DNA of 64,000 nucleotides from Oceanobacillus caeni (GTDB lineage: Bacteria > Bacillota > Bacilli > Bacillales > Amphibacillaceae), in NCBI RefSeq assembly GCF_019037185.1, contig NZ_JAHHXM010000002.1, forward strand, positions 124,001-188,000. The letters are read 5' to 3'. Both the position numbers and the translations under genes were made by a program. Positions 1 to 64,000 of this stretch are shown here, piece by piece. Positions within the stretch are counted from its first letter, which is position 1; every line of letters starts with the position of its first letter. The notes beneath the pieces were generated by a model that saw only the letters and a program-made list of their open reading frames with translations, was not told the origin of the DNA and made no database searches.

Positions 1-992
1 GTGACAATTTCCTGTTCAATAATTAGCTCAATTTGTTCAGCCGCTTCTTTTCTAGCTTCTAAATTATGGTCGATAACCCCCTGTAAATCATCAATATCAT
101 AAAGAAAAACATTTTCCATTCCATTGATGTCGGCATCGATATCTCTTGGAACCGCGATATCTATTAAAACAAGAGGTTTATTGTTTCTTTTTATTTGAAT
201 TTTTTCAATCATTTCTTTTGTTAAAATAACAGATTTCGAGCCTGTAGAGCTAATCAGGATGTCAACTTCTTCTAATACATTTTCTAGATTATCTAGACCA
301 ACAGCCCTTGCATGGAACACCTCAGCTAATTCTTCCGCTTTTTCAATGGTACGGTTAATGACTGTTATTTCCGTCACACCTGATCCTTGTAAATTTTTAG
401 CTGCTAATTCGCCCATTTTACCAGCACCCAAGACAGCAACATGTTTCTCGCTAAGATTCACAAAAATATTCTTCGCTAATTCAACTGCTGCATAACTAAT
501 CGAAACTGCATGTTCTCCAATGCCTGTTTCGTTATGGACACGTTTTCCAAATGTAATGGCTTGTTTAAATAATTCATTAAAAATAGTACCTGTAGTGCTT
601 ATTTTTTGTGCTTTAAGAAAGGCATCTCTTACTTGCCCTAAAATTTGAGTTTCTCCTAATACCATTGAATCTAATCCAGCGGAAACACGGAATAAATGTT
701 CTATGGCACCATCATTTTCTGCTATTTGTAAATAAGGAGAAAATAATTCTTTATCTACTCCAAACCAATCTGCTAAAAATTTTTTAATATAATATCGACC
801 GGTATGAAGTTGATCAACAACAGCAAAAATTTCCGTACGATTACATGTAGAAATAATAACATTTTCCAAAATACTTTTTTGTTTTTTTAATTCGTTCGTT
901 GCTTCTTCAAGGGTACTCTCTGGAAAAGTTAGTTTTTCCCTTATTTCTACAGGGGCTGTTTTATAATTGAGTCCTACTTTAAGAATGTGCAA
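1..992 (-). CDS. hemA: Glutamyl-tRNA reductase (3' end outside window)
   Basis: NADPH-dependent reduction of glutamyl-tRNA to glutamate-1-semialdehyde, the first committed step of C5 haem synthesis, in the cytoplasm. The reading frame runs from a TTG at 992-990 off the left edge, giving 330 codons. The protein starts [10 protein letters not shown], has the family's STCNRTE motif with Cys50 (the thioester nucleophile), and later a Rossmann VLGAGKMGE segment. A GGGGG Shine-Dalgarno lies 7-8 bases before the TTG. The C-terminal dimerisation helices are only partly present. In Bacillus it heads the hemAXCDBL operon, so the rest should lie to the left. Confidence 0.95.
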
Positions 993-1197
993 ATTGACTA
1001 CCCCCAAAAATCTTTATCTTTTAAAAATGACATATTATTTACATTGTAACATAGTTTTAATACACCAAATTCTATAAATGTGAACAGAATTTGAAACAAA
1101 TATTATATAAGAACGTTATTAGTTTAACTCGAATGTACTTTATCATACAATATATTTATAAGCAAGGAAACGAAACTATAGAAGGGATTAGTTATAA

Positions 1198-1680
1198 TTG
1201 AAGAAAAGGAATTCATTATTAGCATACATATTAATCGTAATTGGGGTATTCTTCTTACTTAAGCAATTAGAAATTCCACTAATCACTAATTTTTATTCCT
1301 GGCAAACCATCTTAATCATTACTGGTATCCTATTCTTATTTTATAGTTACATACAAAAAAATAATCAATTTTTATTTAGTGGAACTATTATATTAGGACT
1401 TGGAATTCACTCCTATGGTTTGGAGCATTATCATTTTTGGAGCAATCATTGGGGAATGTATACGTTAATTATTGGAATCGCATTTATCGTTAGAGCAACA
1501 AAAACCAAAAAAGGATATATCTTAGGAATATTATTTATCGGGGTTAGTATTTTTATGATTTTTTCATCTAAAGTATCCGCCTATTTTAATTGGGTAAATG
1601 ATGTTACCCCTTTCGTTACAAATTATTGGCCAATTATTTTAATTATTATAGGTATATATTTATTAAAGAAAAAGAAATAA
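1198..1680 (+). CDS. Small multi-pass membrane protein, LiaF/DUF5668-like
   Basis: A 160-residue, very hydrophobic protein with about five or six predicted membrane segments and a basic C-terminus ending LLKKKK. Start is TTG at 1198, with GAAGGGATT upstream as a moderate ribosome site. The pattern of repeated IIxGIxFL segments resembles the membrane half of LiaF/LiaI-type proteins, which is a family resemblance and not a functional proof. It is transcribed away from hemA and towards engB. Its place between hemA and engB matches what I recall for B. subtilis ysxD. Function unknown. Confidence 0.75.
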   Translation: MKKRNSLLAYILIVIGVFFLLKQLEIPLITNFYSWQTILIITGILFLFYSYIQKNNQFLFSGTIILGLGIHSYGLEHYHFWSNHWGMYTLIIGIAFIVRATKTKKGYILGILFIGVSIFMIFSSKVSAYFNWVNDVTPFVTNYWPIILIIIGIYLLKKKK

Positions 1681-1712
1681 CCTCTATCTTTATATTGGTT
1701 ATTTCTTTTTCT
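1675..1712. terminator. Bidirectional terminator between the membrane protein and engB
   Basis: Inverted repeat AAATAACC / GGTTATTT with a short loop, followed by a T-rich run on the plus strand and preceded by A-rich sequence that serves the minus strand. It sits at the convergent ends of the 1198-1680 gene and engB. Confidence 0.65.
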
Positions 1713-1720
1713 ATTCTATT

Positions 1721-2305
1721 TTATTTCAAGAAGCTCCGTATGAGCGCCCATGCCTCGTCTTTACCTTCTCCTGTTTCTGATGAAAAAGGTATCACAACAT
1801 CATTAGAATCTATTTGTAAAGTTTGTTTTGTTCGTTTAATGTGTTGTGCCCGTTTATTCTTAGGAACTTTATCTAATTTTGTTGCAATAACGATAACTGG
1901 TAATTCATAATATTTCAGAAAATCGTACATTTGTACATCATCTCTAGTAGGTTCATGGCGAACATCTGTAATGAGAAGAACAGCCTTTAATGTTTCACGT
2001 GTTTGAAAGTATTCTTCCATCATCTTTCCCCATTTTTCTCTTTCCTTTTTGGAAACCTTCGCATAACCATATCCTGGGACGTCTACAAAATAAAAAGATC
2101 CATTTATTTTATAGAAATTTAGAGTTTGGGTTTTACCAGGTTTAGATGATGTCCTAGCTAAACTTTTTCGGTTAATTAATTTATTTATAAAAGAAGATTT
2201 CCCAACATTCGATCTACCTGCTAATGCAATTTCCGGAACTCCTTCATTTGGGTATTGCTTTTTACTAACCGCACTAATTACTATTTCTGCATCTGTTACT
2301 TTCAT
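1721..2305 (-). CDS. engB: Ribosome biogenesis GTPase EngB/YsxC
   Basis: Essential GTPase needed for late assembly of the 50S ribosomal subunit. The 194-residue protein shows the G1 loop GRSNVGKSS at residues 30-38, G3 DVPGYG, G4 TKLDK and G5 SSETGEGK, in the order and length typical for EngB. ATG at 2305 has its AGGAGG site overlapping the lonA stop codon; one base separates the two genes, so translation is probably coupled. The lonA-engB pairing is conserved in Bacillus. Confidence 0.97.
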
Positions 2306-2306
2306 T

Positions 2307-4622
2307 TTATTCCTCCACTAATGCATGTTTTAACACTTCATCTAAATGCTTTACAGGTATGAATGTTAATTCCTCTTTGACACTGTCCGGAATATTTTCT
2401 ATATCTTTTCTATTATCTTCCGGAATGATAATCGTTGTTAATCCAGCTCGATGGGCGCCTAAAGACTTTTCTTTTAGTCCCCCAATAGGCAATACTCTAC
2501 CTCTTAAGGTAATTTCCCCGGTCATACCGACTTCTTTTCTTACTGCACGGCCTGATAGAGCGGAAACCAGAGCAGTTGCCATCGTAATACCAGCGGATGG
2601 ACCATCTTTTGGAGTTGCACCTTCTGGGACATGTATATGAATGTCATATTTTTCGTAAAAGTCAGGATCAATATTCAGTTCTTTTGCACGGGAACGAATG
2701 TAACTAAATGCAGCCTGTGCTGATTCTTGCATGACTTCTCCTAGTTTTCCGGTTAAAGTGAGTTTTCCTTTTCCTGGATAATGACTAACCTCAATAGATA
2801 AAATATCTCCACCTACCGTTGTATATGCAAGTCCTGTTGCAGTTCCTACTTGGTTTTCCTGTTCCATTAATCCATAACGAAAAATCGGCTTACCAAGAAA
2901 CTCTTCTATACTTTTTTCGGTTATAATAACACGCTTTTTCTCTTCCGACGTAATAACCTTCGCAGTTTTTCTACAAAGCTTTGCGATTTGTCTCTCTAGA
3001 CCTCGTACCCCGGCTTCTCGAGTATAGGTTTGAATTAACTTCATTAAAGCATCATCTCTAATTTGCAAATTTCCTTTAGTTAAACCATTTTCTTTCACTT
3101 GTTTTGGTATCAAATGTTTTTTTGCAATATGCATTTTCTCTACTTCTGTATATCCAGATAGTGAAATTAGCTCCATTCGGTCTAATAAGGGACCTGGAAT
3201 AGAACTTACGTTATTTGCTGTAGCGATAAATAAAACATTCGATAAATCATAATTCTCTTCAATAAAATGGTCACTAAAAGTACTATTTTGCTCTGGATCA
3301 AGAACTTCTAACATGGCTGAAGCTGGATCGCCACGAAAATCGTTAGACATTTTGTCAATTTCATCAAGTAAAAACACCGGATTTATGGTACCAGCTTTTT
3401 TCATTCCTTGAATGATTCTACCTGGCATGGCACCAATATAAGTTCTTCTATGGCCTCTAATTTCTGCTTCGTCACGCACCCCACCCAGTGAAATCCGTAC
3501 AAAGTTACGGTTAACAGAGGAAGCAATTGATTTAGCTAATGATGTCTTCCCTACCCCTGGTGGTCCAACCAAACATAATATTGGTCCTTTTATTGTATTC
3601 GTTAATTTTTGAACGGCTAAGTATTCTAAAATTCTTTCTTTTACCTTTTCCAATCCATAGTGCTCACTATTTAAAACCTTTTCTGCTTTTTTAATATCAA
3701 TGGTATCTTTCGTTTTTTTCGTCCATGGAAGTACTAATAACCATTCTAAGTAATTACGAATAACAGAGCTTTCCCCGGAACTTTGGGGGACCTTTTCATA
3801 TCGATCTAATTCTTTTAGGGCAACCTCCATAACATGTTCGGGCATATCCGATCCTTCAATCTTTTCTCTAAGGCTGTCAACTTCGCCTGTTTTACCATCT
3901 TTCTCCCCAAGTTCTTTCTGTATTGCTTTTAATTGTTCACGAAGATAGTATTCTTTTTGTGTTTTTTCCATGGATGATTTGACACGTTGTCCAATTTTCT
4001 TTTCTAAATCTAATACCTTTTTTTCATTTGATATATATTGAATTAATTTCTTTATTCTCTTTTTAACATCTTGTATCTCAAGAATTTCTTGTTTTTCTTT
4101 CACTTTTAACGATAGATAAGAAGCAATGATGTCCGCTAACCTACCTGGTTCTTCAATATCAACAACTGTTGCCAACGTATCTTCCGTAACTTTTCTTGAA
4201 ACTTTTATGTATTGTTCAAATTGATTTAAAAGCGATCTCATAAGCGCTTCTTCTTCATGATTATCGCCATGAATATCTTCTAACTTTTCTATTTCTACTA
4301 CAAATTCATTTTCCGTTTCTATAAAACGTACGATTTCCCCACGATGTAATCCCTCTACTAATACTCTTATTGTACCATTAGGAAGCTTTAATGTTTGTTT
4401 TACTTTCACTAATGTACCAATTTGGTAAATATCTTTCGTTTCTGGTTCATCTAGACTTACTTTCTTTTGAGCTGCTAAAAATATAGTCTGATCATCCATC
4501 ATTGCTTTTTCTAAAGCTTGAACAGATTTATCTCTACCAACATCTAAATGTATAACCATAGTTGGAAATACGAGTAAACCGCGCAGTGGAAGGAGGGGGA
4601 CTTGAATTAAATCTTTCGTCAT
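2307..4622 (-). CDS. lonA: ATP-dependent protease LonA
   Basis: AAA+ serine protease that degrades misfolded and regulatory proteins in the cytoplasm. 771 residues, the usual length: N-terminal LON substrate domain (about 1-200), coiled segment, AAA+ module with Walker [10 protein letters not shown] near residue 355 and a DEIDK Walker B, then the protease domain with PKDGPSAG (catalytic Ser) and [10 protein letters not shown] (catalytic Lys). Start ATG has a TTTGGAGGT site. B. subtilis has the paralogue lonB between clpX and lonA; here only a 342-bp spacer with a degenerate repeat and a terminator is present. Confidence 0.98.
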
Positions 4623-4774
4623 GAAATGTGACCTCCAAATATGTGAATTATTAACTTATATGTATGCTTTAAAAGTTTAAAGTTAATACATTTATTTGTA
4701 AACTAAAATCAACTTCAAATTTATTATTTACGTATCTTATTATACTAAACATTTTTTAGAACAAAAATTACATA

Positions 4775-4866
4775 TTTAGAAAACTTACATGCAATATTGG
4801 AATTTAAATGCCTTCGTTGCATTTGTACAGAGTGGAAAGACTTTTTATGCTATCCTGCTAAATAAG
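4775..4866 (+). repeat. Degenerate AGAAAACTT repeat in the lonA-clpX spacer
   Basis: The segment starts with AGAAAACTTACATGC, then has CCTTCGTTGCATTTGT, GTGGAAAGACTTTTTATGC and CCTGCTAAATAAG. The same ordered words recur near 13190, 20879, 24713, 34395, 34622 and 61579. I read it as a decayed dispersed element. The spacer (4623-4964) holds nothing else but a terminator-like hairpin and the lonA promoter area. Confidence 0.45.
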
Positions 4867-4872
4867 TTTTTT

Positions 4873-4943
4873 GCAAAAAAGAGACTAACCTAAGCCAACA
4901 GCTCAAAGACGAGAGCCGTGTTGCTATGTAGTCTCTTTTTGCA
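4873..4943 (-). terminator. clpX terminator-like hairpin with a long loop
   Basis: An 11-base stem AAAAAGAGACT / AGTCTCTTTTT encloses about 45 bases just past the clpX stop codon. The T-rich flank fits termination of minus-strand transcripts. The interior also contains short complementary words (CAGCTC, GAGAGCCGTG), so the loop may be structured. Confidence 0.55.
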
Positions 4944-4964
4944 TAATATCATTTTAACTTGTTT

Positions 4965-6242
4965 TTACGCACTCTCTTTTGGATGATTTTTGATACCCTC
5001 TTGTACCGTTCCGTCGTTAAATACTAATGTCGGACTTCCGTTTTCATTTACAATGGTATCTTTTGTAATAATACATTTATCAATATCTTCCCTAGATGGT
5101 AATTCAAACATAACATCCAGCATGATTCCTTCTAAAATAGAACGTAATCCTCGAGCACCTGTTTTTCTTTCGATTGCTTTCTTAGCAACTTCAATTAGTG
5201 CCTCTTCGTCTATTTCTAATTCCACGTTATCCATTTCAAATAGCTTTTCATATTGTTTGACCAATGCATTTTTAGGTTTTGTTAAAATTTCAACTAGTGC
5301 ATCCTCATCGAGAGGTTGAAGTGCACCGATAACCGGAATTCTTCCTATAAACTCAGGAATTAATCCATAGCGTAATAAATCTTCTGGTAATACCTGTTGA
5401 AGCAATTGACCCATATCTAAGTCTTCTTGTTTTGAATTTGAGCCAAATCCAATCACCTTTTTACCTAAGCGACGTTTAATAACTTGATCAATACCGTCAA
5501 AAGCTCCACCTAGGATAAACAAAATGTTGGTTGTATCAATTTGTATAAACTCTTGATGAGGATGTTTACGGCCACCCTGTGGTGGTACACTTGCAACAGT
5601 TCCCTCTAAGATTTTTAAAAGTGCTTGTTGTACCCCTTCTCCGGAAACATCACGAGTAATAGATGGGTTTTCGGATTTACGAGCCACTTTATCAATCTCA
5701 TCAATATAAATGATTCCTTTTTCGGCTTTTTCAACATCATAATCGGCAGCCTGTATTAGCTTTAATAAAATGTTTTCAACATCTTCCCCAACATAACCTG
5801 CTTCAGTAAGTGAAGTTGCATCAGCCATGGCAAAAGGAACATTAATGATTCTCGCTAACGTTTGTGCGAGTAATGTTTTACCACTACCAGTTGGTCCAAT
5901 CATCGCAATATTACTTTTAGCCAATTCAACATCATCATTACCCTTTGGTGAGTTAATGCGTTTGTAATGGTTGTATACTGCAACAGATAAGTTCTTTTTA
6001 GCTTTTTCTTGTCCAATTACATAGTCATCAAGAATTTCACAAATTTCTTTTGGTTTTGGAATTTCTTTTAATTCCATTTCTTCGTCCGTACCAAGTTCTT
6101 CTTCCACAATTTCCGTACATAGCTCAATACATTCATCACATATATAAACGCCTGGTCCGGCAACTAATTTGCGTACTTGATCTTGACTTTTCCCACAAAA
6201 CGAACATTTTAGTTGTCCTTTTTCTTCATTAAATTTAAACAT
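4965..6242 (-). CDS. clpX: ClpX, ATPase subunit of the ClpXP protease
   Basis: Unfoldase that recognises substrates and threads them into ClpP. 425 residues. N-terminal zinc-binding domain with Cys13, Cys16, Cys35 and Cys38; Walker A GPTGSGKT near residue 120; pore loop GYVGED; Walker [13 protein letters not shown]-type loop GGRKHPHQ; and the IGF loop (VIGFGSN) that docks ClpP. Start ATG follows an AGGGGTG site. It lies downstream of tig, as in other Bacillaceae, but is separated from it by a repeat element and a tig terminator, so it is probably transcribed on its own. Confidence 0.98.
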
Positions 6243-6347
6243 ACATTTTCACCCCTAAATATCCTAAAATCTAGGTTTCAATTTATAGCCATCATATCAG
6301 AAGACTTTCAAAAAACAAAATAAAAACCACTGATTTTTCTTAAACAA

Positions 6348-6500
6348 ATAAAGAAGACTTCCATCAATGGAGGTTTTCCTTCATCCCCCACTGATGGTTA
6401 GTCGCACTTCTTGGACCATTACGGTAGTTGATCTCCCACCCACCTTCTTTGTCCCCGGAAGCTTGAGGTGAGAGCCTTACTGCCCGTTTAGGTGAGATAA
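6348..6500 (+). repeat. HEARO/omega-RNA-like element, copy A (near full length)
   Basis: Starts AATAAAGAAGAC, then hairpin CCATCAATGG / CCACTGATGG, a conserved core TAGTCGCACTTCTTGGACC, and a long-range helix GGTAGTTGATCTCCC with GAGAGCCTTACTGCC, ending TTTAGGTGAGATAAA. Compared with copy D, the change to GGTAGT keeps pairing with ACTGCC through a G-U wobble, which suggests selection or recent origin as RNA. It lies in the 443-bp clpX-tig gap. The identification as HEARO-like rests on my recollection of the core motif. Confidence 0.6.
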
Positions 6501-6605
6501 AACTCCCAAAAATAATTTTAAAATAATTATTGTTATTTTAATTATTTCTTATACTATATGAAAGATATTTTCTTTTAAGTAGTATTTTACTATAAATAAG
6601 ACAAA

Positions 6606-6640
6606 ACAAGGTGCGCCTATATTTCGCACCTTGTTGCATT
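6606..6640 (-). terminator. tig terminator
   Basis: Strong hairpin CAAGGTGCG / CGCACCTTG a short way past the tig stop codon, with A-rich sequence on the plus side that reads as U-rich on the minus-strand RNA. Confidence 0.7.
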
Positions 6641-6685
6641 TATCATTATGTGGTTAATAATGTTCTAGTACGTACGTTATCATTA

Positions 6686-7972
6686 TTAAACAGCTTTACT
6701 CTGATCCACTAAGAAGTCAATTGCTTTTCTCATTAAAAGATCACTTTCAATTACTTCCGTATTTCCACCTAATAATGGAACGATTTGTTTAGCATCCATG
6801 CCATACATGCTTGCCATTTTCTCTAATTCTTCATTAATATCTTCTTCAGTAACTTCAAGATTTTCAGCTTTTGCAATTGCTTCTAGCGTTAAATTAGTAC
6901 GAACGCGTTTAGCTGCATCTTCTTTCATTTGTTCTTTTAGTGCATCTTCATCTTGACCAGAGAATTGACTATACATTTCCATTGTTAGACCTTGCATTTG
7001 TAGGTTTTGTTCAAACTCACGAAGCATTTGGTTTAATTCAGTTTCAACCATAGCATCAGGAATATCAACTTCTACATTTTCAGAAGCTTTTTCAATTAAT
7101 TGTTGGCGTTTTTCATTTTCAGCGTTTTGTTTACGCTCTTCTTCAAGCTGTTCTTTTTTCTTTTGTTTTAATGCTTCAAGAGTTTCTACTTCATCATCAA
7201 CATCTTTAGCAAACTCATCATCTAATTCAGGAAATTCTTTAAATTTCACTTCGTGGATTTTAACTTTAAAAGTAGCTTCTTTTCCAGCTAAATCCTCAGC
7301 ATGATAATCTTCTGGGAATGTTACGTTAACCTCTGTTTCTTCACCAGACTTTTTACCAATTAATTGTTCTTCAAATCCAGGAATGAATTGACCGGAACCA
7401 ATTTCTAATGAGTGATTTTCGCCTTTACCACCTTCAAATGCTTCGTCACCCAAGAAACCTTCAAAGTCGATAACCACTGTATCGCCTTCTTCAATTTCTC
7501 CTTCTTCCTTCACTACTAATTCTGCATGACGTTCGCGAAGACGATTGATTTCAGCATCTACATCCTCGTCAGTTACTTCAACAGACTGTTCTTCTACTTC
7601 TAGACCTTTATATTCACCAAGTTTCACTTCAGGTTTCACTTCAACGTTCGCTGTGAAAATTAGGTCTTTCCCTCTTTCAATTTGTTCAATATCAATTTCA
7701 GGTTGTGCAATTGGGAAAATATCTGTTTCTTCAACAGCTTTTCCATATGCATTTGGAAGTACAATGTCTACTGCATCTTGATATAAGGCTTCGACACCAA
7801 ATCGTTTTTCAAAAATCCCTCTTGGTACTTTACCTTTACGGAATCCAGGCATCTGTACATCTTTGACTACTTTTTTGAAGGCTTGATCCAACGATTTTTC
7901 AAATTCATCTGCAGGTACTTCAAATGTTAGTACCCCTTTGTTACCTTCTTGTTTTTCCCATTTAGCTGACAT
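6686..7972 (-). CDS. tig: Trigger factor, ribosome-bound chaperone
   Basis: Ribosome-associated chaperone and peptidyl-prolyl isomerase acting on nascent chains. 428 residues from the ATG at 7972, chosen because GGAGGG stands 8 bases before it and because [13 protein letters not shown] is the usual family start; a TTG six codons upstream overlaps the ribosome site. The ribosome-docking signature GFRKGKVPR is near residue 45, followed by the FKBP domain (about 160-245, [14 protein letters not shown]) and the helical C-terminal cradle. Very acidic, as usual. Confidence 0.97.
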
Positions 7973-8115
7973 ATTTATTTCCCTCCACAAACTATTATAT
8001 CCATTTCATAATTATGTAAATTACGATAATTACTTTTTACTCTACTAAGTATTTTGCAACCACTATATTATAACATAATTCGTTCGGCTTTCAAGCATTT
8101 ATCACATATCTCTTC

Positions 8116-9099
8116 TTAACTGTCAATAATGCTTAGATAAAGTGATTCACTAAATTTTATTTTCTCTATGTAATTTTCTACTTGTTTAGTTGTTTCCGGA
8201 ACTTGATTGGATGCAACTCCTAAAGATTCTTTTCCAATCAGTTCTAGTGCTTTCGCAATATGTAAATAATCATCTTTCGGTGGTTTTATCGGATACATGA
8301 CATAAGTATAATCATATAACAGTTTTGTTATCAAATGGAATAACGAAGGGTTATCTTGCTCTAATTCCCGAAGTAATGCTTTAGTTTCTAATATAGGTTC
8401 ACTTTCCTTAACCCATTCTAATTCTTTTGGAATTATAGTTAAAGTTACATTAAACTTACTAACCTCTACTTCAGTCGTCCATTGCTTTTCTTTTAACCAT
8501 TCTATTATTGCTGTTTTTGCAAGTGGGTGAACGTCATCATTTACAAGAAGTTCGATAATTTGATTTGAGGGATTTGCATGAAGTGATTTTAATTTCTCCA
8601 CTTGCCGCCATTGCTCATCAAAATTACCTTCCTCTACAGCTGTAAACAAATCTTGAAAAAGGATTGCCTCCTTCTCCATATTCATATCAATATTCATTTT
8701 TTCACTAATTTCATATAATTGTTTAAATTGTTCTTTTTGTAATTTAGGTATATCCTTTTTTTGAAATTCATATTCAACTTGATCCATTAATAAATTATAT
8801 TGATTCGTTTGAAATAAAATTGTTAAATAAATATGTACATAATGATAGTAGTGTTCATCTTCTTGTTTTAATAAATCCTCACATAAATTCTGGGCTTCAT
8901 TAAATTCACCTAGTTCCATTAGACAAATTAACTTTCCGGTTATAATTTCATGATTGTCTACTTGATAGTTAATTAACTTATCTAATTTAATTAAAGCTTC
9001 ATCATATCTTTTTTCCTTAAGAGCGATTAAGCTTGCTTTTTCCAATTCTTTCTTCCATTTCGGAAATAGAATTATTTTATCATCTTGTTGTATGCGCAT
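8116..9099 (-). CDS. ysoA: TPR-repeat protein, YsoA-like
   Basis: 327 residues, mostly helical, with tetratricopeptide-like repeats in the first 150 residues (for example KRYDEALIKLDKLI and GEFNEAQNLCEDLL). No signal peptide or membrane segment, so cytoplasmic. Position next to tig and general length match B. subtilis ysoA. ATG at 9099 follows GAAGGTG. TPRs usually mediate protein contacts; no partner can be named from sequence. Confidence 0.8.
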   Translation of the reverse strand: MRIQQDDKIILFPKWKKELEKASLIALKEKRYDEALIKLDKLINYQVDNHEIITGKLICLMELGEFNEAQNLCEDLLKQEDEHYYHYVHIYLTILFQTNQYNLLMDQVEYEFQKKDIPKLQKEQFKQLYEISEKMNIDMNMEKEAILFQDLFTAVEEGNFDEQWRQVEKLKSLHANPSNQIIELLVNDDVHPLAKTAIIEWLKEKQWTTEVEVSKFNVTLTIIPKELEWVKESEPILETKALLRELEQDNPSLFHLITKLLYDYTYVMYPIKPPKDDYLHIAKALELIGKESLGVASNQVPETTKQVENYIEKIKFSESLYLSIIDS

Positions 9100-9171
9100 T
9101 CATTCACCTTCTTTCATAAAGATAATCGTTTTTTATTACATATAGATTCCCTATATATTTAAAATTAAACA

Positions 9172-9206
9172 TAAAAAGAGAAACCAATCAGTTGGTTTCT
9201 CTCTAG
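9172..9206 (-). terminator. Terminator of the tRNA pair
   Basis: Hairpin AGAGAAACCAA / TTGGTTTCTCT just downstream of tRNA-Arg, with an AAAAAG run that becomes a U-tract in the minus-strand RNA. Confidence 0.8.
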
Positions 9207-9220
9207 TAGTTGATTCAAAG

Positions 9221-9294
9221 CGTCCCAGGAGAGATTCGAACTCCCGACCCACAGCTTAGAAGGCTGTTGCTCTATCCAGCTGAGCTACTGGGAC
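9221..9294 (-). tRNA. tRNA-Arg (anticodon TCT)
   Basis: Cloverleaf visible on the minus strand: acceptor GTCCCAG / CTGGGAC, D-arm GCTC...GAGC, anticodon loop CTTCTAA giving TCT, and T-arm GGGAGTTCGAATCTCTCC. Discriminator base is G. The CCA end is not encoded; the next bases are CTTT. It is read after tRNA-Gly from one promoter. Confidence 0.95.
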
Positions 9295-9299
9295 ATAAA

Positions 9300-9373
9300 T
9301 GGAGCGGGTGATGGGAATCGAACCCACGACATCAGCTTGGAAGGCTGAGGTTATACCATTTAACTACACCCGC
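9300..9373 (-). tRNA. tRNA-Gly (anticodon TCC), CCA encoded
   Basis: Acceptor GCGGGTG / CACCCGC, anticodon loop CTTCCAA giving TCC, T-arm GTGGGTTCGATTCCCAT. Discriminator T followed by a genome-encoded CCA at 9302-9300, in contrast to the neighbouring tRNA-Arg. Confidence 0.95.
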
Positions 9374-9419
9374 ATGATTTTAAAAATTAAGTATGATTAA
9401 TAATTTAACGACAAATTTA

Positions 9420-9448
9420 ATTATAGTTAAATTGACATTCTTTGTCAA
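9420..9448 (-). promoter_or_regulatory. Consensus sigma-A promoter for the two tRNAs
   Basis: Minus strand reads TTGACA (9448-9443), 17-base spacer, TATAAT (9425-9420): a perfect vegetative promoter about 45 bases before tRNA-Gly. Confidence 0.9.
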
Positions 9449-9464
9449 CACTTTCTATAAAAAA

Positions 9465-9529
9465 ATAAAGAAGACTTCTATCTGTGGGGGGCTTGGTGAG
9501 AGTCTTACTGCCCATTAAGGTGGGATAAG
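9465..9529 (+). repeat. HEARO/omega-RNA-like element, copy B (internal deletion)
   Basis: Only the two ends remain: AATAAAGAAGACTTC with part of the first hairpin, joined directly to GGTGAGAGTCTTACTGCCC and AAGGTGGGATAA. The conserved core and the 5' strand of the long helix are deleted. This shows that the outer boundaries are the same as in copies A and D. Confidence 0.6.
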
Positions 9530-9543
9530 TCATTTTTCACAGA

Positions 9544-9672
9544 GGTTGGGATAAAATGTTTTATAATAAGAGAAATCCGAACTTTACAGAAATAATGGAG
9601 TAGATAAACCGCTCTGGAGATTCTGCGGGATTGTCCGTCATTTGAGTTAAACATTTCGTTATGTCCCAACCC
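9544..9672. repeat. 129-bp element with terminal inverted repeats
   Basis: GGTTGGGATAAAATGTTT at the left is matched by the complement of AAACATTTCGTTATGTCCCAACC at the right, with a 5-base gap in the left arm. Interior contains GAAATCCGAACTTTACAG. It lies 11 bases past the ysnB stop codon. The layout suggests a MITE-like element; no transposase is present. Confidence 0.55.
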
Positions 9673-9683
9673 CCATGATCTTT

Positions 9684-10193
9684 TTAGAAAGATGCTGTAT
9701 AGGATAATTCTTCCACTTCGAATCCATCCGTTGAATAAAATTGAATATTTATATGATCAATGGATTCCCATTTTACAATTGCATATGTTTTTTCGTGTCT
9801 ATTTCTAGGTAAACGAATACTTCCAGGATTAATAAATAATTGCCCGTCATTCTGTTCAGCCCCAGCAATATGAGAATGGCCGAAACAGATAACGTCTGCA
9901 CCAAGTTCTTTTGCCCTATATGATAGCTTCATAAATGTTGACTTTACCTGGAATAAGTGTCCATGTGTAACGAAAAACGTTAAACCCCCAATTGAAATAA
10001 TTTCTTCTTCTGGATATCTTGAATCAAAATCACAATTTCCACGAACTTTATACATTCCTTCTAGTTCTACCGAATCATATTCCAATTCAGAATCACCGCA
10101 ATGAATCATGGTAATATTCGGGTGCCGACTTTTAATTTCCGTGATTTCTTCTTTTAGTCCATGACTATCACTAATAATTAATACTTCATACAT
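9684..10193 (-). CDS. ysnB: YsnB/YfcE-type metallophosphoesterase
   Basis: 169 residues, a calcineurin-like phosphodiesterase of the MJ0936/YfcE type. Metal-binding motifs in order: SDSHG (residues 8-12), HCGDSE, RGNCD, THGH and GHSH, then NPGS. Members hydrolyse phosphodiesters in vitro, but the physiological substrate is unknown. Gap to rdgB is 29 bases, so it belongs to the racE-gerM-rph-rdgB-ysnB group. The AAGGGG site is 13 bases from the chosen ATG, longer than normal, so the start is a little uncertain. Confidence 0.9.
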   Translation of the reverse strand: MYEVLIISDSHGLKEEITEIKSRHPNITMIHCGDSELEYDSVELEGMYKVRGNCDFDSRYPEEEIISIGGLTFFVTHGHLFQVKSTFMKLSYRAKELGADVICFGHSHIAGAEQNDGQLFINPGSIRLPRNRHEKTYAIVKWESIDHINIQFYSTDGFEVEELSYTASF

Positions 10194-10222
10194 AACGCAT
10201 GACAGCCCCTTTGGTTTAAAAT

Positions 10223-10819
10223 CTAAAACAATATATCTATCAAGTCATCTAACTTATCCATTGCAAGTTTACGATGACTTATCTGATTTTTTTCTTCTGG
10301 CTCTAACTCGGCCATTGTTTGTTGATAACCATCTGGAATAAAAATAGGATCATAACCAAATCCATTATCACCGGAAGGGAATAAAGCTATTTTTCCCTCA
10401 CATTCCCCTCTAACTAATTTTGTTTGCCCTTCTGGTCTCGCTATAGCCAAAACACAAACAAATCGTGCATTTCTATCATGTTCCGGGATATTTTCTAATT
10501 CTTTAAGAACTTTTTTTACATTTTCTTCATCGTCTTTATCTTCCCCAGCATATCTCGCTGAATAAACACCTGGTCTTCCGTCTAGAGCATCGATAACTAA
10601 CCCGGAATCATCAGACAAAACAGCTTTATTTAATATATGGCTTATCTCTTCTGCTTTTAATGATGCATTTTCTTCAAAAGTATCACCAGTTTCATCCACG
10701 TCTGGAAGTTGTTTTTCAATATCTAATAACGAAAGGGCCTCTATATTTTTCTGGGAAAAAAACTCTTTAAACTCTTTTGCCTTACCACGATTTTTAGTGG
10801 CAATAATAATTTGTTTCAT
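10223..10819 (-). CDS. rdgB: XTP/dITP pyrophosphatase (RdgB/HAM1 family)
   Basis: Hydrolyses deaminated purine nucleoside triphosphates (dITP, XTP) to monophosphates, keeping them out of DNA. 198 residues with N-terminal IIATKNRGKAKEF, SDDSGLVIDALDGRPGVYSARYAG (binding and catalytic Asp), and GFGYDPIF near the C-terminus, all standard for the family (B. subtilis YsnA). It starts 11 bases after rph ends, in one transcription unit. Confidence 0.95.
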   Translation of the reverse strand: MKQIIIATKNRGKAKEFKEFFSQKNIEALSLLDIEKQLPDVDETGDTFEENASLKAEEISHILNKAVLSDDSGLVIDALDGRPGVYSARYAGEDKDDEENVKKVLKELENIPEHDRNARFVCVLAIARPEGQTKLVRGECEGKIALFPSGDNGFGYDPIFIPDGYQQTMAELEPEEKNQISHRKLAMDKLDDLIDILF

Positions 10820-10830
10820 AAAAAAACTCC

Positions 10831-11580
10831 TTATTTTTTGGTTTCACCTATTCGTTCGGATAAAGCACCAATTGCCTCTTTTTGTACCTCTATAATTTTC
10901 TCTAACCCCTCACTAGCAAGTTTCAACATCATTTTTAGCTGATTTAAACCAAATGTTGCTTCTTCTCCAGTCCCTTGGATTTCCACAAACTCCCCTGAAC
11001 CCGTCATTACGATATTCATATCAACATCTGCTTCTGAGTCTTCTTCATAATTTAAATCCAATATTTCTATTCCTTCTTTTAATATACCCACAGAAATTGC
11101 AGCTAGATAATCCGTTACAGGCATTTCTTTGATCGCTTTATTTTTCAGCAGTTCACCAAAAGCTAAAACAACCGCAACAAATGCGCCTGTGATAGATGCA
11201 GTTCTTGTTCCCCCATCCGCTTGAATAACATCACAATCTACCCATACGGTTCTTTCACCTATTTTTTCTAAATCCACGACAGATCTTAATGCTCTACCAA
11301 TCAATCGTTGAATTTCCATCGTTCTACCACTAACCTTACCTTTAGTTGACTCTCTTATATTTCTTTGGGTAGTAGCACGAGGGAGCATTGAATATTCGGC
11401 GGTAATCCACCCTTTTCCTTGACCTCGCATAAATGGAGGAACACGGTCTTCGATGCTTGCGTTACAAATTACTTTTGTATTCCCAACTGTAATAAGTACC
11501 GAACCTTCTGGATGTGTTATGTAATTCGGAATAATTTCAATAGTTCTTAATTGGTTATGTTCACGATTATCATTTCTCAT
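10831..11580 (-). CDS. rph: Ribonuclease PH
   Basis: Phosphorolytic 3'-5' exoribonuclease that trims tRNA 3' ends. 249 residues with the single RNase PH fold: [15 protein letters not shown] near the start, [22 protein letters not shown] (phosphate-binding), [19 protein letters not shown] and [18 protein letters not shown] follows AGAGGAGG. It is upstream of rdgB, a common pairing in Firmicutes. Confidence 0.97.
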
Positions 11581-11684
11581 ACGTAAATCCTCCTCTTATT
11601 TCCATCATTAGCTTATCATATTTTGCTAAAAAGCAACACGAGAATTCATTAGGCTCATTTTTTAGAAAACTTGCACTAAATTAT

Positions 11685-11889
11685 CAAAGGCGGAAGCGCC
11701 CGTTTAGCGACGTACGGACTGGACTGAGCCGTAGGAGATAAAGGAAACACGATGAACGGAGTGAGTCGATGTTGACTTATCGCACGGAGGTGAAGGAAGT
11801 CTCGCTAGTCGCTGGGCGTTGGAGCCGGACGTGGCTATCTCTGTATCTATGTTATTCACAGCCATACAAATTTTATAATTTCCTGACAA
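11685..11889 (+). repeat. 205-bp dispersed repeat, copy 1
   Basis: Starts CAAAGGCGGAAGCGCCCG, contains GGACTGGACTGAGC, GGAGATAAAGGAAACACG, GTTGACTTATCGCACGG and GGAGCCGGACGTGGCTAT, and ends AATTTCCTGACAA. Two more copies are at 18802-19007 and 43320-43525. GC-rich compared with flanks. It fills most of the 345-bp rph-gerM gap. A 61-codon open frame across it on the minus strand is not credible. Confidence 0.8.
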
Positions 11890-11890
11890 T

Positions 11891-11929
11891 AAAGAAAGAG
11901 GTTCAAAATTCGAACCCCTTTCTTTTTAT
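11891..11929 (-). terminator. gerM terminator
   Basis: Hairpin AAAGAAAGAGGTTC / GAACCCCTTTCTTT (one bulge) directly next to the gerM stop codon. The upstream A-rich plus-strand sequence gives a U-tract on the minus-strand RNA. Confidence 0.75.
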
Positions 11930-13032
11930 AATTTTTCTGTTTTTGTAAATGTATCCTTTGTTACTGGCTCTTCATATGATTCACCGTTTTCATTCACGAG
12001 TTGATCTACATTTTCAACTTTTACATCAACGGCTTTTACACCAGCTTGTTCAGTTAAAGTTCTTACTAGTGTCTCCATTACTTCATCCGAAATAACAGAC
12101 TGCTCTTTATCTTTCAAAATACCTTCATTAAATATTAATTTAAGAACTCCATCTTTCATTACCGGCTCACTACTTAATTTAGTACCTTCATTAAACACGT
12201 GGACAATATTTGAATTGTAACCAGGTCCTTGAATCAATGAATCTACAATTGCTTCATAGATTTCCACATCCTCTTTTGAATCAACATACTGAGTTACAGG
12301 AACATAATACCTGTTTTCATTATGTTCAGATGGATAAAACATCGTTACAGGGGTAGCAGTTAATAAATCATTTGAATTGGATTCCACAACATTTATTCCA
12401 TTTGCTCTTGCATATCCATTCCCAATTGGTGTTCCATTAACTGGCATTTCCTCCTGAGGATGTCCATTAATCCACAATTGTACCTTTTTAACATTTTCGA
12501 ATTGTGTTAAGGTGTATGTCATCGACTCCAGAATTTTAATTTCCTCATTTGGCTCATAGTTTTTAAATTCTTCCGATACATCTACAATTATCGTACCATC
12601 TTCCTTTAAATTAAGTCCTAAAATTTCAGTACCCTCTGGTAACACGGCTTGAAACCCATTCGGTAGTAGAGGGGTTACTGGTCCATCTTTCACCAGATGT
12701 TCCATGAGTTGTTTACCAACTTCTGATGTCCCTGGTAATTCAATCGTTTGAGCAGCAACCATCCCATTCTTATCCATTAAGTATAATTCTCTAGGAACCA
12801 TTTCTGTAACTGCATCATCTGATTTGGTTTTCTTCCCCTTGGAGTCAGCTGAATCCTTAGATTCTACATTATCTTTCTTATTCTCAGAAGTTGAATCTTC
12901 TAAGCTATTTACAGCCTCCGCATCTTGAGGTGGGTCCATTTCCTGTTCTAATGACTGTTCTCCTTGAAAACACCCAGATAAAATAAGCGAAAGCGAAACC
13001 GCGCCAACGATTAAAGCACCTTTCTTATTCAT
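11926..13032 (-). CDS. gerM: Spore germination/sporulation lipoprotein GerM
   Basis: Lipoprotein needed for normal sporulation and germination in Bacillus. 368 residues: signal peptide with lipobox LSGC (Cys21), a charged Ser/Lys/Glu-rich linker (about 30-75), then two GerMN domains (about 85-205 and 225-350) with repeated motifs such as DGTIIVDVSEEF and EEVNGTP-like turns (the second reads DGVLKLIFNEGI). ATG at 13032 has a GTAGGAGGTATT site. That site is one arm of an 11-base inverted repeat (see 13042-13104). It follows racE. Confidence 0.93.
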   Translation of the reverse strand: MNKKGALIVGAVSLSLILSGCFQGEQSLEQEMDPPQDAEAVNSLEDSTSENKKDNVESKDSADSKGKKTKSDDAVTEMVPRELYLMDKNGMVAAQTIELPGTSEVGKQLMEHLVKDGPVTPLLPNGFQAVLPEGTEILGLNLKEDGTIIVDVSEEFKNYEPNEEIKILESMTYTLTQFENVKKVQLWINGHPQEEMPVNGTPIGNGYARANGINVVESNSNDLLTATPVTMFYPSEHNENRYYVPVTQYVDSKEDVEIYEAIVDSLIQGPGYNSNIVHVFNEGTKLSSEPVMKDGVLKLIFNEGILKDKEQSVISDEVMETLVRTLTEQAGVKAVDVKVENVDQLVNENGESYEEPVTKDTFTKTEKL

Positions 13033-13041
13033 GCTAATACC

Positions 13042-13104
13042 TCCTACGATAGTTTGTACTATAATGTATACGAGCTATCATAAAAAAATAGACCTATCGT
13101 AGGA
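13042..13104 (-). promoter_or_regulatory. gerM: Inverted repeat covering the gerM ribosome site
   Basis: TCCTACGATAG (13042-13052) and its exact complement CTATCGTAGGA (13094-13104) flank a 41-base loop. The gerM Shine-Dalgarno AGGAGG partly lies in the proximal arm, so a transcript that starts upstream could fold and hide it, while one that starts inside the loop could not. A GTATACATTATAG stretch in the loop could hold a promoter -10. Confidence 0.45.
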
Positions 13105-13230
13105 AACTTCTATTTAAAAATAATTCATTACATATTCCGCATGGATTCATCATCATCTCATACAGGATTATGCATGAAAATATTTCGGAAAACTTGGTAT
13201 TCGCTACCAGCATAGATGAGGAGAGAAGGT

Positions 13231-13262
13231 AAAATAAAAATCAGGAGCTTAAACCTCCTGAT
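13231..13262 (-). terminator. racE terminator overlapping its stop codon
   Basis: TCAGGAG / CTCCTGA hairpin that includes the last racE codons, followed on the minus strand by a U-tract (plus-strand AAAATAAAAA). Confidence 0.75.
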
Positions 13263-14073
13263 TTGTTCGTAAACTAGCTCTTTTAATTTCTAACTTGCTG
13301 AAATTTGAATCCTTAAAAATCTTTCTAGTTATTTCAATAAATATATTCAGCTCACCTGTAGTATAAAATTGATGAATAGGCTCATCTGTTTTACTATTCA
13401 ATAATCCATGTACGTCTAATATAGTACTTGTTTCTCTAGCAGTCTCTTCACTAGAAGAAATAATGGTTACATTGTTACCTATAACTTCTTGTATCGTGTC
13501 TTTTAATAATGGATAGTGGGTACATCCTAATATCAATGTATCCATATCTTTATTTTGTTTTAATGGTGAAATAGATTCTTCTACTACTGATTTTGCTTCC
13601 ATACCTGCCAATATTCCATTTTCAACCATTGGAGCTAATAAAGGACACGCCAATCCATAAACATGAATATCTGCATTTATTTTTTCCAATGCATTCGTAT
13701 AAGCACTACTACGAATCGTACCTTCTGTCCCAATTACACCAACATGATTATTATTTGTACATTTTATTGCAGCTCGGGCACCAGGCTGTATTACACCAAC
13801 AACCGGAATATCTAATGACTGCTGTAATTCCTTTAGCGTAAAAGCGGTAGCAGTATTACAAGCCACAACTAACATTTTAATATTTTTATTTAATAAAAAG
13901 CGAACCATTTCCCAAGTAAATAATTTCACTTCTTCAGCAGGTCTAGAACCATAAGGACATCTTGCTGTATCTCCTAAATAAATTAACTTTTCCTTTGGTA
14001 ATTGACGCATCAACTCTTGAACAACAGTTAAGCCACCAACTCCAGAATCAATTACTCCGATTGCTCTATCCAA
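13249..14073 (-). CDS. racE: Glutamate racemase
   Basis: Interconverts L- and D-glutamate for peptidoglycan. 274 residues; catalytic Cys72 in VACNTATAF and Cys184 in LGCTHYPLL, with Asp9-Ser10 in [11 protein letters not shown]. This matches RacE/MurI length and order. ATG at 14073. The terminator overlapping its stop codon suggests that downstream gerM has its own promoter, although racE-gerM-rph order is conserved. In B. subtilis ysmB lies between racE and gerE; here there is none. Confidence 0.96.
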
Positions 14074-14357
14074 TAAAAATCGCCTCTTCTGTGCTGTTTT
14101 ATTTTTAGGTTATTTATCCAAAATTTAAGGTTCTAGTTTATTTCAATATATACAAGCAACAGTTTATCATATCAACCCATTCCGTGTATATATGTTAAAA
14201 TAAATAGTTATAAGTCCTTACTTTTTCATAATATGTAGTCAACTATTCCTATGTTACCGTTTCCATTTTTTTTAAAATTTATGTAGGTAAAATTATTTAA
14301 CTTACATATTACCACCAGTTTTAGATTAAATTCAAATAATAGTTTGGATACAAATTT

Positions 14358-14384
14358 ATTCATGAAATTTTACTTTTCATGAAT
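14358..14384. promoter_or_regulatory. 10-base inverted repeat upstream of gerE
   Basis: ATTCATGAAA and its complement TTTCATGAAT separated by 7 bases, ending 11 bases upstream of the -35 of the proposed gerE promoter. Shape and place suit a dimeric regulator; the protein is not known. The rest of the 408-bp racE-gerE gap is AT-rich with no gene seen. Confidence 0.4.
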
Positions 14385-14394
14385 GAAAACACTC

Positions 14395-14421
14395 ACTAAT
14401 TTCCAGCGTCCTCATAAGCTA
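14395..14421 (+). promoter_or_regulatory. gerE: Sigma-K-type promoter of gerE
   Basis: -10 CATAAGCTA (14413-14421) fits the sigma-K consensus CATAnnnTA exactly, with AC at 14395-14396 placed 16 bases before it as the -35. gerE is known to be sigma-K dependent in B. subtilis. About 60 bases separate it from the start codon. Confidence 0.65.
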
Positions 14422-14481
14422 TAGTGACTAGATAATTTCCCTTCAACATGCAGCTCTATAAGAGCAAGGAGGGGTTAACAC

Positions 14482-14706
14482 TTGAAGGACAACGAGTATA
14501 AACCGAAGCAGTTATTAACCAAAAGAGAAAAAGAAGTATTCGAACTATTAGTACAAGACAAAACAACAAAAGAAATTGCCCAGGAATTGTTTATATCAGA
14601 GAAAACTGTCCGTAACCACATTTCAAATGCTATGCAAAAATTAGGGGTTAAGGGGCGATCACAAGCTGTAGTTGAACTTCTTCGTATGGGGGAATTGAAA
14701 CTTTAA
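14482..14706 (+). CDS. gerE: Late mother-cell transcription factor GerE
   Basis: 74-residue LuxR/FixJ-type DNA-binding protein, essentially only the helix-turn-helix domain: LTKREKEVFELL, TTKEIAQELFISEKTVRNHI and VKGRSQAVVELLRMGEL. In Bacillus it activates and represses coat genes in the mother cell after sigma-K. TTG start at 14482 is preceded by AAGGAGGGG at a good distance. Stands alone on the plus strand, converging with sdhB. Confidence 0.97.
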   Translation: MKDNEYKPKQLLTKREKEVFELLVQDKTTKEIAQELFISEKTVRNHISNAMQKLGVKGRSQAVVELLRMGELKL

Positions 14707-14796
14707 ATTATTAGTTCTTATCCCAATAGAAAGATCCGAACTACACGTGATTATTAGGTCTTATAAACCATTTACTCGATTAAGCAAGTAAATGTC

Positions 14797-14828
14797 AAAA
14801 ACCGACTTCGATAAAGAAGTCGGTTTTT
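14797..14828. terminator. Bidirectional terminator between gerE and sdhB
   Basis: Perfect 13-base stem AAAAACCGACTTC / GAAGTCGGTTTTT with a 6-base loop and T-tracts in both directions. Confidence 0.9.
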
Positions 14829-14854
14829 GTTTGTAGGTAAAAAGTATAATTTCT

Positions 14855-15619
14855 TTAATGTGCGTTGTCACTACCAAAGAAATTCTTAAACGCTTGGATA
14901 TTAGTTGCTCGGTTCATTGCTGCAATTGAGGTTGTTAACGGTATTCCTTTTGGACAAACTTGTACACAATTTTGCGCATTCCCACAACCGCTAATTCCAC
15001 CTTCTTGCATTAAACCATCTAAACGTTCACTCTTGTTCATTTCTCCTGTTGGGTGAGCATTAAACAGACGAGCCTGAGATAATGCTGCTGGTCCAATAAA
15101 GTTTGATTTATCATTTACGTTTGGACAAGATTCTAAACATACTCCACATGACATACATTTAGATAATTCATATGCCCATTGGCGTTTCTTTTCAGGCATA
15201 CGTGGCCCTGGACCAAGATCGTGTGTACCATCGATAGGAATCCATGCTTTAACTTGCTTCAATGCATCAAACATACGCTCACGGTCAATGATCAAATCAC
15301 GAACAACTGGGAATGTTGACATTGGCGCTAGACGAACTGGAGTTTCCAATTCATCTACTAATGCAGCACAGGATTGTCTCGGAACACCATTAATAACCAT
15401 AGAACAAGCACCACATACTTCTTCTAAACAGTTCATATCCCATTGAACCGGTGTTGTTTTTTCCCCTTTAGCATTAACAGGATTTTTACGTATTTCCATT
15501 AACCCAGAAATAACATTCATATTCTTCCGATAAGGTACTTCGAAAGTTTCCTCGTAAGGAGCAGAATCTGGGCCGTCTTGTCGAGTTATTATAAATGTAA
15601 CCGTCTTTTGTTCAGCCAT
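14855..15619 (-). CDS. sdhB: Succinate dehydrogenase iron-sulfur subunit
   Basis: Carries electrons from the flavoprotein to cytochrome b558 in complex II. 254 residues from ATG at 15619 (MAEQKTVTF), chosen because GGGGAGAG stands 8 bases ahead and the protein then matches the usual length; an upstream in-frame TTG includes that site. Clusters: 2Fe-2S CLEEVCGACSM plus a distal Cys, 4Fe-4S CMSCGVCLESCP and 3Fe-4S CGNAQNCVQVCPKGIP. Last gene of sdhCAB, 17 bases after sdhA. Confidence 0.97.
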   Translation of the reverse strand: MAEQKTVTFIITRQDGPDSAPYEETFEVPYRKNMNVISGLMEIRKNPVNAKGEKTTPVQWDMNCLEEVCGACSMVINGVPRQSCAALVDELETPVRLAPMSTFPVVRDLIIDRERMFDALKQVKAWIPIDGTHDLGPGPRMPEKKRQWAYELSKCMSCGVCLESCPNVNDKSNFIGPAALSQARLFNAHPTGEMNKSERLDGLMQEGGISGCGNAQNCVQVCPKGIPLTTSIAAMNRATNIQAFKNFFGSDNAH

Positions 15620-15636
15620 TTTACTTCTCTCCCCAA

Positions 15637-17388
15637 TCAATGTTTTGTAGTATAATCACGTTCACGTGGTTTAATTAACGATATATCAACATCTTCATAA
15701 CTCAGTTTAGGTGCTTGATTTTTCTCATCGAATTCAGCGATAGTAGTCTTTAAAAATTCCTCATCATTACGTTTCGGGAATTCAGGTTTATAATGTGCTC
15801 CACGACTCTCGTTACGATTATAAGCACCAAGTGTAATTACTCTTGCCAAATGAAGCATATTTTTTAATTGGCGAGTAAACATAACACCTTGGTTAGACCA
15901 ACTAGATGTATCATTGATGTTGATATTTCCCCAACGTTCTAGCAATTCTTGTATCTTCTCATCTGTTTTTAGAAGTCTAGTATTTTCACGTACTACTGTA
16001 ACGTTATCTGTCATCCATTCCCCTAGTTCTTGGTGAATCTGGTATGCATTTTCGTTACCGTCCATACTCATTAATTCTTTAAATTTCTCTTCTTCTTCCC
16101 TAACTTTAGAATCAAATAGTTCAGAAGAAACATCTTCAGCATGTTTATCAAGGCCATCAATATATTCAATCGCCTTAGGTCCAGCTACGGATCCACCAAA
16201 TACTGCAGATAATAAGGAGTTAGCACCTAGTCGGTTCGCACCATGTTGTGAGTAGTCACATTCCCCAGCAGCAAATATTCCAGGAATGTTTGTCATTTGA
16301 TTAATATCGACCCACATTCCACCCATAGAATAATGAACTGCAGGGAAAATTTTCATAGGTACTTTACGTGGGTCCTCACCGACGAATTTTTCATAGATTT
16401 CTATAATACCACCAAGTTTAATATCTAATTCTTTAGGATCTTTATGTGAAAGATCAAGATATACCATGTTTTCCCCATTAATTCCTAATTTTTCATTCAC
16501 ACAAACATCAAAGATTTCACGTGTTGCTATGTCACGAGGAACTAGATTACCATATGCTGGGTATCTTTCTTCAAGGAAGTACCATGGTTCACCATCTTTA
16601 TAAGTCCATACACGACCACCTTCACCACGAGCAGATTCACTCATTAAGCGAAGTTTATCGTCTCCAGGAATTGCAGTTGGGTGAATCTGAATAAATTCTC
16701 CATTTGCATATTTAACACCTTGTTGATATAAGGTACTTGCAGCTGATCCTGTATTAATCATAGAATTCGTTGATTTACCAAAGATGATTCCAGGTCCACC
16801 TGTTGCAAAGATAGTTGCATCAGAACGGAATGCTTTAATTTCATGTGATTTAATATCCTGAGCCACAATTCCCCTTGCAATTCCTTCTTCATCTAATACA
16901 GCACCAACAAATTCCCAACCTTCATATTTCGTTACTAAGCCTTCTACTTCATAACGGCGAACTTGTTCGTCTAGTGCGTACAACAATTGTTGTCCAGTTG
17001 TAGCTCCTGCATATGCAGTGCGGTGGTGTTGCGTTCCCCCAAATCGACGAAAGTCTAGTAAACCTTCCGGGGTACGGTTAAACATAACACCCATACGGTC
17101 AAACATATGTATGATGCCAGGTGCTGCATCACACATTGCTTTAACCTGAGGCTGATTTGCAAGGAAATCTCCACCGTAAACAGTATCATCAAAGTGAATC
17201 CAAGGTGAATCTCCTTCACCTTTTGTATTTACCGCTCCATTAATACCACCTTGAGCACATACTGAGTGAGAACGTTTAACCGGTACAATTGAGAATAAAT
17301 CTACGTTGACTCCTGCTTCAGCAGCTTTTATCGTAGCCATAAGCCCAGCAAGCCCTCCGCCAACAACAGCTATTTTGCGATTACTCAT
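15637..17388 (-). CDS. sdhA: Succinate dehydrogenase flavoprotein subunit
   Basis: Oxidises succinate to fumarate in the TCA cycle, with covalently bound FAD. 583 residues: FAD-binding VVGGGLAGLMA at the N-terminus, RSHSVCAQGGING with the flavinylated His, substrate-site HPTAIPG and the REENTRLL-like segment (here VVRENTRLL), then C-terminal helical domain with RNESRGAHYKPEFP. Membrane-attached through SdhC. ATG at 17388 with GGAGTGAG upstream. Confidence 0.98.
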   Translation of the reverse strand: MSNRKIAVVGGGLAGLMATIKAAEAGVNVDLFSIVPVKRSHSVCAQGGINGAVNTKGEGDSPWIHFDDTVYGGDFLANQPQVKAMCDAAPGIIHMFDRMGVMFNRTPEGLLDFRRFGGTQHHRTAYAGATTGQQLLYALDEQVRRYEVEGLVTKYEGWEFVGAVLDEEGIARGIVAQDIKSHEIKAFRSDATIFATGGPGIIFGKSTNSMINTGSAASTLYQQGVKYANGEFIQIHPTAIPGDDKLRLMSESARGEGGRVWTYKDGEPWYFLEERYPAYGNLVPRDIATREIFDVCVNEKLGINGENMVYLDLSHKDPKELDIKLGGIIEIYEKFVGEDPRKVPMKIFPAVHYSMGGMWVDINQMTNIPGIFAAGECDYSQHGANRLGANSLLSAVFGGSVAGPKAIEYIDGLDKHAEDVSSELFDSKVREEEEKFKELMSMDGNENAYQIHQELGEWMTDNVTVVRENTRLLKTDEKIQELLERWGNININDTSSWSNQGVMFTRQLKNMLHLARVITLGAYNRNESRGAHYKPEFPKRNDEEFLKTTIAEFDEKNQAPKLSYEDVDISLIKPRERDYTTKH

Positions 17389-17415
17389 AATAACTCACTC
17401 CTTTTTTCTCTGTCT

Positions 17416-18036
17416 CTATACTCCATAAGCAAATGCGATTAGTGATCTTACTCCAATATAACTAAGCACAAGAAAGACTACTACGACACCATATGTAGTG
17501 ATTTTTTGTGATTTAGGAGATTGTGTAATTCCCCATGTAACCATGAAGCCCCATAGTCCATTTGAAAAATGGAAAACGGTTGAAATTACACCAACTACGT
17601 AGAACCAGAACATAAATGGACTAGATAGAATACTTTCCATCAAACTATAGTTAACTTCTACTACTCCTAGTGCTTTTTGAACACGGGTCTCCCAAACATG
17701 CCATACAATAAAAATTAATGTTACTATCCCAGTGATACGTTGCAGAGCAAACATCCAATTTCGGAAAAAACCATAATTCTTCAGATTGTAGTTTGCTGTA
17801 AGAGCAATGTACACACCTAGCACCGCATGAAATAAGATTGGTAGATAAATAACAAAAATCTCTAATAAGATCAAAAATGGAAGATTTCCCATAAAACCTG
17901 CTGCTCTATTAAACTCTTCTTCTCCATAAACAGCAAAATGGTTTACTACTAAATGCGTCACCAAATAAAGTCCAATTGGTACTACCCCAAGTAATGAATG
18001 TAATCTTCTGTAAAACAACTCCCTATGTACTGCCAT
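17416..18036 (-). CDS. sdhC: Succinate dehydrogenase cytochrome b558 subunit
   Basis: Membrane anchor that binds two haems and menaquinone. 206 residues with five transmembrane helices and histidines in the helices (LHSLLG, THLVVNH, FHAVLG, VWHVWE, FHFSNG), the pattern of the Bacillus single-anchor type B complex II. ATG follows AAGGGGGG. First gene of sdhCAB. Confidence 0.97.
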   Translation of the reverse strand: MAVHRELFYRRLHSLLGVVPIGLYLVTHLVVNHFAVYGEEEFNRAAGFMGNLPFLILLEIFVIYLPILFHAVLGVYIALTANYNLKNYGFFRNWMFALQRITGIVTLIFIVWHVWETRVQKALGVVEVNYSLMESILSSPFMFWFYVVGVISTVFHFSNGLWGFMVTWGITQSPKSQKITTYGVVVVFLVLSYIGVRSLIAFAYGV

Positions 18037-18076
18037 TTTTATCCCCCCTTAGTAGGTTAATAGAATTTGTAGTACA

Positions 18077-18105
18077 ATTATTAAAAATAAAGCGCTTTAA
18101 AACAA
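18077..18105 (-). promoter_or_regulatory. sdhC: sdhCAB promoter with a cre-like palindrome in its spacer
   Basis: Minus strand TTGTTT (18105-18100), 17-base spacer, AATAAT (18082-18077). The spacer contains the palindrome AAAGCGCTTT (18089-18098), the core of a CcpA catabolite-response element; two outer consensus positions (TG and C) differ. The element would block RNA polymerase if bound. Remaining gap towards yslB is AT-rich with no gene. Confidence 0.4.
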
Positions 18106-18350
18106 ACTTGCTCCTATTTTTAAAATTGTACAATCTTTTTATCAAGTTTATTGTACTTCTAACTATTGTAAGCGTCAAGAAAACGAGACACTAAATTTAT
18201 CGAGAAAAGGAATATTGGAATATTAAAAGTTCATAATCGCGGCTTGATTAATCACGAAATAAAATAGATAATATGGTTTAGTTATCATTTTAAACGACGA
18301 TAAGACGATAGGTTATACCTTAGGCATAACTTACGAGAGGAATAGAAAGG

Positions 18351-18800
18351 ATGACATCCATGTCAGATAAAGCCGATAAACTAACAATTTCACAACTAGA
18401 AAAATTACATACGAATGGTGCCGGCTATGATGCTCTAAGATATATAGGCTTACCGGAAATTCTTGGTAAGGAAGCGGACTCTTTATTGTATTTCATGGGA
18501 AAAAACATAGCGCGCAATATAGAAATTGATTCATTGGAAACACTAATACTTATTTTTGAGACATTTGGTTGGGGAAAACTTGAGTTAATAAAAGAAAAGA
18601 AAAAGGAACTAATCTTTCATTTAATGGATGATTCAATAGCATTAAAACTTAATGGTCCTTTTCATACAGATTTTCGATTAGAATCAGGATTTTTAGCTGA
18701 GGCAATTCAACAAATTGAAGGTAGAGAATGCGAATGTATGGAGGAAATAAATAAACGCATTTACACGATCAAATTTTCTATATACTTTACGGATAAATGA
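18351..18800 (+). CDS. yslB: YslB-like DUF2507 protein
   Basis: 149 residues, soluble, unknown function. The motif GAGYDALRYIGLPEILGKE at residues 24-42 and a later ECECMEE resemble the V4R/DUF2507 family that includes B. subtilis YslB. Two in-frame ATGs (18351, 18360) are both compatible with GAGAGG or AGAAAGG sites, so the start is uncertain by three codons. A 205-bp repeat begins right after its stop codon. Confidence 0.85.
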   Translation: MTSMSDKADKLTISQLEKLHTNGAGYDALRYIGLPEILGKEADSLLYFMGKNIARNIEIDSLETLILIFETFGWGKLELIKEKKKELIFHLMDDSIALKLNGPFHTDFRLESGFLAEAIQQIEGRECECMEEINKRIYTIKFSIYFTDK

Positions 18801-18801
18801 A

Positions 18802-19007
18802 CAAAGGCGCAAGCGCCCGTTTAGCGACGTACGGACTGGACTGAGCCGTAGGAGATAAAGGAAACACGACGAACGGAGTGAGTCGATGTTGACTTATCGC
18901 ACGGAGGTGAAGGAAGTCTCGCTAGTCGCTGGGCGCTGGAGCCGGACGTGGCTATTTCTGTATCTAAGTTATTCACAGCCATATAAATTTTATGATTTTC
19001 TAGACAA
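18802..19007 (+). repeat. 205-bp dispersed repeat, copy 2
   Basis: Starts CAAAGGCGCAAGCGCCCG one base after the yslB stop codon and ends TTTTCTAGACAA. More than 90 percent like copy 1 by eye, same orientation. It occupies the place where B. subtilis has lysC between yslB and uvrC. Confidence 0.85.
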
Positions 19008-19010
19008 ATA

Positions 19011-19053
19011 AAAAGGAGGGTAGTTAGTATTTAAAACTATCGCTCCTCCTCTT
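19011..19053 (-). terminator. uvrC terminator overlapping the gene end
   Basis: GGAGGGTAGTTA pairs imperfectly with TATCGCTCCTCC across the uvrC stop codon; plus-strand AAATAAAAA gives the U-tract of the minus-strand transcript. Confidence 0.55.
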
Positions 19054-20827
19054 TACTTTTATTTAAAAAATTAATAATTTCTTTTGCAGTATTACTAGGT
19101 ATCCCTAGTTTTGTAATTTCTTTCAAATCCGATCTCTTTATTTCATCTATTGATTTAAAATGTTGAAGTAATAACTTTCTTCGTTTTTCTCCGACTCCAG
19201 GAATATTATCTAACTCAGATTGAAATAAGCTTTTTCCACGTAATTGTCGGTGAAACGATATCGCAAAACGATGGACCTCATCTTGTATTCGTTGTACAAG
19301 ATAAAACTCTTGGGACTTCCTTGATAAAGAGACTACTTCTGGAGGATCCCCATACAATAATTCACTCGTTCTGTGCCGATCATCTTTAGCTAATCCACAT
19401 AAAGGTATATCTAGACCTAATTCATTTTCTAACACATCAAGCGCCGCACTCATTTGGCCTTTACCGCCATCTATAACAATCAAATCTGGTAGTGGCAAAT
19501 CTTCTTTTAATACTCGAGTATATCTCCTGCGTATGACTTCACGCATTGTCTCGTAATCATCCGGACCTTTCACATCTTTAATTTTGTATTTTCGATAGTC
19601 TTTTTTACTTGGTTTTCCATCAACAAATACAATCATGGCTGATACCGGGCTTGTACCTTGAATATTTGAATTATCAAAAGCCTCAATGCGATGTGGAGTT
19701 GCTATATTTAGCTCTTCTCCTAATTTTTCAACAGCAAGTATAGTCCGTTCCTCGTCTCTTTCGATTAATGAAAATTTCTCTTTTAAAGCAATTTTTGCAT
19801 TTTCAGAAGCTAGCTCTACCAGTTCTTTCTTCTTCCCTCTATACGGAGTATGGACCTCTACTTCTAGTAATTCCTTTAAGATGTCTGTGTCTGTTCCGAT
19901 AGGCACCAGTATTTGCTTTGGTTTAATATGTTGTTCGTGTAAATAGAACCTTCCAATGAAGCTTAAAAAAGTTTCCTCAGGAGTATCGAAAAACGGGAAT
20001 AACGAAACATCCCTTTCGATTAGCTTTCCTTGTCTTACAAAAAATACTTGAACACACATCCAACTTTTATCATAACTATACCCAAAAATATCACGATTCA
20101 CATTATCGTTAAGGGTCATTTTTTGCTGTTCCATAACCGACTCAATATGCTGAATTTGATCTCTATATTCCTTTGCCCGCTCAAAATTAAGTTGTTCACT
20201 CGCTTCTAACATTTTTTCTTTCAAATTCTGTTTGATATCTTTAAATCCACCTTGAAGAAAAGAAGTTATTTCCTGAATAATAGCTTGATATTCTTCAGTA
20301 GAAAGTGGATTGTCCCCACATGCTCGGCACTGATTCATATGATAATATAAGCAAGGACGTCCGGATGGATTATTACATTTACGTAGCGGGTATAATCGGT
20401 CTAATAATTTTTTAGTTTCCTTAGCTGCAATAACGTTTGGATATGGGCCAAAATATTTTCCTTTATCTTTTTTTAATTTCCGTGTAATTAAAAGTCGAGG
20501 ATGTCTTTCCGAGGTTATTTTTAAATATGGATAAGACTTATCGTCCTTCAGCATTATATTATATCTTGGATCGTATTTTTTTATTAAGTTCATTTCCAAA
20601 ATTAATGCTTCCATCTCTGAAGACGTAACAACATATTCAAAGTCAACAATCTCTTGTACTAATCGTTGTGTTTTTTGGTCATGTGCCCCTGTAAAGTAGG
20701 AACGAACCCTATTTCTTAATGTTTTGGATTTTCCAACATAAATAACAGTTCCATGCCTATCCCTCATCAAATAACAGCCGGGCTTAGCCGGTAATACCGC
20801 TAATTTTTCACTTATCGTTCTATTCAT
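19037..20827 (-). CDS. uvrC: Excinuclease ABC subunit C
   Basis: Makes both incisions in nucleotide excision repair. 596 residues: GIY-YIG nuclease ([25 protein letters not shown]), cysteine cluster [17 protein letters not shown] plus RACG, UVR motif (about 200-235) that binds UvrB, RNase H-like nuclease ([19 protein letters not shown]) and two helix-hairpin-helix motifs at the C-terminus ([10 protein letters not shown]). ATG at 20827. Confidence 0.98.
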
Positions 20828-20967
20828 ATGTTTACAATCCTTTTATATTTAGAAATATTCTACGAGAACATTATCTTAGAAAACTTGGGGTTTGCCAAGC
20901 TTTTTGGCGATTCACTTTCGTTGCACTTATGTGGAAAAAAGAATTTAACATACCTGTCCGCTGAGAA

Positions 20968-20997
20968 AATCCCTTGTTACTTCGTGTAACAAGGGAT
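20968..20997 (-). terminator. trxA terminator
   Basis: Perfect hairpin TCCCTTGTTAC / GTAACAAGGGA with a 4-base loop downstream of trxA. Directly beyond it (20877-20950) is a degenerate copy of the AGAAAACTTGG repeat. Confidence 0.75.
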
Positions 20998-21014
20998 TGA
21001 ATCGTGGTTATTCA

Positions 21015-21329
21015 TTAAGCATGCTTATTTATTAAATCAACTAATGCCTCTTTTGGTTGGTAACCAATTACTTGGTCAACTACGTTTCCATCTTTAAATA
21101 ATAATAAAGTAGGAATACTCATTACACCAAATTTGCTAGCTGTTTCTTGATTTTCATCTACGTCTAATTTAACAATTTGAACTTTTTCGCTCATTTCTCC
21201 ATCAATTTCTTCTAGGACTGGAGCAATCATTTTACAAGGACCGCACCATGGAGCCCAAAAGTCAGCTAAAACTAAACCTTTTGAAGTTTGTTCAGCAAAA
21301 TCTTTATCTGTAACATTTTCAATAGCCAT
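21015..21329 (-). CDS. trxA: Thioredoxin
   Basis: General protein disulfide reductase. 104 residues with the active site WCGPC (Cys29, Cys32), cis-proline loop SIPTL and the conserved Asp in [11 protein letters not shown] follows AAGGAGG. Position after etfA and before uvrC matches Bacillus. Confidence 0.98.
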
Positions 21330-21467
21330 CTTAATTCCTCCTTTTTATGACTTTAACCACGTAGGTTGAGTATACCATTGTTAATATTGTACTTCCTAAT
21401 ACTTTGCTTATTCAGAATAAATGGGCCCTCTTCTATAAATGAAGTAGACCCATCATCAAAGGTATAG

Positions 21468-22445
21468 TTAACTTACTGCTACTTTCTTGAATTCTTCTAT
21501 TAACATTGGAATAACTTCGAATAAGTCACCAACGATTCCATAGTCCGCGATATTAAAAATATTAGCCTCAGGATCTTTATTAATGGCTACGATAACCTTA
21601 GAATTAGACATTCCTGCAAGGTGTTGGATTGCTCCAGATATTCCAACTGCAATATATAAATCCGGAGTAACTACTTTACCGGTTTGCCCAATTTGCAGTG
21701 AATAATCGCAATAGTCCGCATCACATGCTCCGCGTGAAGCCCCAACCACTGCACCAAGAACTTCTGCAAGTTCATATAATGGTTTAAATCCATCTGCACT
21801 TTTAACTCCACGACCACCAGCTACAATTACCTTTGCTTCTGATAAGTCTACACCTTCCGAAGTTTTACGAACCACTTCTTTTACAATTGTGCGTAAATCT
21901 TTGATATCAACATCCACATTATTAATGTTTCCTGAACGAGAATCATCACGATCTAATGCGGCAATGTTGTTTGGTCTAATTGTAATGAAAGGTATTCCAG
22001 ATGTAATCACTTTTTTCTCAAAAGCTTTTCCAGAATAAATTGGTCTAATAAATACTGGTTGATCACCGTCTGTTTCAATATCAATTGCATCCGAAATCAA
22101 ACCAGATTCTAGTTTACTTGCTAGCTTCGGAGAAAGATCTTTTCCGATTGATGTATGGCCCATGATAATTGCATCTGGAGATTCTTGTTTCACTACAGCT
22201 AATACCGCTTGCCCAAATGCTTCAGAGGTATATGATTTCAAATTATCATTTTTAACAGTTATCGCACGGTCTGCACCATAGTAAATAAGCTCTTGTGCCA
22301 AATTTTCCAAATCATCATCCGCACATACTAAACCAATAACTTCACCATCTGGTTTTATTTTTTTCGCAGCCGCTATAGCCTCAAATGATACATTACGAAT
22401 TTCCCCTTCTTTTGTTTCTGCAATAACTAAAATTTTCTCACTCAT
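21468..22445 (-). CDS. etfA: Electron transfer flavoprotein, alpha subunit
   Basis: Binds FAD and passes electrons from acyl-CoA dehydrogenases to the respiratory chain. 325 residues. The C-terminal FAD domain shows VVGASRGACDADYCD, QIGQTGKVV, GISGAIQHLAG and INKDPEANIF in order. It follows etfB by 30 bases in the fatty-acid degradation unit. Confidence 0.97.
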   Translation of the reverse strand: MSEKILVIAETKEGEIRNVSFEAIAAAKKIKPDGEVIGLVCADDDLENLAQELIYYGADRAITVKNDNLKSYTSEAFGQAVLAVVKQESPDAIIMGHTSIGKDLSPKLASKLESGLISDAIDIETDGDQPVFIRPIYSGKAFEKKVITSGIPFITIRPNNIAALDRDDSRSGNINNVDVDIKDLRTIVKEVVRKTSEGVDLSEAKVIVAGGRGVKSADGFKPLYELAEVLGAVVGASRGACDADYCDYSLQIGQTGKVVTPDLYIAVGISGAIQHLAGMSNSKVIVAINKDPEANIFNIADYGIVGDLFEVIPMLIEEFKKVAVS

Positions 22446-22474
22446 GTCTACCTCTCCCTTCTTTTATCACCTAT

Positions 22475-23248
22475 TTATAGTACTTTCGCTTCATTTTTAA
22501 GCAGTGAAACTAGTTCTTTCACCTGATCCTCTAATTCACCTTCTAAAACTTTTCCTGCTTCTTTTTCAGCCGGCAAGAAAATATCAATCGTTTTTGTTTT
22601 AGCTTCAACATCGTCCTCATCAATGTCTAAATCATCTAATTCCAATTCTTCGAGTGGTTTCTTTTTCGCTTTCATAATTCCTGGTAGGGAAGGATAACGT
22701 GGTTCATTTAAACCTTGTTGACAGGTAACAAGAAGTGGTAAAGAACTTTCAATTACTTCGACGTCACCTTCTACATCTTTTTCAATATTTACCGTCTTAC
22801 CATCAATAGAAAGCTTTGTAATCGTTGTAACGTATGGTATTCCAAGTAGTTCAGCAACTCGTGGTCCAACTTGTCCACTAGCTTCATCAATGGCAACGTT
22901 ACCTGCGAGGATTAAATCCACTTCTTTATCTTCGAAAAACGCTTCCAAAATTTTTGCTGTTGTAAATTGATCTCCTTCTTCAAGGTCTTCTTCCGTATTA
23001 ATTAGAACAGCTTTATCTGCACCCATTGCTAATGCCGTCCGTAATTGTTTTTCAGATTCCTCATCTCCGATTGTGACAACGGTTACTTCACCGCCATGCT
23101 CATCACGTTGTTTAATCGCTTCTTCGACTGCGTATTCGTCGTATGGATTAATAATGAATTCTGCACCATCTTCTTCAATTACACCATTTGATACTACAAT
23201 CTTTTCTTCTGTATCAAATGTTCTTTTTAACAATACATAAATGTTCAT
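22475..23248 (-). CDS. etfB: Electron transfer flavoprotein, beta subunit
   Basis: Partner of EtfA, holding AMP. 257 residues with the N-terminal NPYDEYAVEEAIKQRD motif, the ALAMGADKAV segment, AGNVAIDEASGQVGP, and the basic/hydrophobic recognition loop near PGIMKAKKKPLEEL. Adjacent and co-oriented with fadB upstream and etfA downstream. Confidence 0.97.
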   Translation of the reverse strand: MNIYVLLKRTFDTEEKIVVSNGVIEEDGAEFIINPYDEYAVEEAIKQRDEHGGEVTVVTIGDEESEKQLRTALAMGADKAVLINTEEDLEEGDQFTTAKILEAFFEDKEVDLILAGNVAIDEASGQVGPRVAELLGIPYVTTITKLSIDGKTVNIEKDVEGDVEVIESSLPLLVTCQQGLNEPRYPSLPGIMKAKKKPLEELELDDLDIDEDDVEAKTKTIDIFLPAEKEAGKVLEGELEDQVKELVSLLKNEAKVL

Positions 23249-23278
23249 TTAATATTCCTCCTTTATCTTCTTATCCTT

Positions 23279-24052
23279 CTATTTATCTTGGAAATTAGGT
23301 TTACGTTTTTCTATAAAGGCTTGAACTCCTTCTCTAGCATCGGCATTCGTAAATACCTTACTGAATGCAATCGCCTCTTCTTGTACCCCTTTTTCAAATA
23401 AATCAGATTTAGAAAAATTAACTAGATGCATAATTTGATTAATAACAGGTTTACTCATGGATACAATTTTTTCCGCCAATTTAGTTGCCTCTGAAATCAA
23501 TTCCTCTTCTTTCACCACCTTATTAGCTAGACCAAATGCAAAAGCATCTGTTCCTGAAATAGGTTCACCTGTAAGCATCATTTCATAAGCTTTGGCGTTA
23601 CCAACATACCTTGGTAAACGTTGGGTTCCTGCATACCCCGGGATTATACCTAAAGTTATTTCAGGTAATCCCAGTTTAGAATTTTCAGTGACGATTCGAA
23701 TATGACAAGCCATCGCCAATTCCAATCCGCCACCAAAGGCACCGCCATGAATAGCTGCAATAACTGGAATAGAGAAATTTTCTATCCGGTTAAATAGCTC
23801 TTGTCCTTTATTTGAAAAGGTTCGGCTATCGCTAGAGTTCTGCATAGAAGTAAATTCTTTAATATCCGCTCCAGCAGAGAAGAACCTTCCATCTCCTTTA
23901 ATAACTACTGCTTTTACAGATGGTTCTTCTTCAATTTTATTGAGCTTTCCTTCTAATTCAGATAGTAGACTACTAGATAATGCATTTGCCGGCGGGCTTT
24001 GAATGGTCAGATTTGCAATATTTTTATTGATTTCAAACTGAATTTTCCCCAT
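23279..24052 (-). CDS. fadB: Enoyl-CoA hydratase (crotonase family)
   Basis: Hydrates trans-2-enoyl-CoA during beta-oxidation. 257 residues; oxyanion-hole FSAGADIKEF and AAIHGGAFGGGLELAMACH, catalytic glutamates in GGLELA and LPEITLGIIPGYAGTQRLPR. Matches the B. subtilis gene called fadB (ysiB) in the lcfA-fadR-fadB-etfBA cluster. It is a monofunctional crotonase and not the fused enterobacterial FadB. Confidence 0.93.
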   Translation of the reverse strand: MGKIQFEINKNIANLTIQSPPANALSSSLLSELEGKLNKIEEEPSVKAVVIKGDGRFFSAGADIKEFTSMQNSSDSRTFSNKGQELFNRIENFSIPVIAAIHGGAFGGGLELAMACHIRIVTENSKLGLPEITLGIIPGYAGTQRLPRYVGNAKAYEMMLTGEPISGTDAFAFGLANKVVKEEELISEATKLAEKIVSMSKPVINQIMHLVNFSKSDLFEKGVQEEAIAFSKVFTNADAREGVQAFIEKRKPNFQDK

Positions 24053-24096
24053 AAGTTTCCTCCCCTTTTTTCATTGTAAACTAATTTATCAAAATT

Positions 24097-24693
24097 TTAA
24101 ACTATTTTATCTATTCGACAAATTCCTCCAATTAACAATTGGTGAACTTGCTCAACCTCGGCGGTTAAATCGTACTTGCAATCTTTCATGACCCAATTTG
24201 TAACAATTTCATCAAGCGTTCCAAATATCATCTGCCTTACTAAAGGTATTTTTAAATTATCCCGAAATAATTTATCATTTATTCCTTCCATAAGAATATT
24301 ATCAATTACTGTTAAATAAGGTTTTAGTACACTATTTATTTCATAACGTAATTCATAATTGGATTGTCTTAATTCCAATTGTGTTACTATCGCCAAATTA
24401 CGGTCTTCTGAAAGTTGAGTAAAATGCATTTCGATTAATGTCAATAATTTTTCATTTGCATTCTTTTTTTGATTAATTTGATGAACGGTTCTATCAATAA
24501 ACTGACCCATTTTTTCTTTAAACATAGTAATTAATATATCTTCTTTATTTTTAAAATAAAGATAAATGGTTCCATCAGCTACACCAGCTGCTTTTGCGAT
24601 TTTAGAAACTTGGGAACCATGGAATCCATTTTCTGCAAAAACTTTAACTGCGGCATCTATAATTTGATAATACTTTGGTCGATTATTTTTCAT
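24097..24693 (-). CDS. fadR: TetR-family fatty-acid degradation repressor FadR
   Basis: 198 residues; N-terminal TetR helix-turn-helix (IIDAAVKVFAENGFHGSQVSKIA, then DGTIYLYFKNKEDIL in residues 25-55) and a helical ligand domain. In B. subtilis FadR (YsiA) represses beta-oxidation genes and is released by long-chain acyl-CoA. A perfect operator stands 107 bases upstream, implying autoregulation with fadB and etfBA. Confidence 0.92.
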   Translation of the reverse strand: MKNNRPKYYQIIDAAVKVFAENGFHGSQVSKIAKAAGVADGTIYLYFKNKEDILITMFKEKMGQFIDRTVHQINQKKNANEKLLTLIEMHFTQLSEDRNLAIVTQLELRQSNYELRYEINSVLKPYLTVIDNILMEGINDKLFRDNLKIPLVRQMIFGTLDEIVTNWVMKDCKYDLTAEVEQVHQLLIGGICRIDKIV

Positions 24694-24712
24694 ATTTTAC
24701 TCCTTAGGAAAC

Positions 24713-24793
24713 TTGGCATTCGTATTTTAGACTGGAGAATACCTTAACTGTGCTTAACAGGATAAGAAAATTTATGCTTACTAATCTGCTAAG
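24713..24793 (+). repeat. Degenerate AGAAAACTTGG repeat
   Basis: GAAACTTGGCATTCGTATTTT, then GAATACCTTAACTGTGCTTAACAGGATAAGAAAATTTATGC and AATCTGCTAAG, word for word the same order as the degenerate family seen at 4775 and 61579. It lies between the FadR operator and fadR. Confidence 0.4.
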
Positions 24794-24799
24794 AATATA

Positions 24800-24819
24800 A
24801 TGAATGAATACTCATTCAT
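24800..24819. promoter_or_regulatory. fadR: FadR operator upstream of fadR
   Basis: ATGAATGAATACTCATTCAT matches the B. subtilis FadR consensus (WTGAATGAMTANTMATTCAW) at every position. It lies between lcfA and fadR, and TATATT on the minus strand (24799-24794) abuts it as a possible -10. No similar site is visible before lcfA. Confidence 0.85.
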
Positions 24820-24898
24820 ATCTCCATGGTAATAAAAATAATAAAAAAAGTCAATGCCATAGCGTGTCCTATTAACCTGTAAAAAAAGAAATACAAAA

Positions 24899-26581
24899 TT
24901 ATACTTTCTCTTTTTCTTTATCGTCCTCCACCAATTTTCTTCTTAAAATCTTTCCTACAGCTGTTTTCGGTAATTCATCTAGAAACTCGTATATTTTAGG
25001 AACTTTATAGACTGCCAGATTTTCCTTCATAAATTTATCTAATTCTTCTTTTGTAATTTGGTACCCTTTCTTTAATACAATATACGCTTTTACGGTTTCA
25101 CCTCGGTAGGAGTCGGGAACACCGGCTACAACTGCTTCTTGAACCGCTTCATGCTCATAGAGAACTTCTTCTACTTCCCTCGGATAAATATTATAACCAC
25201 TTGCAATTATCATATCCTTTTTCCGATCTACGATATAGAAATAACCATCTTCATCCATATACCCTAAATCACCAGTTAACAACCAACCATCTTTCAATAC
25301 TTTCTCTGTCTCCTCTGGATTATTCCAATAACCTTGCATAATCTGAGGACCTTTTACAGCAATTTCACCAATTTCGCCCAAATCTACTTCTTCTAAATCG
25401 GAATCTACACGAAACACTTTCGCATCTGTATCTGGCCATGGTACACCTATACTTCCATTTACTCGTTTTCCCCAAATAAAATTAGCGTGAGTAACAGGAG
25501 AAGATTCCGTCAATCCATACCCTTCAACAAGTCTTCCACCAGTTATCTTTTCAAATTTCTCTTGTACTTCTATAGGGAGAGCAGCAGATCCACTTAAACA
25601 AGCCTCTATAGAAGATAAATCATACTCATTAAGATTAGGATGGTTTAATAGCGCAATATAAATTGTCGGCGCACCAGGAAATAAAGTAGGCCTTTGTTTT
25701 GATATCGCCTTCAAAATGTCATCTGGATTAAACTTTGGCATTAAAATCATTTTAGATCCTTGCATCACTGCAAAATTCATTACAGTTGTCATTCCGTACA
25801 CATGAAAAAACGGTAACACCGCTAATACTGTTTGACGCTTATTCTTTGATTTGTATAGCCATGCATTACACATTTGAACATTTGCAACTAAATTATAATG
25901 AGTGAGCATCACACCTTTTGGATTACCAGTAGTTCCGCCGGTATACTGAAGAAGGGCTAAGTCTTCTTTTGGATTTATTTCCACCTCTAGATACTCACTA
26001 CTTGCCATGTCTAACATATCTCTCCATACGTGGGTATCATGAGTTTGTTCAACATTAACAACTATGTTATATTCACGTTTTTGTATAAATGGGTAAATCA
26101 GATTTTTGGGAAAGGGAAGGTAATCTTTAATTCTAGTAACAATAGCGTGTTGAAGATTTGTTCTGTCACGTACATTTTTTACTTTCGGCAATAAGATATC
26201 TAAACAAACAATAAATTTGGCTTCTGAATCTACTAATTGATACTCAAGTTCTCTTTCCGTGTACAAAGGATTCGTTTGAACAACAATACCACCTGCCATA
26301 AGTGTAGCGTAATAGCTAATTACAGATTGCGGGGTGTTTGGAAGCATAATAGCTACTTTATCCCCTTTCACTAAATCTAGTGATTGAAGATAACTGGCCA
26401 TTTTTTTTGATTGTAAATAAAGTTCGGTGAATGTCATTTCTTTTCCCATAAAGTGAAGCGCTATATCCCCACTGTACCGTTCAGCACTTTCCCGTAAGAA
26501 CATGTGTAGCGGTTTTTCATCATAAGATAAGCTTATTGGTATTTCACTTGGATAATGATCATGCCACTTTTTATAATCCAC
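24899..26581 (-). CDS. lcfA: Long-chain fatty acid-CoA ligase
   Basis: Activates fatty acids to acyl-CoA before beta-oxidation. 560 residues, AMP-binding superfamily: P-loop QYTGGTTGNPKGVMLTH, FPGAPTIYIALL, EGYGLTESSP, TGDLGYMDEDGYFYIVDRKKD and the catalytic Lys in TAVGKILRR near the C-terminus. Upstream of fadR as in B. subtilis lcfA (fadD-type), but the FadR box lies after it. Confidence 0.95.
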   Translation of the reverse strand: MDYKKWHDHYPSEIPISLSYDEKPLHMFLRESAERYSGDIALHFMGKEMTFTELYLQSKKMASYLQSLDLVKGDKVAIMLPNTPQSVISYYATLMAGGIVVQTNPLYTERELEYQLVDSEAKFIVCLDILLPKVKNVRDRTNLQHAIVTRIKDYLPFPKNLIYPFIQKREYNIVVNVEQTHDTHVWRDMLDMASSEYLEVEINPKEDLALLQYTGGTTGNPKGVMLTHYNLVANVQMCNAWLYKSKNKRQTVLAVLPFFHVYGMTTVMNFAVMQGSKMILMPKFNPDDILKAISKQRPTLFPGAPTIYIALLNHPNLNEYDLSSIEACLSGSAALPIEVQEKFEKITGGRLVEGYGLTESSPVTHANFIWGKRVNGSIGVPWPDTDAKVFRVDSDLEEVDLGEIGEIAVKGPQIMQGYWNNPEETEKVLKDGWLLTGDLGYMDEDGYFYIVDRKKDMIIASGYNIYPREVEEVLYEHEAVQEAVVAGVPDSYRGETVKAYIVLKKGYQITKEELDKFMKENLAVYKVPKIYEFLDELPKTAVGKILRRKLVEDDKEKEKV

Positions 26582-26645
26582 TTACATACCTCCTTTTTAC
26601 TTATTATGACCATTATACAAATTAAATGCTATTTTTTGAATATTT

Positions 26646-26726
26646 TTAAAGAAAATAAACAACTCCGCAAATCATGAAAATAGCAGCTACAACTATTAAT
26701 ATTTTAGCTAATCTTTCAAATACCAT
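26646..26726 (-). CDS. 26-residue single-span membrane peptide
   Basis: Predicted small gene: ATG at 26726 with GAGGTGG seven bases upstream, ending in TAA at 26646. Sequence begins MVFERLAKILIVVAAI and ends VVYFL; residues 8-26 form one hydrophobic span. It sits between the DUF350 gene (start of gap 23 bases) and lcfA and reads in the same direction. Start, ribosome site and hydrophobic pattern are seen; translation is inferred. Function unknown. Confidence 0.55.
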   Translation of the reverse strand: MVFERLAKILIVVAAIFMICGVVYFL

Positions 26727-26749
26727 CCATTTTCCACCTCTCTTCTATG

Positions 26750-27157
26750 TCAACGAATATTTGCACCTATAACAAATGATAATCCAATGGATATCATCAT
26801 AGATATAAATCCAACTGCTTGATTCCCTTTACCTATTTCTTCATCTACTTTTATAGTTGGTGTAAGAAACTCAAAGATAAAATAACCAAGGAGTAATAAA
26901 AGAAATCCAAAAGCTCCCCAACCTATACTTTGCAGAATCGTATCGTTATGTTCAATGGAATAACGAAAAATAGTAGCTATTCCAAAAAGCTTTCCTCCTG
27001 TTGCCATTGCGACAGCAAAATTTCCATTTTTAATTTCTTGCCAATTTTTATATGAAGTAACCAATTCAAAAATTGCTAGGAAAATCATGGTACATAGTAC
27101 AACAACACTATATCTTGCAGCAGTTATCACTACAATATTTTCCCAAAACATTTCCAT
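26750..27157 (-). CDS. yshE: DUF350 membrane protein YshE
   Basis: 135 residues with four predicted transmembrane helices (about 11-31, 47-66, 74-95, 110-131) and the DUF350 pattern: a NGNFAVAMATGGKLFGIA turn between helices 1 and 2 and GNQAVGFISMMISIGLSFVIGA at the end, the two halves being related. B. subtilis has yshE at this place. ATG follows AAAGGGG. Molecular role unknown. Confidence 0.88.
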   Translation of the reverse strand: MEMFWENIVVITAARYSVVVLCTMIFLAIFELVTSYKNWQEIKNGNFAVAMATGGKLFGIATIFRYSIEHNDTILQSIGWGAFGFLLLLLGYFIFEFLTPTIKVDEEIGKGNQAVGFISMMISIGLSFVIGANIR

Positions 27158-27235
27158 GAAAAAGCCCCTTTCGTCCTTATTCCAAGCCTATCATACCATG
27201 TTTTTAAAATAACTTCTTATGTGAATATTTATAAA

Positions 27236-27332
27236 GAAAAAGTAGCCAGGTGCAATTGAAACCCTTAGAGAGGTTGTTCAAAAGTCCGATTCGACTATGT
27301 TCCGTCACTTGTCGGGGCATGGCTACTTTTAA
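27236..27332 (-). terminator. mutS2 terminator-like stem with a 70-base interior
   Basis: AAAGTAGCCA and TGGCTACTTT pair across about 70 bases that include AACCCTTAGAGAGGTTG and GTCCGATTCGACTATG. A/T tracts flank both arms. It closes the mutS2 transcription unit. The long interior is unlike a simple terminator and may be a small inserted repeat. Confidence 0.45.
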
Positions 27333-27339
27333 GTTAAAA

Positions 27340-29682
27340 CTAACGAAACTCTATTACAGTAACTCCACTTCCACCTTCACCATTTGCACCAGGTCTTGAT
27401 GAAGCAATATTCGGATGGTTTTTCACAAAGTCCTGTACACCTTTTCGTAAAGCCCCTGTTCCTTTTCCATGAATTATAGACACTCTCGGATAACCAGCTA
27501 ACAGGCTGTCATCTATATATTTTTCCAATTTAAGTAGAGCATCTTCATAACGCTCCCCCCTTAAATCTAATTCTGTCTTAACATGGTAATTGGAACCTTT
27601 AATCGTTGTAACAGGTTTTACATCATTTTGTTTAGGTTTACCTAATAACTGTAAGTCTTTACGTTTCATCTTTACTTTCATAATTCCGACTTGTACTAAA
27701 TATTCATTATCACTAACTTTTTCCAGTACTTCACCCTTTTGATTTACCGTTAACAACTTGACTTCATCTCCTGGGTGAAGTTCATTCGTTTCTTTTGCAG
27801 AAACCTTTTGTGTTGAAGCATTTTTTCTTAATAGATTCGGTTTTGCTTCTTCCAACATCTTTTTAGCTTCAATCCACTCATGCTCTTTTATTTCCACATT
27901 GGATTTCATATTTTTCATTTCATCTACAATGATTTGTGCTTCTTCACGAGCTTTTGTTAGAGCTTTTTCAGCTTTTTCTTCCGCTTTTTTAAATAGTTGT
28001 TCCCGTTTATCCAGGAACTGTTTGTACTCTTTTTCCAGCTGATTGTGGATTTTTTCGCTTTCTAATAATACTTTGTGCGCTTCTTCATAGTCCTTTTCAG
28101 CTGAAATTTGAGACTGTTCTAATGAAGCAATCATATTTTCTACATTTTTAGAATCTACCCCAACTAATCCTTTCGCTCTATCAATGATTTGGGGATCTAA
28201 CCCTAACCGACTTGATATTTCAAATGCATTACTTCTCCCGGGAATGCCGATTAATAATCGATACGTCGGTTGTAATGTTTCGACATCAAATTCAACAGAG
28301 GCATTAATTACATTTTCACGATTATAACCATATGCCTTCAATTCCGGATAATGAGTTGTGGCAATAACCTGAGCACCTCTGGAAATAACTTCATCTAATA
28401 TTGCCATAGCCAGTGCTGCACCTTCACCTGGATCTGTTCCTGAACCCAATTCATCAAATAATACGAATGAACGATGGTCCACATTTTTAATAATATCCAC
28501 AATATTTGTCATGTGAGATGAAAAAGTACTTAAGTTCTGTTCAATCGATTGTTCATCTCCAATATCTGCAAACACCTCATGGAAGACTGCTAACTCACAA
28601 CCGTCTAATGCTGGTACTTGTAATCCGGACTGAGCCATTAATGTACATAATCCAACCATTTTTAATGTAACTGTCTTCCCACCTGTGTTTGGCCCCGTAA
28701 TAACAATAGACGAATAAGACTCGCCTATTTCAATATCGTTTGGAACAACTTCTTCTACAGGGATTAGTGGGTGACGTGCTTGTTTCATTTTTATAATACC
28801 TTGATTATTCATTTTTGGTTTTGCAGCTTTCATTTGATTTCCTAATAAGGCTCTAGCATGAATAAAATCAATTTCGCCTAATATAGATACATTCTGATGA
28901 AGAAATTCACTCTGTTCCGCAATTAATCCGCTTAATTCATTTAAAATCCGATCTATCTCTTGTTTTTCTTTCATATAAGCAGCTTGTAAGTGATTATTTA
29001 ATTCCACTACTGCTTTTGGTTCCATAAATAACGTTTGACCAGACGATGATTGATCATGAACAATTCCGCCAATAGACGCACGGTACTCTTGTTTTACCGG
29101 TATAACGTAACGATCATTTCTTATGGTCACGATGGAGTCAGATAACATTTTACTATTTGACCTTGTATAACCTTCTAATTTTTCTTTCACTTTGGACTCG
29201 TATGAACGTATAGATGAACGTATACCACGTAACGTCTGGGATGCACTATCCATTACATGGCCATGATCATCAATACAATTTTTAATTTCTTGTTCCAGTT
29301 CCCGGAGAGAAATAATTTCGTCTACCATTTCTTTTAATATTGGTAAATCAACTTCTAGACTTCCAATAAAATTCTTTACTTTTCTTCCACCATAAATGGT
29401 ATTTGCTACGTTTAAACATTCTTCAGTAGTTAAAGTACCACCTATTTCACTTCTTTTGAGACTCATTCGAATATCTGTAATTCCGCCTAAAGGAATAGAT
29501 TGATTTAGTCTTATAATTTGTGCTGCTTCATCCGTTTCATCTTGCATTCGATTTACTTTCTCTATTTCAGTTGAAGGTTTCATATTGGAAACATAGTCTT
29601 TACCAATGGATGTAGCTGCTTGATTGATTAATTGCTCAATAATTTTCGGAAATTCTAATATTTGAAGCACACGGTCATTCAT
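27340..29682 (-). CDS. mutS2: Endonuclease MutS2
   Basis: MutS-like ATPase that lacks mismatch-recognition domains; in Bacillus it acts on recombination and, more recently, on collided ribosomes. 780 residues: helical core and clamp (1-300), ATPase with Walker [10 protein letters not shown] and Walker [14 protein letters not shown], a long charged coiled coil (about 510-630), a KOW-like segment near 640-690 and C-terminal Smr domain ([28 protein letters not shown]). ATG at 29682; 21 bases after polX. Confidence 0.97.
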
Positions 29683-29703
29683 ACTTCTAAACTCCTTTTA
29701 TTT

Positions 29704-31422
29704 CTACTTATTCCTGCTAAAAAAATTCATTAGTTTATCTTTATCCCATGTATTTATTACAGTATCTTTACGAACCCAACCTTTTCTCGCTGTTCCTACG
29801 CCATACTTCATATGTTCAAGCATATGGTAACTGTGTGCATCAGTATTTATAGCTAGAAGAACTCCCGCCTCCTGGGCCTGCCTTGCCCACTTAGCCGATA
29901 AATCTAAACGGTTTGGATTTGCATTAATTTCTAAAGCTGTATTTGTTTCTTTCGCTTTTTCAATTAACTTATTTACATCAACTTGATAGCCATCCCGTCT
30001 ACCAATTAGTCTTCCGGTGGGATGGGCAATTAATGAAACGTACGGATTCTCCAATGCTGCAAACAATCTTTCCATGATTTGCTCCTCAGATTGGTTGAAA
30101 CTGGAATGAATCGCCCCAATAACGAAATCCATTTCTGTTAAGAAGTCATCTGAAAAATCTAAACTACCATCCGGTAAAATATCCATCTCCACTCCAGCAA
30201 ATATATGAATATCATCATATCTCTCATTTAACTTATCAATTTCTTCCCTCTGTTTTCTTAATCGACTTTCGTCTAATCCATTTGCAACACGTAGATACTT
30301 TGAATGATCTGTAATCGCTACATAGGAATAACCTTTATTTCGTACTTGATTAACCATTTCTTCCAATGATTGTGCACCATCACTGTACGTTGTATGCATA
30401 TGTAAATCGCCTTTAATATCATCAAGTTTTAAGAAGGGATAAGCTTTATCAAAAGACTCAACTTCCCCCGTATTCTCACGTATCTCAGGAGGAACATACG
30501 TTAAACCAAAATGATGGAAAAAATCTTCCTCACTTTTAAAAGTTAGAACTTCTTTTGTCTCCTCGATTTCCACACCATACTCGCTAATCTTCTCGCCACG
30601 GGACTTTGCTAATTGCCTCATAGCCACATTATGGTCTTTTGATCCAGTAAAATGATGTAAGGTCGTTGCAAATTCCTTTTCTGTAACGATTCGAAAATCC
30701 ACGTTTACATCATATACATCATCATAGATAACAGATACCTTTGTATCTCCTTTTGCAATAACGTCCTTTATACCAGGCATGTCCAAAAGTTGATTTCTAA
30801 TGGACTCAGGATTTTTTGTTGAAATAATAAAATCAATATCCTTTATCGTCTCCTTCATTCGCCTTAAACTTCCGGCCAATGAAAACTTTTCAACATCTTT
30901 CATCGATTTTATATAGGTCTCTATTTTTTCTGCAATAGGTATAACATTAGCAATCGGTAGCCGTTCTGGACGGGTCCCCGCTTCCTCGATTGCTGCTAAA
31001 ATTTTTTCCGCTGTTTTTTTACCGAAGCCAGGAAGAGTTTCAACCTTACCATTCTCACATGCCGCTCTTAATGACTCTACATCCGTTACGTTTAGCTCCT
31101 GATAAAGCTTTGATAACTTTTTACCGCCTAATCCTGGTAATTGCAGTAATGGAATTAAACCATTTGGAACTTCTTGCTCAAGTTGTTTAAGTGTCTCTGA
31201 TGACCCTTTTTCTATATATTCCAAAATAACGGTATTGGTCCCCTTACCAATTCCCTTAATCTTTGTGAAATCATCAATTTCAGCAAGCGATCGTTCATCT
31301 TTTTCTAAAGCTTGAGCAGCTTTTCTATAGGCTGATATTTTAAAAGAATTCTCGCCCTTAAGTTCTAAATATATTGCAATTTTCTCTAGTAATTTTATAA
31401 TATCTTTTTTATTTATTGCCAT
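29704..31422 (-). CDS. polX: Family X DNA polymerase with PHP domain
   Basis: Gap-filling repair polymerase with 3'-5' exonuclease. 572 residues from the ATG at 31422, preferred because AAAAGGTG is 9 bases ahead; a GTG four codons earlier overlaps that site. N-terminal helix-hairpin-helix region, polymerase palm with the catalytic pair in DIDFIIS and VDFRIV, and C-terminal PHP domain with HMHTTYSDG, DHSKY, GVEMDIL, GAIHSSF, ANPNRLDLS and NTDAHS metal ligands. Confidence 0.95.
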   Translation of the reverse strand: MAINKKDIIKLLEKIAIYLELKGENSFKISAYRKAAQALEKDERSLAEIDDFTKIKGIGKGTNTVILEYIEKGSSETLKQLEQEVPNGLIPLLQLPGLGGKKLSKLYQELNVTDVESLRAACENGKVETLPGFGKKTAEKILAAIEEAGTRPERLPIANVIPIAEKIETYIKSMKDVEKFSLAGSLRRMKETIKDIDFIISTKNPESIRNQLLDMPGIKDVIAKGDTKVSVIYDDVYDVNVDFRIVTEKEFATTLHHFTGSKDHNVAMRQLAKSRGEKISEYGVEIEETKEVLTFKSEEDFFHHFGLTYVPPEIRENTGEVESFDKAYPFLKLDDIKGDLHMHTTYSDGAQSLEEMVNQVRNKGYSYVAITDHSKYLRVANGLDESRLRKQREEIDKLNERYDDIHIFAGVEMDILPDGSLDFSDDFLTEMDFVIGAIHSSFNQSEEQIMERLFAALENPYVSLIAHPTGRLIGRRDGYQVDVNKLIEKAKETNTALEINANPNRLDLSAKWARQAQEAGVLLAINTDAHSYHMLEHMKYGVGTARKGWVRKDTVINTWDKDKLMNFFSRNK

Positions 31423-31587
31423 TGTTATTTTCACCTTTTCATTAGAAAAATTACATGTAGCTCATGATATACTGTACAAAATTAAAAGACTAATCCTTCT
31501 TATGTTAATACAATTGTACATGAGATACAATTGTATAACTAATAAGATGAATCAGTCTTAATTTATTTGCTGGATAAAGTCCAAATT

Positions 31588-32130
31588 CTACTTATCTTCC
31601 ATAAAAGAGAACCATAAATCTAAAATTTTACCCGAGAAATAAGGTGTCTGTTCAACAATAAATAATGCAATTGGTGACCCAGTTATCCATCCTTGCACTG
31701 TTTCTACTGGTGTTAATGCTAAGATATATAAAATAATAAATGCAATCAAATATACTTCTATAAATCCCAAAACCGCACCAAGCAATTTATTAACAGAATT
31801 AATAACAGGGATGGAGGCAACAAAATCGAGCATAGAAGCTATAATCTGCATGAAAATTTTAACAGCAATGAAAATAAGTACAAATGCTACTGCATTATAA
31901 AACCCTTTTTCCAATGGTAACGTTTGAAGAAATGAAGCCCAAGTACTTTCAGGTAATTCTGGGTACGGTATCCACAGTGCTAGTTTTGGCCCCAAATCAT
32001 CACAATACATCGCTGCTACGGCAAAAGCTACGATAAATCCTACTAAATGTAATATTTGTAAAATCAATCCTCTTTTAAGCCCCATAAAAAAGCCAAACAT
32101 TAAAAACAATAATAATACAAGATTAAACAT
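31588..32130 (-). CDS. cvpA: CvpA-family membrane protein
   Basis: 180 residues with four hydrophobic spans (about 2-20, 22-42, 78-101, 120-141) and the CvpA start pattern FGFFMGLKRGLILQ. B. subtilis YshB is the positional counterpart. Six bases after zapA, with AGAGGAAT before the ATG. CvpA proteins are linked to colicin V export in E. coli and envelope stress, but the role in Bacillus is not known. Confidence 0.88.
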   Translation of the reverse strand: MFNLVLLLFLMFGFFMGLKRGLILQILHLVGFIVAFAVAAMYCDDLGPKLALWIPYPELPESTWASFLQTLPLEKGFYNAVAFVLIFIAVKIFMQIIASMLDFVASIPVINSVNKLLGAVLGFIEVYLIAFIILYILALTPVETVQGWITGSPIALFIVEQTPYFSGKILDLWFSFMEDK

Positions 32131-32136
32131 ATTCTA

Positions 32137-32400
32137 CTATTCCTCTTTCCTTTTCAATGAACCTACCAATCTTGCATAATCTTCCTTTAACTTTAAGTAA
32201 TCATTCATCGTATTTAAAGCGGTTAGTACAGCAAGACTTTCTGTATCAAGATTTCTATTAGCATTTTGCAAATCCTTCATTTTTTGATTAACAAGAGTTG
32301 CAACTAAACGTACATGACTTGCGGATTCTTCATCTGCAACTACTGTATAAGGTCTATTTTTTATTTCCACGGTAACACGTTCTTTTTTTACTTCCGCCAC
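32137..32400 (-). CDS. zapA: Cell division protein ZapA
   Basis: Promotes FtsZ bundling at the Z-ring. 87 residues from GTG at 32400, chosen since GGGAGGC stands 8 bases ahead and since the length then matches B. subtilis ZapA (85); the frame is open further upstream. Motifs: VEIKNRPYTVVADEESASHVRLVATLVNQKM (β-strands and helix 1) and the coiled-coil helix AVLTALNTMNDYLKLKEDYARL. Confidence 0.93.
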   Translation of the reverse strand: MAEVKKERVTVEIKNRPYTVVADEESASHVRLVATLVNQKMKDLQNANRNLDTESLAVLTALNTMNDYLKLKEDYARLVGSLKRKEE

Positions 32401-32561
32401 GAGAAAAGCCTCCCTGCCAAAGAATTCTACACCTAATATTAACATGAACCTGCTATTTTAAAAAGATTTTCCTTATCCTACGTAGTTTGCTATAGTCAAT
32501 ATATATTGTTAAATGTTTAATTAAATTCCTATGTTAAGGAAATTTCTAAAGGAGAGATATC

Positions 32562-33497
32562 TTGGGACAGATTGTAACTGAATTATCAAAAGAAATTATT
32601 CTAGAAATGAAACAGTACTATCAGAATGCTCTTACCTCTACACCGCAAGGAGCAGTATTTCGAGCTAAGACTTCCAGTGCCGTTATTACCTCATATAAAT
32701 CAGGTAAAGTACTATTCCAAGGAAAATCTCCTGAAGTGGAAGCTGATAAATGGGTAAATAATAAGACACAACCTAGCTTAATAAAAACTAAAACAAACAA
32801 AAAACATACCTATTCACCAGAGCCAACAATATTTTCAAATAGTCATATTGGTTCTGATGAAGCTGGTACTGGAGATTATTTCGGACCAATTACAGTGGGA
32901 GCGGTCTATGTAGAGAAAGAGCAAATCAATTTATTAAAGGATTTGGGAATTAGAGACTCCAAAAACTTAACTGACCCTATCATTAAGGACTTATCTAAAG
33001 AAATTGTGAAATTAAATATTCCGTATTCGCTTGTTATTTTACATAATGAAAAATATAACCGATTACAAAGAAAAGGTTGGTCCCAGGGGAAAATGAAAGC
33101 AATGTTACACCATGCAGCCATAAATCATTTGAGAAAAAAAATCGGTAAAGAAGCATTTTACGAAGGTATATTAATTGATCAGTTTTGTGAACCAGGTGTA
33201 TATATCAATTATTTAAAATCAGAAAATCGAGTATTACAAGAAAAAACCTATTTTATGACAAAAGCAGAAAGTTACTCTATTGCTGTGGCTGCAGGTTCTA
33301 TTGTTGCTAGAACTAGTTTTGTCAAGGAAATAGAAAAACTTTCAAATGAATTTGGCATTGAATTACCAAAAGGAGCTTCTAATAAAGTAGATCAGGTTAT
33401 CGCAAAAATCATTAAAACAAAGGGAGAAAACGCCTTAGATTCGTTGGCAAAAGTACACTTTGCAAACACAAAAAAAGCAATAAAATACTTAAATTAG
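32562..33497 (+). CDS. rnhC: Ribonuclease HIII
   Basis: Removes RNA from RNA-DNA hybrids. 311 residues: an N-terminal TBP-like substrate-binding domain (about 1-85) and the catalytic domain with GSDEAGTGDYFGP (Asp-Glu-Gly motif), RDSKNLTD and ILIDQFCEPG; the DEDE-type active site is typical of HIII. TTG start at 32562 with AAAGGAGAG upstream. Divergent from zapA. Confidence 0.97.
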   Translation: MGQIVTELSKEIILEMKQYYQNALTSTPQGAVFRAKTSSAVITSYKSGKVLFQGKSPEVEADKWVNNKTQPSLIKTKTNKKHTYSPEPTIFSNSHIGSDEAGTGDYFGPITVGAVYVEKEQINLLKDLGIRDSKNLTDPIIKDLSKEIVKLNIPYSLVILHNEKYNRLQRKGWSQGKMKAMLHHAAINHLRKKIGKEAFYEGILIDQFCEPGVYINYLKSENRVLQEKTYFMTKAESYSIAVAAGSIVARTSFVKEIEKLSNEFGIELPKGASNKVDQVIAKIIKTKGENALDSLAKVHFANTKKAIKYLN

Positions 33498-33508
33498 TTG
33501 ATTATGTA

Positions 33509-33546
33509 AAAAAAGGTTGCTTATGCATGCATAAGCAACCTTTTTA
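33509..33546. terminator. Bidirectional terminator after rnhC
   Basis: AAAAAAGGTTGCTTATGC / GCATAAGCAACCTTTTT, a near-perfect stem with T-tracts on both strands between convergent rnhC and the LysM-3D gene. Confidence 0.9.
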
Positions 33547-33558
33547 TTTTAAAGAAAG

Positions 33559-34350
33559 CTAGTCAACGATAGTTACCTCAACGGTACGTCTGCCCCAATT
33601 ATTTGCTTGTTCTTTCGTCGGTACATGGATATCAATCTTATTTCCATTAATTGCACCACCTGTATCCGAAGCAGTTGCATAACCATATCCTTCCACATGT
33701 ACTTTAGTTCCTAAAGGAATGACATTTGGATCTACAGCAATTACTTTCGCATTTGGATTTGATCTTAAATCAACACCAGTTGCTGTTATACCGGAACATC
33801 CTGTACAATGAGCGGTATATGCTGTAGCTTCAACGGAAATGGTTTTCCCTTGTGGTGTCGAATCATTATTAGTACTTTCTTGTGTAGTTTCCTTTTCCTC
33901 CTTGACCTCAATTGAAGTTACTTTAGCATCAGATGCAGGATTGGAGTTTACCGCTGGAACATTACCATTCAAAGTTAGTTTCTGACCGGCATAAATCATG
34001 TTAGATGATAGATTATTCATTGATTTTAGTTGGGTTACGGTTAAACCGTTATTTCCACTAATCTTACCTAATGTATCCCCTTTTTTAACAATATAATAAC
34101 CTTCTTGATGACCTTGTTGTTTTTCCTGTTTTACTTCCTTGCCACCTTCAGTTTGTAAAATTTGTTTTGGATAGATTAACGTACCTTTTAAGTTATTCAC
34201 TTCCATTAACGATTCTACTGTTGTGTTATGTGCTAATGCAATTTCCCAAAGTGTATCCCCTTTTTGCACTTCATGTTGTGCTGATGCTACGGTTATTCCC
34301 ACAAAGCTTGCCAAGATCAATCCCAAAAATACGGCTACTAAATTTTTCAT
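33559..34350 (-). CDS. Secreted LysM-3D cell-wall protein (YocH-like)
   Basis: 263 residues: signal peptide (1-24, AVFLGLILASFVGITVASA), LysM repeats at about 28-68 (QKGDTLWEIALAHN) and 84-128 (KKGDTLGKISGNNG), a Glu/Thr/Ser linker (135-168) and a C-terminal 3D domain with its aspartates in VDP, SDTGG and KIDIHV. Similar proteins (B. subtilis YocH) are secreted muralytic enzymes of the lytic-transglycosylase fold. ATG follows AAAGGGGG. Upstream is a 386-bp gap with decayed repeats. Confidence 0.92.
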   Translation of the reverse strand: MKNLVAVFLGLILASFVGITVASAQHEVQKGDTLWEIALAHNTTVESLMEVNNLKGTLIYPKQILQTEGGKEVKQEKQQGHQEGYYIVKKGDTLGKISGNNGLTVTQLKSMNNLSSNMIYAGQKLTLNGNVPAVNSNPASDAKVTSIEVKEEKETTQESTNNDSTPQGKTISVEATAYTAHCTGCSGITATGVDLRSNPNAKVIAVDPNVIPLGTKVHVEGYGYATASDTGGAINGNKIDIHVPTKEQANNWGRRTVEVTIVD

Positions 34351-34373
34351 TATGTAGTCCCCCTTTTAATTGA

Positions 34374-34680
34374 TTAAAGCCTTTGTTGCACTTTTGCAGA
34401 CTTTTACGGTGGGGCGAGTAATGAAGCCCCTGGAAGAAAGTTTGAACTTTCCTATCTGCCAAGCTAATCGTAACATGGTTAACACCTTAGTGCGGTTACA
34501 CTCCATTTAAGAGTATATTTCATACATTACAACTACTATATAATTTGTTTAATAGGTTCTATTCTCTATAAGACAAACATACCTATAATAATTTGGGTTC
34601 TTACTGCTATGAAATTTTATTAGAAAAAACTCGGTTTTGCTATTAGACTTGCATGTATATCGTTGCACTTGAATCCACAT
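34374..34680. repeat. Two decayed copies of the AGAAAACTTGG family
   Basis: 34379-34466 contains CTTTGTTGCACTTTTGCAGACTTT, then GAAAGTTTGAACTTTCCTATCTGCCAAGC; 34622-34680 contains AGAAAAAACTCGG and ATCGTTGCACTTGAATCCACAT. Both follow the word order of the family seen at 4775 and 61579. Between them the sequence is AT-rich and should hold the promoter of the LysM-3D gene; no riboswitch core was recognised. Confidence 0.4.
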
Positions 34681-34682
34681 AA

Positions 34683-34726
34683 AAAACACATAGAATCTTC
34701 CTTTCAGAAAATTCTATGTGTTAACG
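34683..34726 (-). terminator. pheST terminator
   Basis: ACACATAGAAT / ATTCTATGTGT stem with a 17-base loop just past the pheT stop codon, with A-rich plus-strand flank giving a U-tract. Confidence 0.75.
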
Positions 34727-34736
34727 GTACAAACTT

Positions 34737-37163
34737 TTATGAACGTATATAAGAATTAAATTTATTATTTACTGCTTCCACAATTTTTTCAAATGAAGCT
34801 TCTACTTCATCGTCCAACAATGTTTTATGCGGATCTTGGTAAAGCAAGCTATATGCAACTGATTTCTTACCATCTGGAACATTTTCGCCTTCATACACGT
34901 CAAAAATACTTACTTGTTTGACAAGTGGTGCACCTACTTCTTCTATTACAGTTTTAACATCACCTGCCAAAACATCATTATCTAGAATGAAGGCAATGTC
35001 TCTGGCAACAGATGGATATTTCGAAATCTCTTCAAATGATGGTTCACCATCGTAAGCATCAAGGATTTCTTCAAGATTTAAATCAAATACGTATGTGTCT
35101 TTTAAATCTAATTCTTTTTGTAAACTAGGGTGTAACTGCCCAACAAACCCAATCGTTTTATCTTGAATTTTGACAACCGCTGTTCTACCTGGATGCATAT
35201 TGTCAACTTTCGCTTGATGGAAACTTATTGATACTTTTAAGTAGTCCGATAAACCTTCCAAGATTCCTTTTACAACAAAGAAATCAACTTCTTTTTCCTC
35301 TTGTTGCCATGATTGCTCCAACCATTTTCCGGTTATCGCACCTGCAATTCTTAACAATTCTTTTGGCTGTTTGCTAATCTTTTGTTCATTAGAAATGAAT
35401 ACAGATCCCATTTCGTAATAAGCAAGATTACTTTGATTTCTAGCCAAATTATATGTTAAGGTACCTAACATTTCAGGTAACATACTTAATCTTAAATATT
35501 TGTGGTCTTCACTCATAGGCATCGCAAGGTTAATCGGAGTTGGATTCTGTTTCGATATTTCCGGACTTACTAGTCGATTTATATTTTTCTCGTTTGTAAG
35601 CGAATAAGTTAATATCTCTGAAAGACCAGCTGATTGCATATATTGTTTCACTTTACGTTTTAATAATTGCTTTTCTGTTAAACGTCCAGCTTGATTTGAA
35701 CCTTCTGGTAAGGTATATGGCAACTTATCATATCCATAAATTCTTGCCACTTCTTCTAACATATCCTCAAATATTGTAACATCTCCGCGACGAGTCGGAA
35801 CTTGAATTGTAAATGCCTCACCATCTTGTGTGAACGGGAATTGTAATCTGTTCAAAATATTCACAATTTCTTCACTAGTAATTTCTGTTCCTAATTTCGC
35901 ATTGATAGCAGAAGTCTCCATTGTTACTACTTTTTCCGACTTGTCTAACTCGTCGAATTCAACTACACCAGATAATACTTTCCCATTTGCATATTTTTGT
36001 AAAAGATAGCTTGCACGCATACCTGCTTTTTTCACACGATTTGGATCAACGCCTTTTTCAAATCGTGTACTGGATTCACTTCGTAAACCAGTCGCTTTAA
36101 CCGTTTTGCGAACCGATCCACCATCGAAATAGGCCGCTTCAAGTAAAACATTTTTTGTTTCTGATGTTACTTCTGTGTTAGCACCACCCATAACTCCAGC
36201 CAAAGCAGTTGGTACCTTTCCATTTGTAATAAGTAACTGTTCTGTCGTTAGCGTTCTTTCTTGATCATCAAGAGTAACCATCGTTTCCCCTTCATTAGCA
36301 CGGCGAACTACGATTTTCTCTGATGAAAAACGATCATAATCAAAAGCATGTAAAGGTTGACCGTATTCCATTAATACATAGTTTGTAATATCTACAACAT
36401 TATTAATTGGACGAACACCAACGGCCATTAAATAGTTTCGCATCCATAATGGAGATGGCTTTATTTCTACATCCTGAATGATAAATGCACCATAATATGG
36501 ATTTAGTTCCGGTGCTTCTACCTCAATAGCGATATAATCTTCCGTTTTCCCTTCACTAGTAGAATATTCTTCTTCAGGGAGATTCACTTCTTTATTAAGA
36601 ATAGCAGCTACATCATATGCCACTCCTAGCATACTTAAAGCATCCGCTCTGTTTGCTAAAACATCTAAGTCTAAGATGGCATCATTTAAATTTAAAAGGG
36701 AAACAACACTTTCACCTACTACAGCATCTTCCGGGAATACAAAGATCCCATCGGTAATATCTGTTGGGATATATTTTTCATCTACCCCAAGTTCCTGTAA
36801 TGAGCAAATCATTCCATTGGATTCGATACCGCGTAATTTTACCTTCTTAATTTTAAATCCACCCGGAAGTTTTGCTCCTGGTTTTGCCACCGCTACTTTT
36901 TGTCCTTCGGCGACGTTTGGAGCGCCACACACGATTTGTAAAGTTTCATCCCCAACATCGACTTGACATAAATTTAATTTATCTGCGTTAGGGTGTTTCT
37001 CGCACGATACAACATATCCAACAACAACATTCGTACTTTCTTCGGCAAAATACTCAACGCCTTCTACTTCAATACCAGATTTCGTAATTTTTTCAGCAAG
37101 TTCTTCTGGAGTAATATCTCCTAAATCAACGTAATTTTTTAACCAATTAAATGAAACTAACAT
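34737..37163 (-). CDS. pheT: Phenylalanyl-tRNA synthetase beta subunit
   Basis: Large subunit of the tetrameric enzyme; binds tRNA and edits Tyr-tRNA. 808 residues: tRNA-binding OB domain (about 40-150, EKHPNADKLNLCQVDVG), B3/B4 editing domain (about 200-400, MMGANTEV-like GVMGGANTEV), B5 (410-480), catalytic-like core and C-terminal ferredoxin-fold anticodon-binding domain (about 715-808, KYPSVARDIAF). 13 bases after pheS; AGGAGGG before the ATG. Confidence 0.98.
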   Translation of the reverse strand: MLVSFNWLKNYVDLGDITPEELAEKITKSGIEVEGVEYFAEESTNVVVGYVVSCEKHPNADKLNLCQVDVGDETLQIVCGAPNVAEGQKVAVAKPGAKLPGGFKIKKVKLRGIESNGMICSLQELGVDEKYIPTDITDGIFVFPEDAVVGESVVSLLNLNDAILDLDVLANRADALSMLGVAYDVAAILNKEVNLPEEEYSTSEGKTEDYIAIEVEAPELNPYYGAFIIQDVEIKPSPLWMRNYLMAVGVRPINNVVDITNYVLMEYGQPLHAFDYDRFSSEKIVVRRANEGETMVTLDDQERTLTTEQLLITNGKVPTALAGVMGGANTEVTSETKNVLLEAAYFDGGSVRKTVKATGLRSESSTRFEKGVDPNRVKKAGMRASYLLQKYANGKVLSGVVEFDELDKSEKVVTMETSAINAKLGTEITSEEIVNILNRLQFPFTQDGEAFTIQVPTRRGDVTIFEDMLEEVARIYGYDKLPYTLPEGSNQAGRLTEKQLLKRKVKQYMQSAGLSEILTYSLTNEKNINRLVSPEISKQNPTPINLAMPMSEDHKYLRLSMLPEMLGTLTYNLARNQSNLAYYEMGSVFISNEQKISKQPKELLRIAGAITGKWLEQSWQQEEKEVDFFVVKGILEGLSDYLKVSISFHQAKVDNMHPGRTAVVKIQDKTIGFVGQLHPSLQKELDLKDTYVFDLNLEEILDAYDGEPSFEEISKYPSVARDIAFILDNDVLAGDVKTVIEEVGAPLVKQVSIFDVYEGENVPDGKKSVAYSLLYQDPHKTLLDDEVEASFEKIVEAVNNKFNSYIRS

Positions 37164-37176
37164 ACGAGTCCCTCCT

Positions 37177-38211
37177 TTAAGCCTTATGATATTGTTTTAA
37201 GAAACGAACATCATTCGTATAAAAACCACGAATGTCGCTGACACCGTATTTCAACATAGCAATTCGTTCCGGTCCCATTCCAAATGCAAATCCGGAATAA
37301 ACTTTTGGATCATAGCCTGCCATGGATAAAACTTTTGGATGAACCATTCCGCCACCAAGAATTTCAATCCAGCCAGTTCCTTTACAAACACTACATCCTT
37401 CTCCATGACAAACTTTACAAGAAATATCCATCTCAACAGATGGTTCTGTAAATGGGAAAAAACTCGGACGTAAACGGATTTTGCGCTCCTCACCAAACAT
37501 CTTTTTAGCAAATTTATCTAAGGTACCTTTTAAATCACTCATCCTTACATTTTTATCTACATATAATCCTTCAATCTGTGTAAATTGATGAGAATGTGTA
37601 GCATCATCTGTATCACGACGGTACACTTTACCAGGACAAATCATTTTTACTGGCTGATTCCCTTCATACTCCTGCATTGTACGTGCTTGAACCGGAGAAG
37701 TATGCGTACGTAACAATAGTTCATTTGTTATATAAAATGAATCCTGCATATCTCGGGCTGGATGGTTTTTGGGTAAGTTTAGGGCTTCGAAGTTAAAATA
37801 ATCTGTTTCTACTTCTGGACCTTCTTTCACTTCATATCCCATTCCAATAAATAAATCTTCAATTTCTTCGACAATACTTGTTAGTAAATGGGGTCCACCA
37901 ATATTAACAGGTCTTCCTGGTAATGTGACATCAATAGATTCTTCTTCTAGTCTTTTTTCTAAGGCTGCTTGCTCTAAACTCGTCGCTTTCTCTTCAATTG
38001 AAGTTGTAATCGCATCACGGACTGCATTAGCCATTTGGCCTATAATTGGACGTTCTTCGCTAGATAATTTTCCCATCCCTTTTAACACTTTTGTAATGGA
38101 TCCTTTTTTTCCTAAGTAACTTACACGTATATCTTGTAATTCTTTCAGATTTGCAGCTTGCGTTACTTTTTCCAAAGCTTCTTTTTGAATAGCTTCTAAT
38201 TGATCTTTCAT
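37177..38211 (-). CDS. pheS: Phenylalanyl-tRNA synthetase alpha subunit
   Basis: Catalytic subunit, class II synthetase. 344 residues: N-terminal coiled coil (1-90), motif 2 [10 protein letters not shown] and [20 protein letters not shown], and motif 3 [17 protein letters not shown]. The [17 protein letters not shown] insert is the Cys-rich loop usual in Bacillus PheS. Controlled by a Phe T-box upstream. Confidence 0.98.
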
Positions 38212-38247
38212 TATTTTAGCCTCCCTTTTTTTACATTTGAATGAAAA

Positions 38248-38545
38248 TAAAAAAAGCCCTCATTCCCAATAAGGGACGAGGACTTGTATTCGCGGTACCA
38301 CCCTTGTTGGCACATTAATTGTGCCCAACTCAATACTTGATAACGGATAAATCCGGAACACCTTTCTTTAAACAAAATATTTTGTACTCACATCTTTTAT
38401 TTTGTTTAGCTCCAAGTGTCAGCTCCAGAGTGAAGGGACAACATTCCATACGATGGAAATGCTCACAGTCTTAGACATTTCCTCCCTGTAACGCTCATGA
38501 ATGTTATCAAACTCTTTCGACGCGTTCATATATTTCATTCATTTT
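38248..38545 (-). promoter_or_regulatory. T-box leader of pheST
   Basis: The minus strand contains AGGGTGGTACCGCG (38305-38292), the T-box antiterminator signature, followed by the terminator hairpin AGTCCTCGTCCCTTATTG / CAATAAGGGACGAGGACT-type stem ending in a T-tract (38272-38249). Upstream is AGGGAGGAAATG (stem I) and CTGGAGCTGA. TTC in CCCTTCACTC just before CTGGAGC is the likely Phe specifier. Readthrough should rise when tRNA-Phe is uncharged. Confidence 0.9.
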
Positions 38546-38560
38546 TTCGTATTTTATTAC

Positions 38561-38589
38561 ATTATAGTTAATTATTTCACTTGTTGCAA
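38561..38589 (-). promoter_or_regulatory. Sigma-A promoter of the pheS leader
   Basis: Minus strand TTGCAA (38589-38584), 17-base spacer, TATAAT (38566-38561). It overlaps the end of the ysgA gene. The thrS leader has the same -35 and -10 hexamers and spacing. Confidence 0.8.
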
Positions 38590-39326
38590 CTATCCTTTGC
38601 ATAATACATCAAAATCCCTGCAGCAATACTGACATTTAAAGATTCAGCTTGTCCATATATGGGGATCTTTACAATTTTATCTGCTTGATTAATGATTTCT
38701 TTATTAACGCCTGCTCCTTCATTTCCTAGAACAATAGCCACTTTCGTATCTATTGACACTTCATGGTATAATGTTGCCCCTTCTAATGCTGTAGCCCATA
38801 TGGAAAATCCATCTGCTTTTAATTCAGGTATAACTTTTTGTAAATCCTTTTCGAATATCGGAATATGAAAAATAGATCCTTGCGTTGCACGTATAACTTT
38901 ATCATTGTATAAATCTACCGTACCATTCCCAAGAATGACCCCATCAAATCCAGCTGCATCTGCAGTTCGTATAATTGTTCCTAAATTACCAGGATCTTGT
39001 ACCGAATCAATTAATAAGATATGTTTTCCCACAACATCTTCCATTTTCTTCATTTCGATTATAGCTGCAATACCTTGTGGACTTCTCGTTTCAGAAATAT
39101 GCTCGAATACATTATTACTTACTTCAATAATGTGAAAATCATCGCACCAAGATGGTAGTTCTACCCCTTCTTGTACGATAATTTCCTTTATACCCCAATT
39201 ACTATTTTTCGCTTCTTGTAATAAATGGTACCCTTCAACAAGAAATGTTTGAGTATTGGTCCGTTCTTTTCGCTTTTGTAATTTTTTCCATGCTTTAACT
39301 TGCTCATTTTTTACAGAAGTAATCAT
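38577..39326 (-). CDS. ysgA: SpoU-family rRNA methyltransferase YsgA
   Basis: Probable 2'-O-ribose RNA methyltransferase of the SPOUT class. N-terminal substrate-binding domain (1-90, RTNTQTFLVEGYHLLQEA) and the knotted domain with motif 1 LIDSVQDPGNLGTIIRTADA, motif 2 IVLGNEGAGV and motif 3 IPIYGQAESLNVSIAAGILMY. 249 residues from the ATG at 39326, where GAAGG is 9 bases away; an ATG three codons upstream overlaps the site. Target nucleotide unknown. Confidence 0.9.
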   Translation of the reverse strand: MITSVKNEQVKAWKKLQKRKERTNTQTFLVEGYHLLQEAKNSNWGIKEIIVQEGVELPSWCDDFHIIEVSNNVFEHISETRSPQGIAAIIEMKKMEDVVGKHILLIDSVQDPGNLGTIIRTADAAGFDGVILGNGTVDLYNDKVIRATQGSIFHIPIFEKDLQKVIPELKADGFSIWATALEGATLYHEVSIDTKVAIVLGNEGAGVNKEIINQADKIVKIPIYGQAESLNVSIAAGILMYYAKDSCNK

Positions 39327-39423
39327 TTCGTTCATCCTTCATCGATTTTCTCCATATTATCATACATATTATTGCATTCATTGGTCAAACTATCCATAGT
39401 TAAAAAACAAAGGAGTTGTCACC

Positions 39424-39642
39424 ATGGATCTAAATATTCGTAAAGCAATTTTACACAATCTCTCTAATAACGATCAAAACCAATTAGAAGAAACAATAGT
39501 AGACGCTATACAAGCTGGCGAAGAAAAAATGCTACCTGGTCTAGGGGTATTATTTGAACTAATTTGGCAGCAATCCAGTCCGGAAGATAAACAAGAAATG
39601 GTTCAGGCTTTAGAACAAGGTGTTAAACAAGCAACTAACTAA
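39424..39642 (+). CDS. sspI: Small acid-soluble spore protein SspI
   Basis: 72-residue minor SASP found in the forespore core. [17 protein letters not shown] and the acidic [18 protein letters not shown] region match the SspI family. AAGGAG before ATG. A forespore sigma-G promoter may lie at GCATT ... CATAGTTA (39375-39404), but the fit is imperfect. Divergent from ysgA. Confidence 0.93.
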
Positions 39643-39651
39643 AAACTCCTC

Positions 39652-39690
39652 ATATGAAATAGATGCTTCATTGCATCTATTTCTTTTATT
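39652..39690 (+). terminator. sspI terminator
   Basis: GAAATAGATGC / GCATCTATTTC hairpin with a short loop and a following T-tract, 10 bases after the sspI stop codon. Confidence 0.85.
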
Positions 39691-39788
39691 TCCAAAGATC
39701 CCCCTATACTGTTTACGATACATATTTAGAGATTGCCAATTTCAATAATTAAACGTAAAATAGTAAATATACGAAAGGGGAATACCAA

Positions 39789-40388
39789 ATGGAAATAAGA
39801 GACTTACAACAATTTATTCAACTTCAAGCTATTGTGAATATGACTTCTCACTTTAACTCTTCAGTAAAAAGTTCCCCTATGGCTGAACTAACGTTTAAGC
39901 ATATATTACAAGATAAAATGAACGAACTAATAGCGGATCAAAATATTAAGGAAAAACAGCCAAATCCTTTACCGAGCTTACCTAATAAAATGGAGAAAGC
40001 ATACATACCTACCTCTTCATACGATGCTGAAATTACAGAAATAGCTCGTAAATATAAAATAGATGAGAAATTGATTCACTCTGTTATTAAACAAGAATCA
40101 AACTATAACCCTTATGCTAGAAGTTCAGTAGGTGCCCAAGGGCTAATGCAGTTAATGCCAGCAACCGCAAAAGGATTAGGGGTTACCAATCCTTTTGATG
40201 TTAAGCAAAATATCGAGGGTGGTACCAGATATTTAGCCCAGATGTTATCCCGGTATAATGGAAATACAGAATTAGCATTAGCAGCTTACAATGCTGGTCC
40301 CGGTAATGTAGATAAATATAACGGAATCCCCCCATTTAAAGAAACACAAAATTACGTTCGGAAGATAATGAATCATTACTTAGCCTAA
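39789..40388 (+). CDS. Lytic transglycosylase (SLT domain)
   Basis: 199 residues: an N-terminal helical stretch (1-75) without a clear signal peptide and an SLT domain (about 80-195) with catalytic Glu103 in [40 protein letters not shown] and [12 protein letters not shown]. Cleaves glycan strands of peptidoglycan. Resembles B. subtilis YjbJ. The missing signal peptide suggests either non-classical export or action in the spore mother cell. Confidence 0.9.
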
Positions 40389-40394
40389 ACATAC

Positions 40395-40433
40395 ATTAAA
40401 CCTCAAGCGAAAGTCTTTGCTTGAGGTTTTTTT
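40395..40433 (+). terminator. Terminator of the lytic transglycosylase gene
   Basis: AAACCTCAAGC / GCTTGAGGTTT stem followed by seven T. Confidence 0.9.
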
Positions 40434-40448
40434 ACGTTGTTAGGAATG

Positions 40449-40734
40449 TATAAAGAAGAATAACCGTCAGTGGGGTTCCATTTATCCCCACTGATGGCAT
40501 CACGGACTTTTCTTCTGTGATTGCATGCTCTTTTGGCCGTGATAGCACGTGTCACGGACATTTCTTCGACGATTGCTTGCTCTTTTGGCCGTGATAACAC
40601 GTGTCACGGACATTTCTTCGACGATTGCTTGCTCTTTTGGCCGTGATAACAGTTAATCGCACTTATTGGATCTTTACGGGCAGTTGATCTCCCACCTACC
40701 TTTTTGTTTCCCCAGATGCTTAAGATGGGATAAA
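40449..40734 (+). repeat. HEARO/omega-RNA-like element, copy C (expanded)
   Basis: Begins TATAAAGAAGAA, has the hairpin CCGTCAGTGGGG / CCCCACTGATGG (a G-U wobble relative to copy D), and the conserved core AATCGCACTTATTGGATC with TTTACGGGCAGTTGATCTCC. Between hairpin and core it carries three 52-bp tandem units (40501-40656). The 3' strand is shortened: GATGGGATAAA joins directly, without the TCTTACTGCCC arm. It lies in the gap before cwlJ. Confidence 0.6.
40501..40656 (+). repeat. Three tandem 52-bp units inside copy C
   Basis: Units at 40501-40552, 40553-40604 and 40605-40656, each starting CACGGAC and containing GCTCTTTTGGCCGTGATA. Units 2 and 3 are almost identical; unit 1 has a few changes. 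Each unit can fold on itself through CACGG / CCGTG, and ACACGTGT palindromes stand at the junctions. Confidence 0.9.
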
Positions 40735-40804
40735 TGCCAAGTTTTTTAACACACAATGTCATTAATTTAACTTTTTTTCATACTATATTCTGGAGGTGGA
40801 AAAA

Positions 40805-41245
40805 ATGGCAAGAGTTGCTTACCGAAACGCAGACGTTAACTTAATGGCAAGGATGATGCGAGCTGAAGCTGAAGGCGAAGGTAAACTAGGGATGCTATAT
40901 GTAGGAAATGTAATTGTTAATCGTGCTGTAGCAGATTGTGTGGACTTTAATGAGTTAAGAACAATTGAAGATGTTATTTTTCAAGTGCAAGGAGGAAATT
41001 TCTCATTTGAAGCTGTTCAAAAAGGCAATGTTTTTTACCAAAGAGCAAGAGAATCTGAAAGAAGGTTAGCAAGACAGAATTTGGAATATTGGAGAAAACA
41101 ACCAGCGAAATATGCCCTTTGGTACTTTAATCCATATGCTCCATGCCCTCCCACATGGTACAATCAACCATTTGCTGGTCAATTTAAACAACATTGTTTT
41201 TATGAACCCGCGGCTGGAACATGTGATAGCGTGTACTCTGGATAA
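40805..41245 (+). CDS. cwlJ: Spore cortex-lytic hydrolase CwlJ
   Basis: Cortex-lytic enzyme active in spore germination, especially with Ca-dipicolinate. 146 residues; SleB/CwlJ Hydrolase_2 domain with ARMMRAEAEGEGK (catalytic Glu21), GMLYVGNVIVNR, FYQRARESER and LWYFNPYAPCPPTWYNQPF. ATG at 40805 is preferred to a GTG three codons upstream, which overlaps the GGAGGTG site. No gerQ (needed for its coat localisation in B. subtilis) is next to it. Confidence 0.96.
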   Translation: MARVAYRNADVNLMARMMRAEAEGEGKLGMLYVGNVIVNRAVADCVDFNELRTIEDVIFQVQGGNFSFEAVQKGNVFYQRARESERRLARQNLEYWRKQPAKYALWYFNPYAPCPPTWYNQPFAGQFKQHCFYEPAAGTCDSVYSG

Positions 41246-41379
41246 TTAATTTCCAAATGATATCTTTAAAGCAGTTACATTAAGTATACTCGGTAAGAGT
41301 TTATAGATTTTTTATCCTTATATATTCAATTGTAAAGTGACAATCGAATTATTTAATTTTAAAACCTCAAACAGCATAA

Positions 41380-41412
41380 CCCCGTACTGATTTTAAGACG
41401 GGGTTAAAAGTT
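41380..41412 (+). terminator. cwlJ terminator
   Basis: AACCCCGT / ACGGGGTT hairpin (41381-41406) with a following AAAAGTTGATTTTTTT stretch, 130 bases after cwlJ. Confidence 0.6.
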
Positions 41413-41477
41413 GATTTTTTTATGTAGATTACTTCACTGCACTTAAATATATAGCAAATCTCTTTGACTGCTTTTCA

Positions 41478-41518
41478 AAAAACAAGGCTTTGAGTAAAAA
41501 TTCTCTAAGCCTTGTTTC
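41478..41518 (-). terminator. ysdC terminator
   Basis: ACAAGGCTTTGAG / CTCTAAGCCTTGT hairpin directly past the ysdC stop codon, with plus-strand AAAA at the far side. Confidence 0.75.
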
Positions 41519-41522
41519 ATAC

Positions 41523-42608
41523 TTATGCAAATATTAATTTTTTAAGCGTTTCAGCATCTAATTTCTTGATTACCTCCACAATTAGCTTTACTGCATTCTC
41601 AAAATCATCTCGATGTAGAATACCGGCATGAGAATGAATATAACGTGTTGCAATGGTGATGGAAAGTGACGGAACACCATTTGCGGTTAGATGGATTGAG
41701 CCCGAATCCGTCCCACCACCTGATAGAGCTGCATATTGGAATGGAATATTTTTTTCTTCTGCAGTTTCAATAAATAAGTCACGTAGACCTTTATGGGAAA
41801 CCATGGAACCATCGTATAACATGATTTGAGGTCCTTCACCTAGCTTGCTGTCGGCTTCAGATGGTTTTATCCCTGGAGTATCTCCAGCAATCCCTACATC
41901 TACGCCAAAGCCAATGTCAGGCTGTATTTTATTAGCTGCCGTTTTCGCACCTCTAAGACCAACCTCTTCTTGCACATCGCCAACACCATAGACAACATTT
42001 GGATGGTTTACATCTTTCAGTTGTTTTAAAACTTCAATTGCGATTGCCAATCCAATGCGATTATCCCAAGCCTTTGCTAATAGCATTTTTTCATTTTTCA
42101 ACGGTGTAAATTCAAAGTAAGGTACGATAGATTGTCCAGGTTTTACACCAAATTCTTCTGCTTCTTTCTTACTAGAAGCACCAATATCAATAAACATATC
42201 CTTAATTTCATAAGGTTTTTTCCGTACTTCTGGCGGAAGAATATGAGGTGGTTTTGAGCCAATCACCCCTGTTATATCTCCTTTTGCTCCTAGAATGGTT
42301 ACTCGTTGCGCCAACATCACTTGACTCCACCAGCCACCAACTGTTTGGAAATATACATAACCCTTCTCATCAATTCGTGTAACCATAAAACCAACTTCAT
42401 CTAAATGCCCAGCAATCATAATTTTGGGGCCGTTGGAATCTCCTACTTTTTTGGCAATGGTACTACCTAAATTATCATATTCGATTTCATCCGCGTATGG
42501 TGAAATGTATTTTTCAAAAACTTCACGAACTTCTTTCTCATTCCCCGGAATTCCTCTTGCATCGGTTAAATCCTTAAGCATGATTAACGTTTCATCTAAT
42601 TGTGTCAT
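41523..42608 (-). CDS. ysdC: M42-family aminopeptidase YsdC
   Basis: 361 residues, tetrahedral-type M42 metallopeptidase. Metal and catalytic motifs: [12 protein letters not shown] (His-Asp), [12 protein letters not shown] (Asp), [11 protein letters not shown] (Glu-Glu), [10 protein letters not shown] and [11 protein letters not shown] (His). Cytoplasmic, probably trimming peptides. Also annotated as glucanase-like in related genomes, but the motifs are peptidase. AGAAGGAGG precedes the ATG. Confidence 0.93.
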
Positions 42609-42641
42609 ATATATAACCTCCTTCTATTATTGTGAGCCTTG

Positions 42642-42797
42642 TATAAAGAAGACTCCCATCAGTGGGGCGTTCCTTCATCCTCCACTGATGGTTAGTCGCA
42701 CTTATCGGACCATTATGGGCAGTTGATCTCCCACCTGCCTTCTTTATTTCCCCAGAAGCTTGAGATGGGAGTCTTACTGCCCTTTTAGGCGGGGCAA
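42642..42797 (+). repeat. HEARO/omega-RNA-like element, copy D (best preserved)
   Basis: TATAAAGAAGAC, hairpin CCATCAGTGG / CCACTGATGG (10 perfect pairs), core TAGTCGCACTTATCGGACC, then GGGCAGTTGATCTCCCA pairing with TGGGAGTCTTACTGCCC (7 plus 6 pairs around an internal loop), and TTTTAGGCGGGGCAAA at the end. It fills the ysdC-dUTPase gap and ends 3 bases before the dUTPase stop codon. I use it as the reference copy. Confidence 0.65.
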
Positions 42798-42800
42798 ACA

Positions 42801-43289
42801 TTAATATCCTTTATTTTGTCTTTCAAAATTTATTTCATTCTTCTTATAATAAGCAACTTGTATGTCAGATTCACTGAACCCTAATACTTCTCCTAGTAGT
42901 AAGAAATTCATAAATAGCTGTTCATAAGTTTCCTTTGATACATTTTTATAAAAATTTATACAAGATTCAAATACTATATTAAATTGTTCCGTTTCAGCAG
43001 CTCGTGTTAATTCACTGAGGTTTCTACTAGTGTATCGATATCCTTTTTCTAATCCAAGTGATAAAATAAAATGAAGACCATCTACGTATTCTTCCAAAAT
43101 AATATCATTATTATTTCGTGATTTGTTGCTCCAAAACTTAAAACATCTCGTTTCATTAGCAAGCTCACCAAGTTCAACTAGTAAAGCTAAGTATTTTTCT
43201 TGGAATAAATCTTGATTTTTTAATTGGTGATTTGATTCAATATGGTTGTCTAAACTTTGTTGCATGGAATATAATTCTTCCCAATTCAT
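42801..43289 (-). CDS. Dimeric all-alpha dUTPase (dUTPase_2)
   Basis: Removes dUTP from the nucleotide pool. 162 residues, helical, with the Mg-binding pattern E39-x2-E42 (VELGELANE) and E67-x2-D70 (EEYVDGLHF), characteristic of the MazG-like dimeric dUTPases and unlike the trimeric enzyme. It is bracketed by two different repeats: copy D directly downstream and a 205-bp repeat upstream. No B. subtilis counterpart is known to me at this place, so it may be an insertion. Confidence 0.88.
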   Translation of the reverse strand: MNWEELYSMQQSLDNHIESNHQLKNQDLFQEKYLALLVELGELANETRCFKFWSNKSRNNNDIILEEYVDGLHFILSLGLEKGYRYTSRNLSELTRAAETEQFNIVFESCINFYKNVSKETYEQLFMNFLLLGEVLGFSESDIQVAYYKKNEINFERQNKGY

Positions 43290-43319
43290 AAATGTATATC
43301 CTCACTCTCTCTTTTTTAT

Positions 43320-43525
43320 TGTCGGGAAATTATAAAATTTGTATGGCTATGTATAACTTAGATACAGAAATAGCCACGTCCGGCTCCAGCGCCCAGTGAC
43401 TAGTAGACTTCCTTCACCTCCGTTCGATAAGTCAACATCGGCTCGCTCACGCTCACCGTGTTTCCTTTATCTCCTACTGCTCAGTCCAGTCTATACGTCA
43501 ATAAACGGGCGCTTGCGCCTTTGTT
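43320..43525 (-). repeat. 205-bp dispersed repeat, copy 3 (reverse)
   Basis: On the minus strand it starts CAAAGGCGCAAGCGCCCG and ends AATTTCCCGACAA, the same boundaries as copies 1 and 2. Compared with them, CACGATGAACGG...GAGTCG becomes CACGGTGAGC...GAGCCG, so an A-T pair is replaced by G-C at matching positions of a possible stem. Confidence 0.85.
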
Positions 43526-43616
43526 CTGATTGTACCATGATTTTTTAGTATTCGTGAAACTATTGTATCAAGTAATACGTATGGAGATTAACGAATTAAA
43601 TAGGGAGTCGATCATA

Positions 43617-44009
43617 ATGATAGTTATTTTATTTCGTATACTTATCCTTATCGCGATAGCTTTTCTTATTTATACATGGATCGAGTACACTAGAAACCCA
43701 GAAAGACAATTAAAAATTGCAAAACAATCTAACCATTTTTATATGGTAGATGAAGCGAATAATAGCAAGAAAAACTTGAAGCTTGTGTATAAAAGATGTG
43801 TCTTTGAAGGCGAAAAATATATAGGCGTGGTGGATGATTCATTTGAAGTGGTGGATATTGATATTAGTATTCGTGACCCATTTGATTTGAAAGGGTTTAC
43901 TCGCGAGGATTTATATTTCTTAGAAAATGAAATACTTATTAGATACCCACATGCAAAAATCAAATGGAAACATCCTATAAATGAAATACTTATTACGAAA
44001 ATGGAGTAG
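43617..44009 (+). CDS. ysdB: YsdB-like membrane-anchored protein
   Basis: 130 residues from ATG at 43617 (AGGGAG nine bases ahead), matching B. subtilis YsdB in length. One N-terminal transmembrane helix (about 2-22), then a basic stretch RNPERQLKIAKQ and a cytosolic domain with KKNLKLVYKRCVFEGEKYIG. Unknown function; B. subtilis ysdB belongs to the sigma-W regulon as far as I recall. The frame is open further upstream, but no ribosome site supports an earlier start. Confidence 0.88.
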   Translation: MIVILFRILILIAIAFLIYTWIEYTRNPERQLKIAKQSNHFYMVDEANNSKKNLKLVYKRCVFEGEKYIGVVDDSFEVVDIDISIRDPFDLKGFTREDLYFLENEILIRYPHAKIKWKHPINEILITKME

Positions 44010-44034
44010 TATTAGACCTTCCACAAAAACATTT

Positions 44035-44075
44035 TAAGCCGAAAAAACCAATTAACTTGGATTTTTCGGCTTTTA
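44035..44075. terminator. Bidirectional terminator between ysdB and the VTT gene
   Basis: AAGCCGAAAAA / TTTTTCGGCTT perfect stem, loop of 16 bases, T-tracts in both directions. Confidence 0.85.
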
Positions 44076-44079
44076 TTTG

Positions 44080-44652
44080 TTAAGTACTCATCTGGAAAAA
44101 GTCTCGCCACTTTATAATAATTTCTTTACTTCTAACCAAATAAATGAAAGGTAGTAAACCAATTAAAAATATGAAAATATGAAATGGGGATAAATTCGCA
44201 ATCCATCCGCCTAAACATGTATAAACGATGGCTAACGGAATGTTAGATAATAAAGATGATTTCGTGTACTGCTTCATCCCAGAAGATATTTCCATAATGC
44301 ATAAAGACAATAGATGAAAATGAATAAAAGGGACAAGTCTAAGTATGGCGATTTGGGATGTATTTAATGTAGTGCTACTCCCTAGTAGTTTTTGTTTCAA
44401 TCGGATTAGTTTATCTAATTTTTTGGGCATCCGATTAACTAATCCATAAAATATAACGCTAGATAAGGTTATTCCTACAACCGAATAAATAGTGCCTGCT
44501 ATCGGCCCGTATAAAATTCCTCCTGTGACACATACAAATACTACCGGGAGAAAGAATAATGGCCTTATTAAATGAAAACAAATAAATAATAACGGTGAAA
44601 GTAATCCTCCCATTTCGATAAACGCCATTACATAGTTCCCAATGTACTCCAT
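44080..44652 (-). CDS. VTT-domain (TVP38/TMEM64/DedA-like) membrane protein
   Basis: 190 residues with five or six hydrophobic spans and the VTT signature: VVFVCVTGGILYGPIAGTIYSVVGITLSS, then RLVPFIHFHLLS. Family members include lipid scramblases and transporters of small phospholipid carriers. Similar in type to B. subtilis YtxB and YdjZ, and shorter than most. AAGGAGGAAA precedes the ATG. It lies between ysdA and ysdB. Confidence 0.82.
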   Translation of the reverse strand: MEYIGNYVMAFIEMGGLLSPLLFICFHLIRPLFFLPVVFVCVTGGILYGPIAGTIYSVVGITLSSVIFYGLVNRMPKKLDKLIRLKQKLLGSSTTLNTSQIAILRLVPFIHFHLLSLCIMEISSGMKQYTKSSLLSNIPLAIVYTCLGGWIANLSPFHIFIFLIGLLPFIYLVRSKEIIIKWRDFFQMST

Positions 44653-44765
44653 AACTTTCCTCCTTTTGCCAGTTTCTAGCTGTTCTCCCTGAGAAAAGTA
44701 CCCTGCACTTCAGATTTCTACCTTCTATTCATTTATATGACCTTAAATGCTATTTATGATAAGGT

Positions 44766-45035
44766 TCAACTAGCAAGACCTGACAAATAGAAAAACAAAA
44801 AGAAGTTTAAAATGATGAAGATTGGCATTCCAATTGTAAAAGATTTATGTTTCGTTTTATGACGGTATCGTTGCATCCCAATATAGGTTCCTGGTGCTCC
44901 ACCTAACAAAGCGATGATCCAAAAAGTTCTTTCTGGTATTCGGTATTTTTGTTTCACTGCTTTTTGTTTATCTACTCCCATTAAAATAAACCCAACAATG
45001 TTTACCCCTAAAATATAATAGATGATGGAATTCAC
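44766..45035 (-). CDS. ysdA: DUF1294 membrane protein YsdA
   Basis: 89 residues from a GTG at 45035, chosen because AGGAGG stands six bases before it and the length equals B. subtilis YsdA. Three hydrophobic spans; DUF1294 motif DKQKAVKQKYRIPE, FWIIALLGGAPGTYIGMQ, RHKTKHKSF. Downstream of rplT behind a terminator. Function unknown. Confidence 0.9.
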   Translation of the reverse strand: MNSIIYYILGVNIVGFILMGVDKQKAVKQKYRIPERTFWIIALLGGAPGTYIGMQRYRHKTKHKSFTIGMPIFIILNFFLFFYLSGLAS

Positions 45036-45057
45036 TTTTTTCCTCCTAGTTTGCAAT

Positions 45058-45093
45058 AAAAAACCGAACCCATGTCTAAATGGATTCGGCTTA
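45058..45093 (-). terminator. Terminator of infC-rpmI-rplT
   Basis: AAGCCGAATCCA / TGGGTTCGGTTT stem on the minus strand with a short loop, followed by TTTTT, just after the rplT stop codon. Confidence 0.85.
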
Positions 45094-45100
45094 TTTCAAA

Positions 45101-45457
45101 TTATTTTAAAGCACCTTTTGCTTGTTCTACTAACTGAGCAAATGCTTTTTCATCGTTAACTGCTAAATCGGATAACATTTTACGGTTAATGTCAATTCCA
45201 GCTACTTTAAGTCCGTGCATTAATTTGCTGTAAGAGATACCGTTTAGACGAGCAGCTGCATTAATACGTGCAATCCATAATTTACGGAAGTCACGTTTTC
45301 TTTGTCTACGGTCACGATAAGCATATTGACCAGATTTAATTACTTGTTGTTTTGCAGTTTTAAATAGAGTTCTCTTTGAACCATAATAACCTTTAGCTAA
45401 TTTTAATACGCGTTTACGACGTTGGCGCGTTACTGTTCCACCTTTTACACGTGGCAT
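45101..45457 (-). CDS. rplT: 50S ribosomal protein L20
   Basis: 118 residues, very basic, typical L20: [46 protein letters not shown]. Binds 23S rRNA early in assembly and, in B. subtilis, represses its own operon by binding the infC leader. Last of three genes; GGAGGG before the ATG. Confidence 0.99.
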
Positions 45458-45510
45458 ATTAATTCCCTCCTAATACATTTCCGAATCTATATTTATCATT
45501 AATAGTCTAA

Positions 45511-45705
45511 TTATTTAGGTAACATTGTTTTGATACGTTTGTAGTCCCCAGTAGATACAACAGCACTTTTACGTAGTTTACGTTTTTGCTTTTGAGATTT
45601 GTTAGCAAATAAGTGACTAGTGTATGCATGAGATCTTTTTAATTTTCCAGAACCAGTTCTTGTAAAACGTTTTTGAGTCCCTTTATGAGTTTTCATTTTA
45701 GGCAT
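45511..45705 (-). CDS. rpmI: 50S ribosomal protein L35
   Basis: 64 residues, basic: [18 protein letters not shown], then [20 protein letters not shown], the usual L35. Between infC and rplT, with GAGGAAATA before the ATG. Confidence 0.99.
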
Positions 45706-45736
45706 AATTTATTTCCTCCTCGTAATGTTGCATCTA

Positions 45737-46255
45737 TTACTTCTTTTCACTAATCGGAGCGAGCATCATAAACATATTACGACCTTCCATTTTCGGTTTG
45801 GATTCAATTGTCGCAACATCTTTAAGTTCTTCAGCTAGACGAGTTAAAACCTCTTGTCCTAGCTCTTTGTGTGTGATTGCACGTCCTCGGAAACGAACGG
45901 ATGCTTTTAATTTATCTCCCTTTTCAAGGAATTTTTTTGCGTTCTTAACCTTCGTTTCGAAGTCATGATCGCCAATACCTGGTGTAAACCGTACTTCTTT
46001 TATATTAATAATCTTTTGTTTTTTACGAGCTTCTTTTTCCTTTTTCTGTTGCTCATAACGATATTTCCCATAGTCCATAATTCGACATACAGGCGGTTTG
46101 GCATTTGGAGCAACTAAAACTAAATCCAAGTTTCTAGTTTGCGCAATCTCCAACGCTTCTTGACGTGTTTTCACACCAAGTTGATCCCCATTTGAATCGA
46201 TAAGTCGTACTTCTCTTGCACGAATCTTTTCATTGACGTTCATATCTTTGCTAAT
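45737..46255 (-). CDS. infC: Translation initiation factor IF-3 (AUU start)
   Basis: Keeps subunits apart and checks start codons. 172 residues counted from ATT at 46255-46253, which reads (M)[18 protein letters not shown] and lies seven bases after GGAGGTG. The AUU start is how IF-3 limits its own synthesis in many bacteria. Two domains: N-terminal with [19 protein letters not shown]-terminal with [17 protein letters not shown] and VRFRGREIT-like [14 protein letters not shown]. No ATG is suitably placed; the frame is open farther upstream but inside the leader. Confidence 0.95.
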
Positions 46256-46262
46256 AGTCAGA

Positions 46263-46452
46263 CACCTCCAAAGTTTTTTCGATACTGATCTATTTGACAA
46301 GTCTTCATACATGAAAAAAAGTGTCGGTAATACACCCACACATTCCAATTACACATAATAAATTTGGAACCAGTCAACTACACGAAACGTGCGTCGAACA
46401 GGTGAGAAGCGGGTGCTTCTACTTGTCTTTGAGATCATTTAATTTTCAACTT
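46263..46452 (-). promoter_or_regulatory. L20 leader RNA of infC-rpmI-rplT
   Basis: The untranslated leader contains GACAAGTAGAAGCACCCGC with GAAGCGGGTGCTTC-type pairing, CGACGCACGTTTCGTGTAGT, and GTGTGGGTGTATTACC followed by GACACTTTTTTTC, a terminator-like T-tract about 60 bases before infC. Location, length and the GGGTG hairpins fit the L20-binding leader of Bacillus. Confidence 0.75.
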
Positions 46453-46456
46453 TTAA

Positions 46457-46485
46457 AGTATATCACACTTAAGAAACCTAGTCAA
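46457..46485 (-). promoter_or_regulatory. Sigma-A promoter of the infC operon
   Basis: Minus strand TTGACT (46485-46480), 17 bases, TATACT (46462-46457), about 200 bases before the infC start codon. Confidence 0.8.
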
Positions 46486-46536
46486 ATATTTTTCTCAGTC
46501 GAATGATATTAATCATATTTTACCATATTTCACGAC

Positions 46537-46570
46537 AAAGGCCAAGTATGTGTAAATACATACTTGGCCT
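46537..46570 (-). terminator. Strong hairpin between thrS and the infC promoter
   Basis: GGCCAAGTATGT / ACATACTTGGCC, 12 perfect pairs with a 5-base loop, followed on the minus strand by TTTGTCG. It would end thrS transcription about 110 bases past its stop codon, beyond copy E of the HEARO-like repeat. Confidence 0.65.
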
Positions 46571-46589
46571 ACCATTGCATTTATCGCAC

Positions 46590-46680
46590 CTAGACGAGCA
46601 GCCCGTAAAGGTCCGATAAGTACGACTAGCCATCAGTGGGGATGAAAGAAAAGCCCAACTTGATGGAAGTCTTCTTTATT
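46590..46680 (-). repeat. HEARO/omega-RNA-like element, copy E (3' truncated)
   Basis: Minus strand reads AATAAAGAAGACTTCC, part of the first hairpin, CCCCACTGATGG, core TAGTCGTACTTATCGGACC and TTTACGGGC, and then diverges. The TAAAGAAGAC start overlaps the thrS stop codon (46678-46676), so the element may have supplied the present end of thrS. Confidence 0.6.
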
Positions 46681-48625
46681 TATTACGTAATTTGCGTTCT
46701 GTAATTTCCTTTTGAATAAGATTTTCAAAATCCTCATAGGAAATTGTTTCTGATTTTTGTTCTCCATAACGACGAACATTTACGGCATTATTTTCAATTT
46801 CTTTGTCACCTAAAACGAGCATGAAAGGTATTTTTTGAGTTTGTGCTTCACGAATCTTATAGCCGATTTTCTCATCTCTTTCATCCACTTCAATACGAAC
46901 ACCTTGTCTTCTTAATTTATCCGCAACTTCCTTCGCATAATCTAAATGAATCTGCGGAGAAACAGGGATTACTTTCACTTGTACTGGGGCAAGCCAAGTT
47001 GGGAAAGCACCCTTATATTCTTCAATTAAGAATGCAACAAAACGTTCCATAGTAGAAACGACACCGCGGTGAATAACAACAGGACGATGTTCTTTCCCGT
47101 CTTCACCAATATAAGATAAATCAAATCGCTCAGGTAATAAAACATCTAATTGAACAGTAGATAATGTTTCATCCTTACCTAAAGCAGTTTTAACTTGTAC
47201 ATCTAATTTTGGACCATAGAATGCTGCTTCTCCCTCTGCTTCCACATAATCCAAATTCAAGTCGTCCATTGTTTGTTTTAAAGTGGATTGTGTTTTTTCC
47301 CACATTTCATCGTCGTCAATATATTTTTCCTTATCCTCTGGATCACGATAAGAAAGACGGAAATAGTAATCTTCAATTCCAAAGTCTTTATATACATGTT
47401 GAATTAATTCTACAACACGAGTAAATTCTTCTTTTAATTGATCTGGTCTAGCGAAGATATGAGCGTCATTTAAAGTCATTGCACGAACACGTTGAAGTCC
47501 CGCTAACGCACCACTCATTTCATAACGATGCATCGTTCCAAGTTCTGCAATTCTTACTGGTAATTGACGGTAGCTCCATAGTTGATTTTTAAATACCATC
47601 ATATGATGTGGACAATTCATTGGACGCAATACTAATGTTTCATTATCCATTTCCATCGGTGGGAACATATCATCATCATAATGATCCCAATGTCCACTTG
47701 TCTCATATAGCTCCTTACTCCCCAGTACAGGTGTATAAACGTGATCATATCCTAAACGTTCTTCCAAATCCACAATATAACGTTCGATTGTACGACGAAT
47801 AGTTGCCCCTTTAGGAAGCCATAACGGTAGACCTTGTCCAACTTTTTGAGAGACGGTAAAAATCCCTAATTCTTTACCTAGCTTACGATGATCACGTTCC
47901 TTACGTTCTTCTAAAATATGAAGATACTCGTCCAATTGACTTTGTTTTTCAAATGCAGTTCCATAAATACGTTGAAGCTGCTTATTATTGCTATCCCCAC
48001 GCCAGTAAGCTCCTGAAATACTTAAAAGTTTAAATGCTTTAATTTTACTTGTGGAAGGAACGTGAATTCCTCGACATAGATCAAAGTATTCACCTTGCTC
48101 ATAAATAGTCACTTGTTCCCCTTCTGGAATATCATCAATTAATTCAAGTTTCAGTTCATCATTAATTTCGCGAAAACGTTCTTTCGCTTCTTCACGTGAA
48201 ACTTCTACTCGCTTAATTTCAAGATTCTCATCGACAATACGTTTCATTTCTTTTTCGATCTTAGGAAGATCCTCTGGGGTGATTTTATATTCCATGTCTA
48301 AATCATAATAAAATCCTTCATCAATTACAGGTCCAACACCAAATTGAACGTCTTTATATAATCGTTTAATCGCTTGAGCCATTAAATGTGCTGTGGAATG
48401 GCGCATGATATCTATAGATTCATTATTTTTATAAGTTAAGATTTCTATTTTCCCACCACGATCAAGTTCGCGTCTTAAATCTACTTGTTCACCATCTAAT
48501 TTAATAGCTATAGCTTGTTTCTTTAATCCTGGAGAAATGGATGCTGCAATCTCCTCACCAGTTGTTCCAATTGGAAATCCTTTTTCATTACCATCTGGAA
48601 ATATTATTTTAATTTCTTCTGCCAT
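46676..48625 (-). CDS. thrS: Threonyl-tRNA synthetase
   Basis: Class II synthetase. 649 residues: TGS domain (1-62), editing domain with [10 protein letters not shown] (His pair), second additional domain, catalytic core with motif 2 [13 protein letters not shown] and [22 protein letters not shown], motif 3 [21 protein letters not shown]-type sequence, and anticodon-binding domain (about 540-649). The zinc ligands are Cys in NCPHH and two His. Regulated by a T-box. The stop codon lies within the first bases of a repeat element. Confidence 0.98.
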
Positions 48626-48664
48626 GTTGCTTGCTCCTTTCTATCTGTAAACATATATTAAATT

Positions 48665-48942
48665 AAAAAACGCCCATCCCAATTGCATAACGCAAAAGGG
48701 ACGAGCGTAGTATAATAGTTCGTGGTTCCACCCTAGTTCCCGCTAAAATTAGCGGCTCTACATCTTTAACGCAGATGATACGCTATTCCTTACTATAACT
48801 TCTGGAAAAGAGTTCAAAGGTGGTAATTATTCAGGCCTATAGAGGAAGCTTTCAGCCAAACGACTTCCCTCTCTAATCTATATGTATCCAAAATAATCAT
48901 GTCCTTATCGTAACTTTTAACTTCAATAATCAATCTAAAGTG
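48665..48942 (-). promoter_or_regulatory. T-box leader of thrS
   Basis: AGGGTGGAACCACGA on the minus strand (48739-48725) is the T-box signature, followed by the terminator CGCTCGTCCCTTTTGCG / GGGATGGGCG with TTTTTT. Stem I includes GAGAGGGAAG. ACC in AATTACCACCTTTG is the likely Thr specifier. Confidence 0.9.
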
Positions 48943-48943
48943 T

Positions 48944-48972
48944 ATTATAGCTCTATAAAATTATAATTGCAA
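48944..48972 (-). promoter_or_regulatory. Sigma-A promoter of the thrS leader
   Basis: Minus strand TTGCAA (48972-48967), 17 bases, TATAAT (48949-48944). Identical hexamers and spacing to the pheS leader promoter. Confidence 0.8.
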
Positions 48973-48975
48973 GTG

Positions 48976-49833
48976 CTATTGGTTTTTCATATTATAAAAA
49001 GGAAATTCTCGAGTAGGTTGGAATTCCGCTTTTTCTTGGAAAACATTAATGACGGTTAATGTTTTTGGTTCGGCGGGATCATCACCGTAGATTTTTACTT
49101 TCTCTGGCGCCATCGCAATTAGTGGCGATAAATTCATTTCAGTTTCATCTAATCCAAATAGGTATAAGGGTTCTTTCTGCATTAAAGTTTGTAAATCCAT
49201 TTTTGAAAGGACTTCTCCATCTTCTGAATAAAAGGAAAATGAACTACCTTGTAAAATATGAATGACTGGAATTCCAGGATCCTTTTGGCTAATATATGTG
49301 CGTAAAGAGTTAATAAACGCTTGATGTTCTTCTTCTCTCTTATATTCGTCTATCGCTAGTCCTACATAATCAATCATTTCATTCCTGAATTCTTTTAGCC
49401 CAAACTTTACGATGGAATCATAATGTATAGTATCTGTATCTTTTATATGATTTAAAAATAATCCTTCCAATAAATCCTTCGGGTGATCCCTTTCAGTTCT
49501 TTCTAGGTGCAGAAAACTTTCAGCATTATTCCCTGACAATATCCAATTTGTTATTTCATGAATCCTTTTTATCTCTTCATAATCTGAAAAATAATATTTT
49601 TTCTTAATAATGTCTTTAATCATGTTTCCTAATCGATGTCCAATGAATACTTCAGCCATCAATTTCGCCATTACATTTACGAATTTGCAATCATGTATTT
49701 CTGATTCAATTTGGAGAAGAATCCCCCATTCTTCTTGATGTTTCCAATGCAATTCAATATTTTTATCACGTTGGAATAATTTTTCACAAAATATTAGTAC
49801 TTCTTTTTCTGATTCAAAATATACCCCAAGCAA
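48976..49833 (-). CDS. ytxC: YtxC-like sporulation-associated protein
   Basis: 285 residues, soluble, no known catalytic motif. Contains the YtxC-family stretch YFSDYEEIKRIHEITNWIL (about 85-105), ERDHPKDLLEG, and the C-terminal GSSFSFYSEDGE and LSPLIAMAPEKVKIYG. TTG start at 49833 has GAGGG nine bases upstream, and a stop codon precedes it in frame. Positioned between thrS and dnaI as in Bacillus. Function unknown. Confidence 0.82.
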   Translation of the reverse strand: MLGVYFESEKEVLIFCEKLFQRDKNIELHWKHQEEWGILLQIESEIHDCKFVNVMAKLMAEVFIGHRLGNMIKDIIKKKYYFSDYEEIKRIHEITNWILSGNNAESFLHLERTERDHPKDLLEGLFLNHIKDTDTIHYDSIVKFGLKEFRNEMIDYVGLAIDEYKREEEHQAFINSLRTYISQKDPGIPVIHILQGSSFSFYSEDGEVLSKMDLQTLMQKEPLYLFGLDETEMNLSPLIAMAPEKVKIYGDDPAEPKTLTVINVFQEKAEFQPTREFPFYNMKNQ

Positions 49834-49907
49834 ATACCATCACCCTCATCCACAATCAAACTGTTACATTATATGGACAAAGGTGTAAAAAAATGATTAA
49901 ACCACAG

Positions 49908-49948
49908 AAACTAGTATTTTTCTTACTGCCAAAAAGGAAAAACTAGTA
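49908..49948 (-). terminator. Terminator-like hairpin after dnaI
   Basis: AACTAGTATTTTTC and GAAAAACTAGT pair across a 15-base loop beyond the dnaI stop codon. A second ACTAGT stands a little further on. Confidence 0.5.
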
Positions 49949-49968
49949 CTTTTACATACTAGTTTACG

Positions 49969-50895
49969 TTAGTTTCTTCTATTTTCTCCATATATTGGCA
50001 CTTCTTTACTTACTTGTCTTATTCGTTCGATAATTCTTCCGGCTTTGACTTTCTCTACACCATCCCTAGTAGAAGCCAAAACTCCTTCCAACTGTTCTAA
50101 ACTATAATTACTTGTAAAACAAACAGGTAACTGTTCCATCATTCGGTATTGTAATACAGAACCTAAAATCTCATCCCGAAACCAAGATGACTGCATTTCT
50201 GCACCAATATCATCCAACATAAGTACATCTGCTTTTTTAAAGTATTCTATCTTTTCATTTGTTGTATCATTTTTAAAAGATGACTTAATTTCGCGGACAA
50301 ACTCTGGCATATAAATAATCATAGATGAGATGTTCATTTTCTTTAACTCATTCGCTAATGCACCGAGGAAATATGTTTTACCAACCCCAAAAGGTCCATA
50401 AAAGTAAATACCCTTACGTGGCAACTTATTACTTGCTTCACGTAAAAAATTAAACATTTCCATAACCCCGTTATTTCGATTTTTATCATCATCAATGTTA
50501 TTTATCGATGCTTGTAATATCTCTTTGGGCACATGGACACTTTGAACAAGTTGTTGTTGAGATTGTTCTTTTTCTATCATAATACGGCTATGACATTTTT
50601 CATAAGCAAGATGAATTTCGCCATTTTCCACTTGCAGAATAGGCGAGTACCCTTGCAACATGTTTTGACATTCATTAAAAGAGCTGCATTGATCACATTG
50701 CTTAGATTGGGTCTTATATTCATACAGCTTTACTAAACTTTTATTTAGTTCACTATTTGATATTTCTGGATGTAAAGATAAAAACTCCTTAATTTCAGGG
50801 TCGTTTAAAACTTCACTCCTTATTTTAGTGTAATTTTCCTGAAAATTTTTATTCTCTTTCATCCACTTTGATAAAGAGCTTTGAATAGGTTCCAT
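49969..50895 (-). CDS. dnaI: Primosomal helicase loader DnaI
   Basis: Loads the DnaC helicase at origins and restart sites. 308 residues from ATG at 50895 (MEPIQSSLSKW), supported by AAGGATG six bases ahead and the family start MEPI; an in-frame TTG is seven codons further upstream. N-terminal zinc-binding domain (CDQCSSFNEC and a distal CH), AAA+ C-terminal domain with Walker A GPFGVGKT, Walker B VLMLDDIGAE and sensor CFTSNYS. 17 bases after dnaB. Confidence 0.95.
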   Translation of the reverse strand: MEPIQSSLSKWMKENKNFQENYTKIRSEVLNDPEIKEFLSLHPEISNSELNKSLVKLYEYKTQSKQCDQCSSFNECQNMLQGYSPILQVENGEIHLAYEKCHSRIMIEKEQSQQQLVQSVHVPKEILQASINNIDDDKNRNNGVMEMFNFLREASNKLPRKGIYFYGPFGVGKTYFLGALANELKKMNISSMIIYMPEFVREIKSSFKNDTTNEKIEYFKKADVLMLDDIGAEMQSSWFRDEILGSVLQYRMMEQLPVCFTSNYSLEQLEGVLASTRDGVEKVKAGRIIERIRQVSKEVPIYGENRRN

Positions 50896-50912
50896 ATAAA
50901 CCATCCTTGAGA

Positions 50913-52268
50913 TCAATTATTTTTCTGCTTTTGATTTAACAAAGCATGTAATTTTGCCTTTTCTTCTTCTAAGTTTACTATTGGTTGTTTGGAATTTATT
51001 GGTGGATTTTCTGTTTGACTTTCCTTACGATTACCCTTTCTTTCTTTAAACCAATCCGGAATAATTTCCTTTGTATTTCTTTTGGTATAATTGTAATTTT
51101 GTTTTTTATTATTCGTTTTTTGAAATTTATCTCTTTCTTTTTTAGCGAATTCCATTGCCTCTTTTGCAGTCTTAATTTTCGCTCGTGACCAGTGACTAGC
51201 AATTTTTTCTAAATAGGCTTTGGATAATTTCATATCTGATTGTAATAAAACATAATGTATAAGAACATTCATTACTGGTGAAGGTAATCCTTGAGAAGTC
51301 ATGACATCGCGTATAATCTTCATATCCTGTTCGGAAGCTTGATGGCCACCAGACAAATCTTCTAACAACTGTTTAGGCGAAATAGTTTCTAATTTTTGAA
51401 TTAACATTTCCTCTTTGGTTTTCGGTTCCGTTTGTTCCTTCTGCTTAGGAAAAGTAATTCTTTCCGTTAATTTTATAGTAGCATTGTTATGCTTAGATTT
51501 AAATAAATCATGACAGGCATTTTTGAATTCATCACAATCTAAGAGGTTTTCCTCGTTTAATGCCCATAAAATAGATTTTTCTATTTCATAGTTATCCAAA
51601 TCATATAATTCCATCATTTGTGAAATTAATTTCCGATTATCAGGTGTTAAAACTTGTCCAACTGGGATCATTCTTTGCTTTAACATTTGTTCCATCCAAT
51701 GCAAATCAACAGAATTGGTTGTATCATTATTTAAATCATTACTAGATATAGGTTTTACAACTTCTAGCGTTGGAGTAAAAGTTTGAAATACATCGTTAAA
51801 GGATGCCGTAATATTTTCTCCTAAATCCCCATGAGTAGTCACTTTATATCTATTTTTAAGCATAGAAAACTTCTCATGCCCTAATTGATGATATAGTAAT
51901 TGAGATAGCATTGCATCATGAAAGAAATCATTAGGTGAAAAAGGACATTGTATTTCATAAGTAAACATAGTTGACTGCTCTAATTGTTTTTTATAGGTCT
52001 TTAATAAACCAATTCCTTCTAAATTTAATCTTGCTTTATATAGTTCATCCAAAGGAATGTTTAAATAATTCATTAACGTATGATGTGTTTGTGGAGAATC
52101 TTTCTGGAATTCTAATTCATGTAAAAGAGTTTGATACAGCATAACTGCTTGCATCCCTATTAACGGTTGATACAGATGAGTTAATGATGTTGTATAATCA
52201 GCGGTTAATTGATCCTTTAATAATACATAGTACCCATCAACCGGTAATATTTGTCCAATAAAGTTCAA
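50913..52268 (-). CDS. dnaB: Replication initiation/primosome protein DnaB (Firmicutes type)
   Basis: Helicase-loading partner of DnaD and DnaI at the membrane-bound origin; not the E. coli helicase. 451 residues with two DnaD-like domains (winged helix about 1-110, and the DnaB_2 domain about 300-385, QDMKIIRDVMTSQGLPSPVMNVLIHYVL), then a basic, Asn/Lys-rich tail. TTG start with GGGTGAG upstream. 30 bases after nrdR. Confidence 0.93.
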   Translation of the reverse strand: MNFIGQILPVDGYYVLLKDQLTADYTTSLTHLYQPLIGMQAVMLYQTLLHELEFQKDSPQTHHTLMNYLNIPLDELYKARLNLEGIGLLKTYKKQLEQSTMFTYEIQCPFSPNDFFHDAMLSQLLYHQLGHEKFSMLKNRYKVTTHGDLGENITASFNDVFQTFTPTLEVVKPISSNDLNNDTTNSVDLHWMEQMLKQRMIPVGQVLTPDNRKLISQMMELYDLDNYEIEKSILWALNEENLLDCDEFKNACHDLFKSKHNNATIKLTERITFPKQKEQTEPKTKEEMLIQKLETISPKQLLEDLSGGHQASEQDMKIIRDVMTSQGLPSPVMNVLIHYVLLQSDMKLSKAYLEKIASHWSRAKIKTAKEAMEFAKKERDKFQKTNNKKQNYNYTKRNTKEIIPDWFKERKGNRKESQTENPPINSKQPIVNLEEEKAKLHALLNQKQKNN

Positions 52269-52298
52269 ATCTTCTCACCCTTATCTATGTAGTACTCT

Positions 52299-52766
52299 TT
52301 ATTCATTTTTCCTGTCAACGTTAATAAGGTCTTTTAATTCCTCTAAAAATACAGTGATATCTTTAAATTGACGATAAACAGAAGCAAACCTTACATAAGC
52401 AACTTCATCTATTTCCGCCAAGCGATCCATCACTTTCTCGCCAACATCCTTACTATCTACTTCAGAATAACCTGCATTTCTCAATTCTTTTTCAACATCT
52501 AAAGCAATTGATTCAATTTTTTCTAACGGAACAGGTCTTTTTTCGCAAGCCCTTATTAATCCCCTTATTAATTTATCTCTTGAAAATTCTTGTCTTACTC
52601 CATCTTTTTTCACAACAATTAAAGGTGGCTCTTCCATTCTTTCAAAAGTAGTGAAACGATAATTACAGTTTTCACATTCTCGGCGTCTACGTATGGATCT
52701 TCCTTCATCAGTGGGACGCGAATCAAAAACTTTTGTGTTTTTATATTGACAGTTGGGACACTTCAT
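52299..52766 (-). CDS. nrdR: Transcriptional repressor NrdR
   Basis: ATP/dATP-sensing repressor of ribonucleotide reductase genes. 155 residues from ATG at 52766 (GGGG eight bases ahead). N-terminal zinc ribbon with [13 protein letters not shown] and [14 protein letters not shown], then the ATP-cone (about 46-136, [20 protein letters not shown]). An ATG nine codons upstream is open but lacks a ribosome site at the right spacing. Confidence 0.96.
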
Positions 52767-52804
52767 CCTTACAACCCCATTCATCGTTATCAAACTTGGT
52801 GTAT

Positions 52805-53182
52805 TTAAAGTTGCGGTAACTCTTTATTTAAATTATCATATAGTCGATTAATTAATTTAGTAATATATCCAAAATTCAATGGAATCGCGGAATCTAAAGA
52901 TACCGAAAAATCAACAGCAGTTTTATTAGGGCTTACCATAATGACTGTTACTACAATAAAAGCTCTTTTTCCTTTTTTTGTAATAACACTCATTTCCCCA
53001 CGTTCTTTTGATAAAGAATTTATTTCGAATTCAGAACTAGCTTGAAAGAAGTTTTCAAGCGTTTGAAAAACCTTATCTTTCATTGCTTTATAATAACGTG
53101 TTTTCAATGACTTATCTAAGCGATCCTCACCCGTTTCTAAATGGTTACCAAAAAAAGTACGAAATTTGCTATTAATCGACAT
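52805..53182 (-). CDS. Conserved cytosolic protein of unknown function
   Basis: 125 residues from ATG at 53182, with GGGGAG eight bases ahead. I do not recognise a family. It has no signal peptide or membrane span; basic N-terminus ([23 protein letters not shown]), then a β-rich middle ([35 protein letters not shown], quoted in part as [20 protein letters not shown]) and a C-terminal helix ending LNKELPQL. It lies between nrdR (38-base gap) and speD. Confidence 0.7.
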
Positions 53183-53274
53183 ATCCATTCTCCCCGACCT
53201 ATTGTTTACCCTATATTGTAACACGTTTTAACAATTTCCTCTAACAAAAAAAGTAATAGTGAATTACATAATTA

Positions 53275-53306
53275 AAGGGCTGACGTGAAGAGTCAGCCCT
53301 TTTATT
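53275..53306 (-). terminator. speD terminator
   Basis: GGGCTGACG / GAGTCAGCCC stem (53278-53302) with A/T tracts on both sides, beyond the speD stop codon. Confidence 0.8.
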
Positions 53307-53343
53307 CTTATTTAAAATCGGATTTTCGATTAACTTATTATGA

Positions 53344-53724
53344 TTAATATACTTTTTCAAAGTCTTTTTCTTTTATTGGGCCCATTCCCCGCGGTATCTC
53401 CACACGATCATAAGACTTACATTCCAACGCTTCAGCAATAAAATCTGCTGCAACATTCGGATCAATAATATCTCCACAAGTAAATACATCAATACTTGCA
53501 TATCCATGTTCTGGAAAGCTATGAATCGTTAAATGGGATTCCGAAATAATCACGACACCACTAACACCTTGTGGCGCAAATTTATGAAAGGCAACTTCAC
53601 GAATCTCTGCCCCTGCTTTTAAAGCAGCATCTACAAAAATACGTTCGATTAACCCCATATCATTTAATTTGTCTATATTGCATCCCCATAGTTCAGCTAT
53701 TACGTGTCTTCCCATTGTATCCAT
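53344..53724 (-). CDS. speD: S-adenosylmethionine decarboxylase proenzyme
   Basis: Makes decarboxylated AdoMet for spermidine. 126 residues from ATG at 53724 (MDTMGRHVI), where AAGGGGG is nine bases ahead; the same length as B. subtilis SpeD. Ser63 in [13 protein letters not shown] is the cleavage site that becomes pyruvoyl; His68 and Cys83 (VFTCGD) complete the active site. An in-frame ATG 18 codons upstream would add an unsupported N-terminus. Confidence 0.96.
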
Positions 53725-53887
53725 TACTACATTCCCCCTTAAGACATTAGAAACTTCTTTTATTTTATTTTCTGCCACGGGGGAAAGTTAGTACGGATGA
53801 GGTCCTAACCCTTTAAGCAGAAAACATCATTTCGTTTTCAAATCGTAACATGAGAAGTATATAATGTTTATGAATCTTTTGCAACTA

Positions 53888-53926
53888 GAAAAACCATCTA
53901 TTCACTGTGGAAATAGATGGTTTTAA
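53888..53926 (-). terminator. gapB terminator
   Basis: AACCATCTATT / AATAGATGGTT stem with a short loop and T/A tracts, next to the gapB stop codon. Confidence 0.8.
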
Positions 53927-53931
53927 AAGTA

Positions 53932-54957
53932 TTAAATTCTAGCAAATTCCTTTAAACTAATCCCAACTAATTTGGTTAGATCAAGAACTCGTTTCGAATA
54001 GCCCCATTCATTATCATACCAAGCCAAAACTTTTATTTTATTTCCGTCTATAACCATGGTAGATAAGCCATCAATAATAGATGAAAAATCCGTTGTTGTA
54101 TAATCAATAGAAACAAGTGGTTCTTCACTATAATGAATGATGCCATTCATTTCTTGTTTTGAAGACTGTTTAAATACACGATTCACTTCTTCAACCGTTA
54201 CACTCTTTTCCACGTCTACAACAAGATCCACTAATGATACATTCGGTGTAGGAACCCTTAATGCCATTCCATGTAATTTACCGTTTAAATGTGGTAAAAC
54301 CTCACCTAACGCTTTTGCTGCCCCTGTAGATGTAGGTATAATGGATTGGCCACAACTTCTTGCACGCCTTAAGTCTTTATGAGGATTATCTAAATTATTT
54401 TGATCATTCGTGTACGCATGAACAGTAGTCATTAATCCGTTTTTAATTGTAAAATGATCATCTAATACTTTTACTACCGGTGCTAAACAGTTCGTTGTAC
54501 AGGAAGCATTAGAAATGACATGGTCCAATTCTGGTTGATACGTATGTTCGTTTACTCCCATCACGATTGTCTTATCTATTTCTTTACCTGGTGCTGTGAT
54601 TACGACTTTTTTCGCTCCAGCTTGGATATGTAATCCAGCACTTTCTTTCGTTTTAAATTTTCCTGTAGCTTCAATTACTACATCTATGTTTAATTCCTTC
54701 CACGGTAGTTTATTAGGTTCTCTTGAATTTACAACCTCAACTATTTTGTTATTTACTTTAATAGCTGATTCAAGCGCAGTAACTTCACCATGAAAAATAC
54801 CATGAATACTATCATATTTAATTAAGTGTGCAAGCGTTTCGGTAGGATATCTTGCATTAATTGCAACCACTTCGACATCCTCATCTACAATAGCCTGCCT
54901 AAAAACCATTCTTCCAATTCTTCCAAAACCATTAATTGCAACACGCGTCTTCCCCAT
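53932..54957 (-). CDS. gapB: Gluconeogenic glyceraldehyde-3-phosphate dehydrogenase GapB
   Basis: NADP-preferring GAPDH used in gluconeogenesis. 341 residues; NGFGRIGRMVFR nucleotide loop, catalytic Cys153 in SNASCTTNC and TGAAKALGEVLP. After the second β-strand it reads INARYP rather than the Asp-containing motif of NAD-specific GapA, which fits use of NADP. Two facing CcpN boxes overlap its promoter region. AGGAGGAAG before the ATG. Confidence 0.95.
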   Translation of the reverse strand: MGKTRVAINGFGRIGRMVFRQAIVDEDVEVVAINARYPTETLAHLIKYDSIHGIFHGEVTALESAIKVNNKIVEVVNSREPNKLPWKELNIDVVIEATGKFKTKESAGLHIQAGAKKVVITAPGKEIDKTIVMGVNEHTYQPELDHVISNASCTTNCLAPVVKVLDDHFTIKNGLMTTVHAYTNDQNNLDNPHKDLRRARSCGQSIIPTSTGAAKALGEVLPHLNGKLHGMALRVPTPNVSLVDLVVDVEKSVTVEEVNRVFKQSSKQEMNGIIHYSEEPLVSIDYTTTDFSSIIDGLSTMVIDGNKIKVLAWYDNEWGYSKRVLDLTKLVGISLKEFARI

Positions 54958-54977
54958 CAGAATCTCTTCCTCCTATT

Positions 54978-55020
54978 TATGTTATACTTAATACCCCTTT
55001 ATAATAAATAGTATAACATA
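54978..55020. promoter_or_regulatory. gapB: Pair of facing CcpN operators at gapB
   Basis: TATGTTATACT on the plus strand (54978-54988) and the same 11-mer on the minus strand (55020-55010), 21 bases between them. Each fits the CcpN consensus TRTGHYATAYW at every position. They flank the likely start of gapB transcription, 20-60 bases before the start codon. CcpN represses gapB in B. subtilis when glucose is present. Confidence 0.85.
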
Positions 55021-55094
55021 TTTCAGATGAATGTGATTCTGTTTTTATAAGTTTTTTCGGATTTTCTTTAAAATAGGTCAAAAACTTAAGCAAA

Positions 55095-55119
55095 AAGTCT
55101 AGACAATAAGTCTAGACTT
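55095..55119 (-). terminator. coaE terminator-like hairpin
   Basis: AAGTCTAGAC / GTCTAGACTT perfect stem with a 5-base loop immediately after the coaE stop codon, with plus-strand CAAAAA before it. Confidence 0.75.
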
Positions 55120-55120
55120 C

Positions 55121-55720
55121 CTATATGACATCCCATTTCCTTAAAATATCTTCCAGTTGTTCAAAAGTGGCTGTTTTTGAACTGTTATTATTAATGACAG
55201 CATCAGCTAATTTTGCTTTCTCTTTAACAGGCATTTGTGATTTAATACGCTTTAATGCTTCACTTTCACCAAATTCATCTCGTTCCATTAATCTTTGTAA
55301 CTGTACGTTCTCGTCTACATAAACGACAATTGTTTTATCAACAAAATTTGTTAAGTTACTTTCAAATAATAATGGAATATCTAATACCACACATGAAGCC
55401 CCATCTTGAACAAACCCATCACGTTTTTCTATGATCCTTTTACGTATTGCCGGATGAACTATTTGATTTAAAGTTTCTAATTTTTCTTGGTCATCAAATA
55501 CAATTTCTCCAAGTTTTTTACGATTTAATGTTTTATCTTCCCGTAATAAATGGGTTCCAAATGTCTCAATAATTTTGTTATACGCTTCTTCACCAGGATA
55601 CACTACCTCCCTGGCTATTTTATCAGCATCCACAACTGGTATTCGAAATTCATCAAACATTAAACTAACCGTACTCTTTCCACTTGCAATACTACCTGTT
55701 AGGCCAATAATTAGTGCCAT
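55121..55720 (-). CDS. coaE: Dephospho-CoA kinase
   Basis: Last step of coenzyme A synthesis. 199 residues; P-loop GLTGSIASGKST at residues 6-17, DADKIAREVVYPG and DIPLLFE with the LID region ERDEFGESEALKRI. 12 bases after mutM. In B. subtilis ytaF stands between mutM and coaE; it is absent here. Confidence 0.97.
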   Translation of the reverse strand: MALIIGLTGSIASGKSTVSLMFDEFRIPVVDADKIAREVVYPGEEAYNKIIETFGTHLLREDKTLNRKKLGEIVFDDQEKLETLNQIVHPAIRKRIIEKRDGFVQDGASCVVLDIPLLFESNLTNFVDKTIVVYVDENVQLQRLMERDEFGESEALKRIKSQMPVKEKAKLADAVINNNSSKTATFEQLEDILRKWDVI

Positions 55721-55732
55721 CTCATAATCCCT

Positions 55733-56560
55733 CTATTCTTTTTGGCAATTAGGACAAATATGCGTGCCACGTCCAGCAACTTTCGTTTTTAAAATTAGAT
55801 TTCCACATCGTTTACATTCTTTATTTTCCTGTCCATAAACAAACAACTCTTGTTGAAACATCCCCATTTCTCCCTGACCATTAACATAAGAACGGATTGT
55901 TGTTCCGCCCTGTTTAACCGCATCGGCTAACGTATGGATGGATTCATCACGAATTCGTTCTACTTCTTTTTTTGTTAAGTGACTTGCTTTTTTTGAAGGA
56001 TGTATTTTGGCACGGAATAATGTCTCATCAACATAGATATTTCCAAGACCTGTAACGACAGTTTGATCTAATAATACTGCCTTAATAGGGCGCTCTGTCC
56101 TTTTCAACTTCTGGTATAAATAGTCTAGCGTAAAACCTTCATCAAATGGTTCAGGTCCTAACTTTTTTAATGGTTCACTTTCGAACTCTTGGCCAATAGG
56201 ATAAACATGCATCGTACCGAATTTGCGAACATCATTATAACGAAGGTCTTCACCATTAGTAAATGTGAAAATAACATGAGTATGTTTCTCTATCGGTTCA
56301 GCTGAAGAAACAACTCCATACTTGCCTTCCATCCTTAAATGAGAAATTAGAACGACATCATTTAAATAGAATAATAAAAATTTCCCTCTTCTTCCCATTC
56401 TTTGAATCGTTTGCCCTTGCAACAATAATTTAAATCTCTCGACATCATCTGGGACTTTCACCATTTTTGGCCAGTATACTTCTACTTTATCTATTGTTTT
56501 ATTAGAGACTAGTGGTATAAGTGTTTTTCTTATCGTCTCTACTTCTGGTAATTCAGGCAT
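55733..56560 (-). CDS. mutM: Formamidopyrimidine-DNA glycosylase
   Basis: Excises 8-oxoguanine and related lesions, with AP-lyase activity. 275 residues; Pro2-Glu3 at the N-terminus (active nucleophile after Met removal), Lys60 in GRRGKFLLF, H2TH region with GLGNIYVDE and C-terminal zinc finger (CKRCGN...CPNC). 12 bases after polA. Confidence 0.97.
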   Translation of the reverse strand: MPELPEVETIRKTLIPLVSNKTIDKVEVYWPKMVKVPDDVERFKLLLQGQTIQRMGRRGKFLLFYLNDVVLISHLRMEGKYGVVSSAEPIEKHTHVIFTFTNGEDLRYNDVRKFGTMHVYPIGQEFESEPLKKLGPEPFDEGFTLDYLYQKLKRTERPIKAVLLDQTVVTGLGNIYVDETLFRAKIHPSKKASHLTKKEVERIRDESIHTLADAVKQGGTTIRSYVNGQGEMGMFQQELFVYGQENKECKRCGNLILKTKVAGRGTHICPNCQKE

Positions 56561-56572
56561 CGCTACTACTCC

Positions 56573-59212
56573 TTACTTTGCATCAAACCAACTATCCCCA
56601 AAAGCGTAATCCACTTTAAGAGGAACCCTTAATTCTACAGTACCTTCCATCATTTCCGGTACGATTACCTTTAACTTTTCCACTTCTTCCCTTGGAGCTT
56701 CGAGAATTAATTCATCGTGTACTTGTAGCAACATGCGTGCTTGCATTTTCTCTTCCTTCAATTTCGTATGCAAATCAATCATTGCTTTTTTAATAATATC
56801 TGCAGCACTTCCTTGAATAGGAGAATTCATTGCTGTCCGTTCAGCAAAACTTCTCACATTAAAATTTCTACTGTTTATTTCTGGTAGATATCTTCTGCGA
56901 TTCATAATTGTCGTTACATAACCATTTAATTTTGCTTCTTGAACAATTTCTTCCATGTAGTTTTGTACACCGGTATAAATATCAAAATAACGATCAATAA
57001 ATTGTTTTGCTTCTTTTCTAGAAATTTTTAGATTCTGTGATAATCCAAAATCACTTATTCCATAAACAATTCCAAAGTTTACTGCTTTTGCTTGCCTACG
57101 CATATTCGCAGTCACTTCGTCCGCTTCAACATGGAAAACATCCATAGCGGTTTGCGTATGAATATCTAGATTATTCTGGAATGCTTGAATTAGTTTTTCA
57201 TCCTTTGATATATGGGCCAAAACACGTAATTCAATTTGAGAATAATCCGCAGCAAACATGACCCAATCTTTTTCCGACGGCACAAATGCTTTACGGATCT
57301 TTCTACCTTCCTCTAATCGGATTGGAATATTTTGTAAGTTAGGATCAACAGAACTTAATCTGCCAGTTTGTGTCAACGCTTGATTAAAACGGGTATGAAC
57401 TTTATTTGTTTCTTTATTGATTACCTTTAATAATCCTTCAATATAAGTTGATTGGAGTTTGCCCAATTGTCTATAAAGCAATAATTTCGGGATGATTTCA
57501 TGCTCATCTACAAGTCGTTCCAGAACATCTGCAGCAGTAGAATATCCTGTTTTTGTTTTCTTAATAACGGGAAGCCCTAATTTCTCGAATAAAATCGGAC
57601 CTAGTTGTTTTGGAGAATTAAGGTTAAATGTTTCCCCCGCCAGTTCATGTACTTCTTTTTCTAGAGTATCTAGTCTTGCCTTTAAATCTTCGCCCATTTC
57701 TTTAATTTTGTTCGTATCAATTAGTACTCCCTGATGCTCCATTTCTCCTAAAATGAGTGCAATGGGCATTTCCAATTCATTTAATAAGGTAAATTGTTCA
57801 TTTTCTTTTAATTTCTCTTCCATTTTATCTTTTAAATGAAATAATGTATTTGCCTTCCGAACAATATGCTCAGCTAGTTTTTCCTGTTCAGGAACCTTCC
57901 ACTTTGCACCTTTTCCGTATACTTCTTCATCAAACAAGACATCCCTATATCCCATCCGGTTTGCAATGGCAGGTATATCATGGTTATTTTCTGAAGGGTT
58001 TAACAAGTAAGAAGCTAATAACATATCAAAACGAATCCCTTTAATATGAATTTCATTTCGTAATAAAGAAACTAATGTCTTTTTAGCGTCAAAAACTTGT
58101 TTTTCCTTTGTTTCATCTTCTGCCCATTTTTTAAACACATCTGAATGTAAAGCAACATCAACAGGTACAAAGAATTTTTTATTTTCATTTACAATACTAA
58201 ATCCTAAAATATCGTCAGAATGATAATTTTCTCCAGCCAATTCTACGATAAATGCATCCTGATTCGTAAATAGTTCCTCTTTTACTTCATCAACTATCGT
58301 AAATTCAATCTCTTTTAATTCTGTTGGTGCATCACTATCTATTGAATCTGCAGATACTTTATCTAAAAGCGATAAAAATCCCAATTCTTTAAACTTTGTA
58401 CTTACCTCATGTTCCGAATAACCTTCATATACAATATCGTCTATTTTTATTTCTATAGGAGAGTCCCGATTAATAGTCACTAAATCTTTACTCATAAAAG
58501 CATCATCTTTATGAGTAGCCAATTTTTCTTTTAGTTTCTTTCCACTAACATCATCGATATGTTCGTAAACTTCCTCTAAAGTTGGGTATTGCTTAAGTAG
58601 TTTAGTAGCTGTTTTTTGTCCTACTCCGGGTACCCCTGGAATATTATCCGAACTATCCCCCATTAAGGCTTTCAAATCAATAATTTGTTCGGGAGTAATC
58701 TCCATTTTTTCCATTAAAAACTCTGGGGTATATTGATCCACTTCGCTTATCCCTTTTTTTGTAACACTTACGGTAACTTTATCAGATACGAGTTGCAACA
58801 TATCCTTGTCACCCGATATGACTGTTACATCGTAACCCTTTTCCTTTCCTTGTAAAGAAAGTGTTCCAATGATATCATCGGCCTCATATTGCTCCAATTG
58901 GTAATGCTTAATCTGAAAGGCATCAAGCAATTCTTTCAAAACCGGAAACTGTTCGGAAAGTTCTGGCGGAGTTTTTTGACGCCCTCCTTTGTATTCTTTA
59001 TACGTTTCATGCCTAAAGGTAGTCTTTCCGGCATCAAAAGCTACTAATAGATGGGTGGGTTTTTCTTCTTGTAATATCCTTAATAACATCGTTGTAAATC
59101 CATAAACGGCATTTGTATAAACCCCTTTATCATTATTCAATAATGGAAGCGCAAAGAATGCACGGTAGATGATACTATTTCCATCAATCAAGACTAGTTT
59201 TTTTGTTGTCAT
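56573..59212 (-). CDS. polA: DNA polymerase I
   Basis: Repair and Okazaki-fragment polymerase. 879 residues from ATG at 59212 (MTTKKLVLIDGNS), where TTGGAGG is nine bases ahead; an open frame upstream lacks a site. N-terminal 5'-nuclease (1-290), a 3'-5' exonuclease-like domain that lacks the metal-binding acidic residues, as in Bacillus, and the polymerase with motif A DYSQIELRVLAHIS, O-helix RRQAKAVNFGIVYG and motif C LQVHDELILE. Followed by mutM and coaE. Confidence 0.97.
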   Translation of the reverse strand: MTTKKLVLIDGNSIIYRAFFALPLLNNDKGVYTNAVYGFTTMLLRILQEEKPTHLLVAFDAGKTTFRHETYKEYKGGRQKTPPELSEQFPVLKELLDAFQIKHYQLEQYEADDIIGTLSLQGKEKGYDVTVISGDKDMLQLVSDKVTVSVTKKGISEVDQYTPEFLMEKMEITPEQIIDLKALMGDSSDNIPGVPGVGQKTATKLLKQYPTLEEVYEHIDDVSGKKLKEKLATHKDDAFMSKDLVTINRDSPIEIKIDDIVYEGYSEHEVSTKFKELGFLSLLDKVSADSIDSDAPTELKEIEFTIVDEVKEELFTNQDAFIVELAGENYHSDDILGFSIVNENKKFFVPVDVALHSDVFKKWAEDETKEKQVFDAKKTLVSLLRNEIHIKGIRFDMLLASYLLNPSENNHDIPAIANRMGYRDVLFDEEVYGKGAKWKVPEQEKLAEHIVRKANTLFHLKDKMEEKLKENEQFTLLNELEMPIALILGEMEHQGVLIDTNKIKEMGEDLKARLDTLEKEVHELAGETFNLNSPKQLGPILFEKLGLPVIKKTKTGYSTAADVLERLVDEHEIIPKLLLYRQLGKLQSTYIEGLLKVINKETNKVHTRFNQALTQTGRLSSVDPNLQNIPIRLEEGRKIRKAFVPSEKDWVMFAADYSQIELRVLAHISKDEKLIQAFQNNLDIHTQTAMDVFHVEADEVTANMRRQAKAVNFGIVYGISDFGLSQNLKISRKEAKQFIDRYFDIYTGVQNYMEEIVQEAKLNGYVTTIMNRRRYLPEINSRNFNVRSFAERTAMNSPIQGSAADIIKKAMIDLHTKLKEEKMQARMLLQVHDELILEAPREEVEKLKVIVPEMMEGTVELRVPLKVDYAFGDSWFDAK

Positions 59213-59304
59213 GTATAATCCTCCAATTATCATTACACTTAAAATGCGTGTGAACAATCGCTTAAAGCTTATTTTATCATTTAATCTGAAGGAAATAAAA
59301 ACAA

Positions 59305-59330
59305 ACACCTACTTTGTGTCAGTAGATGTT
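59305..59330 (-). terminator. phoR terminator overlapping its stop codon
   Basis: ACATCTACT / AGTAGGTGT stem (one wobble) with a 7-base loop, followed on the minus strand by TTGTTTTTATT. Confidence 0.65.
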
Positions 59331-60696
59331 ATTTCCTAGGTAGATAAATATGGATATGTGTACCTTTATTGATTTCACTATCTATTTCAATTTTACCATC
59401 ATGGACATCTACAATGTGTTTAACAATTGCAAGCCCTAATCCTGTCCCACCGGTGTTCCTACTTCGCGCTTTGTCCACTCGATAGAATCGTTCAAAGATA
59501 CGCGGTAAAACAGCCTTATCAATTCCCATACCAGTATCTGAAACATGGATGTGTACGTATTCTTCGGTTGAATTGATCGCTAGAGAGACTTTACCTTGTT
59601 CTTGTGTATAATGAATGGCATTATCTAATAAATTAATAATAATTTGTTTAATTTTTTCCTTATCTGCTTTAAACTTTAATTTTTCATCCACAGAAAAAGC
59701 AATGCTTATCTTTTTCTTCCTTGCCTTCATTTGATAAGCCGGAATGATGTCTTTTAATAACCCTTCCACATCAATTTCATTTACAATGAGCTGAAAATTC
59801 TCCTGCTCTAAGCGAGACAAGGTAAGCAAATCTTCAATAAGCAGTTGCATTCGATCACTTTCGTTATATATAATGGTTAAAAATTCTTTCGCAACTTCTT
59901 TATTTTTTAAATCATCTTCTAATAATGTTTCAGCAAAACCGCGTATAGAAGTAATTGGGGTTCTTAATTCATGAGAAACATTAGCAACAAAGTCTTTTCG
60001 CATTAATTCTAACTTTTTCAATTCTGTTATATCATGAATGACAAGAACAGCACCCTTTAGTCGGTTTTTTTCGTTAAAAATTGGAACTCCAATGATTTGG
60101 TAATATACTTTTTCTGTTCCTTCATAATGCGTAAATTCATTTTTAACATTTTCTTCATATAAAAAGGCATTTTGAATCGTTTTATGAAACACTTCTTCTT
60201 CCAGCACTTCATAATAAAGATAACCTTTATATTCTTTCATAGTTTTACCGTAAATCGTTAAAAATTTCCTGTTCACTAAATGAATATAGCCTTTTTCATC
60301 AATTAATACTAATCCATTTTCTGTATTTTCTATAATGGTAGTTAATTGTTCCCGTTGCATTTTTTCTTGGATAGAATATTCATTCATATTTCTTGCTAAA
60401 GAATTTATTTCTTTGCTTATTGTTCCAATAATATTGTTCCCTGAAAAGTGAAACCTTACCCGATAGTTCCCTTGATTTATTTCAGAGAGAATAGTAATTG
60501 CTTTACTCAACGGCTTCATATGATTAACGTTAAAAAATTGCAGAAATAATGTTAATATACAAAAGTTAATAATTAATATAGCAATAAGTATAATTACATT
60601 ATCTACAATAGGAAATAAAAGCAATCCATTAATCACGGAAAGGACAAAAATGATAAGCATATAATATGAAAGTGGTTTTTTAATAAGACTTTTCAT
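59329..60696 (-). CDS. phoR: PhoR-like histidine kinase with a minimal external loop
   Basis: Sensor kinase partner of PhoP. 455 residues: two membrane helices (about 11-29 and 34-54) joined by only a few residues, HAMP (55-108), PAS (115-222), HisKA with His242 in FVANVSHELRTP, and HATPase (N-box NLLDNAIHY, DTGMGIDK, GGTGLGLAIVKH). B. subtilis PhoR is about 579 residues because of an extracytoplasmic domain that is missing here. Overlaps phoP by four bases. Confidence 0.93.
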   Translation of the reverse strand: MKSLIKKPLSYYMLIIFVLSVINGLLLFPIVDNVIILIAILIINFCILTLFLQFFNVNHMKPLSKAITILSEINQGNYRVRFHFSGNNIIGTISKEINSLARNMNEYSIQEKMQREQLTTIIENTENGLVLIDEKGYIHLVNRKFLTIYGKTMKEYKGYLYYEVLEEEVFHKTIQNAFLYEENVKNEFTHYEGTEKVYYQIIGVPIFNEKNRLKGAVLVIHDITELKKLELMRKDFVANVSHELRTPITSIRGFAETLLEDDLKNKEVAKEFLTIIYNESDRMQLLIEDLLTLSRLEQENFQLIVNEIDVEGLLKDIIPAYQMKARKKKISIAFSVDEKLKFKADKEKIKQIIINLLDNAIHYTQEQGKVSLAINSTEEYVHIHVSDTGMGIDKAVLPRIFERFYRVDKARSRNTGGTGLGLAIVKHIVDVHDGKIEIDSEINKGTHIHIYLPRK

Positions 60697-61391
60697 ACCC
60701 TTGGTTCCTCCAGCTTATAACCAAGACCACGTACCGTCTTAATATAAACTGGCTTTTTTGAATTTGGTTCGATTTTCTCACGTAAATGGCTTATATGCAC
60801 ATCAACAATTCGCGTATCGCCAACAAAATCATAATCCCAAACACCGCTTAATAACTGATCCCTTGAAATGACCTTTCCTTTATTAGTTGCTAGAAAATAT
60901 AGGAGTTCAAATTCCTTTCTTGTAAAGGTAATACTATTTGAATTTATTTCCGCTTCATATCTTTCCGGGTATATAATTAACTCACCTATGCGGATGGTAG
61001 AAAATTGCGAGGCTGGAGTCATATTTGATCTACGCAAAATTGCTTTAATACGTGCAATAACTTCTTTCGGGCTAAAAGGCTTCGTTAAATAGTCATCAGC
61101 TCCTAGCTCTAAACCAAGTATTTTATCAAATTCATCATCTTTAGCTGTTAACATGAGGATTGGTGTATCGTTTTTATTACTGCGCAAATATTTACAAACT
61201 TCCATCCCATCTATTTCAGGGAGCATTAAATCTAAAACTACCAAATTATAATCATTATTTTGTTCAATTTTTTGAATAGCTTCTTTTCCATCAAATGCAG
61301 TATCGGTTATATAGCCAGCTTTCTCTAAATTATAATTTAATAATGTTACAATGGACTTTTCGTCATCTACAATTAGAATTTTTTGCGCCAC
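60693..61391 (-). CDS. phoP: Phosphate response regulator PhoP
   Basis: OmpR-family regulator. 232 residues: receiver domain (1-120) with acidic DD at 9-10, phospho-acceptor Asp54 in VVLDLMLPE and Lys in LTKPF; winged-helix domain (about 130-230) with RKEFELLYFLATNKGKV and VDVHISHLREKIE. phoR follows with an ATGA overlap. Upstream gap holds two decayed repeats. Confidence 0.95.
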   Translation of the reverse strand: MAQKILIVDDEKSIVTLLNYNLEKAGYITDTAFDGKEAIQKIEQNNDYNLVVLDLMLPEIDGMEVCKYLRSNKNDTPILMLTAKDDEFDKILGLELGADDYLTKPFSPKEVIARIKAILRRSNMTPASQFSTIRIGELIIYPERYEAEINSNSITFTRKEFELLYFLATNKGKVISRDQLLSGVWDYDFVGDTRIVDVHISHLREKIEPNSKKPVYIKTVRGLGYKLEEPRV

Positions 61392-61498
61392 CTAAATACC
61401 CCCTATAGAAGTAAAGTTTTCTTTAATTCTAATATTACCATTGAATGATAGCAAACAGGGAAAAGTTAGGTGAATTTTACACTTTCTTTACATTATGG

Positions 61499-61576
61499 AG
61501 ATCAACTGCTCCGTAAGTGCGACTAACCATCAGTGGTGGATGAAGTTCCCCCATTGATGGCAGTTTTCTTTATTAG
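61499..61576 (-). repeat. HEARO/omega-RNA-like element, copy F (3' truncated)
   Basis: Minus strand AATAAAGAAAACTGCC, hairpin CCATCAATGG / CCACTGATGG, core TAGTCGCACTTACGG with a short deletion, then CAGTTGATCTCC at which similarity stops. Lies between phoP and mdh. Confidence 0.6.
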
Positions 61577-61578
61577 AT

Positions 61579-61676
61579 AACTTGGCATCCTCTATTAGTT
61601 CGGGGGTATGCCTTAGTTGTAAATATGTAGAGGCGAATAATTGGAGCGCCAGATGGGAAAGAATTTATACTTTCCC
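61579..61676 (+). repeat. AGAAAACTTGG-family repeat, best copy
   Basis: ACTTGGCATCC, GGGTATGCCTTAGTTGTAAATATG and the hairpin AGATGGGAAAG / CTTTCCCATCT (61653-61682). The hairpin arm sequences correspond to GGAAAG...CTTTCC fragments in the other decayed copies. Confidence 0.5.
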
Positions 61677-61680
61677 ATCT

Positions 61681-61714
61681 GCAAAAAAACTTCTACTTAT
61701 ATATAAGTAGAAGT
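61681..61714 (-). terminator. mdh terminator
   Basis: AACTTCTACTTATA / TATAAGTAGAAGTT perfect stem with AAAAAAA on the plus side, 12 bases after mdh. Confidence 0.85.
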
Positions 61715-61725
61715 TCATTTATCTC

Positions 61726-62664
61726 TTATTCTAAAACGTTAAGTACTTTCTTTACTGATTCGGCTGATTTATCCAGTGCAGCTTTCTCTTCTTCGGTTAG
61801 ATCTAACTCGATAATTTCTTCAATACCATTTCCACCTAATATAGTTGGAACACCTAAATAAATATTCTGGTAGCCATATTCTCCCTCTAAGTAAGCAATA
61901 GATGGAAGAATTCGTCGTTGATCCTTTAGTATAGCCTCTGCCATAACCGTTAAAGATGCTGCTGGAGCATAATAGGCGCTTCCATTTCCAAGTAAATTAA
62001 CAATCTCCCCTCCACCAGTTCGAGTACGCTGAACAATCGCTTCAAGGCGCTCTTTGGAAATTAATTTCTCTAAAGGAATGCCACCTGCATAGGAATAACG
62101 GATGAGTGGGACCATATCGTCACCATGTCCTCCAAGAACAAAGCCAGTTACGTCTTTTACCGATACATTCAGTTCTTCCGCAACAAACGACCTAAACCTT
62201 GCTGTATCCAAAACACCAGATTGACCAATAACACGTTCTTTAGGAAATCCAGATTCCTTATAAACTGTATAAGTCATTGCATCAACAGGATTCGTTAAAA
62301 CAACAATTGTTGTTTCTGGAGAATGCTTGACGATTTCTTGTGTAACATTTTTCATAATCTTAGCATTAGTATTTACTAAGTCATCACGGCTCATACCTGG
62401 CTTACGTGCAATACCTGCAGTAATAATGACAAGATCGGAATCTTTAGTATCCGCATAATCAGCTGTACCTATTACCCTTGCATCAAACCCCTGTACTGGA
62501 GCTGCTTCAGCCATATCTAGCGCTTTACCTTTAGTAGGGTTTTCCATATTTGGAATATCTACTAATACAACATCTCCCAATTCTTTTTGTGCAATCATTA
62601 GAGCGGTAGTTGCCCCGGTAAATCCAGAACCGATAACAGAAATTTTATTACGTTTTAATCCCAT
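61726..62664 (-). CDS. mdh: Malate dehydrogenase
   Basis: Oxidises malate to oxaloacetate in the TCA cycle. 312 residues, LDH-like class: NAD loop GSGFTGATT (12-20), substrate-binding Arg in [23 protein letters not shown], and catalytic His in [11 protein letters not shown]. Between icd and phoP as in Bacillus; 113 bases after icd. Confidence 0.97.
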
Positions 62665-62727
62665 AAAAGATTAACCCCTTTTTGTTTTGATTGAAAATTC
62701 CAGTTGGTTTCCTTCCATATAGAAAGG

Positions 62728-62762
62728 ATGGGTTCACCACAAAACTCGTGGTGATACCCATT
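62728..62762 (-). terminator. Hairpin between icd and mdh
   Basis: ATGGGTTCACCAC / GTGGTGATACCCAT with one bulge, just after the icd stop codon. The U-run beyond it is weak (CCTTTCT), so it may only lower transcription into mdh or protect the icd 3' end. Confidence 0.5.
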
Positions 62763-62777
62763 ATTTTTCAGGATTCA

Positions 62778-64000
62778 TTATCCTAAATTTTTAATTAGCT
62801 CATCAGCGAATTCAGAACATTTAACTTCTGTAGCATTATCCATAAGACGTGCAAAATCATAAGTAACAACTTTTGATGCAATTGTCTTGTCCATAGAATT
62901 CATAATTAATTGTGATGCCTCTCTCCATCCTAAGTGATCTAGCATTAAGCACGCAGATAAGATAACTGATGATGGGTTTACTTTATCAAGTCCAGCATAT
63001 TTAGGTGCTGTACCATGAGTAGCTTCGAAAATAGCGTGTCCAGTGTCATAGTTTATATTAGCTCCAGGAGCAATACCAATTCCACCTACCTGAGCAGCTA
63101 AAGCATCAGAAATATAGTCACCATTTAAATTCATGGTTGCTACTACATCAAACTCTTTTGGACGAGTTAGAATTTGTTGTAAGAAAATATCTGCTATAGC
63201 ATCTTTAACCAGGATTTTACCTTGAGCTAATGCTTCATCTTGTGCTTTATTAGCAGCATCTTTTCCATCTTTTTCAACAATTCGATCGTACTCGGACCAT
63301 GTAAATACTTTATCACCGAACTCTTCTTCAGCAACTTCATAACCCCATTGCTTAAATGCACCTTCTGTAAATTTCATGATGTTACCTTTATGTACTAATG
63401 TAACACTCTTACGATTTTCATCTAAAGCATATTGGATTGCAGAACGAACTAGACGTTTTGTCCCTTCTTCAGAAACAGGTTTAATACCAATTCCAGATGT
63501 TTCTGGGAAACGGATTTTATGTACACCCATCTCATTTTGTAAAAATTCGATTACCTTTTTAACCTCGTCTGTACCTTTTTGCCATTCAATACCAGCATAA
63601 ATATCTTCTGTATTTTCACGGAAAATTGCCATATCTACATCTTCAGGACGTTTAACTGGAGAAGGTACCCCTTCAAAGTAACGAACTGGGCGAAGACATG
63701 TAAATAAATCAAGTTCTTGTCTAAGCGCAACGTTTAATGAACGAATTCCCCCACCGATTGGAGTAGTTAAAGGTCCTTTAATTGCAATTTTATACTCATT
63801 AATTTTATCTAACGTATCTTGTGGGAGCCATTCACCAAATTTATTATAAGCCTTTTCACCAGCATACACTTCTAGCCAATCGATTTTTTTAGAGCCATCA
63901 TATGCTTTTTCAACTGCTGCTTCAATTACTTTTTTCGCAGCTGCCCAAATATCCGGACCCGTTCCATCCCCTTCAATGAACGGAATAATAGGATTATTCG
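62778..64000 (-). CDS. icd: Isocitrate dehydrogenase (NADP), 5' end outside window
   Basis: Converts isocitrate to 2-oxoglutarate. The frame continues to the right edge, where it reads [18 protein letters not shown]; about 407 codons are visible of roughly 423. Signature segments: [51 protein letters not shown] and [12 protein letters not shown]. Ends in KNLG. citZ is expected upstream, outside the window. Confidence 0.97.

Follow-up and report, generated by a model that had tools for sequence, protein, structure and literature searches.

The window, i.e. the whole 64,000-nucleotide stretch of DNA that was analysed, corresponds to G000:C22:124001-188000 in a 3.57-Mb draft genome made up of 87 contigs. 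Flanked by genes for a lytic transglycosylase (39789-40388, SLT domain) and a cell-wall hydrolase (40796-41245, Hydrolase_2), three head-to-tail 52-bp units occupy 40500-40651 and lie inside one copy of a mobile element, referred to below as copy C of the host element (Table 1). TRF assigned this array a period of 52, 2.9 copies and 94% matches with a score of 262, the top score in the window (runner-up 65), and the lag-52 identity over 104 bp was at most 45% in the rest of the window. Pairwise identities within the array are 46/52 for units 1 and 2, 48/48 for units 2 and 3, and 42/48 for units 1 and 3; the identity of units 2 and 3 implies one recent duplication. A preliminary description of this DNA had reported both the three tandem units and the near identity of the last two, and both were confirmed. 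It had also placed palindromes at the joints, which holds for the second joint, carrying ACACGTGT, but not for the first, which reads GCACGTGT. The G at 40497 can be assigned either to the inserted block or, as the last base, to the host element's hairpin 1, and a second TAAA (40731-40734) directly follows copy C. With the locus as query, plasmid and phage collections returned a match only to the start of the adjoining hydrolase gene. Elsewhere in the window, a T-box leader (48694-48920, minus strand) and an L20 leader (46309-46430, minus strand) are ordinary.

Table 1. Positions of the host-element copies and 52-bp units in the window, and of the arrays found at contig ends. G023 is a genome of the same genus.
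Feature	Position	Strand	Remarks
Composite mobile element (copy C)	40451-40730	+	280 bp, TAAAG to GGGA; absent whole at the orthologous site of G023
Hairpin 1 of host element, CCGTCAGTGGGG / CCCCACTGATGG	40464-40497	+	mean pair probability 1.0 with and without units
Inserted block	40497-40651	+	155 bp, linker between hairpin 1 and core; consensus without insert
52-bp unit 1	40500-40551	+	43-nt inverted repeat + 9-nt linker TAGCACGTG; R1 48.5 bits
52-bp unit 2	40552-40603	+	linker TAACACGTG; R1 51.5 bits
Unit 3, 48 bp	40604-40651	+	same as unit 2 over full length; linker shortened to TAACA; R1 51.5 bits
Host-element core, short form, without ACTGCCC...GGTGGGA	40652-40730	+	87.5% identity to 42691-42770
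Long-form host-element copy without units	42643-42798	+	R2 175.5 bits
Long-form host-element copy without units	6348-6501	+	R2 161.2 bits
Diverged or shortened host-element copy	46580-46679	-	R2 89.9 bits
Diverged or shortened host-element copy	61476-61573	-	R2 49.8 bits
Contig-end arrays	G000 C4, C12, C13, C20, C26, C27, C31, C38, C45, C49, C63, C77, C87		13 arrays

The host element is interspersed, measures about 155 bp and has at least 150 matches in its own genome, a lower bound that includes short and diverged copies (150 of 1253 candidates scored, all 150 passing E ≤ 0.01). Using one long-form copy as DNA query (E ≤ 1e-4), it was detected in 51 of 159 genomes and in 20 of 46 genera of the family, own genome included; it is also present on one plasmid record, of Pseudalkalibacillus. 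The consensus (model length 157) starts with ATAAAG and ends with GGGATAAA. RNAalifold predicts a GACT/AGTC helix that encloses hairpin 1, followed by a GGGCAG/CTGCCC helix around CTCCC/GGGAG, with both-side changes in 5 of 27 pairs and a covariation term of about zero; in this predicted fold, the units are inserted into an unpaired linker, GTT, that joins hairpin 1 to the AGTC strand of the enclosing helix. Copy C had been described as having lost the 3' ACTGCCC arm. The absence of the arm is real, but it marks a common short form, found in 15 of 28 scored copies (29 examined; L020 was left unscored, and L021, scored as lacking the arm, appears by eye to be a degenerate long form). In a copy on C40 (L345, G000:C40:2550-3050, 218-262), an unrelated tandem with a period of 21 and 2.1 copies occupies the next linker, between GCACT and TATCGG.

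An initial characterization of the host element as HEARO-like was not sustained, as RF02033, run over the complete genome at E ≤ 10, had 0 matches; it was also not among the matches of Rfam scans run at permissive thresholds, including those of 20 relatives' loci at E ≤ 1. HEARO inserts just before ATAAA or GTAAA, and the host element likewise has TAAA directly after its end, but the copies found here, of about 155 bp and 280 bp, are far below the length needed for an HNH gene. In design the host element is nearer to bcr1 of Bacillus cereus than to HEARO, a likeness by description. Reportedly, bcr1 is specific to the B. cereus group, whereas the host element is not limited to that group and extends over the 20 genera given above. 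According to the available text of two sources, bcr1 measures 147 and 167 bp (PMC2267715), forms stem-loops, occurs in 11 to 130 copies per strain and carries a TTTAT motif (= ATAAA) tied to mobility (PMC6542083). Compared with these descriptions, the host element is similarly interspersed, of similar size, and has stem-loops and ATAAA ends, the TTTAT/ATAAA end motif being present in its consensus (ATAAAG ... GGGATAAA).

The 52-bp unit was searched for in the genome and its relatives, as the preliminary description had suggested, and returned matches in other genomes as well as a dispersed family in its own. Here, a covariance model of the 43-nt unit, with 150 of 3379 candidates scored, matched 104 times at E ≤ 0.5 over the two strands, which amounts to 70 distinct unit places in 25 arrays when plus- and minus-strand matches at one place are counted once. 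Arrays hold 1 to 9 units, and neighbouring units are spaced exactly 52 bp apart in 39 of 45 cases. Each unit consists of a 43-nt inverted repeat (8-nt arms with 27 nt between them) and a 9-nt linker; in this genome the arms, TCACGGAC and GKCCGTGA, hardly vary, and the middle is array-specific and alike within an array. The joint pattern matched 24 times in forward and 8 times in reverse orientation, versus 0 and 0 for a reversed control. Eight of the 12 arrays away from contig ends have no overlap with ORFs of at least 90 codons, and the other four each coincide in part with one or two mechanical ORFs, 91-139 codons long; we read the arrays as intergenic. Altogether 23 of the 25 arrays lie outside any of the 150 scored host-element copies. 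The unit might, according to the preliminary description, have proved to be an ordinary element unrelated to the host repeat, and this is half the case, in that its family is independent.

Rfam scans of 14 array loci at E ≤ 1 returned a SAM riboswitch, located outside the array, as sole match. CRISPR-like arrays were considered and rejected: by eye, the centres are alike within arrays and different between them, and thus do not correspond to a constant repeat with unique spacers. Intrinsic terminators were rejected as well, with no T run seen behind the arms by eye. Arrays of other genomes had no match in plasmids or phages; in viral contigs the short joint pattern matched at least 120 stretches, and as none of the 80 listed had more than one match per strand, these were taken as chance. 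A strict whole-unit pattern, run over GTDB genomes from which the own genome was possibly left out, returned one locus, in Oceanobacillus sp. Castelsardo. Judged by title and in part by abstract, none of the open-access papers listed describes such arrays, which does not establish their absence from print.

Folding was carried out with and without the units, as had been proposed, and hairpin 1 was kept both ways. In the predicted RNA fold of copy C, pairing across the two joints (CCGTGA-9 nt-TCACGG) reached mean probabilities of 0.65 and 0.46, and the stems within the units (TCACGG/CCGTGA) 0.0, 0.3 and 0.2. Each unit can form the CACGG/CCGTG hairpin of the preliminary description, but cross-joint pairing is preferred in the folded copy. 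As DNA, single units fold weakly, with -4 to -8 kcal/mol for the six units calculated. The element folds better than shuffles with as well as without the units. The predicted fold of copy C argues for tolerance of the insert rather than for a new domain.

Two of the 150 scored host-element copies contain units (coordinates compared by eye), namely copy C and L002 (C6:21952-22155), the latter a long-form element with one related unit at the same joint, the former a short form. Both inserts end alike (GGCA-TCACGG ... GATARCA-GTTA, hyphens marking the joints). In an alignment of 36 unit centres, copy C is matched by L002 at 19-21 of 25 positions, by the stand-alone three-unit array at C31:12186 (L003) at 16-20 of 25, and by units of the remaining arrays at no more than 15 of 25. 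The sites of both composites were compared with G023, a sister species, which carries the same stretch as the Oceanobacillus sp. Castelsardo record. Removal of the 280 bp of copy C leaves flanks of 64 versus 64 bp with 45 identical positions and 6 gaps, a poor alignment; removal of 199 bp at the L002 site leaves 124 versus 125 bp with 108 identical positions and 3 gaps. The joined flanks retain one TAAA, and the matching G023 sites read CAAA and TTAA, i.e. the target motif is not intact there. Each composite can be read as a single insertion, or as a single complete loss in G023. Because the sister species lacks each of them in its entirety, transport of the array as cargo is the most likely reading, and the absence of the composite there suggests a recent event. 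The array on C8 is also absent from the orthologous place in G023, together with about 45 bp beside it. Comparison of unit numbers with this relative, another check that had been proposed, revealed a difference in the C77:99.7k array, which is common to both genomes.

We consider it probable, at roughly 70%, that an independent 52-bp array was captured in a permissive linker of the non-autonomous element of about 155 bp, and that the element later moved together with the units it had taken up. The account rests on the two composite loci, the only two known. In a single event, units from an array similar to the one at C31:12186 would have been captured into the linker that separates hairpin 1 from the core; the composite would then have transposed with the units as cargo, and the difference in unit number (1 versus 3) may have arisen later through slippage or unequal recombination. 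Gene conversion between elements, or entry of a unit after the element had already arrived, would leave the same pattern as this proposed order of events, and the composites may have been lost in the sister species rather than gained here.

Among the alternatives, the likeliest is a separate entry of units into each element, through template switching or through insertion at a joint that is preferred. TGAT and GCA are common to the element joints and the array linkers (by eye), and the C40 copy holds a different tandem in a nearby linker; we nevertheless judge this course unlikely, given the ends shared by the two inserts and their centres, which are the most similar among the 36 units compared. 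There is also a small chance that the unit number is an artefact of assembly. The genome is a draft of 87 contigs, and unit counts are uncertain because another of its arrays holds undetermined bases; against this, single units and arrays occur at many sites, and units 1 and 2 differ at 6 of 52 positions, so that at least two units are probably real.

An origin in place, in which the element's own linker was duplicated into a satellite whose copies spread later, appears quite improbable. The preliminary description had envisaged a satellite growing in a permissive loop, and part of this stands: the linker is unpaired, the C40 copy has its tandem in the next linker, and local growth did occur, as seen from the identical units 2 and 3. 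The unit itself, however, belongs to an independent dispersed family and was not grown from the element. The 25 arrays have different centres and mostly lie outside the scored element copies, the canonical GTT linker contains no unit-like sequence, and arrays of other genomes have other arm sequences. Marginally less probable still is an added RNA domain, i.e. a transcribed element with the hairpins as a selected extension: the better-than-shuffled folds and the both-side changes of the host element are in its favour, but the rarity of units among the scored copies, the host-fold covariation term near zero, a predicted fold in which not all three unit hairpins are formed at once, the existence of arrays without the element, and own-genome arms without compensatory change led us to abandon the add-on domain of the preliminary description.

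On a wider scale, the 43-nt unit model found matches at E ≤ 1e-3 in 8 of the 159 genomes of the family and at E ≤ 5e-4 in 4 of the 398 genomes of the class, both counts including the own genome; at most 40 candidates per genome were scored in the family scan and 16 in the class scan, and true counts may be higher. TRF was applied to the matching stretches of eight other genomes, giving a period of 52 in G002, G156 and G254 and of 53 in G087, and no array in the fetched stretches of G055, G095, G152 and G296; the single unit of G152 measures 49 nt, not 43. In the Oceanobacillus sp. Castelsardo array the period is within 52-53 (TRF). G254, which belongs to a different family within the order, has 52-bp arrays of 9.9, 5.8 and 1.9 copies (L353, L355 and L352) with arms TGACGGAC/GTCCGTCA. 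Across genomes, the arms vary jointly and mostly still pair (TCACGGAC/GTCCGTGA, TGACGGAC/GTCCGTCA, TCAAGGAC/GTCCTTGA, TTACGGAC/GTCCGTAA). In a cross-genome alignment (A5, 23 rows) 96.2% of cells pair, a value to be read with the rows being hand-chosen and found mostly by the structured model, which favours pairing. Both-side changes are present in 4 of 8 pairs (10 cells), reached by 3 of 500 shuffles, and the covariation score is 0.241 versus 0.098 for shuffled alignments, with 0 of 500 reaching it; the number of pair types stands out less, being reached in 48 of 500 shuffles. The own-genome set (A1; 36 units, two of them from the sister species) contained 0 covarying pairs and no compensatory arm change. 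A functionless tandem repeat is expected to drift in unit length; the period of 52-53 bp kept in several genomes, together with the paired changes of the arms, indicates constraint on palindrome and spacing and turns what reads the palindrome into a testable question.

Contig ends offer a further view of the arrays, in that 13 of 25 lie within 250 bp of one (0.3 expected), although contig ends by nature expose repeats. The motif AAGTAGACA is found, exact, beside 12 of these 13 arrays, and with one mismatch (by eye) at the array on C26. By its sequence it looks like the end of an IS3-type insertion sequence, of which only ends were seen. The count of insertion sequences covers arrays only. Pairing of contig ends by eye gave putative 3-bp target duplications, GGG (C4/C13) and GCC (C87/C63), and the IS end had no match in the plasmid and phage collections searched. 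In G023, the array corresponding to C77:99.7k is split by an IS256-type insertion sequence (L349, G023:C36:133400-135900; transposase at 593-1777, PF00872, Transposase_mut, 1.7e-130), with GAAGAACAG apparently repeated on both sides (by eye). The contig-end arrays look as if the IS3-like insertion sequence preferred the array linkers.

These features recall REP-type repeats, also known as PU or BIME. In the available text of one source, REPs are intergenic palindromes in many copies and clusters into which insertion sequences, those of the IS3 and IS256 families included, are targeted (PMC1525189); the 52-bp arrays are likewise intergenic palindromes in many-copy clusters, and putative IS targets. 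The same text places the ends of IS1397 and ISKpn1, REP-targeting members of the IS3 family, within palindromic repeat units (PMC1525189), a likeness to the contig-end arrays described here, where IS ends are what was seen. In the available portion of another source, REP subfamilies have alternative complementary stem residues, as the 52-bp units do between genomes; REPs carry a GTAG or CGTC tag with loops of 2-20 nt (GTAG) or 4-5 nt (CGTC), form mostly inverted (HH, TT) dimers, and occur in listed phyla that exclude Bacillota (PMC3733652). The 52-bp units, in contrast, have no tag, a 27-nt centre and a direct head-to-tail arrangement. A GTAG or CGTC tag or its complement was found within 5 nt of an arm in 0 of 36 units of A1 and 1 of 23 of A5, and the 27 nt between the 8-nt arms exceed both loop ranges, into the first of which the 9-nt loop of the joint hairpin would fit. 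The arrays lack two defining features of REPs, the tag and the loop length.

The arrays most likely act as REP/BIME-like DNA palindromes held in one rotational phase, on which insertion sequences would land; 52 bp would correspond to about five helical turns and hence to a single phase. More tentatively, and in our judgement less likely than not, they may represent an unnamed repeat class of the Bacilli, in which palindromes arranged head to tail hold a fixed period of 52 bp and arms are rewritten in a matched way between genera, where insertion sequences land and which small mobile elements spread. If so, some protein or DNA-processing reaction would read the palindrome and its phase. The nested case at copy C illustrates how one repeat family may be spread by another.

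The array at C11:211192 begins about 70 bp past a host element. Several arrays are adjoined by a terminator-like hairpin of the type AGCAGAGCAAATTC.../...GAATTTGCTCTGCT, seen by eye for example at L067, L046, L276, L278 and L273.
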